Shown here: piece by piece, positions 1 through 43,131 of the stretch
How positions within the stretch are numbered: the stretch's first letter is position 1
Layout of the letters: each line of letters starts with the position of its first letter
Origin: Acidobacteriaceae bacterium
GTDB taxonomy: Bacteria > Acidobacteriota > Terriglobia > Terriglobales > Acidobacteriaceae
DNA: 43,131 nucleotides
Direction of reading: 5' to 3'
Assembly: GCA_030041515.1 (NCBI GenBank)
Contig: JASHNS010000118.1
Coordinates: 1-43,131 of the forward strand
Notes under the pieces: model-generated
The model's database searches: none
The model's input: the letters and a program-made list of their open reading frames with translations, nothing else
What the model was told of the DNA's origin: nothing
Made by a program: the position numbers and the translations under genes

Positions 1-1
1 T

Positions 2-859
2 ACAGCGGTTCCCAATGGCAGCTACTACATCCCGGCCGGAACACCCGCAGCCAATCCTGCTCTGGGCGCAGCCTGGGCCTGGTTCTCCAAAGGCGACAGT
101 TCGTACAACGCGCTCGAAGCCGAGCTGAACCACCGCCTCAGTCACGAGTTCCTCTTCCGGGGCTCGTACACCTATTCCAGGGCTCTCGACGACGGCGATT
201 CTCTTAACGCTACGGCCGCCGGCAACGCTCCCGGCCTCGTCTCCAATCCTTTCAACCTGCACACGGACTGGGGTCCGGCCACCTACGACGTCCGCAATGT
301 CGCCACCTTCGATGGCATCTGGCAGCTACCCTTCGGCCGCGGCCAGCGCTTCCTCAGCAGCGGCAACCGCGTCACCCAGGGACTGCTCGGCGGGTGGACC
401 ACGAATTCCATCGTCACCCTCCAATCCGGATTCCCCTTCACCCCGCAGCTCAGCTATAACCCCTCGAACAACGGCGACACCAAAAATCCCGTCCGCCCCT
501 TCGCCAATCCGGCCTTTCATGGTTCCGCCATCGTCGGCAAGCCCACCGAGTGGTTCAATCCGGCAGCATTTCTCGCTCCGCCCGCCGGCAGCGGCTTCTA
601 CGGCAATCTCAGCCGCGACTCCCTCACCGGCCCCGGCCTCACCGAGTGGGATTTCTCCATGTTCAAAGACACGCCTCTGCGCGAGCGCCTGCACCTCCAG
701 CTCCGCGCGGAGCTCTTCAACATCCTCAACCAGGCCAACTTCAACACGCCCAACCTGGTCGCCTTCACGCCTTCCGGCGTCTCTCCCACTGCCGGCGTCA
801 TCACCAGCACCTCGACGACTTCGCGTCAGATCCAGCTCGCGGCCAAGCTTCTCTGGTAA
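2..859 (+). CDS. TonB-dependent receptor, C-terminal part (5' end outside window)
   Basis: An open frame runs in from the left edge and ends at a TAA at 857-859, giving the last ~285 residues of a large outer-membrane protein. The text has the feel of the Oar-like, carboxypeptidase-regulatory TonB receptors that are greatly expanded in Acidobacteria: repeated aromatic beta-strands (residues such as SYNALEAEL, FLFRGSYTYSRALDD), a DVRN-type strand, LPFGRGQRF, GGWTTNSIVTLQSGFPF, and the near-terminal motif LRAELFNILNQANF. The last residue is Trp, as expected for a beta-barrel whose terminal aromatic residue is read by the BAM complex. Known for the family: energy-dependent uptake of large substrates across the outer membrane, with the plug at the missing N-terminus. 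The substrate cannot be inferred. The small-membrane-protein gene begins 239 bp downstream. Confidence 0.85.
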   Translation, partial: TAVPNGSYYIPAGTPAANPALGAAWAWFSKGDSSYNALEAELNHRLSHEFLFRGSYTYSRALDDGDSLNATAAGNAPGLVSNPFNLHTDWGPATYDVRNVATFDGIWQLPFGRGQRFLSSGNRVTQGLLGGWTTNSIVTLQSGFPFTPQLSYNPSNNGDTKNPVRPFANPAFHGSAIVGKPTEWFNPAAFLAPPAGSGFYGNLSRDSLTGPGLTEWDFSMFKDTPLRERLHLQLRAELFNILNQANFNTPNLVAFTPSGVSPTAGVITSTSTTSRQIQLAAKLLW

Positions 860-1098
860 CCGAAGACTGCCGCGCCCGGGAGCACCAGGGCCGCACTGAC
901 GACCCCCATCCTGGTCCGCAGATCACCCCCAACCCAAATCTGCACGGCTCCGGGCGCCTGCCACCGCCGACGGCGGGGGCAGTCCATTTTGGAACCACGT
1001 GAACCCTGTCCCCTTTTGCAACACATCCCGGCACCTTTTCTCAACCCCTGATTCTTCCCGCCAACCCTGCCGATACCGTCCTCATCAGAGGAACCCGT

Positions 1099-1305
1099 AT
1101 GGCAGGAGCACAGCCCGTCAACGCATCTCTCCCTTTTCCTGACCTGATTGCCGCGTCCGCTCAATCCGATGGGTTCTCCGAGCCCGGATTGAGTCGCCGC
1201 GTACCCGACGTCGGCCTTGGAGCGTTCCGCGGTCTCGTCTTCGCTCTGCTCTTCGAGGTGCTCATCGGATTCGCTGCGTTTGAGCTTTGGAGCCTGCTCC
1301 GCTGA
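1099..1305 (+). CDS. small single-pass membrane protein, unknown function
   Basis: This 68-residue frame starts with ATG behind an AGAGGA Shine-Dalgarno-like sequence a few bases upstream. The first ~40 residues are polar. The C-terminal part holds one hydrophobic segment (GLVFALLFEVLIGFAAF, about residues 46-62) followed by a short WSLLR tail, so it would be anchored by its C-terminus with most of the protein on one side of the membrane. The stop lies 28 bp before thiS. I recognise no family. Support comes from the ribosome binding site, the membrane segment and the good fit between its neighbours. An overlapping minus-strand frame (826-1308) has no such features. Confidence 0.55.
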   Translation: MAGAQPVNASLPFPDLIAASAQSDGFSEPGLSRRVPDVGLGAFRGLVFALLFEVLIGFAAFELWSLLR

Positions 1306-1333
1306 CACGGTTCGCCCCTGTTACAGTCAGGGC

Positions 1334-1540
1334 ATGCAGCTCACGATCAACGGCCAGCCCCGCGACTTTCCGTCCCTGGCCACGCTGGAAGAACTTCTCA
1401 CCCACCTCGGCATCAAACAGGATCGCGTCGCCGTCGAGCATAATGGCGACATCGTCTCCCGCACCGCCTGGTCCACCACGTCGCTCGCCGACGGCGACCG
1501 CCTCGAAATCGTCCACTTCGTCGGCGGCGGCATGCGCTGA
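1334..1540 (+). CDS. thiS: sulfur carrier protein ThiS
   Basis: The 68-residue protein has the beta-grasp pattern of ThiS: MQLTINGQPR at the start, a central VAVEHNGDIV, then LADGDRLEIVHFVGGG. ThiS carries sulfur as a C-terminal thiocarboxylate made on its terminal Gly-Gly, for thiazole synthesis in thiamine biosynthesis. I chose ATG 1334 because this is where the family normally starts; a longer upstream reading adds unrelated sequence. A TACAGT hexamer at 1322-1327 lies 6 nt before the ATG, so the mRNA may be leaderless. Oddity: the Gly-Gly-Gly is followed by Met-Arg before the stop, so the carrier glycine is not exposed as encoded. No thiG, thiE or thiF is next to it; the neighbour is an oxidoreductase. 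Confidence 0.9.
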   Translation: MQLTINGQPRDFPSLATLEELLTHLGIKQDRVAVEHNGDIVSRTAWSTTSLADGDRLEIVHFVGGGMR

Positions 1541-1576
1541 CGCGGTGGCTTCCAGTCCCCGCGTTATCATCGCTCC

Positions 1577-2587
1577 ATGAGCCGCAAAGTCCGCTGGGGC
1601 ATTCTCTCCACCGCCAACATCGGCGTCAAAAAAGTTATTCCCGCCATGCAGCGCGGCCAGTTCAGCGAGGTCATCGCTATCGCTTCCCGCGATTTAGCCC
1701 GCGCCCGCGACGCCGCAACAGCGCTCGGCATTCCCAAAGCGTACGGCTCCTACGAGGAACTCCTCGCCGACCCCGCCATCGACGCTATCTACAACCCGCT
1801 ACCCAATCAGCTGCACGTCCCCTGGACCGCCAAAGCCGCCGAGACCGGCAAGCATGTCCTCTGCGAAAAACCCCTGGCCATGAACGCCGATGAAGCCCGC
1901 ACCCTGCTCGCCGTGCGCGACCGCACCGGCGTCCTCATCGGCGAAGCCTTCATGATCCGCACCCATCCGCAGTGGCTGCGCGCGCGCCGGCTGATCGATG
2001 AGGGCCGCATCGGCCCCCTGCGTGCCGTCATGGCGCTCTTCAGCTACTTCAATGTCGATCCCGCCAACATCCGCAACCAGCCCGAGACCGGCGGTGGCGC
2101 TCTCTACGACATCGGCTGCTACTGCATCCAGGCGGCCCGCACCGGCTTCGGCCAGGAGCCCACCCGTGTCGTCGGCCGCATCGACCGCGATCCGCAACTC
2201 GGCACCGACCGCCTCACCTCTGCCCTTCTCGATTTTTCCGCCGGTCACGCAATCTTCACCTGCAGCACCCAACTTATCCCTTACCAGCGTGTGCAATTCC
2301 TCGGAACAAAGGGCCGCATCGAGATCGAGATCCCCTTCAATGCACCACCCGACCGCCCTACCCGTATCTTCATCGACGACGGCCGCGACATCTTCGGCGC
2401 CGGCATCGCCACAGAAACCTTCCCCATTGTCGATCAGTACACGCTCCAGGGCGACGCCTTCTCGCGCGCCATTCTCGACAGCACGCCCGTTCCCGTCTCC
2501 CTCGAAGACGGCATCGCCAACATGTCCGTCATCGATGCCGTCTTCCGTTCCGCGCAAACCGGACAGTGGGAGTCCATCGGCAGCTGA
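1577..2587 (+). CDS. Gfo/Idh/MocA family NAD(P)-dependent oxidoreductase
   Basis: The 336-residue protein opens with a Rossmann fold (VRWGILSTANIGVKKVIPAM, with ASRD closing the second strand). This is followed by the family's EKPLA motif (GKHVLCEKPLAMN, about residues 92-104) with the conserved Lys. The C-terminal alpha/beta domain includes GGGALYDIGCYCIQAAR and QLIPYQRVQFLGTKGRIEIEIPF. The family oxidises or reduces sugars and related polyols with NAD(P); the substrate is not readable here. Length is typical. ATG 1577 gives a complete Rossmann start, and a TATCAT hexamer at 1565-1570 lies 6 nt upstream, suggesting leaderless transcription. It begins 36 bp after thiS. Confidence 0.9.
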   Translation: MSRKVRWGILSTANIGVKKVIPAMQRGQFSEVIAIASRDLARARDAATALGIPKAYGSYEELLADPAIDAIYNPLPNQLHVPWTAKAAETGKHVLCEKPLAMNADEARTLLAVRDRTGVLIGEAFMIRTHPQWLRARRLIDEGRIGPLRAVMALFSYFNVDPANIRNQPETGGGALYDIGCYCIQAARTGFGQEPTRVVGRIDRDPQLGTDRLTSALLDFSAGHAIFTCSTQLIPYQRVQFLGTKGRIEIEIPFNAPPDRPTRIFIDDGRDIFGAGIATETFPIVDQYTLQGDAFSRAILDSTPVPVSLEDGIANMSVIDAVFRSAQTGQWESIGS

Positions 2588-2662
2588 ACGAACCGGCCCC
2601 GCGCGCGCGAATTCACGCAGCTGTAACCGTCTCCGTCGCGATCGGTCGCTATATTGGCTCCT

Positions 2663-3004
2663 ATGCACGACCCCGAGCTCCTGTTGGAGAGTTTTGCGCG
2701 AAACCCTGACTGCCGCATCCTGCATCTCACCGGACCGCTCGTCCTCAACAACCTCTTCTCTTTTCAGGACGCCCTGCGCGCCGATCCCCCTCCCTGTCTG
2801 ATCCTCGATCTCACCGGCGTCCCCTACATCGACTCTTCCGGCATGGGCGCCATCATCAACTACTACGTCTCCTGCCAGCGGCATGGCCGCAAATTCATCG
2901 TCGCTGGTGTCAACCCGCGCGTGATGGAACTGTTCAGGTTGACTAAGGTGGATGGGCTCCTGACCCTGGCGCCCACACTTGCCGACGCGGAAACTTTGCT
3001 GTAG
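2663..3004 (+). CDS. STAS-domain protein (anti-sigma factor antagonist type)
   Basis: The 113-residue protein is a single STAS domain: RILHLTGPLVLNN, then CLILDLTGVPYIDSSGMGAII with the DSSG motif at residues 57-60. Ser58 or Ser59 is the usual phosphorylation site in SpoIIAA/RsbV-type antagonists. A second hydrophobic strand KFIVAGV and a VDGLLTLAPTLADAE tail complete the fold. Such proteins bind anti-sigma kinases or sit in partner-switching modules with SpoIIE-type phosphatases; one such phosphatase is at 19117-20103, but not adjacent, so pairing is speculative. A TTG at 2654 is in frame, but ATG 2663 is preferred: a TATATT hexamer at 2650-2655 lies 7 nt before it, consistent with a leaderless mRNA. 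Confidence 0.85.
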   Translation: MHDPELLLESFARNPDCRILHLTGPLVLNNLFSFQDALRADPPPCLILDLTGVPYIDSSGMGAIINYYVSCQRHGRKFIVAGVNPRVMELFRLTKVDGLLTLAPTLADAETLL

Positions 3005-3174
3005 TTGGCCAGGCTGCAACTTCTTCTTTCTGAGGCGCCCGGGTGGGCCAGGTCTCGCATCTGCGGCACGCTCAGTAATGGCCCTCCGATTACTAGAAAT
3101 TTGTTCAAGTTACCAGAGACATCCAGTCCTCGCCGCATCCCACCAACGTATGATTGTGCCTTCCCGGTCCGCTA

Positions 3175-3188
3175 GTACCGGGGTACTG
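3175..3188. promoter_or_regulatory. short inverted repeat upstream of the BcsQ-like gene
   Basis: AGTACC and GGTACT form 6-bp inverted arms around a 2-bp centre, 37 bp before the BcsQ-like start codon. The size and place suit an operator for a dimeric regulator, but no regulator is known for it, and the role is inferred. Confidence 0.35.
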
Positions 3189-3224
3189 CTTACTGAGTTG
3201 GGAATACCGCTGCAGGAGTAAGAC

Positions 3225-4121
3225 ATGGAACCCTGGAACAGCAGCCCCTATCCGTCGTCCCGCTCTGAGTCGGAGGCTGCGGCACCGAATCCTCTGCTTC
3301 GTTTTCCGGATTCGCCCCCGCAGCAGTCCACAGATCGCGAGGCAACGGCCCAACCCTGTCTGGATGACTGCCCGCCCGTCATCGCCGTCTTTTCACCCAC
3401 GGGAAGCGCCGGGGAAACCGGCATTGTTGCCAATCTCGGCCGCGCGCTCGCCTTGCAGGGTGAAGAGGTTTTGCTGCTCGACGCGTTCCTGCAGGATGAC
3501 CTTGCTCGCTGCTTTGGCGTTGAACCTCCACGCATCGGCGAAGTCTGCACCGTGTCCGGCCCGGAATCCAAAAACCACATACGGATTGCTCAGCTGCCCA
3601 TCGCCCGCCACGATCCGGGCGGCGAGGGAGACGGCCTCTTCCGTGCTGAACTGGTCGCGCTGGCCACGGACTGCGACCGCGTCCTTATCGATCTCAGCTC
3701 AGCTTCCCCTCTGCTCATCTGGCAAATCTTCAGTTTGTCGCCGTTGCTCCTCGTTCCCGTGTTGCCGGGCTGGAGCGCCGTGCTCTCGCTGCCCGCCATC
3801 GATCGCTTTTTAAGCCAGGTTTCCCATTCCGATCGTCTGCCCATCCAGCCGAAGTTCTTGCTCAGCCAGTACGATCCCGACACTCCGTTCCATCGCTCCA
3901 TCCGCGAAGAGTTGCGGGGCCGCCTGGGGGTGGGCCTGCTCCCCATGGCGCTCCACCGGAGCTCAGGTGCCGGCGATGCCTTCGATCAGGGACGAAATGT
4001 GCTGGATCTTCATCCCGACTCGCGGACCTCCCACGATTTTCGCGCTCTCGCCGACTGGATTCGGAATCACTCCCGCCACACGCGGCGCCAGACGGCCAGC
4101 GTTGCCGAGCAAGCCTCCTGA
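3225..4121 (+). CDS. BcsQ/YhjQ-like ParA-MinD family protein with degraded Walker A
   Basis: The 298-residue protein has a ~50-residue polar N-terminus and then a MinD/ParA-like core: VIAVFSPTGSAGETG (about residues 52-66), VANLGRALALQGEEVLLLDAFLQDDLARCFG, and a late RVLIDLSS strand. The C-terminal segment, with GLLPMALHRSSGAGDAFDQGR and SHDFRALADWI, resembles BcsQ/YhjQ, the ATPase that positions cellulose synthase in Gram-negative bacteria. The deviant Walker A is odd: the signature lysine of the KGG motif and the P-loop lysine are both missing, with Glu64 where GK(S/T) should be, so ATP hydrolysis is unlikely as encoded. An AGGAG ribosome site precedes the ATG. No bcsA, bcsB or bcsZ lies in the window. 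The gene sits against a tRNA-Val integration hotspot, so a neighbouring operon may have been separated from it. Confidence 0.65.
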   Translation: MEPWNSSPYPSSRSESEAAAPNPLLRFPDSPPQQSTDREATAQPCLDDCPPVIAVFSPTGSAGETGIVANLGRALALQGEEVLLLDAFLQDDLARCFGVEPPRIGEVCTVSGPESKNHIRIAQLPIARHDPGGEGDGLFRAELVALATDCDRVLIDLSSASPLLIWQIFSLSPLLLVPVLPGWSAVLSLPAIDRFLSQVSHSDRLPIQPKFLLSQYDPDTPFHRSIREELRGRLGVGLLPMALHRSSGAGDAFDQGRNVLDLHPDSRTSHDFRALADWIRNHSRHTRRQTASVAEQAS

Positions 4122-4232
4122 TCCCGGAAAGGTGACCTGTGGCAGCGGCCGTCGAAGCCGCTCTCATCAGGGAGAATCCTGGGTTCTGGTTGGCACGTTC
4201 TCGGGTTCTACGGAAAACCCGGAGCAGCATTG

Positions 4233-4256
4233 TGGTGGGCGGTGCAGGGCTCGAAC
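4233..4256 (-). repeat. tRNA 3'-end remnant (possible older integration scar)
   Basis: These 24 bases match the outer 24 bases of the tRNA-Val att core (4355-4378) with a single A-to-G change. They therefore look like the CCA end, acceptor strand and T-arm of a tRNA that has lost its 5' part. The copy lies outside the integrated element, 122 bp to its left. I infer a relic of an earlier integration or excision at the same tRNA. Confidence 0.55.
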
Positions 4257-4354
4257 TGGAGCGGCTTTGCGGGCGTCTGTGCCCGCACGCGAAATCCTGA
4301 CCCGAGCGTAGCGAAGGGGAAGGACCTGTGCCGCAAACAGATCCTCGTTCGGTA

Positions 4355-4399
4355 TGGTGGGCAGTGCAGGGCTCGAACCTGCGACCTCCTGCTTGTAAG
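4355..4399 (-). repeat. attachment site, left (attL): 3' half of tRNA-Val
   Basis: The 45 bases are identical to 16277-16321 and run from the CCA end of tRNA-Val into its anticodon loop. Immediately to the right the match stops, so this copy is not a working tRNA gene. It is the expected product of site-specific integration by a tyrosine recombinase at a tRNA 3' end. Confidence 0.9.
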
Positions 4400-4519
4400 T
4401 TGCACGGGAGCCATTTTCTGTTGATGTCTGTAGGTAGCTGTGGCCTACTCTCGGGCCTGTGAACATGCGGGGTTCGCGCTCATCGCCATTGCTTTTGACT
4501 TCTACCGTTTTCTGCTCAA

Positions 4520-4542
4520 GGTCCCCGGTATTCTCCCCGGTG
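4520..4542 (+). promoter_or_regulatory. putative integrase arm-type sites, left
   Basis: Two direct copies of TCCCCGGT lie 12 bp apart (4522-4529 and 4534-4541), about 120 bp inside the left core repeat. The 22-base block 4520-4541 is repeated with one mismatch at 16208-16229 near the other end, in the same orientation. Paired short repeats inside both ends are typical arm-type binding sites of phage integrases; the role here is inferred. Confidence 0.6.
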
Positions 4543-4563
4543 GATTCACCTGCAGCGGAGCCG

Positions 4564-4827
4564 CTAAACACTCACTCCTAAGAAGCGAAGCCGCGCCCGG
4601 AGCATGTCTATGGCATCTTGCAGCGGGACAGACTCCGCCGCGGCCAATTCATTTGCCTTGCGATATTCCAGCAGCCGGGCAGACGTTTCCCTTGCACGCT
4701 CAATGAGACTGCCATCGATGCCTGATCGGCCCTGGCTCATGGCAAGGTCCAGCGCGGTCACTGCCCAATGCGCGTCCGCCAGAAGCTTGTCGAGGTGATG
4801 ATCCCCACTGCGTTCTTGGTCAGTCAT
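4564..4827 (-). CDS. small helical protein of unknown function
   Basis: The 87-residue reading starts at MTDQERSG and is mostly charged and helical, with HWAVTALDLAMSQGR, LIERARETSARLLEYRKANELAA and LQDAIDMLRARLRFLG. This suggests two or three amphipathic helices and possibly coiled-coil dimerisation. The frame stays open further upstream (to about 5025), but that part is Pro- and Gly-rich and looks non-coding. No clear ribosome site marks the start, and an alternative start lies 11 codons upstream. It is the leftmost gene of the integrated element and diverges from the promoter at 5044-5072. I do not recognise the family. Confidence 0.5.
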   Translation of the reverse strand: MTDQERSGDHHLDKLLADAHWAVTALDLAMSQGRSGIDGSLIERARETSARLLEYRKANELAAAESVPLQDAIDMLRARLRFLGVSV

Positions 4828-5043
4828 GGCTGAGAAATTAGACGGCGGAATTGCCATTGTAGAGAGGGAAAGCGGACCATTCAAGGAAGCGGCAGGGACC
4901 GAGCCCAAGAAGGGATTTACGGCCCCTGTCCCACGGGTTGTACAAGAATCATGCCTGAAGCCGGGAGGGGCGAGTCTGACGGATATCAAACCGCCGGATT
5001 CCCACCAGAGCGGAGAAAAGAACAAGACGCATCACCTTTTCTC

Positions 5044-5072
5044 TTGCAATAACCTACCTTGTTAGGTATTAT
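5044..5072 (+). promoter_or_regulatory. sigma70-like promoter with operator-like inverted repeat
   Basis: TTGCAA (5044-5049), 17 bp, then TATTAT (5067-5072) make a near-consensus housekeeping promoter. Within the spacer, ACCTA (5052-5056) and TAGGT (5063-5067) are inverted arms, placed where a repressor would block RNA polymerase. The ATG of the next gene is 6 nt after the -10 box, so the transcript would begin at or next to the start codon. Confidence 0.6.
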
Positions 5073-5078
5073 CTCCAC

Positions 5079-5252
5079 ATGAAGTGCCCGATTCACAAAA
5101 TCGAGCTGATTTGCTACTGCCCCGCGTGCCGCGGAGAAGTGACGAGCGCTCGCAAGGCCACCTCCTCTCGCAGGAATGGCAAGCTCGGTGGCCGGCCGAA
5201 GGGCAGCAAGAACAAACCGAAGGACGCGGGAGCGGCAGTCGCACGCTCCTGA
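5079..5252 (+). CDS. 57-residue zinc-binding, AT-hook-like protein
   Basis: The reading begins MKCPIHKIELICYCPACRGE and ends AAVARS. It contains cysteines at residues 3, 12, 14 and 17 plus His6, which could form a small zinc site. A basic GGRPKGSKNKPK stretch at residues 37-48 resembles an AT-hook for the DNA minor groove. Such small zinc/AT-hook proteins are common in phages and integrated elements and are likely DNA-binding, perhaps regulatory. The promoter placed 6 nt upstream and the absence of a ribosome site suggest leaderless translation. It heads a rightward run of three small frames (5079-5728). Function is not established. Confidence 0.6.
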   Translation: MKCPIHKIELICYCPACRGEVTSARKATSSRRNGKLGGRPKGSKNKPKDAGAAVARS

Positions 5253-5327
5253 AACAGAAACGGCCCCGCCGGGTGCGCTAACACCCAACGGAGCCTAACC
5301 ATAGGTCGCCCATCGGAGGGGCAACGA

Positions 5328-5429
5328 ATGGCTACTGTTCAGAATAACCTCGCCGGGGATCCCGGCGGCATGCTCGGATCGCACTCCCACAAAGTCTCCA
5401 TCCGCCAGCGTCGTCAGCAGCGCGCCTGA
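5328..5429 (+). CDS. 33-residue small protein, unknown
   Basis: An ATG at 5328 follows a strong GGAGGGG ribosome binding site 6 nt upstream and opens a 33-residue frame ending in a basic, Gln/Arg-rich tail (SIRQRRQQRA). It lies between two better supported small zinc proteins on the same strand. The ribosome site is the main support; the product could equally be a leader peptide for the next gene. No family is recognised. Confidence 0.4.
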   Translation: MATVQNNLAGDPGGMLGSHSHKVSIRQRRQQRA

Positions 5430-5503
5430 GCATTAAAGCGCCCCGCTGCCGATCGCCGCTCCCCGCGGCACTCTTCCACGCTGCTGACTCAGGAGACTGC
5501 TCA

Positions 5504-5728
5504 ATGAGACCGAATCCAACGGACGTATCCTGCCTCCACTGTGGTGATGCCGTGCCACTCAGGACTGCTATCATCACCAAAGGTTATTGCGCGCGGTGTG
5601 CTCCCGACACTCCGATTCCGCTGGCCGGCGATCGACCCGCAACCAGCAAGGCCGAAACGGAATTATTAGGAAAACGCCAGGCCAACTGGGAAGAGAGGGA
5701 GCCTAGAAAAGTCGCTGCTGGCGTCTGA
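5504..5728 (+). CDS. small zinc-ribbon protein
   Basis: The 74-residue protein has two CxxC knuckles, CLHC at about residues 10-13 and CARC at 29-32, separated by a hydrophobic ITKGY linker, as in treble-clef or zinc-ribbon domains. The C-terminal half is polar and charged. A CAGGAG ribosome site lies 8 to 10 nt before the ATG. It is the last gene of the rightward small-protein run of the integrated element and faces the 350-residue secreted-protein gene tail to tail. A nucleic-acid-binding role is plausible but is an inference. Confidence 0.6.
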   Translation: MRPNPTDVSCLHCGDAVPLRTAIITKGYCARCAPDTPIPLAGDRPATSKAETELLGKRQANWEEREPRKVAAGV

Positions 5729-5881
5729 GAGCGCTCTCACAAATCCGGGATAGGAAACCATCACCGCGCACTCGCGGGCGCGCCCTAGGGCTAAATCCCG
5801 GCAAAGGCGAATGTCCATCGGGACTGATAGGGGGCGGCGAGCCCGACATCGCAATGCCGATCATTGCTAGCCCGGCTGACG

Positions 5882-6934
5882 TTACGGATGATCGCTCGGC
5901 AGGGGCGAGGCTGGCAGCAATTGGCTTGTGTGAAAAGTCATGCTCGCGTGGATAAGGCCAGTGGCCGTCTTTGCAGTTACGTCACACCGAATTCCGGTTA
6001 GGCGGTTTTGCCAGCCCGGTGTGAACGTCCCGTGATCCGTAAAATACACCACACAAAGTGGACTGTCTTCATGCGGCATCTGGCTGATCGGCATCCCCGG
6101 TTTTCCGGCCCCGAGATAAACGCCGTCGGCCAGGAAAGCGGCGTCAGACACCCGGTCTACTGGAAGACCCAAAAAACCGAGGGTCATGTTATGAGGGTCG
6201 CCGTTTTGAAACATCACAATTGTGTGACCTCTAGAACGGAAGTTCGCCCAGACAAGGGCTGAATCGCACTGGACCGGCTGCGTTGCCCACAGGAAGCCGT
6301 CCGCGCCCAATGTAAGATGCTCGGCTCTCATCCGTTTCGTCAGCAACTGAAAATCTCTTCCGCTCATGCCGCTCGCTCCTGCCGGCACGCCGTCGCTTTT
6401 AGCGATACTGCCCTGGCTGCAGGTGCCTTTAAACTCCCATGCATCGGGCTCGGCGGTCAGCGCCGGTTGCACCCGACTGGTTGCCGGCGCTCCTTGTGGT
6501 GAGCTTTGTGCGCTTTTGCAAACGACCGCAGCGATTGCGCCCGCGACGGATCTTGGAGGAGCGTCCATCATCGCCGATGGGCCGTCATCACCCCAACTCT
6601 GAAAATGTCCTTCACAATCGAAAAGCAAAGTTGTCAGGGCGTCTGGATTTATCGGGGCATTGGGAGCACTGGTGTAGACCAAGACCATGTGGGGAAGGGT
6701 GTCTCCGATGGCCTGCATGTCGATCCAGGTAACTTCACCATTATCCGCGTCGATCCGCTTCCAGACTGGTTTGCACAATTCCCCCAAAGCTCCTCCGAAC
6801 TCACAAGTTGGAAATATTTTTGCGAGGGCATCGGCCGGTTGAGCTGTCTGGGCGATGCACGGAGATCCGACAAGTAGCAGAAGCAGAAAAAAGAAGCCGA
6901 CAGTTCTGACCTCAGATACTTTGGGCGCTTTCAT
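5882..6934 (-). CDS. secreted protein of unknown function
   Basis: From ATG 6934 the 350-residue protein starts MKAPKVSEV and has a strong hydrophobic core (TVGFFFLLLLLVGSPCIAQ) ending in an A-Q cleavage-like site, so it is predicted to be exported by Sec. The mature part has scattered cysteines (for example in FPTCEFGGALGELC, LLFDCEGHF and PLCVVYF) that could form disulfides outside the cytoplasm. A GGAAAG sequence precedes the start. The frame is open 32 codons further upstream without a ribosome site. I see no enzyme motif. It sits in the accessory left half of the integrated element, downstream of two small leftward genes, and may be cargo. Confidence 0.7.
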   Translation of the reverse strand: MKAPKVSEVRTVGFFFLLLLLVGSPCIAQTAQPADALAKIFPTCEFGGALGELCKPVWKRIDADNGEVTWIDMQAIGDTLPHMVLVYTSAPNAPINPDALTTLLFDCEGHFQSWGDDGPSAMMDAPPRSVAGAIAAVVCKSAQSSPQGAPATSRVQPALTAEPDAWEFKGTCSQGSIAKSDGVPAGASGMSGRDFQLLTKRMRAEHLTLGADGFLWATQPVQCDSALVWANFRSRGHTIVMFQNGDPHNMTLGFLGLPVDRVSDAAFLADGVYLGAGKPGMPISQMPHEDSPLCVVYFTDHGTFTPGWQNRLTGIRCDVTAKTATGLIHASMTFHTSQLLPASPLPSDHP

Positions 6935-7019
6935 CTTGACTTTCCGATTAGGGGCAAATTCACAGCTCTCCACGATCTCTGCTCCAATCCCCTTTGGTTG
7001 ATCGTCTCTGATGCAGGAT

Positions 7020-7229
7020 TCACTGAGCATCTGGTGCGGCCAGCTTGCTCCATTGCTCGATCAACTTGAGAAAGCCGACCACGTTCCCTTCCTCACCAAA
7101 TTCCTGTTCGTAGAGCCCAAAGATGTATTCAGCGAAGCGAATGCGCGGATCCTCCAAAAGAGGGTTCAGGGGATCGACAAACTCAGGCGGAAGCTGTGGG
7201 TTTTGCGCGACGATTTGCAGGGTAGTCAT
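7020..7229 (-). CDS. 69-residue protein, unknown
   Basis: ATG 7229 follows an AAGGAG ribosome site and opens a 69-residue frame (MTTLQIVAQNPQLPPEFVDP to WSKLAAPDAQ). The sequence is acidic with a helical middle (IRFAEYIFGLYEQEFG). A longer reading from 7355 adds basic, unlikely sequence, and the ribosome site favours the short form. A TTGCCA-17-TACGGT promoter lies upstream at 7355-7327. It is followed after 85 bp by the secreted-protein gene on the same strand. No family is recognised. Confidence 0.6.
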   Translation of the reverse strand: MTTLQIVAQNPQLPPEFVDPLNPLLEDPRIRFAEYIFGLYEQEFGEEGNVVGFLKLIEQWSKLAAPDAQ

Positions 7230-7326
7230 GATTGGCTCCTTATGCGCGGTGCCAGCGCGAAAGAGAGAACTGCGGTGCCTCTCCGCACTTGCTCCAGGAA
7301 GAATGACAGCAGGGAAGATTGTTTCT

Positions 7327-7355
7327 ACCGTAGGACGTGGTATCGAATGTGGCAA
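7327..7355 (-). promoter_or_regulatory. possible promoter for the leftward 7229/6934 genes
   Basis: On the minus strand TTGCCA (7355-7350), 17 bp, then TACGGT (7332-7327) fit a sigma70 promoter. It lies just after a terminator for the preceding gene, as expected for a new transcription unit. Confidence 0.4.
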
Positions 7356-7360
7356 GAGAA

Positions 7361-7383
7361 TAAAAACCCCTGTGATTACAGGG
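7361..7383 (-). terminator. Rho-independent terminator
   Basis: Read on the minus strand, CCCTGT (7383-7378), a 4-nt loop and ACAGGG (7373-7368) are followed by G and five T residues. This stem plus T-run lies 25 bp beyond the stop of the small membrane protein gene ending at 7408, and it supports that gene being transcribed. Confidence 0.65.
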
Positions 7384-7407
7384 CTTTCGATGGTGCTTAA
7401 CGTGACC

Positions 7408-7620
7408 TCAGTAATCCCGCAGCGCCGGCCGCGAGTCAGAACGGGCAGAGATTAAGACGCCAGACTTAATCCACCGAGGTAAGCGGCGGCCATGGTACTC
7501 CAAAAAGAAACCCGCTGATTCTCCCAGGAGGTTCAGCGGGGCCAAGAGATACCAAAATGCGTTGTTGAGGAACACTATGGCACACGCGGCCACGGCGGGC
7601 AAGATTACGGAAGTAGTCAC
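7408..7620 (-). CDS. small single-pass membrane protein
   Basis: From GTG 7620 the protein has 70 residues with one membrane segment near its start (VILPAVAACAIVFLNNAFWYLL) and a basic C-terminal tail (HGRRLPRWIK), so the tail is probably cytoplasmic. A TTG at 7674 would add 18 His- and Pro-rich residues that look non-coding. The start is uncertain because no good ribosome site is seen. A terminator follows directly at 7383-7361, which is the best evidence that the gene is real. It lies in the accessory part of the integrated element; function is unknown. Confidence 0.5.
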   Translation of the reverse strand: MTTSVILPAVAACAIVFLNNAFWYLLAPLNLLGESAGFFLEYHGRRLPRWIKSGVLISARSDSRPALRDY

Positions 7621-7792
7621 CCTTACGCGAAAGTAGTCATGCGGGTGGGGATGCTCCTGCTGCCCCCGTGGCAATGGTGCTTTATTGACACGTTACTCCG
7701 GTCGATACTTGCCAGTCCCAGCGCTAACTACTACATCGGACGGCGAGCGCCACGTCAGGTGCAGCGCGCACCTCAGAGATACAATGGACAGC

Positions 7793-8071
7793 ATGAACCG
7801 CCGCCAGTTCACCTTGCTACTTCCCGCGGCCGCGCTCGTGGCCGGGTGTAACACTGAGCAGAAGCCTTCGGCCGCCGCGAGCCTTCGGAACAACGGTGGC
7901 GTGCAGGATGCGCTCAAGGCCATGGACAACGCAATCGTAGTTCTCGATTCTCAGGTTGTCCGCTTCGACGATGGGAACTGGCGCAGCGTCGTACCTGCTG
8001 TGGAATCAGCAAGCGCTAGCGTCCGCTCGGCATTTGAGGATCTACAGCGTGCCCTCGGCATCACGGAGTAA
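7793..8071 (+). CDS. small lipoprotein with twin-arginine-like signal
   Basis: The 92-residue product begins MNRRQFTLLLPAAALVAGCN: an RR-containing n-region, a hydrophobic core and a lipobox LVAG before Cys19, so it is a predicted lipoprotein. The mature part is helical and polar (VQDALKAMDNAIVVLDSQV, VRSAFEDLQRALG). ATG 7793 is chosen over ATG 7784 because TACAAT at 7780-7785 lies 7 nt before 7793, matching the leaderless spacing seen elsewhere here, and because it puts RR at the very start. It converges with the glycine-rich gene, 8 bp apart. A spanin-like lysis role is conceivable for a phage-related element but is not shown. Confidence 0.6.
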   Translation: MNRRQFTLLLPAAALVAGCNTEQKPSAAASLRNNGGVQDALKAMDNAIVVLDSQVVRFDDGNWRSVVPAVESASASVRSAFEDLQRALGITE

Positions 8072-8079
8072 CCCTTTTT

Positions 8080-9123
8080 TCACGGCGTATACGTGATCAC
8101 AACGATTCCCTGGCAGCCAGCGCTGCCCGGTCCCTGAGAAGGCCCGAATCCACCAGCGCCGCCCCCGCCACCATACAGTCCGCATGCACCTCCGCTACCT
8201 CCATGGCCTGAGAGACTGCCCCCGCCGCCACTCCCAGCGCCGCCGCCGCTGCCGTAGGTTCCCCATTCCTTGCCCGCGCCGCCCGCGCCGCCACTATCCT
8301 CGCTAGTATTGCTATCTCCGCCACCGCCGCCCCCGGAGGCACCATTGATATCGCCGCCGCCGTTGCCCGCCCCAGTCCCTGAACCTCCTGCACCGCCCGG
8401 AATCGAAGCTGTGTAATTTGCCCCTCCTGCACCGCCGGTATTGGTTGTCGCCGAACTTCCCGCTGCGCCGCCGCCCGAGCCTCCGCCGCCCCCAGCTCCG
8501 GACTCACCAGAGTTGGGATTCCCAGCGCCTCCAGCGCCGCCCGCACCATTCGGACCGGCCGCGCCGCCGCCGCCACCGAACGCTGTATGTGACGTGGGCG
8601 TTCCTGCCGCGCCGCCGTCATAAAGGGTCGTTCCAGTTCCACCTGTGCCGCCAGCGGGCGCTGTCGAGCTTCCCGAGCAGCCGCCGCCGCCGTTCGCGAT
8701 TACGGAAGCTCCGAACGATGAACTGCCGCCAGATCCTCCCGTGCCCGACTGGCCACCAGCAGTACCACCAGCACCGATGGTTACCGTCACATTCGATCCG
8801 GACGTGTAAGCGATGCTCGCCTTGGCGTACTCGCCGCCAGCACCTCCTGTGGTGTTTGTCCCGCCTTCGTAATCTCCGCCGCATCCTCCTCCGCCGCCCC
8901 CAATAGCTTCCACGGTGATCGCAGAGCCGTTCGTTATCCCATGCCAGGTGACCGAAGAGGTGCAGAACTCCCGCTGCTCAGAGCCGACCACGACGCAGGG
9001 GCAGACTGGCGAATTGACGCAGCCGGCGACAAGCCCCGCAGTCGCGCCCGTAAGCGCTGGTCCGATAGCCTGCCCATGCGCACTGAAACCAACCAGCAAA
9101 CCGAGCCAAAGTAGCCGTTTCAT
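8080..9123 (-). CDS. secreted glycine-rich, tail-fibre-tip-like protein
   Basis: The 347-residue protein has a Sec-type N-terminus (MKRLLWLGLLVGFSAHGQA), a Cys-rich stretch, then about 250 residues dominated by Gly with Ala, Ser and Asn in GGGGG and GGAGG runs. It ends in a QGIVVITYTP strand. This pattern (VEAIGGGGGG at the start of the glycine domain and a GIVVI-type terminal strand) is that of glycine-rich domains at the tips of phage tail fibres and of some surface proteins, where glycine helices stack into a sandwich. Its start overlaps the preceding gene's stop by ATGA, indicating translational coupling. A signal peptide is unusual for a virion protein; see findings. Confidence 0.65.
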   Translation of the reverse strand: MKRLLWLGLLVGFSAHGQAIGPALTGATAGLVAGCVNSPVCPCVVVGSEQREFCTSSVTWHGITNGSAITVEAIGGGGGGCGGDYEGGTNTTGGAGGEYAKASIAYTSGSNVTVTIGAGGTAGGQSGTGGSGGSSSFGASVIANGGGGCSGSSTAPAGGTGGTGTTLYDGGAAGTPTSHTAFGGGGGAAGPNGAGGAGGAGNPNSGESGAGGGGGSGGGAAGSSATTNTGGAGGANYTASIPGGAGGSGTGAGNGGGDINGASGGGGGGDSNTSEDSGGAGGAGKEWGTYGSGGGAGSGGGGSLSGHGGSGGACGLYGGGGGAGGFGPSQGPGSAGCQGIVVITYTP

Positions 9124-10016
9124 TGTGCCTCCACGTTGAACGTAATTGCGCTATAGGTGATCGAGCTGGCGGTCTGATTGCACACCTCCCAGGTCGCTGT
9201 GTTGGCCGCACTAGGCCAGATCTGAAACACCATCCCGCCCACCGAGCCCCATCCGGTCAGGGATGCTGGATTCGCGCTGTAGCCCGCGGACACAACCATG
9301 GAAGTGGTCAGCCCGGTCATCGTCACGTTCGTGCTCGAGGAGCACGAATTGGAGCTCTGTGTTCCTGCGGAAACTGAAACAGTCGTGTCTCCGATACCGC
9401 CTCCGCCGCTAATCGCGATCGGCGTCTGTGCGGTCGTCCGCCCCTTCGCATCCGTTGTGATCTGACAAACGTGAGTGGAATCCCCGCAGACGCCGGGGCC
9501 GCTGTTAACTGTCGCGAGCGTTGCCGCTTGCGATCCAGAGCCGGGGCCGGCAGTCACATCGCCGGTAAGCTGAGTGATCCCTGAGCCCGAGGAGCCAGGC
9601 GTGACGAAGGGGGTTCGATCATCGCTGATCGACGTGACCCCTGTTCCATTCGTCAGAACCGTGGCGATCGGGATATCGGTCGACGTAAACGTGGTCGTCT
9701 TAACGGCCGGCGCGCAACTTGCGGAAGTGTCCAGGTAGACGTAATTCGTGGCGCTTGCGGTCATGGTGAGCGTCCCGCCGCTGTACGTTTCGATCGTGCC
9801 AGCGCAATTTGCCGTGCCTGGTCCGACGCTCAAATTGAGGCCACTGGTGCTCGCGCAGCTCGTTGCTGCGGCTCCGCACGGCATGTAACCTGGTGCAACG
9901 CCATTCGTATATTTCGCGTTCACCCCATAGAGCGGAGCCGCCTGCGTCTGCGGATTCTGTGCGCTCGCGACGTGCGCCATCAGAAAGAGCAACGGCCAAA
10001 TCAAATTGCGTTTCAT
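9120..10016 (-). CDS. secreted tail-fibre-like protein
   Basis: The 298-residue protein begins MKRNLIWPLLFLMAHVASAQ, a clear signal peptide. The mature part reads like a phage fibre or baseplate-decorating protein: PIATVLTNGTGVTSISDDR resembles the 'value, default, DDR' segments of fibre proteins, and ITQLTGDVTAGPGSGSQAAT with TTDAKGRTTAQ resembles the repeated 'LTGDVTA / DAKGR' units of tail-fibre repeats. It begins 2 bp after the terminase small-subunit stop and overlaps the glycine-rich gene by 4 bp, so the three form one operon. Fibre homology is read by eye and should be taken as moderate. Confidence 0.6.
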   Translation of the reverse strand: MKRNLIWPLLFLMAHVASAQNPQTQAAPLYGVNAKYTNGVAPGYMPCGAAATSCASTSGLNLSVGPGTANCAGTIETYSGGTLTMTASATNYVYLDTSASCAPAVKTTTFTSTDIPIATVLTNGTGVTSISDDRTPFVTPGSSGSGITQLTGDVTAGPGSGSQAATLATVNSGPGVCGDSTHVCQITTDAKGRTTAQTPIAISGGGGIGDTTVSVSAGTQSSNSCSSSTNVTMTGLTTSMVVSAGYSANPASLTGWGSVGGMVFQIWPSAANTATWEVCNQTASSITYSAITFNVEAQ

Positions 10017-10018
10017 CG

Positions 10019-10861
10019 TTAGTTCCCTTTCCTGTCTGTTGCTGCGGGAGGATTCCCATCGACTTCTAACTCTTTTGCGTCCAATACCTTATCTGCAACG
10101 GTCAGAAAACTACCCCCATTCGTACCCCCACCAGTCGCCAAAAGTGCCAATTGCGCATCTGTAAGCTCGTTCAGGTTGACCGTCGCGGCTGCGAGCGGAA
10201 TAGGGCCGCCGCCGGGGCCGCTCACTTCTGAGCGCTCTTTGAAGATCCCCAGGTAGCGACCGAGGGCTAGGAGGGCTTCGTTCTGATTCCGCGCCAGCGC
10301 CTTCACGCCGTCTTTCGTTTGCTGGGCGCCGGCGTAGAGCTTGGCAGCCTGGGGGCTGAGATTGCGGGTGTCTCTTACGAGAACAGTTTCAATCCCGCGC
10401 CCGAAGCACTCCGGGCATTCCGGGTTGGGCTCCCGAGTCGCCGTGTAGCCAATGCCACCCTCAAAAGAAGGAGGGGATTGCCCGTCGCGCATGGCTTCGC
10501 GGATGGCGCTTTCGTACTCGGCTAAGGTCCACTGGCGCCGAAATTCGATCCCATAGCAGTGACGGCAACAGTCCCGGTGGACGCTCACGAGTTCCCGGAC
10601 GTCGGCAGTCGCCACGTCCATCAGCTCGCGGACCACCATCGCCGTATCGACTTCTGCAATCGCGACGATTTGGTCAAGGCGCCGGGAGATCGCAGTCCGG
10701 ACCTTAGGGTTGGCTAATAACAGTGATGCTTGAACGCTCGCTCCATTCTGAGAATAGCCAGCTCGGATGGCGGCCTGCGTAGCATTCCAGTCCTTCACGT
10801 ACTCGCGCACGAAGGCGGCTTGCCGGTCAGTTTTGAGATCGTCATCCACAGTGGTAATCAT
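10019..10861 (-). CDS. terS: phage terminase small subunit
   Basis: From ATG 10861 the protein has 280 residues. The N-terminus (LKTDRQAAFVREYVKDWNATQAAIRAGYSQ, written here in part) carries the helix-turn-helix of the Terminase_2 small-subunit family. The middle holds two CxxC-type knuckles (DCCRHCYG and NPECPECFGRG) that are conserved in the proteobacterial phage branch, and a C-terminal DTRNLSPQAAKLYAG/TKDGVK segment typical of it. TerS selects phage or satellite DNA and hands it to the large subunit for packaging. No large subunit is in the element. ATG 10861 has a GAGGAAG ribosome site; the 13 codons upstream are less likely coding. It is first in the late-like leftward operon. Confidence 0.85.
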   Translation of the reverse strand: MITTVDDDLKTDRQAAFVREYVKDWNATQAAIRAGYSQNGASVQASLLLANPKVRTAISRRLDQIVAIAEVDTAMVVRELMDVATADVRELVSVHRDCCRHCYGIEFRRQWTLAEYESAIREAMRDGQSPPSFEGGIGYTATREPNPECPECFGRGIETVLVRDTRNLSPQAAKLYAGAQQTKDGVKALARNQNEALLALGRYLGIFKERSEVSGPGGGPIPLAAATVNLNELTDAQLALLATGGGTNGGSFLTVADKVLDAKELEVDGNPPAATDRKGN

Positions 10862-10915
10862 CGAACTCTGCTTCCTCTTATCCGCGGTGCCCAGATGCAC
10901 TCACGATGGGGGACT

Positions 10916-10999
10916 GTGTAGTGTGTGTAGCTGGATTTGTTTACCCCTTAGAAAATCGATCTCTATAGGGATAAACCGGAGGAACTGCACACCCTACAC
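10916..10999. promoter_or_regulatory. 15-bp imperfect inverted repeat upstream of terS
   Basis: GTGTAGTGTGTGTAG at 10916-10930 and its imperfect reverse complement at 10985-10999 (13 of 15 positions) lie in the gap between the primase stop and the terS start. Paired sites there suggest binding of a regulator that controls terS and the two downstream genes separately from replication. The role is inferred. Confidence 0.45.
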
Positions 11000-11018
11000 G
11001 GTCCCGGCAAATTAAACT

Positions 11019-13370
11019 TCATTGGACTATCCCCGGCGGCGGAGGTGGCAGCGCGGGCGACGGGCCCGGCTGGAACGGCAAATCCCAGGAGGGCGGCAAC
11101 AGGCGCAATCCGCGATAATGCATCCCTGAGCTGGTCCTCACTCGTTCGAATCCCTGCATCACCTCCAACCATCGACTCTTCGATACCGCGCGTTCGCCGC
11201 GGGCCTCCTTCCACTGTTTGTAGTCCCGGTAAAGGTCTGTCACTTTGGGCAGGTGGAGCGCCGGCCGCTCATCGATCGCCAGTCGCTCCGTCCGCTCAGC
11301 CAGCCACAGAAGCGGGGTTGATTGATTGGCGAAATAGCTGTCGCTCTCAGCCTCCACGGCTGAGCACATATACAGCCCCTTGCCAGCAGCCAACCACTGG
11401 CGGTGCCCCTCTATGAGCCAGGCCAGAACGTAGCCCAGATGCTCGCGCAGGCGCCGGGGAAGGTCGGCATCCTCGCGGCCCTTGAAGGAAGCGCGGAACG
11501 GCACGATCTTTATGCGGCTCCTGATGCCATCGCTCACGCTGCGAAGCTGGGGCCTGTAGTTGCCATAGATAAGGTGCTTGTGAGTGCGAGGGAAGGTAAA
11601 GAAGTCACCGCGCATGAATCGAGCGCTGAGGGTGGCATCCCCGGTTATCTCGTTGATCCGGGCTTCGTCCCAGAAGTCACCATCGTTGATTTCCGATGAG
11701 GTGGCGAGTCGGAGCCCTTGCAGGTTCGCGACCTCTGTGGGATGGCTTTCGTGGAGCTTCGCCATCAATGTCGATGCCGGAATTTTGCGAGCATAGTCAC
11801 CCATCGCATCCTGTACCAACTCCCCCAGGGTGTTCTTCCCGTTACGGCCGGCGCCGATCCAAAAGAGCATCCAGTGACCTTCCACGGCGCCGGAAAGACA
11901 AGCTCCCAGCGACACCTGGTGAAATCCCTGGAGCTGGAAGTCGCCTGAGGTGATTTCGTTCATGAATTTGAGGAAGACTTCTCCTCCGCGCGGATCCGGC
12001 GCCACGCCGGTGCAGAGGGTGAGCATATCGGCGGGGGCATGCGGATTCATCTTGCAGGTGCGGAGATCGAAGGTGCCAGCCGGGGTATTCAGCAGATAAT
12101 TGTCCCCGTTGAATTGATCAGTTGTTCGTGCAAACTCCGGTGCGCTTTGCAGAAGACGTTCGACGCCGTCACAGAAGGATGCGGCGCCCATAGATGCCTT
12201 GCCGTCGTAGTTCAGTTCGCGGGCGATATCGCGGATCAGGTTATGAGCCCTGCCCAGCCGGTCCGCCTTCCATCGGGCGCCGTCATACTCCAGCCAGAGC
12301 GAACGGGTGCGATCGTAGAGCATCCTGCCTTGCATTCTTTGGGTGAATATCAGCGCCACGGCGTCCTGCGTGCCGACGTTCGCCAGCGTTCTCTCAACCG
12401 GAGTCAAAGTGATTCCGCCAGCAACCGGCGCCGGTGTAAAAGCTGCCGGGCGCCGGTCCTGATAAACGTCCACCTGTCGGGCAACGGCGCTCAGGATGGT
12501 GCGCCGCAGGTAATCGCTGCGCTCCCATTTGTCGCGTACCAGAGCACTGCCCTGCATGAGCCGCTCGATTCGAGAGCAATCTCGGCCGGTCCAGAAGGCC
12601 AGGTGTTGCGCCAGAGCCGCGTCGGCGCTGGAAGCGTCGTAAGGACGATTTGGGCCACCGGGATATGCTGCGCTCAGCTTGGCGGCTCTGGCCTCCCACA
12701 AGTCAGAGAACGAGGGTTTCTTCGGATCGAAGGCAGCCGCGGCGCTGGTGGAGTGAAGGGCGCGCCGCAATAGCTCACCATCATCTTCCGGACCGCTCCA
12801 ATTCGGATCTGGTGCGGTCGACCACACCTGTTGCGCCCCAGCATCCGACGAATGCGCCGGCGGAAAGTAAGTAGCGATGAGCGCAGGCAACATCATCGTC
12901 AGGTCCGTCTCTACGTTGCCGTCCGGAGCGAGGGGAGAGCCCAGGGCGAAAAATCTCTTCTCGTGATAGAACTCAGCCCCATTCGCTTTGCAGGCATGCG
13001 CCGGCATCTCTCCGCGGTAACTAAACCAGAAATGAATGCCGGTGCCGGATATGCTGACTTCCGCGTGAGCGCCGGGCAGGAGAAACTTCATCGTCTGCGC
13101 CAGACCCGAAAGCTCCCCGGTGTGGGGATCGCGGCAGCCGTCCACATCCACCACGGCGATCTTGACCGATTCACAGAGCACGAAACCCAGGTACACGTCG
13201 GGACGCTGGGCGGCCAGCCTGCAGGCATCCTCGTAGCTGTGCCACTTCGAGGGGTCAGTCACGGAGGCGAGCGGGATCTTATCGAGCTTGCCACTGATGG
13301 CGTTGGCCTCCGTGCGATAGAGAATGAAGTTGCGGTGCTTCCTGAGCGCCGCCAGGCCCGGGGGGATCAC
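11019..13370 (-). CDS. prim-pol / P4-type SF3 helicase (replication protein)
   Basis: The 783-residue protein joins two replication enzymes. Residues ~1-200 form a bifunctional primase-polymerase: DVDG metal-binding motif at 75-78, SISGTGIH at 106-113, and a FFALGSPL strand. Residues ~400-700 form a D5/P4-like SF3 helicase: Walker A GAGRNGKNT with Lys512, then ATSSEINDG and a HLIYGNYRP sensor region. Such fusions start and unwind replication of satellites, plasmids and phages. I chose GTG 13370 because it overlaps the upstream stop as GTGA and has GGGAGGG 9 nt before it; ATG 13475 would overlap the upstream gene by 109 bp. It follows HTH, AlpA and zinc-protein genes in one coupled operon. Confidence 0.85.
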   Translation of the reverse strand: MIPPGLAALRKHRNFILYRTEANAISGKLDKIPLASVTDPSKWHSYEDACRLAAQRPDVYLGFVLCESVKIAVVDVDGCRDPHTGELSGLAQTMKFLLPGAHAEVSISGTGIHFWFSYRGEMPAHACKANGAEFYHEKRFFALGSPLAPDGNVETDLTMMLPALIATYFPPAHSSDAGAQQVWSTAPDPNWSGPEDDGELLRRALHSTSAAAAFDPKKPSFSDLWEARAAKLSAAYPGGPNRPYDASSADAALAQHLAFWTGRDCSRIERLMQGSALVRDKWERSDYLRRTILSAVARQVDVYQDRRPAAFTPAPVAGGITLTPVERTLANVGTQDAVALIFTQRMQGRMLYDRTRSLWLEYDGARWKADRLGRAHNLIRDIARELNYDGKASMGAASFCDGVERLLQSAPEFARTTDQFNGDNYLLNTPAGTFDLRTCKMNPHAPADMLTLCTGVAPDPRGGEVFLKFMNEITSGDFQLQGFHQVSLGACLSGAVEGHWMLFWIGAGRNGKNTLGELVQDAMGDYARKIPASTLMAKLHESHPTEVANLQGLRLATSSEINDGDFWDEARINEITGDATLSARFMRGDFFTFPRTHKHLIYGNYRPQLRSVSDGIRSRIKIVPFRASFKGREDADLPRRLREHLGYVLAWLIEGHRQWLAAGKGLYMCSAVEAESDSYFANQSTPLLWLAERTERLAIDERPALHLPKVTDLYRDYKQWKEARGERAVSKSRWLEVMQGFERVRTSSGMHYRGLRLLPPSWDLPFQPGPSPALPPPPPGIVQ

Positions 13371-13795
13371 GCGTTTGCCCTCCCTCGATAATCGACGCCG
13401 GCTTCCAGCTTTGCTGACACCATCGGCGGCAGGCACGAATCGTTTGACCTCCAGCTCTCCGCGCACCAGTTGCATAGGAAATAAACCTTTGGGCCGAACG
13501 GAGTCAGGCAAAGCAGATTCACATAGCTGAGTGAAGGAACATCCTCCTCCGCTATTTCCCCGCCCATGGGCTTGCCGCACTCATCACAGATGCCATCCGG
13601 TTCGCAATGCCAGTCAAGCCACCGTAGGGTGGTGTCGAATTTCCCGGACCTAAACTGTCGGGCAAATTCGCGCAGCTCTTTCGGAGTAAAGGTCGGGTGA
13701 CAGGGAAAATCGATAATTATTCGGTCTTTGAAAACATCCGCCACGAGGACGAGAATGGGCGATGATGGTCGCCAGGCGACCGTTGGCGCAGCCAT
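13367..13795 (-). CDS. zinc-binding protein of the replication operon
   Basis: The 142-residue protein has two CxxC motifs, CDECGKP and CNWCAES, in its C-terminal half, suggesting one structural zinc. The N-terminal half has VLVADVFKDRIIIDFP and KELREFARQF. Its ATG shares one base with the AlpA stop (TAATG), and its stop overlaps the primase GTG by GTGA, so translation of the three genes is coupled. Position suggests a role in replication or its control, perhaps as a primase accessory factor. No family is recognised. Confidence 0.65.
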   Translation of the reverse strand: MAAPTVAWRPSSPILVLVADVFKDRIIIDFPCHPTFTPKELREFARQFRSGKFDTTLRWLDWHCEPDGICDECGKPMGGEIAEEDVPSLSYVNLLCLTPFGPKVYFLCNWCAESWRSNDSCLPPMVSAKLEAGVDYRGRANA

Positions 13796-14070
13796 TACCT
13801 GACCTCCCCATTGGAGATGCTGGCGATCAGCGCTCTTATCGACTCCACAGACCACGCGCGCGTTCGCGGGCCCAGCAGCACGCCGGCGGGAAAGCGGCCG
13901 GTCTTGACTCCTGCCCACCAGGTAGCTCGGGAAACGGGGATGATCGCGGGGATGCCGCGCTTGGGATCACCGATGATCTGTCGCAATCTCACAAATCCTT
14001 CCTGAGGCAGGCTATTCGTGAGAGCCTCTCTGGTATGAGGGCTCAGTGACGCAATGGATGGAGCGGTCAC
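13795..14070 (-). CDS. AlpA-family regulator
   Basis: The 91-residue protein from GTG 14070 contains the AlpA/excisionase winged-helix signature: GFVRLRQIIGDPKRGIPAIIPVSRATWWAGVKTGRFP (given here in part), where PVSRATWW is the recognition region, then LGPRTRAWSVESIRALI. AlpA proteins activate integrase or excision genes in P4-like satellites and often serve as master regulators of Gram-negative satellites. The GTG shares one base with the preceding stop (TAGTG) and has GGAG about 10 nt upstream. A longer reading from 14211 overlaps the HTH gene and is not favoured. Confidence 0.8.
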   Translation of the reverse strand: MTAPSIASLSPHTREALTNSLPQEGFVRLRQIIGDPKRGIPAIIPVSRATWWAGVKTGRFPAGVLLGPRTRAWSVESIRALIASISNGEVR

Positions 14071-14255
14071 TAACGCTGCTCCAGAGCTGGGATCGTAGAG
14101 CCTTCGATGATTCGGGCTATTTCCGCCTCCTTGAATCTCACAGACCGGCCCAACTTGACGTAAGGGAGTTCGCGTCTCCAAACTTTTTGTCGGATAGTTG
14201 CAGGCCGCCATCCTGTGAGCCGAGCAACCTCGTCAACAGTCAGCAATCGAGTCAT
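14070..14255 (-). CDS. excisionase-type helix-turn-helix protein
   Basis: The 61-residue protein from ATG 14255 is a MerR-like HTH_17 fold: LLTVDEVARLTGWRPATIRQ is the helix-turn-helix, then KVWRRELPYVKLGRSVRFKE, the wing typical of excisionase-family DNA-binding proteins. A GGAGG ribosome site lies 9 nt upstream. It is the first gene of the leftward operon and faces the integrase operon across a ~100-bp control region, so it may direct excision or repress the divergent promoters. The frame is open upstream to 14513, but that part runs antisense into the divergent gene. Confidence 0.8.
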   Translation of the reverse strand: MTRLLTVDEVARLTGWRPATIRQKVWRRELPYVKLGRSVRFKEAEIARIIEGSTIPALEQR

Positions 14256-14318
14256 TTTGCCGTCCTCCGTAAAGGCGATAATCGGAGAACTAAAATAATT
14301 GATCAAGAAGGATTGGAG

Positions 14319-14347
14319 TTGCAATATACACAGTTTCGTCCTATAAA
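14319..14347 (+). promoter_or_regulatory. strong promoter of the integrase operon, in a divergent control region
   Basis: TTGCAA (14319-14324), 17 bp, then TATAAA (14342-14347) is close to consensus. TTGCAA is its own reverse complement, so the same hexamer could act as the -35 of a leftward promoter (with AATTAT 18 bp away), a compact divergent switch. TTTCGT (14334-14339) and ACGAAA (14361-14366) are inverted arms around the -10 box and start point, a likely operator. Leftward use is weaker evidence. Confidence 0.6.
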
Positions 14348-14355
14348 TAATCTCT

Positions 14356-15045
14356 GTGACACGAAAACAGCATCCCCACAACAGAGTTCCTCGCGGGTTT
14401 ATGGAGATGATTCTCCTTTCTCTGAATTCTGATCCTGAGGAAAACTGGCCGGTAGATCGTGCGGAAATCCGGCGACTGGTGAAAGCGTGGAGGGATTCCG
14501 GGCGAGATGCCAAAAAGACACTGAAGAGCCTACCGGACCTGAAGCCCTATGAGTTCGACGAAGACGGCAACCTATCGTGCCGCGTAGCTTTGCTTCCGGT
14601 CGGGAGCGGGTTGCAAGCTACGCCACCCTCGGCCGAGACCCCCCTTAAAAAGACAATTCGAGAGCTGCTCATCTATGAAGCTCGACGAGACTTCATCCGG
14701 CTTCTTCTTGATCCGTTGCGCGAAGAGTTGAGCGAAGACCCCTGTGCCAGATGCGATCTCTATTTCCTGAAGAAGACGGCGAGACAGACGGTTTACTGCT
14801 CCCGGAAATGCGGCAGGGATGGCACCGCAGCTTTTGCAACAAAGAAGAGATTGCGGGATCAGCGTAACCGCAAATTAATCGTGGCTACCGAGCTGTCTCA
14901 AAAGTGGACGACAGCACACACAAGGGACGATTGGAAACAGTGGATCTCGAAGCATCCTCGCGGAGTGAAGGAAGAACTCACTCCGAAGTTTCTGACGCGC
15001 GCTGTCAACAAAGGCGACCTCCTGCCGCCGAAAAAGGAGAGATGA
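14356..15045 (+). CDS. zinc-finger protein upstream of the integrase
   Basis: The frame gives 229 residues from GTG 14356, or 214 from ATG 14401. The core has a C-terminal zinc finger (CARCDLYFLKK and YCSRKCGRD, about residues 137-163) resembling zf-CGNR-type fingers, followed by basic helices (TKKRLRDQRNRKL). Such proteins are found beside integrases of acidobacterial and proteobacterial elements; DNA binding is likely. The start is uncertain: GTG 14356 lies 8 nt after the -10 box (leaderless), and ATG 14401 lacks a clear ribosome site. It ends 3 bp before the integrase ATG, so the two genes form one unit, and it could help recombination or regulate it. Confidence 0.7.
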   Translation: MTRKQHPHNRVPRGFMEMILLSLNSDPEENWPVDRAEIRRLVKAWRDSGRDAKKTLKSLPDLKPYEFDEDGNLSCRVALLPVGSGLQATPPSAETPLKKTIRELLIYEARRDFIRLLLDPLREELSEDPCARCDLYFLKKTARQTVYCSRKCGRDGTAAFATKKRLRDQRNRKLIVATELSQKWTTAHTRDDWKQWISKHPRGVKEELTPKFLTRAVNKGDLLPPKKER

Positions 15046-15048
15046 AAG

Positions 15049-16266
15049 ATGGCTGTGTTTCGCTATAAGGGCAGCAAGGTGTGGACGATGGACTTCATGT
15101 TCCGCGGCCAACGCATCCGGGAAAGCACAGGAACCCGCTCCAAAACCCTCGCTCTGAAGATTGAGGACAAGCGCCGACGGGCTCTTGAGGAGGGCGCTGC
15201 AGGCATCAGGAAGCAGCAGCAGCCCCTCCTGCTATCGACTGCGGCGGAGGAATGGTTAGGCGTGAGGAAAACCACACTTGCCCCGCGCTCGATCGAGATC
15301 GCAAAGGGAGCGCTGGCGCACATGCTCCCGGAGATGGGCCGCCAGCTCATCTGCGATCTCGACGCGCGACACATTGCCCGCTACCAGCAAAAGCGGTTGG
15401 GAGAGGGAGCTTCGCCTCGTACAGTCAATCTTGAAGTTGGAACGTTACGCGGGATCCTCAAGCGGTCGGGTCAGTGGGCGCGACTCCAGCCCGAAGTAAA
15501 AATGCTGCCTGAGCGAGATGACGTAGGGCGGGCGATCACTGTAGAGGAGGAAACCGCGCTACTCCAGGCGTGCGGTCAGTCTCGCTCTCGCTCACTGGTG
15601 CCCTTTGTGACGCTGGCTCTTGAAACCGGCGCGCGCTATGGGACGATTCGCACTCTGCGGTGGGGCAGCGTCGACTTTGAGAATCGCTGTTTGAAGTGGG
15701 GCAAGGATAAGACGGCCGCCGGCACGGGTCGCGTGGTCCCACTCAGCCAGCGCGCCGTGGCCTCGCTCGGCCTCTGGGCGATGCACTTCCCGAAACGGGA
15801 GCCTGAGCATTACGTGTTCCCGGCAGAACGCTACGGAGCTGGCGGTGACGTCTTCAGCCCGAAGGCGTACCACGTCGAGCCATCTAAGCCCATCGGCAGC
15901 GTCAAAGAAGCCTGGGAAGCCGCCAGAGTGCGGGCAGCACGCATCTTGAAGGGCGATGCGGAAGAAATGGAAGCGGCAGGCCCCCAGCCCGGAGAGAAGA
16001 TCAAACCGCTCGCCTGCCGCTTCCACGATCTGCGGCACACATTCGTATCGCGCCGGCTCAATGCAGGTGTACCGATCGCGAAGATCGCCAAGATTGTCGG
16101 GTGGAGTGGATCAACAATGGTGCTGATGGCGAAGCGTTACGGGCACTTCACGCTGAACGAACTGAGGGATGCCGTAGAAGACGCCAGCATGGGCAAAATT
16201 GAAGCGGGGTCCCCGGTAATCTCCCCGGTATCGGACCCCGCTACGGAATCAAAACGTCCTAACTAA
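15049..16266 (+). CDS. tyrosine recombinase (integrase)
   Basis: The 405-residue protein has an N-terminal arm-binding domain (MAVFRYKGSKVWTMDFMFRG), a SAM-like core-binding domain (about residues 60-150) and a catalytic domain. The catalytic residues are visible: Arg196 (ETGARYG), a Lys in KDKTAAGTGR (219-221), HDLRH (326-330), Trp352 in the position of the usual second His, and nucleophile Tyr364 (KRYGHF). Family function: integration and excision at the tRNA-Val att site, 10 bp beyond its stop. AGGAG precedes the ATG. The last ~20 codons contain the arm-type repeats (16208-16230), so coding and binding sites overlap. Confidence 0.95.
   Translation: MAVFRYKGSKVWTMDFMFRGQRIRESTGTRSKTLALKIEDKRRRALEEGAAGIRKQQQPLLLSTAAEEWLGVRKTTLAPRSIEIAKGALAHMLPEMGRQLICDLDARHIARYQQKRLGEGASPRTVNLEVGTLRGILKRSGQWARLQPEVKMLPERDDVGRAITVEEETALLQACGQSRSRSLVPFVTLALETGARYGTIRTLRWGSVDFENRCLKWGKDKTAAGTGRVVPLSQRAVASLGLWAMHFPKREPEHYVFPAERYGAGGDVFSPKAYHVEPSKPIGSVKEAWEAARVRAARILKGDAEEMEAAGPQPGEKIKPLACRFHDLRHTFVSRRLNAGVPIAKIAKIVGWSGSTMVLMAKRYGHFTLNELRDAVEDASMGKIEAGSPVISPVSDPATESKRPN
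16208..16230 (+). promoter_or_regulatory. putative integrase arm-type sites, right
   Basis: Two direct copies of TCCCCGGTA (16210-16218 and 16222-16230), 12 bp apart, lie within the 3' end of the integrase gene, 47 bp before the right core repeat. The 22-base block matches 4520-4541 at the other end with one mismatch and in the same orientation. Confidence 0.6.
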
Positions 16267-16276
16267 TTGATCTGAT

Positions 16277-16321
16277 TGGTGGGCAGTGCAGGGCTCGAAC
16301 CTGCGACCTCCTGCTTGTAAG
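16277..16321 (-). repeat. attachment site, right (attR): within the intact tRNA-Val
   Basis: The 45 bases are identical to 4355-4399 and are the 3' part of the complete tRNA-Val, from CCA to the first base of the anticodon loop. Integration therefore left the tRNA functional. Crossover is expected in the anticodon-loop end, where the identity block stops. Confidence 0.9.
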
Positions 16322-16353
16322 GCAGGCGCTCTGACCAGCTGAGCTAACCGCCC
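16277..16353 (-). tRNA. tRNA-Val, anticodon TAC
   Basis: Read on the minus strand, the 77 bases fold as a cloverleaf: acceptor 5' GGGCGGT against ACTGCCC, D-arm TAGCTCAGCTGG, anticodon stem CCTGC/GCAGG with loop CTTACAA (anticodon TAC at 16319-16317), T-arm with GGTTCGAGCCC, and an encoded CCA. TAC reads GUA and other valine codons. Its 3' half is duplicated at 4355-4399, which makes this gene the target of the integrated element. Confidence 0.95.
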
Positions 16354-16395
16354 GCAGCCGATCACCGCAGCTTGGCGGTCATCCCGTTCAGTGTA

Positions 16396-16575
16396 TCAGC
16401 GCCGCGATATCGGAATCACCGGCGGCCGCTCTTCAGGCCCGCGATGCCGTGGCCGTGCCGAACGCGCCCCTTCGATCAGAAACAGCGCACCCAGCCCTGC
16501 GATGGCGGATAAATTCCCGAGCGCCCATATCCCGAAGAATTGCAGCATCGCGTGTTGCATGGAAATCCAGGCCAT
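16396..16575 (-). CDS. 59-residue membrane protein, unknown
   Basis: The minus-strand frame from ATG 16575 has one membrane segment (QFFGIWALGNLSAIAGLGALFLIEGA, about residues 12-37, given in part) and a basic, Pro-rich tail (RPRHRGPEERPPVIPISRR) that should stay in the cytoplasm. An AAGGGG sequence lies upstream. It lies just upstream of tRNA-Val on the same strand. No family is recognised. Coding status rests on the membrane segment and tail, which look non-random. Confidence 0.5.
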   Translation of the reverse strand: MAWISMQHAMLQFFGIWALGNLSAIAGLGALFLIEGARSARPRHRGPEERPPVIPISRR

Positions 16576-16802
16576 CGCAGGACCCCTTTGACTGGTCGTC
16601 CCCGATTCGAATCTGCCTGCGACCGGCGCAAAGAGCGTGTCTCAGCCCCGCTGTAACACGGGCGATATGACAACTCAAGCATCTGCGGCCCGAGCAGAGT
16701 GTGATCGTACCGCTGTTAACCAGCTTGATCCAGCTCTCTTTAGTGATCAAACAGGCGCAATAATGTCACAGCTTTTGGGAAGCTCAGGTAACCATTGATG
16801 GG

Positions 16803-17447
16803 TTACCCCGGCCTCTGCCATGACATCGCCAGCAGTTCCGTTACTTCAGCATCGCTCGTCTGCGCGAACTGGCCATAGAACTCCCCAACCGCAAAAAATG
16901 GCTCCGGCGTCTCCAGGCATACCACCCTGTCCGCCTCCCGTTGCAATTCCTCGAACGCGCCCCGCGAACCGACCGGCACCGCAACCACCAGCCGACCCGC
17001 CACCGGCCGCAACAATTGCGCCGCAGCCTTCATCGTCGATCCAGTCGCCAACCCGTCGTCGACCAGAATCACGGTACGTCCTGTCACATCCAGCGCCCCG
17101 CGCTCCCCGCGATAGAGGGCCTCCCGACGCGCAATCTCCGCCCGCGCCCGTCCCGCCAGCTCTTCGATCTGCCCCCGCGGAATCCCAAACGAGCGTACGA
17201 TCTCCGCATTCACCACCATCACGCCACCCCCGGCTACCGCACCCAGCGCCAGCTCCTCTTCGCCCGGCACGCCCAGCTTGCGTACCACCAGAACATCGAG
17301 CGGCAGCCCCAATTCCCTTGCCACTTCATATCCCACCGGCACGCCGCCGCGCGGCAATGCCAGCACCGCTGCTCCTTCGAGTCCCGCAACGCCCCTGAGC
17401 GCCCCCGCCAGCAATCGCCCAGCTTCCCGCCGGTCCCTGAAGTTCAT
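16803..17447 (-). CDS. phosphoribosyltransferase-family protein
   Basis: The 214-residue protein has the PRT signature VILVDDGLATGSTM (about residues 120-134), the 13-residue PRPP-binding loop with the two acidic residues and GxTM. The N-terminal FRDRREAGRLLAGAL, LALPRGGVPVGYEVA and LVVRKLGVPGEEELALGA are typical of the bacterial PRT subfamily often found as orphan genes (alone or fused to hydrolases). Known activity: transfer between PRPP and a base or use as a regulator; the substrate is not evident. A GGAGGAG ribosome site precedes ATG 17447. Confidence 0.85.
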   Translation of the reverse strand: MNFRDRREAGRLLAGALRGVAGLEGAAVLALPRGGVPVGYEVARELGLPLDVLVVRKLGVPGEEELALGAVAGGGVMVVNAEIVRSFGIPRGQIEELAGRARAEIARREALYRGERGALDVTGRTVILVDDGLATGSTMKAAAQLLRPVAGRLVVAVPVGSRGAFEELQREADRVVCLETPEPFFAVGEFYGQFAQTSDAEVTELLAMSWQRPG

Positions 17448-17638
17448 CGCGTCCCGCTCCTCCTGCGCTGCCGCCGCCTCCCCAATTCCCGCCCATTCTA
17501 TGCTCGCCGCGCCTTCTCGAACTCTACGGGCCGCCTGAGGAAACCCGCCCGCCTCGCCTCGCCGTAGCGCAAATTCCTCTCAATCAGGCAGACTGGAGGC
17601 TCCCAGCATTTCTGCTCAAATTCCGGGGGACCGCCGTT

Positions 17639-19051
17639 CTGGACACGCATACCAGCGCACCTGATCTATCCTCGCCATCCGGATCCGCGCCCAGTCTGCC
17701 GCGCGTCCTTGGCGTCTCCCACGCCACTGCCATCGTCGTCGGTACCATCATCGGCAGCGGCATCTTCCTCGTTCCTTATGAAATGATCCGCGCCACCGGA
17801 TCTTCGTCGCTCGTTTATCTTGCGTGGATCGCCGGCGGCCTGCTCTCCCTCTTCGGGGCCATGACCTACGCCGAGCTCAGCACCCTGCTTCCCTACGCCG
17901 GCGGCGAATATGTGTACATCCGCGGCGCCTACGGCGATCTGCCTGCCTTCTTCTATATGTGGACGTGGTTTGCCGTCGCCAAGCCCGCCTCTATCGCCAG
18001 TTCCACCATCGGCCTCGCCCGCGTCATGGCGGTCTTTCCCTCGCTGCACTGGCTCAACACGCCCGCGTTTCACATGCCCTTTGCCGTTCAGTGGTCGCAG
18101 ATCTTCGCCATCGCCGCCGCCTGGCTCATGACCGGACTCAACTACCTCGGGATCCGCAAGGCCGGCAACTTCCAGCTCGTCTTCACCTGGCTGAAGGTCG
18201 TCCTCATCCTCGCCATCGTTTTCATCTGCTTCGGCTCCTTCGGCGGACACTGGAGCAACTTTGCCACGCACTTCCTCGGCGCGCACGGCGGCTTTGGCGG
18301 ATTCATGATCGCCCTGATCGCCGCGCTCTGGGCCTACGACGGCTGGAACGACCTCACCATGGTCGCCGGCGAAGTCCGCAATCCCGAGCGCAATCTGCCC
18401 ATTGCCCTCCTCGCCGGACTCGCCGTCGTCGGCTTCCTCTACATGGCCACCAACGCCGCCATCCAGTATCTGCTGCCCGCCGCGCACATCGCCGCTTCGC
18501 CCCGTCCGGCCATCGCCGCGCTGGCCGCCATCACCGGCCCGTGGGGCGCGGGACTCGTCTCCATTGCCATGGCCGTCAGCATCGTCGTCAGCCTCAACGG
18601 CACCATCATGTCTGGTGGACGCATCCCCTGGGCCGCCGCCCGCGACGGACTCTTCTTCCGCCGCATGGCCGACGTCCATCCCCGCTTCCAGAGCCCTTCG
18701 ACGTCACTCATCGTCCAGGCCCTGCTCACCACCGCCCTGCTGCTCGCCGTCGGCCGCTTCCAGCAGCTCTTCGAGCTGGCCATCTTCGCAGAGTGGCTCT
18801 TCTACATGATCACCGCGACCACCATCTTCTATTACCGCAAGCGCGACCGCGAGAAGAAGGTCTTCCACGTGTGGGGATACCCGTACATCCCCGCGATGTT
18901 CATCGCGGCAGCTGGGGTCCTGCTGGTCTACTCGTACGTCGAGAACCTGAAAAGCTCGCTGATCGGCACGGCCATCATCCTCGCCGGCGCTCTGCTCTTC
19001 CCGTTCTTCCGCAGGGGCCGCCCGCCCGCCGGAACTCCGGAAATATCCTGA
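17639..19051 (+). CDS. APC-superfamily amino acid permease
   Basis: About 12 hydrophobic segments are visible, starting with ATAIVVGTIIGSGIF, the conserved first-helix motif of the APC/LAT transporters (GSGIF). GLLSLFGAMTYAELS, a central GFGGFMIALIAALWAYDGW and late MSGGRIPWAAARDG motifs follow. The transporter moves amino acids across the inner membrane; the substrate is unknown. Start problem: the first ATG (17783) lies after the first helix motif, and the frame is open upstream without any ATG or GTG in place. CTG 17639, with GGGGGA 8 nt upstream, restores helix 1; CTG 17612 is another option. From CTG 17639 the protein has 470 residues, normal for the family. Confidence 0.85.
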   Translation: MDTHTSAPDLSSPSGSAPSLPRVLGVSHATAIVVGTIIGSGIFLVPYEMIRATGSSSLVYLAWIAGGLLSLFGAMTYAELSTLLPYAGGEYVYIRGAYGDLPAFFYMWTWFAVAKPASIASSTIGLARVMAVFPSLHWLNTPAFHMPFAVQWSQIFAIAAAWLMTGLNYLGIRKAGNFQLVFTWLKVVLILAIVFICFGSFGGHWSNFATHFLGAHGGFGGFMIALIAALWAYDGWNDLTMVAGEVRNPERNLPIALLAGLAVVGFLYMATNAAIQYLLPAAHIAASPRPAIAALAAITGPWGAGLVSIAMAVSIVVSLNGTIMSGGRIPWAAARDGLFFRRMADVHPRFQSPSTSLIVQALLTTALLLAVGRFQQLFELAIFAEWLFYMITATTIFYYRKRDREKKVFHVWGYPYIPAMFIAAAGVLLVYSYVENLKSSLIGTAIILAGALLFPFFRRGRPPAGTPEIS

Positions 19052-19116
19052 TCCGTTCGCGGAGTGTAAAGAATCAAAAGAGGCGTCATCCTCGCGAACA
19101 GTGGAGGGATACCCGA

Positions 19117-20103
19117 ATGGCAACCGCCGAGATGGATTTTCTGCGCGGCCAGCTGGAAGAACGCAAAAACCGCCTTGCGGCCGTCCTTGCCCGCACTCCT
19201 GGCGAAGCGAGTCTCGAGGCCCTCCTGCGCGAAGTCGATGCCGCGCTCGATCGCATGGACGCCGGCACCTTCGGCCTGTGTGAAACCTGCAACGACACCG
19301 TGGAGCGCGACCGGCTGCTGGCCGATCCCCTCCTTCGCTATTGCCTCGACCATCTCACCGAGCACGAGCGCCACGCGCTGCAGCGCGATCTCGACCTCGC
19401 CTCCGAGCTGCAGCGCGGTCTCCTGCCGCCCGCCGGCCTCCAGGTGGACGGCTGGGAAACCAGCTATCACTACGCGCCCCTCGGACCGGTCAGCGGCGAC
19501 TACTGCGACCTGTATCCATGCCATGAACAGCTGTTTTTCATGCTCGGCGATGTCGCCGGCAAAGGCGTCGCCGCTTCGATGCGGATGACGCAGATTCACG
19601 CTCTCTTCCGCAGCCTCATCGGCATGGGCCTTCCCCTCGCCGAGATCGTCGTTCACATCAACCGCTTCCTGTGCGACAGCGGCCTCGCCGGACGATACGC
19701 AACGCTGGTCTGCGGCCGCGCCGAGCCCAGCGGCGACGTCGAACTCTTCAACGCCGGCCATCTGCCGGTGATGGCCGTCCAGCAGGGCGGAGTCCGCCTG
19801 CTGGAATCCACCGGATTCCCGCTGGGAATGTTCCGCGACGCTGAGTTCGCGTCCGCGCGCGTTCGGCTGAGCCACGGGGAGACGCTCTTCCTCTACACCG
19901 ATGGCCTCTCGGAAGCTCCGGGCGAAAATGGCGAATACGGCCTCGATCGCCTCCGCGATCTGGTGGGCCGCCAGACCTCACCCGGCGCCGCCGCCCTGAT
20001 CTCCATCTGTGTCGAAGACCTGCGCCGCTTCGCGGGCGCCACACCGGGGCTCGACGATGTGACCATGCTCGCCCTTCGCCACGGCGGAACAGCGATGGCC
20101 TGA
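19117..20103 (+). CDS. SpoIIE-type protein phosphatase with N-terminal DksA/TraR-like zinc finger
   Basis: The 328-residue protein starts with a ~50-residue helical segment. A zinc finger FGLCETC...YCLDH follows, with Cys55, Cys58, Cys76 and His79, of the DksA/TraR kind. Then comes a PP2C/SpoIIE domain: SGDYCD, GDVAGKG, HLPV, YTDGLSEAPG and GLDDVTM supply the metal-binding aspartates. SpoIIE-type phosphatases dephosphorylate STAS-domain antagonists in partner-switching sigma control; a STAS gene is at 2663-3004, far away. GGAGGG precedes ATG 19117. The fusion of a DksA-like finger to this phosphatase is the notable point. Confidence 0.85.
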   Translation: MATAEMDFLRGQLEERKNRLAAVLARTPGEASLEALLREVDAALDRMDAGTFGLCETCNDTVERDRLLADPLLRYCLDHLTEHERHALQRDLDLASELQRGLLPPAGLQVDGWETSYHYAPLGPVSGDYCDLYPCHEQLFFMLGDVAGKGVAASMRMTQIHALFRSLIGMGLPLAEIVVHINRFLCDSGLAGRYATLVCGRAEPSGDVELFNAGHLPVMAVQQGGVRLLESTGFPLGMFRDAEFASARVRLSHGETLFLYTDGLSEAPGENGEYGLDRLRDLVGRQTSPGAAALISICVEDLRRFAGATPGLDDVTMLALRHGGTAMA

Positions 20104-20152
20104 ACGCCTGGCAGCCACTCCCGACTGCCCGCCTCTCAGCGAATCCGATCCG

Positions 20153-20232
20153 GGCTGGCCCGACTTTAGCTGACCGGTTCTTAGCTGGCCGGACTTTAGC
20201 TGACCGCTCTTAGCTGACCGGGCATTAGCTAA
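20153..20232. repeat. AGCT-centred short tandem repeats
   Basis: TTAGCTGACCG-like units recur about every 15-19 bp (for example at 20166, 20181, 20196, 20210 and 20225) between the phosphatase and uvrB stops, and run into the uvrB stop codon. Similar arrays lie at 37000-37080 and 42868-42947. No function is known to me. Confidence 0.6.
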
Positions 20233-22213
20233 ATAAAAACTCCTTCGTCCTTAGCTCCTTGATCGTATCCCGCAGCTTCGCCGCCTTCTCAAACTCGAAT
20301 TTCTTCGCCGCCTCGCGCATGTCGCTCTCCAGCTTCGCAATGTACGCGTCCAGTTCCTCCTGCGACGCGAACTCCGGCATCTCCTCCACTTCTTCCGAAA
20401 GATCCGCGTACTCCGCCTGCAAAATCTTCGCCAGCGACATATCCACGCTGCGCACAATGGACTGCGGCACGATGCCGTGCTCTTCGTTGTAAGCCCGCTG
20501 CACCGCCCTCCGCCGATCTGTTTCTCCGATCGCCTGCCGCATGGAGTCCGTCATCTTGTCGGCGTAGAGAATCGCGCGCCCGCGCACATGCCGCGCCGCG
20601 CGGCCAATGGTCTGGATCAGCGATCCCGACGAGCGCAGAAAGCCCTCCTTATCAGCATCGAGGATCGCCACCAGCGAAACCTCCGGCAAATCCAGCCCCT
20701 CCCGCAGCAAATTGATCCCGATCAGCACGTCGTACTCGCCCTTCCGCAGATCGCGCAGCAGCTTCACCCGCTCCAGCGTCTCGATCTCCGAGTGCATATA
20801 CCGGCAGCGCACGCCCACCTCGGAGTAGTACCCGGCCAAATCCTCCGCCATGCGCTTGGTCAGCGTGGTCACCAGCACGCGCTCGCTCTTCTGCGCGCGG
20901 TCGCGAATCTCGTGCAGCAGATCGTCGATTTGCCCGCGCACTGGCCGAATCTCCACTTCAGGATCCACCAGCCCGGTCGGCCGGATGATCTGCTCCACCA
21001 CCACCCCCGCTGATTTCGTCAGCTCATACGGCCCCGGCGTCGCTGACACATACACAATCTGGTTCGTCCGCTGCTCGAACTCCTCGAACTTCAGCGGCCG
21101 GTTATCCATCGCCGACGGCAGCCGGAAACCGTAGTCCACCAGGTTCTGCTTCCGCGACCGGTCGCCGTGCCACATCCCATGTAGCTGCGGCACCGTCACG
21201 TGCGACTCGTCGATGAACAGCAGATAATCCCGCGGAAAATAATCCAGCAGCGTCGGCGGGGGCTCGCCCGGCAGCCTTCCCGAAAAGTGCCGCGAATAAT
21301 TCTCGATGCCGTGACAGTAGCCGACGGACTTGATCATCTCCAGGTCGAAGCGCGTCCGCTGGTGCACCCGCTGCGACTCGACCATCCGCCCCTGATTTTC
21401 CAGCTCCTTTTCCCACCAGCCCAGTTCTTCCAGGATGCTCTCGATCGCGGTCTTCTTCCGCTCCGGCTGCACCACGTAGTGGCTTTTCGGATAAATCGGC
21501 AGCCGCGCGTACTTCTGTTTCACCGTTCCGAACAACGGATCGATCTGCGCCAGCGAATCGATCTCGTCCCCGAACAGCTCAATCCGGTACGCGTTCTCGT
21601 CGTACGTCGGATACACCTCGATCACATCGCCGCGCACGCGAAACGTTCCGCGCCGGAAATCCGCATCGTTCCGCTCGTACAGGATCTCCACCAGCCGACG
21701 CGTGATGTCCTCGCGCCGGATCTTCTGCCCTTTTTCCAGCAGCAGCAGCATCCCGTAATACGCTTCCGGCGACCCCAGGCCGTAGATGCAGCTCACCGAC
21801 GCCACGATAATCGCGTCCCGCCTCTCGAAGAGCGACCGCGTCGCCGAGAGCCGCAGCTTATCCAGCTCCTCGTTGATCGTCGCTTCCTTCTCGATGTACA
21901 GATCGCCCGCCGGAATGTACGCCTCCGGCTGGTAATAGTCGTAGTACGACACAAAGTACTCGACGGCATTGTTGGGGAAGAACTGCTTGAATTCGTGAAA
22001 GAGCTGCGCCGCCAGCGTCTTGTTATGCGCCAGCACCAGCGCCGGACGGTTCAGCCGCTCCACGATCTTGGCCATCGTGAAGGTCTTGCCCGACCCGGTG
22101 ACGCCCAGCAGCACCTGATGCTTCTCGCTCGCCTCGATCCCCGAGACCAGCTCCCGGATGGCGCGCTCCTGATCCCCGCGCGGCTTGTAATCGCTCACTA
22201 ATTGGAAGTCCAC
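20225..22213 (-). CDS. uvrB: excinuclease ABC subunit B
   Basis: The 662-residue protein has UvrB's SF2 helicase layout: Walker [12 protein letters not shown] (residues ~40), the beta-hairpin region with [12 protein letters not shown], a DESH motif ([13 protein letters not shown]), then [14 protein letters not shown]-type helicase motif VI and [10 protein letters not shown]-terminal UVR motif ([22 protein letters not shown], in part) binds UvrC. Role: damage verification in nucleotide excision repair in the cytoplasm. The start is GTG 22213; TACCAT at 22225-22220 lies 6 nt upstream, matching the leaderless pattern. Confidence 0.95.
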
Positions 22214-22297
22214 ATCTCGATGGTAAGGGATGCGGCCGCTCCCCTAAAACAGCAGGAGCCGGCCATCTGCCGGCTCCCGATCGGTTCTGTTCTCAGT

Positions 22298-22639
22298 TTA
22301 GTGACCGCGGTGCCAGTCACGGTCATACACCATGTGATAACCGCGCTGAAACCCCTCGCGAAAATCGTGACGCTGGCCCGGCGGAACGTCGGGATGACGG
22401 AAATCCCCGTGCCGTTTCGGATCCGGCCGCATTCCATTGCGGATGTCATGATGAGCGGCCATCGCTCCCATGTGAAATCCGCGATGCCATGCGTTCGACC
22501 AGTTTCCCGGGGGTGGTCCCGGCTCCTGCCACTGGATCTCAATCTGCGGCGAAGCCGTCAGCGCGTGCGCTGCGGGCATTGTTGCTCCGCTCATCGCAAT
22601 TCCTGCCAGCAGCGCAAACAGGATCTTCAAAGGTTTCAT
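22298..22639 (-). CDS. small secreted His-rich protein
   Basis: The 113-residue protein from ATG 22639 has a signal peptide (LKILFALLAGIAMSGATMPAAHA). Its mature part is rich in His, Arg and Asp (WHRGFHMGAMAAHHDIRNG and VPPGQRHDFREGFQRGYHMV). A GGAG ribosome site precedes it; the longer frame from 22711 adds basic residues and is rejected. Repeated RGFHMG / FREGFQRGYHM segments hint at a duplicated motif that might bind metal. Unknown function. Confidence 0.65.
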   Translation of the reverse strand: MKPLKILFALLAGIAMSGATMPAAHALTASPQIEIQWQEPGPPPGNWSNAWHRGFHMGAMAAHHDIRNGMRPDPKRHGDFRHPDVPPGQRHDFREGFQRGYHMVYDRDWHRGH

Positions 22640-22751
22640 GGGTTTTCTCCGTGTTCGGAAGGTCGCTTTCCTCAAGTGGGATGCGCTCGACCGCCCGCAC
22701 GACGTCCGCAAACAGCCCGCATTCCGCAGCTTGCCCGTCCGCCGGGTTGCC

Positions 22752-23480
22752 TCAGCGCTCCGCCGTGGAGCGCGGTTTCGACGCTATTTCCAGCGCCAGC
22801 GCCTCCGCCCATTCTGCCGCCCCATCCACCAGGCAGTCGCACTCGATCGTTTCCACCGTATGCGACGACAGCCCGAACCGGCAGCCCAGCGCCCACGCAC
22901 CCGCCCGCCGCGCCGTCAGAATGTCCACGCTCGAGTCGCCGATCATCAGCGTCTCGCCCGGCGCCACCTCCGCCTCGCGGATGATCCTGTTCAACCCCTC
23001 CGGGTCCGGCTTCTTCGTGGCAAAGCTGTTCCCGCCGTAGATCCGGAACATGAACCGCGCCAGCCCCAGCCCTTCGCAAATCTCTGCCGAAGCCCGCACC
23101 GGCTTGTTGGTCAGCACCGCCAGCTTCCGCGGCGTGCCGTCGCCCATCGTGCGCAACGCCTCCAGCGACTCCATCACCCCCGGATACACCCGCGTGTGGT
23201 CCAGCTTGTGCACGCGATAGTGATCCAGAAAATGCCGCAGCGCATTCTCCACCAGCGGCTCATCGTCCGGATCGCCCAGCGCCCGCCGCACCAGCATCGC
23301 CGCGCCGTCGCCGATGTACGTCGCGATGATCGCCTCCGGCAATGGCTCGCGCCCAAACTCCGCCAGCATGGCGTTGATGGAGTTGGTCAGGTCGGTCTGC
23401 GAGTCGATCAGCGTTCCGTCCAGATCGAAAACAATCAGCCGAATGCGATGCGCGGGGATGGGATTCAGCAAATGCAGCAC
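22752..23480 (-). CDS. gph: HAD-family phosphatase, probable phosphoglycolate phosphatase
   Basis: The protein is a HAD hydrolase: LIVFDLDGTLIDS motif I with the nucleophile Asp, VLTNKP motif II, KPDPEGL with the conserved Lys, and GDSSVDILTARRAG motif IV. The helical cap lies between motifs I and II. Gph removes phosphate from 2-phosphoglycolate arising from DNA repair or oxygenase activity; the exact substrate is inferred from similarity. GTG 23480 is chosen (242 residues): TACACT at 23492-23487 lies 6 nt before it, and GGAG is close by; the frame is open 8 codons further. Confidence 0.8.
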   Translation of the reverse strand: MLHLLNPIPAHRIRLIVFDLDGTLIDSQTDLTNSINAMLAEFGREPLPEAIIATYIGDGAAMLVRRALGDPDDEPLVENALRHFLDHYRVHKLDHTRVYPGVMESLEALRTMGDGTPRKLAVLTNKPVRASAEICEGLGLARFMFRIYGGNSFATKKPDPEGLNRIIREAEVAPGETLMIGDSSVDILTARRAGAWALGCRFGLSSHTVETIECDCLVDGAAEWAEALALEIASKPRSTAER

Positions 23481-24251
23481 GTCTCCAGTGTAACGGCCCT
23501 TCACAGCTCATCTGCCGCCAGCAAAGATACCGGATGGCCTGTTCCGCTCGATCGATGCTTGAGCCTCGCCACTGCATATGCCGTTCCCACCGCATGCCGT
23601 AACCGCGCTCGCGATCCCTGCGCCGGAAGCGCAATGGAAATTAGCCCGGCGCTTCAACGCCGGGAAAGGATCAGGAGAACACCGAGTCCCGGAGGGACGA
23701 TGCCCAGGTGCCCCACCCTTGTCGCCCACCTTTGGCGACCTGGTGGGTTGAAACATCCGGCAGAGGTCCGCACGGCTTCACCCCTGCGCTTTGTATCAGG
23801 GCACGACTTCAGAGCTTGCGGAAAAATCCCGTCGTGCAGGGAAAAACGTCCCTCAGCGGCTGAAGCCGAATTGATATTGCCGCTTTTGCGGCCCGGCTGA
23901 AGCTGGGCCCCTTCAAAGAATCGAGCATTTCCGCAGCCTGTTCCGTCGTGCCGTCACCGCCGCAAAATGGACCCGGCTTCAGCCGCTGTGCGAAGCGGGC
24001 GCGCGCAGCGCGACGACGGTAGAAGCCCCGGCCTTCAGGCCGGGGAAAACAGATCAAATCTTATGGTGGCCTTCAGGCCCGGAAAAACTCTGCGCAATCG
24101 CCACGCCATTATGGAGTTGGCCTCCAGCCCCTGTGCTTCATATCAGGGCACTATCATGCGATGAAAGGGGCCCTTGACACAGCCCCGCTCCAGGAGCACG
24201 ATCACTATGTAGACTAGTTTGTGACATAGACTAGTCTGCTTGAGGGCCACC
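23481..24251. repeat. repeat-rich intergenic region
   Basis: About 770 bp with no supported gene. It holds GC-rich hairpins of the same families seen at 30.6 and 31.6-32.2 kb: a CCACCCTTGTCG-type hairpin (~23706-23752), CCCCGGCCTTCAGGCCGGGG (24029-24048), and pieces of the REP unit containing CAGGGCACGACTTCAG. Short ORFs here are repeat-encoded and not believed. Confidence 0.6.
24174..24235 (+). promoter_or_regulatory. promoter/operator region of the membrane-protein and winged-helix operon
   Basis: A TTGACA lies at 24174-24179. Two direct copies of TAGACTAGT (24210-24218 and 24227-24235), 17 bp apart, lie just before the operon start at 24252. The internal ACTAGT is palindromic. They are good candidates for autoregulatory sites of the winged-helix protein; no clear -10 box was found at standard spacing. 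Confidence 0.5.
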
Positions 24252-24887
24252 ATGAACGACTCGCTTTCTTCCCTTCCTTCCGATCCTGATGCTCTTGCCG
24301 CCCACCTCATGCAGTCCGCACATCTCGGCGATGGATTGCCGGAGATTGCCGCCGGGCTCGTCTACCTCCTCTTTTCCGCAATGAGCTGGTCCAGTCATCT
24401 CGCGCAGCACCACTCCCCCAGGGCCGGAATGTTCGCGCTGATCCTCGTTTTCGTCACCACCTTCGCGGGGCTGCTTGCCATCCCGGCCATTCCATGGTTC
24501 CGAATGCGTTACCTCACCGCTCGATCCGGCTATGTCAGGCGCAAGCCGCGCCACTGGCGCGTCTCTGCCATTCTGTCCACCGTTCTCCTGGTCGGAGCAG
24601 TCTTCATTCTCGTGGTGCTCGGCCTGAGAGGTGTGCTGGCCCAGCACTGGCTGTTGATGATCACCGGGATTCTCCTCGGCGGTCTCTGGATGCTGTTCGG
24701 AAGGCGGAGGCGTTTCCTCGTCAATGGTGCCCTGATCGTGGTGGCAGGGGTCGTGATCGGAGCGTCGACAATCCCCACGGAGATCGCCTGGTGCGCCTTC
24801 TATGCCTTTGCCGGAATCGTCACCGTCGGCAGCGGCGCCATGGTTTTTCGCCGCCACATCCGCCGCACCACGGAGCAGTCGCAATGA
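24252..24887 (+). CDS. integral membrane protein with cognate regulator
   Basis: The 211-residue protein has about six hydrophobic segments, including AAGLVYLLFSAM, GMFALILVFVTTFAGLLAI, AILSTVLLVGAVFILVVLG, LLMITGILLGGLWMLFG and GALIVVAGVVIGA. A conserved-looking HLMQSAHLGDGLPEIAAG N-terminus precedes them. A GAGGG ribosome site precedes ATG 24252. Its stop overlaps the regulator start by ATGA. The pairing with a winged-helix regulator suggests a small stress- or ligand-responsive module; function is unknown. Confidence 0.7.
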   Translation: MNDSLSSLPSDPDALAAHLMQSAHLGDGLPEIAAGLVYLLFSAMSWSSHLAQHHSPRAGMFALILVFVTTFAGLLAIPAIPWFRMRYLTARSGYVRRKPRHWRVSAILSTVLLVGAVFILVVLGLRGVLAQHWLLMITGILLGGLWMLFGRRRRFLVNGALIVVAGVVIGASTIPTEIAWCAFYAFAGIVTVGSGAMVFRRHIRRTTEQSQ

Positions 24888-25180
24888 GCGCAAAAATTCA
24901 GCGCATCGCGGAAGTCGACCGCCTCATCCACGAACCAGCCCGGCTCATGATCGTTGCCGTGCTCGACTCCGTCGAAGAGGCGGACTTCCAGTACCTGCAC
25001 CTCACCACCGGCCTCACCAAAGGCAATCTGTCCGTGCATCTTTCCCGGCTGGAAGAAGCCGGCTACGTAGCCATCAGCAAAACCTTTCGCGGGAAATATC
25101 CCCTCACCGTTTGCCGCTTGACCGACACCGGCGCACAGAAGCTGGCTGACTATCGCAAGCTGCTCAAAGTCGCCCTCTGA
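24884..25180 (+). CDS. winged-helix transcriptional regulator
   Basis: The 98-residue protein is a compact winged helix: EPARLMIVAVLDSV, then LTTGLTKGNLSVHLSRLEEAGYVAISK (recognition helix GNLSVHLSRLEEAG) and a wing KYPLTVCRLTDTG. It matches the small PF13601-like (MarR/ArsR-related) regulators. Its ATG overlaps the membrane-protein stop (ATGA), so it is translationally coupled to its partner. The TAGACTAGT direct repeats before the operon are probable binding sites (inferred). Confidence 0.85.
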   Translation: MSAKIQRIAEVDRLIHEPARLMIVAVLDSVEEADFQYLHLTTGLTKGNLSVHLSRLEEAGYVAISKTFRGKYPLTVCRLTDTGAQKLADYRKLLKVAL

Positions 25181-25205
25181 TTCAACTCGCGGTATCCTTT
25201 CCACC

Positions 25206-27263
25206 ATGCGAACAATCCCCAGCTGTACTCTGCTGGCCGCTTTGTGCCTCGCGCCTCTTGCCGCCGCCCAGAATCGCTTCCCGTCCAACGAAGACCTCCG
25301 CCACGTGCGCGCTATCTCCCAGCCGCGCCTCTCGCCCGACGGACGCAGCGTTCTTGTCGAAATCGCTGACGCCACCGCCGACGGCGGCCGCGGCCATCTC
25401 TGGCTCGTCGATCTTGCCGCCAACACGGCGCGCCAGCTCACCTGGTCCATCCCCGGCCAAAAGCAGGGCGAGTTCGGTGGCGAGTGGCTTCCCGATTCCA
25501 GCGCGATCCTCTTCCTCGCTCACCGCGGCGAGAACACCCAGCTCTACGAGCTACCCATGAGCGGCGGCGAAGCCCATGCCTTCGACATCAAGCTCGTTCC
25601 GCCTGTCGATGAGTCCACCGAGCCCGGCGCCATTCCGCCCGCCACACCTCCGGCCACCCCCGCGAAACCCCAGCCCATCGAGGCCAACGTCAGCCGCTTC
25701 TTCATCGCGCCTGACGGCCGCTCCATCGCTGTCCTCATCCGCGATCCCCAAACTCCCGGCGAGAAGACTGAGCAGACCGACAAAGCCGACGCCGTCTGGG
25801 TCGATCACGATCCCCACGCCACCCGGCTCTATCTCCTCGATCCCAAAACCAGCCAGCTCACGCCCACCGCCGTTCCGCCCGACGTCGCCAACGTCGTCTG
25901 GGATCACCAGGGCGATCGCCTCCTCGCCATCGCCGAAGGCATGAACGATCTCGGCGACATCGCGCCTGATCGTACCGCCTGGGTTGTCACCGCGACCGAT
26001 CCCGCGCACCCCACGCAGCTCAAATCCATCCCGAAGACCATCGAAGCCGCCGTCTGGTCCGCGGACGCCGCGCACATCGACTTCCTCGCCCAGGCCCAGG
26101 CCGATGCGCCCCCCGGCTACGTCGATCTCTACCAGTACACCGTCGCCGACCAATCGATTCACGACCTCAGTGCCGGCTTCACCGGCAGCCTCGACGGCGC
26201 GCCCATCGCCGACGGCGACAACATCCTTGAGCCCGCGCAAATCGGCTTCGACACAACCGTCCTGCACTTCACCGGCGATCGCTCCGAGCCGCTGCATTTT
26301 GACACGGCCACCGTCTCGCAGCTCAACACCAATCAGAACCACAGCGGCTGGGTCTGGATCGGCTCCTCCGCCACGCAACCGCCCACTCTCTACTATGCTG
26401 ACCAGCTCGGCCACTCCGCCCGCGCGCTCTCGACACCGGCCCTCACGCCCGCCCCGTGGACGCCCATCCCCTCGCATCTCGTCACCTGGAAGAACGGCAA
26501 CCTCAACCTCCAGGGCATGCTCTATCTGCCGCCGCAGGCCAGCGCCGACCACAAGGTCCCGCTCATCGTGAATGTCCATGGCGGACCCACGGGCGCGTTT
26601 GCCGATCGCTGGAGTCCCTTCACCCAGTTCCTGGTCGGCCATGGCTGGGCTGTCTTCGAAACCAATCCCCGCGGCAGCACCGGCTACGGAGCGTCCTTCG
26701 CCGCCGCCAACAAGTTCGATATGGGCGGCGGTGACCTCACCGACATCATGACTGGCGTCGACACCGTCCTCGCGAAGTATCCGCTCGACGCCAACAAGAT
26801 GGCCCTCATCGGCTACAGCTACGGCGGCGAAATGGCCGGCTTCATGGAAGGCAAGACCACGCGCTTCAAGGCCATCGTCGCTGGCGCTCCCGTCATCGAC
26901 CAGGAAAGCGAATACGGCACCGAGAATGGCTCCTGGTACGATCGCTGGTTCTACGGCGGATACCCCTGGACCCACTCCGACGACGCGTGGAAGCAGAGCG
27001 CTCTCGCCTACGCCGGCCACGCGAAGACCCCGATGCTGCTGCTCCAGGGCGAGAGCGACCGCACCGACCCGCTGGGCCAAAGCGAGGAGATGTTCCGTGC
27101 TCTCCGCCAGCAGGGCGTCCCCGTCGACCTCATCGAATACCCGCGCGAGGACCACGGCCCGCTCGCCATCGGCATCTTCGGCGAGCCCAGCCCCGAGCCC
27201 TGGCACGGCTTCGACGGCCGCCAGCGCATCGTCACCTTCTTCGACAAGGCATTTGCGCAATAA
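25206..27263 (+). CDS. S9 family (prolyl oligopeptidase-like) peptidase, exported
   Basis: The 685-residue protein starts with a signal peptide (SCTLLAALCLAPLAAAQ). It then has a beta-propeller-like N-terminal region (repeats such as SPDGRSVLVEIAD, WLPDSSAILFLAH) and a C-terminal alpha/beta hydrolase. The catalytic residues are Ser538 in GYSYGGEM, Asp618 in GESDRTDP and His650 in EDHGPL. It likely cleaves peptides after proline or other residues in the periplasm. TATCCT at 25193-25198 lies 7 nt before the ATG, a leaderless-type arrangement. It precedes the GYD gene by 71 bp. Confidence 0.9.
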   Translation: MRTIPSCTLLAALCLAPLAAAQNRFPSNEDLRHVRAISQPRLSPDGRSVLVEIADATADGGRGHLWLVDLAANTARQLTWSIPGQKQGEFGGEWLPDSSAILFLAHRGENTQLYELPMSGGEAHAFDIKLVPPVDESTEPGAIPPATPPATPAKPQPIEANVSRFFIAPDGRSIAVLIRDPQTPGEKTEQTDKADAVWVDHDPHATRLYLLDPKTSQLTPTAVPPDVANVVWDHQGDRLLAIAEGMNDLGDIAPDRTAWVVTATDPAHPTQLKSIPKTIEAAVWSADAAHIDFLAQAQADAPPGYVDLYQYTVADQSIHDLSAGFTGSLDGAPIADGDNILEPAQIGFDTTVLHFTGDRSEPLHFDTATVSQLNTNQNHSGWVWIGSSATQPPTLYYADQLGHSARALSTPALTPAPWTPIPSHLVTWKNGNLNLQGMLYLPPQASADHKVPLIVNVHGGPTGAFADRWSPFTQFLVGHGWAVFETNPRGSTGYGASFAAANKFDMGGGDLTDIMTGVDTVLAKYPLDANKMALIGYSYGGEMAGFMEGKTTRFKAIVAGAPVIDQESEYGTENGSWYDRWFYGGYPWTHSDDAWKQSALAYAGHAKTPMLLLQGESDRTDPLGQSEEMFRALRQQGVPVDLIEYPREDHGPLAIGIFGEPSPEPWHGFDGRQRIVTFFDKAFAQ

Positions 27264-27334
27264 AGAATCAGCGGCGCTATACTAGCCTCCCCCATCAATC
27301 CGCAGCTTCATCTCTCTGAAAGGGAGGCATGCTT

Positions 27335-27664
27335 ATGCCCAGTTATCTCGTTCAGGTGTCGTACACGTCCGCCGCTCTTGCCGCTCTGGTCAAAAAGCCG
27401 CACCGCCGCTCCGATGTCGTCGCCACCGCAGTCAAAAAGCTCGGAGGTACGATGGGGCCGTTTTATCTCTGCTTCGGAGATTACGACACCGTCGGCGTCG
27501 TCGACATGCCCGACAACGTGACGGCCGCTGCATTCGCTCTCGCTATCGGCGCCGGAGGCTCCTGCTCCGATGTGAAGACGACGCCACTGCTCAGTCTCGA
27601 CGAAGGCATCGCCGCCCTGAAGAAAGCCGGCACTTCCGGCTACAAACCCATCGCCGCAAAATAG
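27335..27664 (+). CDS. GYD-domain protein
   Basis: The 109-residue protein opens PSYLVQVSYTSAALAALV and has the GYD-family pattern (KKLGGTMGPFYLCFGDYDTVGVVDMPDNVTAAA), named for the Gly-Tyr-Asp stretch found here as GDYD. Small ferredoxin-like fold proteins of this type bind ligands of unknown kind. ATG 27335 is chosen because GGGAGG lies 7 nt before it; ATG 27329 is too close to the ribosome site. Confidence 0.85.
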   Translation: MPSYLVQVSYTSAALAALVKKPHRRSDVVATAVKKLGGTMGPFYLCFGDYDTVGVVDMPDNVTAAAFALAIGAGGSCSDVKTTPLLSLDEGIAALKKAGTSGYKPIAAK

Positions 27665-27741
27665 CGACCGCCGTCGCAGAACCCCTGACATGGGATTGAC
27701 GCCCGCCGCCTGGATTGTTACGCTCGGGCGGCAGAGGACGC

Positions 27742-28251
27742 ATGCAGCTTCAATCCACCCTCACGTCCGCTCAGGTCCAGGAAGCCGCGCGCCTCGCGCG
27801 TCCCCGCTTCTTCTGGCTGCGCTTCTTCGCCTACAGCTGGTACTCCACGTTCATCTGCGTCGCCGTCGTCGTTGCCGATGTGAACGCCGTCCTCCATCAC
27901 CATCCCATCCGATGGAATGACACCGGCTTTGCCCTCGCCCTCGCCGCAATCTTCTACGGCCTCCGCTACTCGCGCTGGCGGGCCAGGCTCTCGAAGGTCG
28001 CCGCCACGCGCAGCCGCAACACACCCATCTCCCTCGATACCGACGGCATCCGCACCCGCCAGGAATCCGGCGCCACCACCTTCGTTCCCTGGGCCAGCTT
28101 CACCAAATGGTCCGAAGGCAAGAACATCTTTCTACTGACCAGCAAAGACGGCAAAACGATTCTTCCCGTGGACGAGACCAACCGCGACTCCGTCCGCGCG
28201 CTGCTGCAGGGGTATGTCGTCGGTGCGGGACGGGTTCCCGCCCGCGTCTAG
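27742..28251 (+). CDS. YcxB-like membrane protein
   Basis: The 169-residue protein has two hydrophobic segments (FFAYSWYSTFICVAVVVAD, TGFALALAAIFYGL). These are followed by a soluble C-terminal domain with ISLDTDGIRTRQESGATTFVPWASFTKW, which is the YcxB-like domain pattern (PF14317). An AGAGGA ribosome site precedes ATG 27742. The stop TAG is formed by the first bases of a 13-bp inverted repeat (28250-28262), so the C-terminus may be shortened by a mobile insertion. Function is unknown. Confidence 0.75.
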   Translation: MQLQSTLTSAQVQEAARLARPRFFWLRFFAYSWYSTFICVAVVVADVNAVLHHHPIRWNDTGFALALAAIFYGLRYSRWRARLSKVAATRSRNTPISLDTDGIRTRQESGATTFVPWASFTKWSEGKNIFLLTSKDGKTILPVDETNRDSVRALLQGYVVGAGRVPARV

Positions 28252-28365
28252 AGCATTTTCACCTTGACTGGGCACTGGTCAAGATTGACTCTGCGTGGCC
28301 GTTCTTTGGCGGAACGGCGACGTCCAGTGCGCTGCCGTGGAGTAGACCAAAAGTGAAAATGCTCT
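28250..28365. mobile_element. 116-bp inverted-repeat element (possible MITE)
   Basis: AGAGCATTTTCAC at 28250-28262 and its perfect reverse complement at 28353-28365 bound 116 bp that hold no gene. The left arm supplies the stop codon of the YcxB-like gene. Perfect 13-bp termini with a short non-coding interior fit a MITE; no target duplication is obvious. Confidence 0.5.
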
Positions 28366-28495
28366 GGCGCGACCATCGCCTGGTCCGCCGCGACGGTATC
28401 GGCAGGCACGGGAATCTCAGCTGGCTTCAGCCCCTGTGCTTTGTATCAGGGCACGACTTCAGTCAAGATTATTCACTTGACTAAGGGAGTGCCAA

Positions 28496-29500
28496 ATGGG
28501 TTCAATGGGAAGTAAGCCGCGACCAAAGTTTCCATATTCCGAACCGCGTCTTCCGGGGGGCAAGCAGCGCATGACACTGATTGGAGCGATCAATTGCGCG
28601 GGGGGAATTGTGCTGCTTGCGGACCGGCAAGAAACGATTACCGATTATGCAAAATGGGATTGCTGCAAAATAACGCAGTTCGAGCATCGCGATGAATATC
28701 GATTTTTCATGTGCGGGGCCGGGGATTCCGATCCTTTGGAAATGGTTCACGAAAGGGTTAACCGTCACTGGAGAGAAGAAAATCACTCCGGCTACAACTC
28801 TATTCGCGAATTAGTTACTAGGGCATTTCGAGAAGTCGTTGACGAGATCGGATTACCGTACGCAAACATGGACATCATATGGGCCATCCAGAATATTCCG
28901 AAGGAAATTCCCGCAAGCCATCTCGGCTTTGATTTCCAGATTGATCTATTCAGAACTTCCGGGCATACGGTCAATTCGATTCCACGTCATTATTTTGCTG
29001 GAAATCCTGTCTTGCTCTGCAAATATCTTTCGGACATGTATCTTGAACGCTCCATTCAAGGACCAGATGAGGCGGAGGCCTTAGCGGCATATTTTCTCTG
29101 GGAGGCCAAGGAATACGACCCGACCGTTGGAAAACACAGCGATATTGTTACGTTGCTTCCTGGCGGTGGAGTGCGGCGGATGAGCAGAGCAACGGAGGAG
29201 TATTGGGAAAAACATTTCTATGAACTGAAGCGCGCGATGGGTCTGTTGCCATTGATGTCGTGCGCAACCAGTTCTCAAGAATTCATACACAATCCCCAGG
29301 ATTATATGGAGAGATTCAACGCAACTTTGGAAGTCCTGAGACAAGAACAGAAAAAAATGCGCGCAAATCCGCCTTCAGATCATCCTTTGACTCTCAAAGT
29401 CGAAGAAGCGCGGAAAGAGATTGCGAAGAAATATATGAGAATACGAGCTGAAAAAACACCATTCACGCTGTCAGATTCTCAAACGTCAGAGGATCAGTAG
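28496..29500 (+). CDS. proteasome beta-subunit-like Ntn-hydrolase, IS passenger gene
   Basis: The 334-residue protein is read from ATG 28496 (AAGGGAG upstream), or 309 residues from ATG 28571. After Met26 the text follows the proteasome beta core: Thr27 (T1, nucleophile), Asp43 in LLADRQ (D17 by counting from Thr27), Lys58 in CCKI (K32/K33), then CGAGDSD resembling the AG..AD segment. The remaining ~250 residues form no match I recognise; the C-terminal ~70 are charged and helical. Autocatalytic removal of the leading 26 residues, or direct start at Met26, would expose Thr27. It is cargo of the IS1595-type element; function there is unknown. Base composition is lower in G+C than that of its neighbours. 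Confidence 0.6.
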   Translation: MGSMGSKPRPKFPYSEPRLPGGKQRMTLIGAINCAGGIVLLADRQETITDYAKWDCCKITQFEHRDEYRFFMCGAGDSDPLEMVHERVNRHWREENHSGYNSIRELVTRAFREVVDEIGLPYANMDIIWAIQNIPKEIPASHLGFDFQIDLFRTSGHTVNSIPRHYFAGNPVLLCKYLSDMYLERSIQGPDEAEALAAYFLWEAKEYDPTVGKHSDIVTLLPGGGVRRMSRATEEYWEKHFYELKRAMGLLPLMSCATSSQEFIHNPQDYMERFNATLEVLRQEQKKMRANPPSDHPLTLKVEEARKEIAKKYMRIRAEKTPFTLSDSQTSEDQ

Positions 29501-30359
29501 TAACCATGTGGCGCAGCGTGTCAACAAACAGGTCCGAGCGATCCCGGCGATTAAACCGGAAGGTCATCTCCTCAAGATAGGCGGCGAGATGTTTTGCAGA
29601 AATCCGATGCCATGTCCCGATCACGCCGCGCTTGAGGAGCGAGAACGCCGACTCTACGGTATTCGTGTGAATGTCGCCGTCAACGTAGACCTTGGACTTG
29701 TGCCGGATCGTCTTGTGCTTCGCCGCGTGCCCCGTCGCCTTCATCGCGCCGGGATAGGCGTTGAATTCATCGGTCACGATCACGTCTACATCGTCGCTGA
29801 CGTTCTCGCGGATGAACTGCGCCAATGTCCCGCTCTTGCAGTCTGCCGCATGAAAGAATCGAGTCTCGCCGCCGCGCTGACGCAAACCGATCACAATCTC
29901 TTTAGTACTCTGCCCATGCCCTGGCTTGTCCTGATGGCCGCGCTGGACTCCGCCCAGGTAGGTTTCGTCCATTTCCACGGTTCCGTACAGCATCCCCTTT
30001 TCTGCCGTCGCCATCGCCGCCCGGATGCGATGGCAAAGATACCAGGCCGTCTTATAGGCGATTCCGAGGGTCCGTTTGATCTGCATCGCACTCATGCCCT
30101 TCTTCGCCTCGCAGAGAAGCAGTACGGCCATAAACCATACTGGCAGCGCAAGGTGCGAATCGTGAAAGATCGTCCCGCTCGTCACCGTGAACTGGTATTC
30201 GCAACCGACACACTCAAAGCGGGCATAGTCCTTCATCCGCGAAACGCGGCGATCCTTGCAGCGCGGACATTCGACACCTTCTGGCCAGCGCAGCCGCTCA
30301 AGAAGTTCCCGGCAGCGATCATCCGTGGAGTACAACTTATTAATCTCAGGGAGCGTCAT
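29463..30359 (-). CDS. IS1595-family transposase
   Basis: The 298-residue protein from ATG 30359 has an N-terminal zinc ribbon (VECPRCKDRRVSR and FECVGCEYQFTV) typical of ISXO2/IS1595. A DDE-type domain follows: VEMDETYLGG, DEFNAYPG, and TNTVESAFSLLKRGVIGTWH. It performs DNA cut-and-paste or replicative transposition at the terminal inverted repeats of 28464-30553. GGAGGG precedes the start, and a longer TTG reading to 30494 is not favoured. Its 3' end overlaps the passenger gene's 3' end by 38 bp. Confidence 0.9.
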   Translation of the reverse strand: MTLPEINKLYSTDDRCRELLERLRWPEGVECPRCKDRRVSRMKDYARFECVGCEYQFTVTSGTIFHDSHLALPVWFMAVLLLCEAKKGMSAMQIKRTLGIAYKTAWYLCHRIRAAMATAEKGMLYGTVEMDETYLGGVQRGHQDKPGHGQSTKEIVIGLRQRGGETRFFHAADCKSGTLAQFIRENVSDDVDVIVTDEFNAYPGAMKATGHAAKHKTIRHKSKVYVDGDIHTNTVESAFSLLKRGVIGTWHRISAKHLAAYLEEMTFRFNRRDRSDLFVDTLRHMVTTDPLTFENLTA

Positions 30360-30507
30360 GGCTAGCAAACCCTCCAAACCGAAGTCGCCGTTACAGCGCG
30401 TTCCGACCCGAAAACTGATTGCGTCGATAAAGCGCGATCTGCGGGCGTTGCTGCCGTCTGCCTCAGCCGGAAAACCACAGAAAGGGAAGGGCAAACCATC
30501 AGCATGA
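30358..30507 (+). CDS. 49-residue basic protein inside the IS (doubtful)
   Basis: ATG 30358 with AGGGAG 7 nt upstream opens a frame ending KGKGKPSA. It is Lys/Arg-rich (MASKPSKPKSPLQRV) and overlaps the transposase start codon on the opposite strand (CATG). The ribosome site is fair, but coding is unproven; it may be an antisense coincidence. Confidence 0.25.
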   Translation: MASKPSKPKSPLQRVPTRKLIASIKRDLRALLPSASAGKPQKGKGKPSA

Positions 30508-30553
30508 ATACATCATGCAAGAATCGTTACCCTTTGTCAAGTGAATAATCTCG

Positions 30554-30750
30554 ACTTCAGTCGTGCCGTAAGCCGCCAATGGAATGCGGGCTTCAGCCCC
30601 TGCGCGAAGCGGTCCCGCACCGCGGGACGACGGTAGAAGCCCCGGCCTTCAGGCCGGGGAAAACCTGCAATAAAGGTGTTGGGGCCTTCAGGCCCGGAAA
30701 AGCTCCACGAAAACGCCGCGCTTTGTATCAGGGCACGACTCATGGAGGCA
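30554..30750. repeat. REP-type repeat unit (right part of the IS target)
   Basis: The unit begins with the right half of GGCACGACTTCAGTCGTGCC and continues with TCCCGCACCGCGGGA and CCCCGGCCTTCAGGCCGGGG hairpins to the next CAGGGCACGAC at ~30735. About 184 bp make a complete unit. The left part of the interrupted copy lies at 28429-28463. ORFs in it are not believed. Confidence 0.7.
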
Positions 30751-30980
30751 TTGAAAATACGTAACTTACTGAATTCCAAATTAGCTTGATTTGCAGGATT
30801 AGCAGGATTTGCAACTTGAAAAGACAAATAAAGACAAATTCCCGCTCTGTCATCCTGAGGAGCGGAGCGACGAAAGATCAGCGGCTGCCTTCTGCTGGCA
30901 GCCCGCGCCAAATTTCCGCAATGCTGGTAATCCGCTACCAGCCCGTGCCAGTGAAGCACGAGCTGTATATTTGATCGCAA
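30751..30980. other. non-coding stretch after the REP unit
   Basis: About 230 bp with no supported gene. It holds AT-rich sequence with GCAGGATTAGCAGGATTTGC direct repeats and a CATCCTGAGGAGCGGAGCGA-like motif, both common in related intergenic regions. The next gene starts at 30981. Confidence 0.4.
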
Positions 30981-31478
30981 ATGAATCCACGATCCAGAGC
31001 AGCGGTCCTTATCGGAAGTGCCGTCGCGCTTACCGTTCCTTACGTCGCATTCGTAGTGTATTTCTCCCTCACGCTACCTAAGAACCACTGGCCAATGTGG
31101 TTTACAAACGTCCTTCTTGTCTGGTTCGTTGCCAATTTTGTCGCGGTCTACCTCATCGCTAGAAGGATGGCAAAGAAGAATCCACCGCCGACCGCGACGC
31201 TTACCGAGCAGCCCCAGAAAAACACCACTCGCCTGTGGGTTCTCAGAGCAGTCTGTTCCTACCTCGTGATCGTTTGGAGCGTGCTGTTCGCCAAAGGCGT
31301 GAATGGAACAATTCGGGGGGAATATCCACTTGATCGTGCGATTCCGGCGGGGGCCTTTCTCTTATTCTTCATCTTGCTGTTTGGGTTCCTCGTTTATCGA
31401 TCGTTTAGGCCAAAAGCATCGAGTGGGGCGACCCCAAATCCACTTAAGCGAAATGTCGGCCTTCGGGAAGCTTCGTAA
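30981..31478 (+). CDS. four-helix membrane protein, unknown
   Basis: The 165-residue protein has four hydrophobic segments: AVLIGSAVALTVPYVAFVVY, WFTNVLLVWFVANFVAVYLIA, AVCSYLVIVWSVLF and GAFLLFFILLFGFLVY. The cytoplasmic loops are basic. No motif is recognised and no clear ribosome site was found. It lies between repeat arrays and may be of foreign origin. Confidence 0.6.
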   Translation: MNPRSRAAVLIGSAVALTVPYVAFVVYFSLTLPKNHWPMWFTNVLLVWFVANFVAVYLIARRMAKKNPPPTATLTEQPQKNTTRLWVLRAVCSYLVIVWSVLFAKGVNGTIRGEYPLDRAIPAGAFLLFFILLFGFLVYRSFRPKASSGATPNPLKRNVGLREAS

Positions 31479-31588
31479 TCGCTCAAGGTTTCAGGCATCC
31501 CCTCGAAATATGGCAAGACAAAATAAAGACAGATTCATAGTTTCTACATGAAATCTATTGAAAAAAAAGTGCTTGCGGAGGGTCCTTT

Positions 31589-32230
31589 GTATCAGGGCAC
31601 GACTTCAGTCGTGCCGTAAGGCGCCAATGGAATGCGGGCCTCAGCCCCTGCGCGAAGCGGTCCCGCACCGCGGGACGACGGTAGAAGCCCCGGCCTTGAG
31701 GCCGGGGAAAACCTGCAATCAAGGTGTTGGGGCCTTCAGGCCCGGAAAAGCTTCGCGAAAACGCCGCGCTTTGTATCAGGGCACGACTTCAGTCGTGCCG
31801 TAAGGCGCCAATAGAATGCGGGCTTCAGCCCCTGCGCCCTGCATCAGGCCATAACCTCACGGCTCGCCGGTAAACACTCCGAGAAATGTGCGTTGTATCA
31901 GGGCACGACTTCAGTCGTGCCGTAAGGCGCCAATAGAATGCGGGCTTCAGCCCCCGCGCGAAGCGGTCCCGCATCGCGGGACGACGGTAGAAGCCCCGGC
32001 CTTTAAGCCGGGGAAACCTGCAATCAAGGTGTTGGGGCCTTCAGGCCCGGGAAAAGCTCCACCAAAACGGCGCGCTTTGTGTCAGGGCACGACTTCCGTC
32101 GTGCCGAACGGCGCCCATTGAATGCGGGCTTCAGCCCCTGCGCGAAGCGGTCCCGCACCGCGGGACGACGGTAGAAGCCCCGGCCTTAAGGCCGGGGACT
32201 TCACGCTGGACCTTCAATGGCCTTGAGGCC
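31589..32230. repeat. REP-type repeat array of ~184-bp units
   Basis: The hairpin GGCACGACTTCAGTCGTGCC recurs at 31596, 31780, 31902 and (with one change) 32086. Full units are 184 bp; one unit is shortened to 122 bp. Each full unit also carries TCCCGCACCGCGGGA and CCCCGGCCTTCAGGCCGGGG-type hairpins. Predicted ORFs across it share the same repeat translation and are not genes. Confidence 0.8.
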
Positions 32231-32237
32231 CGGGTGC

Positions 32238-32267
32238 CCCACCCTTGTCGCGCAGCGACAGGGTGGG
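32238..32267. repeat. long GC-rich hairpin downstream of atpC
   Basis: CCCACCC..GTCGC pairs with GCGAC..GGGTGGG across a 3-nt loop. It lies 23 bp past the atpC stop and a related hairpin sits at ~23706-23752, so it is a dispersed repeat. It may act as an mRNA 3' end structure, but it has no T-run. Confidence 0.5.
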
Positions 32268-32289
32268 ACCCGTCTCAAAGCGCAGAATC

Positions 32290-32700
32290 CTACTTCTTCC
32301 CCGCGCCCTCGATCTTCGCGTTCGCCTCGGCCATCACTTCATTCGCCTCGGTGTACTTCGCCGGATCGTCGCCTGCCTTGTTCCAGAGCGCCTCGCCGTG
32401 CTGCAGTTGCTCCTGCGCCTTCATCACGTCGATCTCTTCCGGCTTCTCCGCCTCTTCCGCCAGAATCGTCACTCGCTCGGGCAACACCTCGGCAAAGCCG
32501 CGCGCGATCATGTAGCTCTCTTCGCCGCTCTCCGCGCCGTGCAGCCGCACCATCCCCGCGCCGATCTCCGTCAGCAGCGGAGCGTGCCCGTACAGCGCCT
32601 CCAGATACCCGGTCTTCCCCGGAATCTCCACCGCATCCGCTTCCGTATCCACCAGAATGCGTTCCGGGGTGACCAGCCGGACTTTGAGTTTCGTCGCCAT
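32290..32700 (-). CDS. atpC: ATP synthase subunit epsilon
   Basis: The 136-residue protein has the N-terminal beta-sandwich (VRLVTPERILVDTEADAVEIPGKTGYLEALYGHAPLLTEI, in part) and a helical C-terminus (EEIDVMKAQEQLQHGEALW). It is the rotor subunit that links gamma to the c-ring and inhibits ATPase activity. It starts 2 bp after the beta stop and is last in the operon. Confidence 0.95.
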   Translation of the reverse strand: MATKLKVRLVTPERILVDTEADAVEIPGKTGYLEALYGHAPLLTEIGAGMVRLHGAESGEESYMIARGFAEVLPERVTILAEEAEKPEEIDVMKAQEQLQHGEALWNKAGDDPAKYTEANEVMAEANAKIEGAGKK

Positions 32701-32702
32701 GG

Positions 32703-34199
<1,497 letters not shown>

Positions 34200-34222
34200 T
34201 CACTGACTGCTGATCACTGCCT

Positions 34223-35284
34223 TCAAATCGCTGCCGCCCCGCTCACAATCTCAATAATCTCCTTCGTGATCGCCGCCTGCCGCACCCGGTTCATGGTCAG
34301 CGTCAGCGAATCGATCATGTCCGAAGCGTTGTTCGTCGCCGAATCCATCGCCGTCATGCGCGCCGCATGCTCCGCCGCGACTGACTCCAGCGTCGCGTGG
34401 TAGAGCTGCGAGGTAATGTACCGCGGCAGCACATCCGCAAAAATCTCCGCCGCCGGCTGCTCGTAGATGTAGTCCACCTCGGCCGTCCCGAAATTCTTCG
34501 CCTCGTTCTCCAGCTGCTTCTCCGCAGCCTCGGCTTCCTTCGGAAACAAACTCACGCCCGCCGACAACGCCGCCTCCGCCGCCCGCTCGCGCTCTTCCGT
34601 CGTCAGCTCATGCGCCTCGGTAATCTGCCGCGCGCCCAGCTGCAAAATCGGAAGCACCCGCTCCACCACCACGCGCTGCTGGATCACCGATTTGAATTCG
34701 TTGTAGACCAGATACGCCGCATCGATCTCCTCGTGCTCGTAGCGATGCACAATCTTCATCGCCACTTCGCGCACCCGCTCGTAGCTCAGCTTCTCCAGAA
34801 CCCCGGTATGCTCGCCCGTAACTTCGATCGCCCCGCCGCGCGCGCCGCGCGTTCCGTCCTGCCCGAACTGCGCTGCTCCAAACCGCCGCCGGAAGAAGTC
34901 GCGCCCCTTGCGCCCAATGGCCTCGACGTCGATCTCCTTGCGATCGTTCTCCTGGATGAAATTCGTCGCCGCCTTGATGATGTTCGTGTTGAACGCGCCC
35001 GCGAATCCCTTGTCGCCCGACACCACCACCAGCAGAATGCGCTGCTCCGGCCGCGTCAGCAGCAGCGGGCTCCTGCATTCGCCGGTCTCCGGATCGTAGA
35101 TCTCCGCGCGCCGCTTCAGCGACTCCAGCACGCTCGCCAGCATGGCCGCATACGGCCGCGCCGACACCGCCCGCTCCTGCGCCCGGCGCAGCTTCGCCGC
35201 CGAGACCATCTTCATGGCCTTCGTGATCTGCCGCGTGTTCCTCACGCTCCGGATGCGCCGCCGTAAATCGAGAACGTTCGCCAT
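34223..35284 (-). CDS. atpG: ATP synthase F1 subunit gamma (enlarged)
   Basis: The 353-residue protein begins MANVLDLRRRIRSVRNTRQI and ends TLTMNRVRQAAITKEIIEIVSGAAAI-like, the two coiled-coil ends of gamma. Usual length is about 285-300; extra residues are visible in the middle (FRRRFGAAQFGQDGTRGARGGAIE, in part, and TTEERERAAEAALSAGVSLFP). The insertion may be lineage-specific. Gamma is the rotor shaft. Downstream beta starts 74 bp later. Confidence 0.93.
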   Translation of the reverse strand: MANVLDLRRRIRSVRNTRQITKAMKMVSAAKLRRAQERAVSARPYAAMLASVLESLKRRAEIYDPETGECRSPLLLTRPEQRILLVVVSGDKGFAGAFNTNIIKAATNFIQENDRKEIDVEAIGRKGRDFFRRRFGAAQFGQDGTRGARGGAIEVTGEHTGVLEKLSYERVREVAMKIVHRYEHEEIDAAYLVYNEFKSVIQQRVVVERVLPILQLGARQITEAHELTTEERERAAEAALSAGVSLFPKEAEAAEKQLENEAKNFGTAEVDYIYEQPAAEIFADVLPRYITSQLYHATLESVAAEHAARMTAMDSATNNASDMIDSLTLTMNRVRQAAITKEIIEIVSGAAAI

Positions 35285-35293
35285 GGCGGTTTC

Positions 35294-37075
<1,782 letters not shown>

Positions 37076-37080
<5 letters not shown>

Positions 37081-37615
37081 CGGCGGCCAGTTCCTGTCTC
37101 AACCGATCCAGCCGGCCGCGCACGGAACCGTCGTACACCGTGCTTCCGGCCTGCACCACCACGCCGCCGATCAGGCTCTTGTCCACTGCATATTGCGCTT
37201 CCACCTGATTCCCGGTCAGCTTTGCAATCTCGGCTTCCAGCGCCCGCCGTTCGCTTTCATCCAGCGGGCGCGCACTGGTCACCTTCGCTTCCTGGATTCC
37301 CATCCGGCGGTTCACTTCCCGCCCAATCTCCTCCACCACCTCGTCGAATCCCCAGATCCGCCCGTTGCGGATGAGCACCGCGATGAAATTCCGCACCTGC
37401 CGCGCCATCTGCAGCTTCGCGTTCATCTTGTCCAGCACCGCGACCTTCTGCTCCACCGGGAACGACGGATCCAGCAGGAAATCCCGCAGCTCGCGGCTCT
37501 CGTGCCAGGCCGCGGCAAAGTCGCCCAGTTGCCGCAGTGCCTCTTTCGGATTCAGATGCGCCTCAAAGATCACCTCGGCAAAGGCTCGGGCGTACTGCGA
37601 TACGTAACTTGCCAT
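37076..37615 (-). CDS. atpH: ATP synthase subunit delta
   Basis: The 179-residue protein (MASYVSQYARAFAEVIFEA) has the helical N-terminal domain and the C-terminal DKSLIGGVVVQAGSTVYDGSVRGRL signature, the best marker of delta. It links F1 to the peripheral stalk. Its ATG directly follows the b stop. Confidence 0.95.
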
Positions 37616-38305
37616 CTACGCCTTTCCTCCTATGCCTTCGCCGAATTCCTTCACCAGCGCCCGATCCGTCTCCGCCGAAAGCTGAATCCTCCGCATCGCG
37701 TTATCAATCGCGAGATCCGCGGCAAACTTCTTCAGGTCGCGCTGCGCCCCGGCCTGCGCTGCCGCAATCTCCTGCTCCGCCGACGCAATAATCCTCTGCT
37801 TCTCCGCGTCCATCGCCGCCAGAATCCGCTTCTCCTCGTCCGCCGAGTCGCGCTCCATCGCCGCCCGCATTTGCTCGATCTCGGTATCGAGCCGGCTCAG
37901 TCGAGCTTCCACATCCGCCACCAGCCGATTCGCCTCCTCGGTTGCCTTCCGCGCTTCCTCCAGCGCCTTCGCCAGCCGGTCGGCCCGCGTCCGGAACAGT
38001 TTCGGCAGCGCCTTCCACAGCAGGAAGATGATCGTCAGGACGATCACCCCGGAGTTGAACGCCTCGAAGATCCACGCCGCTTCATCGGTGCTCACATGCA
38101 ACCAGCGCGCCACCGTTTGGACCGCCGCGGAGTGTGTGTACTGGAAGTCCGGCGAGTCCGCGTCCATGTGCTCGGCTTTGGCGATGCCCGCATGTGCCGG
38201 CTGTGGGTTTGGCGCCGCTGCCGCCTGCGCGCAGAGCTGCGCCGGTGTCAGCGCCAGCAGCCCCGCAACCAGTATTGTTGCCAGAACGGAAAGGATTCTC
38301 TTCAC
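37616..38305 (-). CDS. atpF: ATP synthase subunit b with predicted export signal
   Basis: The 229-residue protein has an N-terminal hydrophobic segment like a signal peptide (MKRILSVLATILVAGLLALT, then AQLCAQA). A ~60-residue polar region, the membrane segment SGVIVLTIIFLLWKALPKL and a long charged coiled coil (residues ~105-215) follow. The usual b is ~160 residues with one membrane helix. The extra N-terminal part would lie in the periplasm. It overlaps the b' gene by ATGA. Confidence 0.9.
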   Translation of the reverse strand: MKRILSVLATILVAGLLALTPAQLCAQAAAAPNPQPAHAGIAKAEHMDADSPDFQYTHSAAVQTVARWLHVSTDEAAWIFEAFNSGVIVLTIIFLLWKALPKLFRTRADRLAKALEEARKATEEANRLVADVEARLSRLDTEIEQMRAAMERDSADEEKRILAAMDAEKQRIIASAEQEIAAAQAGAQRDLKKFAADLAIDNAMRRIQLSAETDRALVKEFGEGIGGKA

Positions 38306-38766
38306 TGCGCCGACTCCGCTGTCCTCGCGGGAGGGAGCACCGCCGCCAGCACCCGCGTCGCCAGTTCCGGGGCCGAAGCCTCGATCTGTCGCCGCGCCTC
38401 GGCCGTCTGCGCCTCCAGAGCCTGCTGGGCAGCCCGCGTCTTCTCCTGGGCCACCACGCGCGCTGCGGCCAGAGCCTGTTCCCGCTCCGCGTTCCGCTGC
38501 TGGACCCGCTGCTCCCGGCGCCGCATCAGATCGGCCCGCGCCGCCCGCAGCTTTGCTTCATATTCCTGGGTTCGCAGATCGGCCTGCGCCATCGCGAGCC
38601 GCGACTTCTCTACGGCTCCGGCAGTCCGCGCCCGCCGCTCCTCCCGCACCTGCATCAGGCGCCCGTACAGAATGAACCTGTACCCCAAAATCAGGAGAAT
38701 AAACAGGATCAGCGTCGGCATGGAACCGAGCACAAGATCACCGATCTGTTGCAGCAAGACATCCAT
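38302..38766 (-). CDS. ATP synthase subunit b'
   Basis: The 154-residue protein has one membrane helix (SMPTLILFILLILGYRFILY) and a charged coiled-coil tail (RAARADLMRRREQRV). This is the normal b or b' plan, and together with the next gene it makes the b/b' stalk dimer. It is the first gene of the operon and starts at ATG 38766. Confidence 0.85.
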   Translation of the reverse strand: MDVLLQQIGDLVLGSMPTLILFILLILGYRFILYGRLMQVREERRARTAGAVEKSRLAMAQADLRTQEYEAKLRAARADLMRRREQRVQQRNAEREQALAAARVVAQEKTRAAQQALEAQTAEARRQIEASAPELATRVLAAVLPPARTAESAQ

Positions 38767-39292
38767 GGGGTGCCCACCGTGGTTTTCGGGAACGGTTTAG
38801 GAACAATATAGAAAGGCTTACAAAAGAACACTTGGTTCTAACATTCAGCGAAAATATGTGTCAAATACCGAAGGTGCTGTGTACCCGCATCGCACCCGCG
38901 CGTCGATTTTCGGCGTTTTCCCCGGATTTTCCGAGTCAGCCAAAAATATTTTCGACGCCTTCAAGGAAGCACTTGACCTGGAAGGGGCTCAGCGTAGAAT
39001 AAAGATACCACCTCGACCCGGTTCAGGGTCGGCGAGCCGGACGACCGGAGTTCCCACCACTCCGTCACCCGGCTCGTTCTATCTGCGCCCCATTTTCCCC
39101 TCACCCACCATCTTGACCTGTCATCCTGAGCTGCGGCACACTGTAGACCATCCATGCGGCTCCTATAGAACGCCGCCAGCCACCCGTCAGCCCAAAGATC
39201 GCTCCGTCGCCATCTGCCGCCGAGGTTCGGCGGATTGGAATCGCTCGGATAAAATCGGGTCGGGATTTGTTCCATCCTGTCAGAGGAAAAGT
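38767..39292. other. divergent intergenic region between atp operon and 39293 gene
   Basis: About 526 bp with no supported gene. TTGACA on the minus strand (38864-38859) lies ~95 bp before the atp operon, but its 17-bp-spaced -10 (TTAGAA) is poor; TATATT further down (minus strand, 38808-38803) is an alternative. A GACCC/GGGTC hairpin lies at 39015-39030. A CATCCTGAGCTGCGGC-type motif at ~39122 is a common intergenic repeat. Confidence 0.4.
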
Positions 39293-39718
39293 GTGAGCGA
39301 TGCTCGATGGTCCATCAAGAAAAAGGTTCTGGTAGGCATTGCTGTCCCATTTCTGCTTCCACTCCTCATTGTCATGCCTGGGCTGTTCTGGCAGCTTCAT
39401 GAGGCCAACCATTGCATTCGGCTCTTTGGGGATGACCTAGCCAGAAAAGACTACGGCGCCGCCTACAGCCAGACGTCCAGCGAACTCAGGAATCAAACAA
39501 CCTATCCGGAATTTGTGAAAATCCATGAGGCACTCGCTACGCGGGCCGGGGATGTGAAATCAGTGCAGTTGCAGTCATCGAGCATTAAGGAGCGGCAGAG
39601 TGGATGGTGGGCTACAGCAGAGGTTCAGCTTGTGTGCAGCCACGATAGCCTGCCGTTCACTTTCGTGTTGAAGCGGCAGGCGCATGTCTGGAAGATCTAC
39701 AGCTACCGCGAAGAGTGA
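39293..39718 (+). CDS. membrane-anchored protein of unknown function
   Basis: GTG 39293, with GAGGA 5-6 nt upstream, gives 141 residues. They comprise a basic N-terminus, one membrane segment (VLVGIAVPFLLPLLIVMPGLFW) and a soluble domain (AAYSQTSSELRNQTTYPEFV, ATAEVQLVCSHDSLPFTFVLKR, WKIYSYREE). The pattern resembles the small DUF4878/DUF4019-like cystatin-type domains, by eye. The frame is open upstream to 38858 with unlikely residues, and GTG 39293 is preferred. Confidence 0.7.
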   Translation: MSDARWSIKKKVLVGIAVPFLLPLLIVMPGLFWQLHEANHCIRLFGDDLARKDYGAAYSQTSSELRNQTTYPEFVKIHEALATRAGDVKSVQLQSSSIKERQSGWWATAEVQLVCSHDSLPFTFVLKRQAHVWKIYSYREE

Positions 39719-39803
39719 CGCAAGGAACCTCGGCCCGGGATTATTAGTGGAATACCGGCAATCCGGAAGTTTCGGCTCCCAGGGAGCCAAACGCACCCGC
39801 TCC

Positions 39804-41156
39804 TCACCCCTTCTCCCGAAACCTCCGATACCGCCCCAGCAGCGACGCCGGCCCCGCCACCGTCATCGACACCAGATTCCCCTCGTACGCGCGGTCGTGA
39901 ATCACCGCACCCGCCTCCAGCGCCGCCAGCGCATCCCCCTCCGACTGCGGAATCCGCAGGCGCTGCTCCAGAATTGGATCCTGCACCAACTCCGCATCGA
40001 TCCGCTCCAGCAGCGCCTCCAGACCAGCCCGCTCCTTCGCCGAAATCGCCACCGCCGGCCCGCTCGCGACCGCCGCGCGTTCCTCCTCGCCCAGCAGGTC
40101 CACCTTGTTCAGCACCTCGATCCGCGGCTTATCCAGAACCTCCAGCTCCCCCAGCACCTTCTCCACTTCCGCCTTCTGCTCGTCGCGCGTCGCGCTCGAT
40201 GCGTCCCGCACGTGCACCAGCACCTCGGCCTTCCGCACTTCTTCGAGCGTCGCCCGAAACGACGTCACCAGCGTGTGCGGCAAATCGCGGATGAACCCCA
40301 CCGTGTCTGACAGCAGCACCTTGCGGCGGCTGGGCAGCTGAATCGCCGCCAGTTTCGGATCAAGCGTCGCAAACATCCGCGCCGACTCAAGCACCTTTGT
40401 CGCCTGCCCGTGTCCGCGCATCTCCGTCAGAGCATTGAACAGCGTGCTCTTCCCCGCATTCGTGTACCCCACCAACGCCACCGCCGGCACCGGCACCGAC
40501 TCCCGCCGCTGCCGCTGCTGCGCGCGGATCCTCCGGACCGCCTCCAGTTCCCCGCGCAATTGCTGCACGCGCCGCTGAATCCGCCGCCGGTCGGTCTCCA
40601 GCTGCGTTTCGCCCGGTCCGCGCGTCCCAATCCCGCCGCCCAGTTGCGACATGGCCTTTCCGCGCCCGGTCAGCCGCGGCAGCATATATTCCAGCTGCGC
40701 CAGCTCCACCTGCAGCTGGCCCTCTCGTGTTCGCGCGTGGCGCGCAAAAATGTCCAGGATCAGCTGGGTCCGGTCGATGACCCGGCACGGCAAGGCGTCT
40801 TCGAGGTTCCGCAACTGCGTGGGGCTCAGATCGTGGTCGATGATCGCCACATCGGCCTGCGCGGAAGCCGCCGTCCCGGCCAGCTCCTCCACCTTGCCGC
40901 TGCCTACCAGCGTCGCGGGATCGGCTTTCGGCCGCCGCTGTTCGACCTCAGCGGCGACCACAGCTCCAGCGCTGGTCACCAGCTCCCGGAACTCCTCGCG
41001 CCGCGAGTCTTCTTCGTCCTCGTGAGCATTCGACGGATCGGCTGGGCGGCGAGCCCCTTCGCGCGCCTGCGCCGCACCCCGGGGCACACTTCTCCTCGCA
41101 GGGCCGAAGTCCACTGTCACCAGCAGCGCCCGTTCCGGAGCCATAGGTACCGGCAT
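39804..41156 (-). CDS. hflX: GTPase HflX
   Basis: The 450-residue protein has the HflX N-terminal domain ([57 protein letters not shown] in part, [19 protein letters not shown]). Its G domain contains [25 protein letters not shown] and NKVDL. It splits stalled ribosomes in stress. hfq lies just upstream on the same strand, 21 bp away, a conserved pair. Confidence 0.95.
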
Positions 41157-41177
41157 CGCACCGCCGCCGGCGCTCGC

Positions 41178-41483
41178 TTACGAGCCGGACGCTTCCTGCG
41201 TCGGCTGAGCCTGCCCGACCGCGACTGGCCCGGCCTGCGCCACATGCGGCGGACGATGTTCGCCGTGCAGCACCGAGCGCGTACTCACCACCGTCGAGAT
41301 GGCGTGCTTGAAGATCAGCTGCTCCTGGCTGTTGTTCTCCAGCAGCACTGAATACTTATCGAAGGAACGGATCTTCCCCGTGAGCTTTACCCCGCTCACC
41401 AGGTAGATCGTAATCGGGGTCTTGTCCTTGCGGACCGTGTTCAGGAATGTGTCCTGAATGTTCTGCGCCGGCTTGCTATCCAT
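41178..41483 (-). CDS. hfq: RNA chaperone Hfq
   Basis: The 101-residue protein is Hfq: [39 protein letters not shown] (in part) and the Sm2 motif FKHAISTV. It pairs sRNAs with mRNAs as a hexamer. The C-terminal tail after the Sm fold is short, Gln- and Pro-rich. A GGAGA ribosome site precedes ATG 41483. It forms an operon with hflX. Confidence 0.97.
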
Positions 41484-41596
41484 GTGCCGATCTCCTTTGC
41501 CATCTTCAGTTCAGCGGTGAAACTGCGCGTTACAGGAGAAGAACCGTCGGCCGAGTCCTGCTCGCCGCGGCTCCCTGACTACACTGCTGTGCTAAC

Positions 41597-41626
41597 ACCA
41601 TACGAGCTTATGAACCATTTGTGCAA
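41597..41626 (-). promoter_or_regulatory. possible promoter of hfq-hflX
   Basis: On the minus strand TTGCAC (41626-41621), 18 bp, then TATGGT (41602-41597), with a ~110-nt leader before hfq. Reasonable but not exceptional. Confidence 0.4.
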
Positions 41627-41707
41627 CAACCAGGGCACGCTTCCCGGATCTGCTGAAGCTTTAGACGGAATATCTGCCGTCCGGGACCCGGCCCACGTCA
41701 GTATCAG

Positions 41708-42817
41708 CTATCTTCCGCGCCGAATTCGGCCTTTTCGCCGAGTGTTCATCTTTTTTTCCGGCTCCGGCCCGCCGATCTTCCGCACAATCACCCCTTCCAT
41801 CCGGAAGCTTTCCGTCGCCGCCGCTCCTGGCTCCGCCCGTCCTGTCTTTGCGTCGATTCGCGCCGAATCCCCGGTCGCCACCTCGAACGAGAACACCGGG
41901 TCCGTTTCCTTTCCAAACGTCTCGCGCCCGATCTTTACCGGCAAATAGCCCTCCAGATCGTGCTCCAGATAGGCCGTCTCGTACCGGTGCCGCTTCACAT
42001 TCCACGTGAAGACGCGAATCTGGTCGAAGTCGTACGGCAACCCCGCCTTCCATGGCGTCAGCGCCGCCAGATACTCGGGAACCTCTCCATTCGCCGTGTT
42101 TGCCTCCGGATCGCTCACCGTTCGGATGACATACGCCGCCACCACCTTCTCATTCGGTACCAGCACGGCCACGTCTTCCGGAACGTCCTCGTCGAGCGCG
42201 CCCCCGCGCACCCAGCCCACCTGGCCCTCAGGATCGCGGGCCAGCCAGAAGTCCTCGTACACGGGCGCTGGCGGTGCGCCGTTTTTCGTGGAGACCAGCG
42301 GCATCGCCTGGGGCTTCGCCACGGATACGCGCTCCAGCAGCTCCAGCTTCGTATTCGGGTGCAACAGATAGAAGCGGTCCGAAGTCCCGGCCGGAGCGTC
42401 GTGCAGCCAGTAGCTCTCCCGCAGGATTCCTTTCGACAGCACCGGATCGTGCGCGCTGTCCTTCGCTAATTGCTGGAACTTGTCATACGTTGCCTGGTCC
42501 AGCACCTCGTGCTCTTCCACCCAGCCCACCTTGCCGTCGGCGGTTTCCACCTGCAGGAAGCGCCCCTCGCGATCGAGCACCACCAGGCGGTCGCCGTTCA
42601 CCACGTGCGCCACGCGTGTATTCACCGGAGCCACGCGGTCCCGCAGGTCAAGATCGCGCATCCACACGTAGACGTATTCACGGTGCGCGTGCGGAGCAAA
42701 TCGCCCGCATCCGGCAATCGCGCCGAGCGCAACGAGTGCCCCCGCCGCCAGGCGCCGCAGATTCACTCCTCTGAGCCCTGAGCTCTGTGCTCGGTTCGCT
42801 GGCTTTCCGACTGTCAC
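41708..42817 (-). CDS. lipoprotein with SH3-like domains
   Basis: The 369-residue protein has a lipobox (ALGAIAGCG) after a basic n-region, so it is a lipoprotein. The mature part opens with an SH3_3-type domain (VWMRDLDLRDRVAPVNTRVAHV, in part; VLDREGRFLQVETADGKVGWV). A second GWVRG stretch suggests another. Such domains bind cell-wall peptides. The start is GTG 42817; a GTG at 42766 with AGAGGA is too close to its ribosome site. TATATT lies 13 nt before 42817. Confidence 0.75.
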   Translation of the reverse strand: MTVGKPANRAQSSGLRGVNLRRLAAGALVALGAIAGCGRFAPHAHREYVYVWMRDLDLRDRVAPVNTRVAHVVNGDRLVVLDREGRFLQVETADGKVGWVEEHEVLDQATYDKFQQLAKDSAHDPVLSKGILRESYWLHDAPAGTSDRFYLLHPNTKLELLERVSVAKPQAMPLVSTKNGAPPAPVYEDFWLARDPEGQVGWVRGGALDEDVPEDVAVLVPNEKVVAAYVIRTVSDPEANTANGEVPEYLAALTPWKAGLPYDFDQIRVFTWNVKRHRYETAYLEHDLEGYLPVKIGRETFGKETDPVFSFEVATGDSARIDAKTGRAEPGAAATESFRMEGVIVRKIGGPEPEKKMNTRRKGRIRRGR

Positions 42818-42867
42818 AGGTTAACCAAAGAATATACCCGGTCCACGCAGCAAAATCCCTCTCGCCC

Positions 42868-42947
42868 CGCTAACTCGCCTTTTTGCTAACCGGACCTCAG
42901 CGAACCGGTTCTCCGCTAACAGGATCGTAGCTGCCCGCCTCTTAGCT
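42868..42947. repeat. AGCT/GCTAAC short tandem repeats
   Basis: CGCTAAC, AGCGAACCGG, CGCTAACAGG, TAGCTGCCCG and TTAGCT units recur every 11-17 bp between the lipoprotein and the last gene, ending in that gene's stop codon. It is the same style as at 20153 and 37000. Confidence 0.5.
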
Positions 42948-43131
42948 CGTCCGTGGCGCCAGCCGCACAAACCGCTCCTTGAGCTCCTGCCAGTTCTCCA
43001 GTAGCCAGTACGCCCGCGTGCTCGCCGTCTTCTCGCCGTGCAGATTTACAAGGCCCAGCAGCCGCTCCCGCGACTCCTCGTCCAGATCCTCCCAGCGCGT
43101 CGCTTCCAGAAAATCCGTGTGATACCGCTTC
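42942..43131 (-). CDS. probable glutamate synthase large subunit, C-terminal end (5' outside window)
   Basis: A minus-strand frame enters from the right edge and stops at TAA 42944-42942, giving 63 residues. The pattern LLGLVNLHGEKTASTRAYWLLENWQELKERFVRLAP resembles the GltB C-terminal tail (H...T.S..A..LL.NW......F..V.P). This is read by eye only, so the name is tentative. GltB makes glutamate from glutamine and 2-oxoglutarate. Confidence 0.5.
   Translation of the reverse strand, partial: KRYHTDFLEATRWEDLDEESRERLLGLVNLHGEKTASTRAYWLLENWQELKERFVRLAPRTS

Follow-up and report, generated by a model that had tools for sequence, protein, structure and literature searches.

The main finding of this study is that the element at positions 4355-16321 of the window (the whole stretch of 43,131 nt of DNA from a soil acidobacterium that was analysed) is, with a probability of roughly 0.8, a PICI-like phage satellite integrated in a tRNA-Val gene. 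This reading, already put forward in the original prediction, is supported by scans in which no large terminase (TerL), portal or capsid gene was found, by empty integration sites in sister genomes and by related elements in which no TerL was found. The element apparently belongs to a small family that is new to the literature, and the literature that we searched describes no satellite in Acidobacteria, as had been stated at the outset.

The element is bounded by the exact 45-bp repeats first reported and measures 11,967 bp from att to att, in agreement with the initial estimate of ~11.9 kb.

4355-4399, no strand: left att repeat, 45 bp, identical to 16277-16321
16277-16353, minus strand: intact tRNA-Val(tac) gene (Rfam tRNA, 73.4 bits), the sole tRNA within the whole window

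The right repeat (16277-16321) corresponds to the 3' 45 nt of tRNA-Val(tac). Empty sites, which the original prediction had proposed to look for, are present in three sister genomes (G001, G004 and G005). In G001, tRNA-Val is contiguous with the genes of the right flank and with a homologue (50% identical) of the gene on the left flank, from which ~150 bp separate it; in G004 and G005, the left flank of the window (4233-4399, 77-79%) abuts an intact tRNA-Val. Of 10 sister-genome loci, 9 have the tRNA, and in these no integrase was seen by eye among the ORFs closest to tRNA-Val.

Between the repeats we recovered each of the core genes that had been predicted, i.e., an integrase at one end, an HTH/excisionase gene, alpA, a prim-pol/SF3 helicase gene (found as a primase-helicase) and a gene for a terminase small subunit (TerS).

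15049-16266, plus strand: tyrosine integrase, 405 aa (PF00589 E 2.1e-17, Int_N 5.3e-7, phrog_1 4.5e-49)
14356-15045, plus strand: 229-aa ORF (DUF6076 below cut-off, weak HNH-like PHROG match)
14070-14255, minus strand: HTH_17 excisionase-like protein, 61 aa, start re-assigned (HTH_17 E 1.3e-10, phrog_66 1.8e-8)
13795-14070, minus strand: AlpA-like regulator, 91 aa, GTG start overlapping the HTH_17 stop (TAGTG)
13367-13795, minus strand: Zn protein with a CxxC pair, 142 aa, start overlapping the alpA stop (TAATG)
11019-13370, minus strand: primase-helicase, ~783 aa (D5_N 4.4e-18, NrS-1 HBD 1.2e-18, phrog_1829 1.6e-120)
10910-11005, no strand: candidate replication origin, with inverted 18-bp iteron arms at 10988-11005 and 10910-10927
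10019-10861, minus strand: TerS, 280 aa, ATG at 10861 (Terminase_2 2.5e-29)

The integrase ORF, which ends 10 bp from the tRNA-Val 3' end, is directly preceded by the 229-aa ORF (3-nt gap), and the HTH_17 and AlpA-like genes are divergent from it. Stop and start codons overlap throughout HTH-alpA-orf142-pri, the primase start forming a GTGA overlap with the stop of the 142-aa protein gene, which bears out the earlier impression of intact and coupled genes; for alpA (91 aa), the Zn protein (142), the primase (783) and TerS (280), the likely starts differ from those of the longest ORFs. Scans for promoters and terminators gave counts near chance (5 versus 3.1, and 11 versus 11.2, respectively). 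For the AlpA-like protein, the Phage_AlpA score (E 0.051) misses the Pfam threshold and PHROGs gave no match, but five proteins from four related elements, encoded upstream of the primases there, share 46-66% identity with it. The slot of the 142-aa protein, whose predicted structure has a pLDDT of 48, is occupied in relatives by small proteins of weak similarity (20-31%). No Stl-type repressor was identified in the element. The iteron arms of the candidate origin, separated by a 60-bp spacer with 58% AT, pair at 16 of 18 positions, a score matched by none of 100 shuffles; in a scan of 272 window segments, 16 paired positions occurred only in the segment overlapping this origin. We rejected the iterons as proof of a satellite: they are not satellite specific because arms pairing at 16/18 or better also lie at 5 of 21 other primase loci, including the prophage-like contig L171 (17 paired; portal and capsid judged by eye), which carries a 51% relative of the primase.

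Among the main ORFs between the att repeats (17 scanned against Pfam and 17 against PHROGs), we found no match to TerL, portal, capsid, protease or lysis families; a TerL, portal or capsid gene in this interval had been named beforehand as what would speak against a satellite. Relatives of the alpA-pri-terS set exist in G317 (locus L076), which is from the same bacterial family and answers the earlier call for a search of Acidobacteriota for this gene set without a large terminase, and in the environmental elements L027+L028 and L029. Their TerS are 53-62% identical to that of the window, and no TerL was found in any of them, the L029 sequence ending 0.8 kb behind terS. The TerS of these three elements and of the window group in a single clade, separate from those of phages (n = 4 sequences, with an SH-aLRT of 97 as the sole measure of support). 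In a survey of 93 TerS ORFs, with TerL judged by matches to six query proteins, the 19 TerS that rank next by score, with near-copies among them, all have a TerL as the following ORF. Many lower-ranked TerS are without a TerL match, often with an ORF of 417-504 aa close behind, and the selection of ORFs can take the wrong frame (as in L237); we therefore claim this split for the five satellite loci (four elements) and the next 19 TerS alone.

The related elements also reveal how the modules vary. G317 and L027+L028 sit at tRNA-Pro; the distance between their repeat copies is 18.7 kb and ~11.3 kb, respectively. With 24-base tRNA ends, an att copy was detected in G317 at 3 mismatches and in L028 at 5 mismatches with 17 consecutive identical bases; no direct repeats were found in L076, L048 and L027, and 30-base tRNA ends gave no att copy in related loci with up to 5-6 mismatches or in G042 with up to 8. 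The window integrase has no tblastn match at E 1e-4 to that of the tRNA-Pro elements, and we therefore take int to be a swapped module. Behind terS, a resolvase that is serine-recombinase-like by eye is common to three of the related elements, accompanied by Drt8 and a type I RM system in G317 and by HtpG and a Dit-like tail protein, the latter within the att repeats, in L027/L028. G042 lacks a TerS match although alpA, pri and int (the last in two frames) are there, and in G317 the frames of the primase and the resolvase are broken, so some family members decay. An AlpA-like match in G153 (73 bits) was dropped, since the other queried element genes were unmatched in the stretch examined.

Could the window element itself be a decayed prophage? 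The phages L031 and L039 encode relatives of the N-terminal part of the primase (35-41%) and of TerS (37-41%), the latter followed by TerL, and a single deletion from TerL to the baseplate in a temperate phage of this type (with primase, TerS, TerL, portal and fibres) would leave int, the replication genes, TerS and two fibre-like genes, which lie behind the window terS and could be prophage leftovers. The prophage-like L171, with its 51% primase and adjoining iteron origin, fits such a history as well. We nevertheless regard it as decidedly unlikely: in the window, the core frames are unbroken and show overlapping stop and start codons, the TerS of related elements group apart from those of phages, and the tRNA-Pro relatives, with a non-matching integrase and unrelated cargo, likewise have no detected TerL, while a resolvase takes the place behind terS in three related elements. 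Highly improbable, in our view, is an integrative element (a self-replicating island or a mobilisable element) that moves without phages and uses a TerS-like protein for another role, e.g., regulation or phage interference. Integrases, primase-helicases and the resolvases of the relatives do occur outside satellites, and the genome samples that we searched yielded no close TerS adjoining a TerL. However, the same Pfam and PHROG scans gave no match to relaxase, conjugation or partition families, and the window TerS aligns along its length with 13 chosen phage TerS (38-51% by region). In addition, a TerS of another family (Sf6 type) adjoins another primase in G394, a genome with the same AlpA and integrase families, as if a TerS function had been kept; this TerS lies at a contig edge, and a TerL may follow beyond it.

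Behind terS, the PICI-like satellite that we favour carries two fibre-like genes and cargo ORFs.

9120-10016, minus strand: fibre-like protein orf298, 298 aa, hydrophobic N terminus (no Pfam family)
8080-9123, minus strand: glycine-rich fibre-like protein gly347, 347 aa (phrog_863 "tail fiber assembly" 1.6e-11)
7408-7674, minus strand: cargo ORF, 88 aa (no match)
7020-7355, minus strand: cargo ORF, 111 aa (no match above cut-off)
5882-7030, minus strand: cargo protein, 382 aa, hydrophobic N-terminal segment (no known family)
5504-5728, plus strand: cargo ORF, 74 aa, two CxxC (no match above cut-off)
4564-5025, minus strand: cargo ORF, 153 aa (no match)

The orf298 start lies 2 nt past the terS stop and that of gly347 overlaps orf298 (ATGA), so both fibre-like genes apparently belong to the terS operon. 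While the predicted absence of capsid, portal, protease and large terminase genes stood in the scanned ORFs, the accompanying claim that there is no tail gene is probably wrong. The phrog_863 match of gly347 was reproduced by neither of two shuffled copies, and its Pfam match, Gly_rich_2, is below cut-off. Parts of orf298 (pLDDT 36; no PHROG match below E 0.14) resemble a "tail protein" of Tunturi_4 (64% over 20%, with a common stretch of 61 columns) and a "tail protein" from a phage of Syntrophomonadaceae (38.5% over 26%), and six viral contigs contain stretches similar to orf298 (52-68%). These matches, together with the Dit-like protein in L027/L028, allow the tentative and rather doubtful idea that the satellite family brings its own tail parts. 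Tai proteins of PICIs and P4-like satellites are described as stopping tail assembly (PMC11364771), and the fibre-like genes might similarly encode non-functional fibres that poison the tails of competing or helper phages. The Dit-like tail protein in L028 would suit such interference, but we consider it improbable for the window genes: they lie directly behind terS, and their production would therefore coincide with the satellite's own need for tails. As for the remaining cargo, the 382-aa protein has a relative (44-51%, in two pieces) in G002 alone among 99 other genomes, and a PADLOC defence search of six window ORFs returned nothing.

Comparison with known satellites highlights important similarities and differences. 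P4-like satellites combine int, an AlpA/Vis-type regulator, a primase-helicase and a tRNA target, all likewise present in the window, and their packaging/capsid-size genes are psu, sid and delta. No such families occur among the Pfam/PHROG matches of the window, which, unlike P4-like satellites, has a TerS. The cf-PICIs have their own capsid, portal and TerL genes, hallmarks for which the same scans found nothing in the element. PICIs, including SaPIs, are described as having int, AlpA/MerR regulators (Gram-negative) or a divergent pair (Gram-positive), xis, a fused pri-rep, terS in some and a variable accessory slot, with no structural or lytic genes, a size of ~15 kb (~10-15 kb), att sites never used by prophages and an origin of two iteron sets flanking an AT-rich stretch just 3' of pri-rep (Fillol-Salom 2018, PMC6092414). 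Further PICI traits are exclusive genes and helper-dependent induction, packaging and interference. The window holds an integrase with att repeats, a regulator and an excision gene, pri-rep with iterons, and terS, in an element of comparable size without a detected head or lysis gene but with two fibre-like genes; as for PICI-exclusive genes, its TerS clade lies apart from phage TerS, but its primase has a 51% relative in a prophage-like contig. It differs from PICIs, which have been described in many Firmicutes and Gammaproteobacteria (PMC10803314), in its phylum, its own TerS clade, its fibre-like genes and the resolvase of its relatives. PICMIs of Vibrionaceae share the order int-alpA-small gene-primase and have defence cargo beyond the primase, but the genes named for PICMI115 include no TerS, and PICMI sites adjoin fis (PMC10803314), whereas the window element sits at tRNA-Val. 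AH14b of Pseudomonas sp. ANT_H14 also has its own primase and no structural genes, but its authors report no terminase gene (PMC4936722). In Acidobacteriota, the Tunturi phages (PP885687), the source of the Tunturi_4 protein, are autonomous at 88 kb, and the word "satellite" is absent from the main text on them (PMC11924767). Eichorst 2018 (PMC5900883) lists 35 prophages in 19 acidobacterial genomes, none described there as a satellite; 6 are without virion genes, and its authors say that prophages of this kind could be satellite phages.

Together, these modules suggest how the satellite may work. Infection by or induction of a helper phage would switch on the AlpA-like/HTH operon, and the integrase and HTH_17 excisionase would then cut the element out at the observed 45-bp repeats. 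Replication by the primase-helicase would start at the iterons that lie 3' of the primase-helicase gene, after which TerS, by analogy with SaPIs, may mark the DNA, recruit the helper TerL and fill helper-made heads. The slot behind terS would be replaceable cargo, with presumed functions as different as those of two tail-fibre-like genes and unassigned ORFs in the window, and defence genes or HtpG with a Dit-like tail protein in relatives.

With targets at tRNA-Val and tRNA-Pro, two integrase types and exchanged cargo, Drt8 and type I restriction included, such a family would bring a major soil phylum, the Acidobacteriota, into satellite biology. The TerS clade and the AlpA family offer sequence handles for finding further members. 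Steering helper particles through a fibre cassette behind terS would be unusual: if the tail parts enter the hijacked particle, the satellite would pick both the DNA, through TerS, and the cell that is bound, through the fibres, and helper virions could be re-targeted to other soil bacteria.

The element at 4355-16321 is bounded by identical 45-bp repeats (4355-4399 and 16277-16321), and the right copy is the 3' end of tRNA-Val(tac). G+C content is 59.4% in the 11.9 kb between the repeats, while the two flanks have 63.1% and 62.1%. The features are as follows.

16277-16353, minus strand: tRNA-Val(tac), the window's only tRNA gene, its 3' end being the right repeat
15049-16266, plus strand: integrase (PF00589, 2.1e-17)
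upstream of the integrase, plus strand: 229-aa ORF
from about 14255 downward, minus strand, in this order:
HTH_17 protein (phrog_66, excisionase and regulator, 1.8e-8)
AlpA-like protein
142-aa protein with a CxxC pair
primase-helicase (phrog_1829, 1.6e-120)
TerS, small terminase subunit (Terminase_2, 2.5e-29)
9120-10016, minus strand: 298-aa ORF (orf298)
8080-9123, minus strand: glycine-rich 347-aa ORF (gly347)
then cargo without assigned function

Read directly from the DNA, stop and start codons overlap from HTH_17 through the primase (TAGTG, TAATG, GTGA), terS and orf298 are separated by 2 nt, and orf298 and gly347 overlap by ATGA. The earlier description of these genes as coupled therefore holds, and the two fibre-like genes look as if they are co-translated with terS. 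A 22-bp repeat (95%) found at the left end of the element (4520-4541) and at the 3' end of the integrase gene (16208-16229) is possibly an arm-type site or a trace of old recombination.

Empty tRNA-Val sites, which had been proposed as a check, exist in sister genomes. In G001 the locus is uninterrupted, with a permease, a phosphoribosyltransferase, tRNA-Val, about 150 bp and the left-flank gene (50% identical), while window positions 4233-4399 match (77-79%) DNA of G004 and G005 beginning in the tRNA 3' end, so that the left flank meets that end directly. The right-flank gene is present in 11 sister genomes; tRNA-Val(tac) lies in nine of the 10 sister loci fetched, and in none of these nine does an integrase appear, by eye, in the first ORFs next to the tRNA. 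A partial third copy of the tRNA 3' end (4233-4256, 122 bp left of the left repeat), also present in G004 and G005, is the scar of an older integration. In G010 (contig C491; L179 6600-7808), a 1.1-kb stretch with tRNA-Val on one side and a further copy (38 bp) of the tRNA 3' end on the other is a remnant of another integration at this site. An Acidobacteria-specific 16S primer signature has one exact match in the window's own genome; the other pointer to the host is a stretch that orf298 has in common with a tail protein of a Tunturiibacter phage.

Close relatives of the element are few in the samples searched. TerS has one copy in its own genome and matches 11 of 399 genomes in a class sample (E 0.001, own included), of which only G317 is close (306 bits; next, 48 bits). 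In a phylum sample it matches 21 of 396 genomes, own included, with no other above 60 bits and G317 not among the matches. The primase matches 18 of 150 relatives (own included) and is covered over most of its length in G042 alone (56%). An AlpA alignment search matched 26 of 399 genomes, those above 100 bits being the own genome (G000), G317 and G042, which had themselves contributed to the alignment, plus G394, which had not; G153 reaches 73 bits. IMG/VR yielded L027, L028 and L029, the first two counted as one element because they are 99.97% identical over a 6,101-bp overlap. The related elements, and a second satellite-like element in the own genome, are these.

G317 (locus L076): tRNA-Pro, integrase, 196-aa ORF, alpA, two small ORFs, primase (frame split), terS, resolvase (internal stop), Drt8 (3.3e-137), type I restriction; repeat copy 18.7 kb away (21/24 bases common)
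L027/L028: tRNA-Pro, integrase, two alpA, small ORF, primase, terS, resolvase, HtpG (HSP90, 9.1e-124), Dit-like (7.8e-7; phrog_1830, 1.9e-37), 169-aa ORF; repeat copy at L028 9159-9182 (19/24 bases common, 17 in a row), about 11.3 kb
L029: alpA, 191-aa ORF, primase, terS, resolvase; contig ends 0.8 kb behind terS
G042: integrase in two frames, alpA, primase, resolvase fragment; no match in the TerS search
G394: tRNA-Glu, integrase (43%), alpA, Prim-Pol/AAA_25 primase; Sf6-type TerS (1.1e-30) on the other strand, at the contig edge
G000:C35:51064-59454 (L049 7065-15455): exact 24-bp tRNA-Glu repeats 8.4 kb apart; integrase, HTH, D5 primase, resolvase-like gene, 236-aa protein (DUF5681 at 0.04, below cut-off; no PHROG match)

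Since G394 joins a related alpA and integrase to a different primase and an Sf6-type TerS, replication and packaging modules seem, on gene content, to be exchangeable. The HtpG gene (L028 5388-7298), which lies behind terS and the resolvase and before the distal att copy, is unusual satellite cargo. Another phylum may hold a similar element: in L024 7073-12337, from Proteobacteria MAG YF3.bin23, a primase relative (44%) is followed by 18/18 iteron arms, and about 1.7 kb upstream of it lies an integrase that shares 31% identity with the L027 integrase.

Could the element be a decayed prophage that lost its large terminase (TerL)? Of 93 TerS ORFs in the loci examined, five come from satellite loci (four elements); they score 483-530 bits, with no TerL match within the stretches examined. 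Behind each of the 19 that rank next (246-309 bits, near-copies among them), the following ORF of at least 120 aa is TerL. In a 67-row tree the four satellite TerS form one clade (SH-aLRT 97, a quick method without bootstrap), adjoined by the long branch of phage L039 (support 92). Identity to 13 chosen phage TerS, taken by region starting at the N terminus, is 43, 45, 51 and 38%; over the final 65 residues the satellites are no closer to each other (37%) than to the phages. Identity to named phages is at most 43% among the matches listed (best 20 of 134 records). Because the elements have different targets, two integrase types and different cargo, independent wrecks would each need their own loss of TerL, and the window element is apparently not just a dying prophage.

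Directly 3' of the primase lie two 18-bp iteron arms in inverted orientation (16/18 paired), an arrangement that recurs in L027 (18), L029 (18), L076 (16), G042 (16) and the C35 element (18); no dinucleotide shuffle out of 100 matched the value at any of these loci, and one other intergenic stretch scored 13, equalled by 30 of 100 shuffles. Of 272 window segments, only that overlapping the iteron site reached 16, and three reached 15. The arms match PICI origins as described in PMC6092414, although the spacers here are just 49-67% AT. Phages L031 and L039, which hold relatives of the primase's N-terminal part and of TerS, the latter followed by TerL, score 12 and 13. Because five of 21 other primase loci reach at least 16, including prophage-like L171 (17), the arms are no proof of satellite status; the predicted origin shows a working type of replicon.

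The two genes behind terS are probably fibres. While gly347 matches phrog_863 "tail fiber assembly" (1.6e-11), neither of two copies shuffled after residue 50 matches anything. For the 298-aa protein no Pfam family was found, and no PHROG profile matched at an E below 0.14; its N-terminal half is 52-54% identical to four viral contigs and its C-terminal end 65% (113 aa) and 68% (60 aa) to two others. By eye, its matches in L182, L183 and L184 lie in or beside the tail region (ORFs viewed in five of the six contigs, all save L186). Both annotated phage records that it matches are "tail protein" (Tunturi_4, 64% over 20%; Syntrophomonadaceae phage, 38.5% over 26%). Three of the matching ORFs (L182, L185, L187) likewise have no Pfam family, so the assignment as fibres is only probable. 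By eye, a hydrophobic, secretion-signal-like stretch stands within or at the start of several fibre-like genes of the phages L182, L183, L184, L185 and L187, which is odd for tail proteins; the same is seen in a giant ORF (L250 13819-18756) beside an apparently domesticated phage cluster.

That cluster (G000:C11:1-14500, L237; relatives L250-L254) holds TerL, HipA-like, DUF3037, portal (PF04860, 1.5e-52), capsid-like (assigned by eye) and more genes beside purE/purK. Its portal has a match in 12 of 12 genomes from the genus. Among 100 relatives, the own genome counted, 43 match, one of them weakly; all 43 belong to the 60 same-family genomes and none to the 40 from outside, with identity dropping as kinship decreases. 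The order of matching genes is kept in five of five relatives checked (fewer match in L254), and purE/purK end the cluster in the three stretches reaching that far. The cluster appears to be of phage origin, passed on vertically and domesticated, either as a gene-transfer-agent-like system or in some other way. The single Terminase_6C match in the own genome, the family searched there for large terminases, sits in this structural cluster conserved across the bacterial family, and no PF05065 capsid was found in that genome. As the TerL of this cluster shows no meaningful resemblance to those of L088, L094 and L031, partners of related phage TerS, we do not name the cluster as helper.

No phage satellite or PICI described in Acidobacteria or Acidobacteriota was found in open-licence papers, an absence that is weak evidence; the one paper that mentions both acidobacteria and phage-inducible chromosomal islands deals with HipA kinases, and Eichorst 2018 (PMC5900883) goes no further than suggesting that prophages lacking virion genes could be satellites. 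According to PMC6092414, Gram-positive PICIs show an int-divergent order similar to that of the window element, and Gram-negative PICIs one transcription direction, as in L027 and G317. By gene content and order, the window element would work like a PICI, and a better guess for its helper may be an L088-L097-type phage (TerS 45-50% identical; TerL of L088, Terminase_6).
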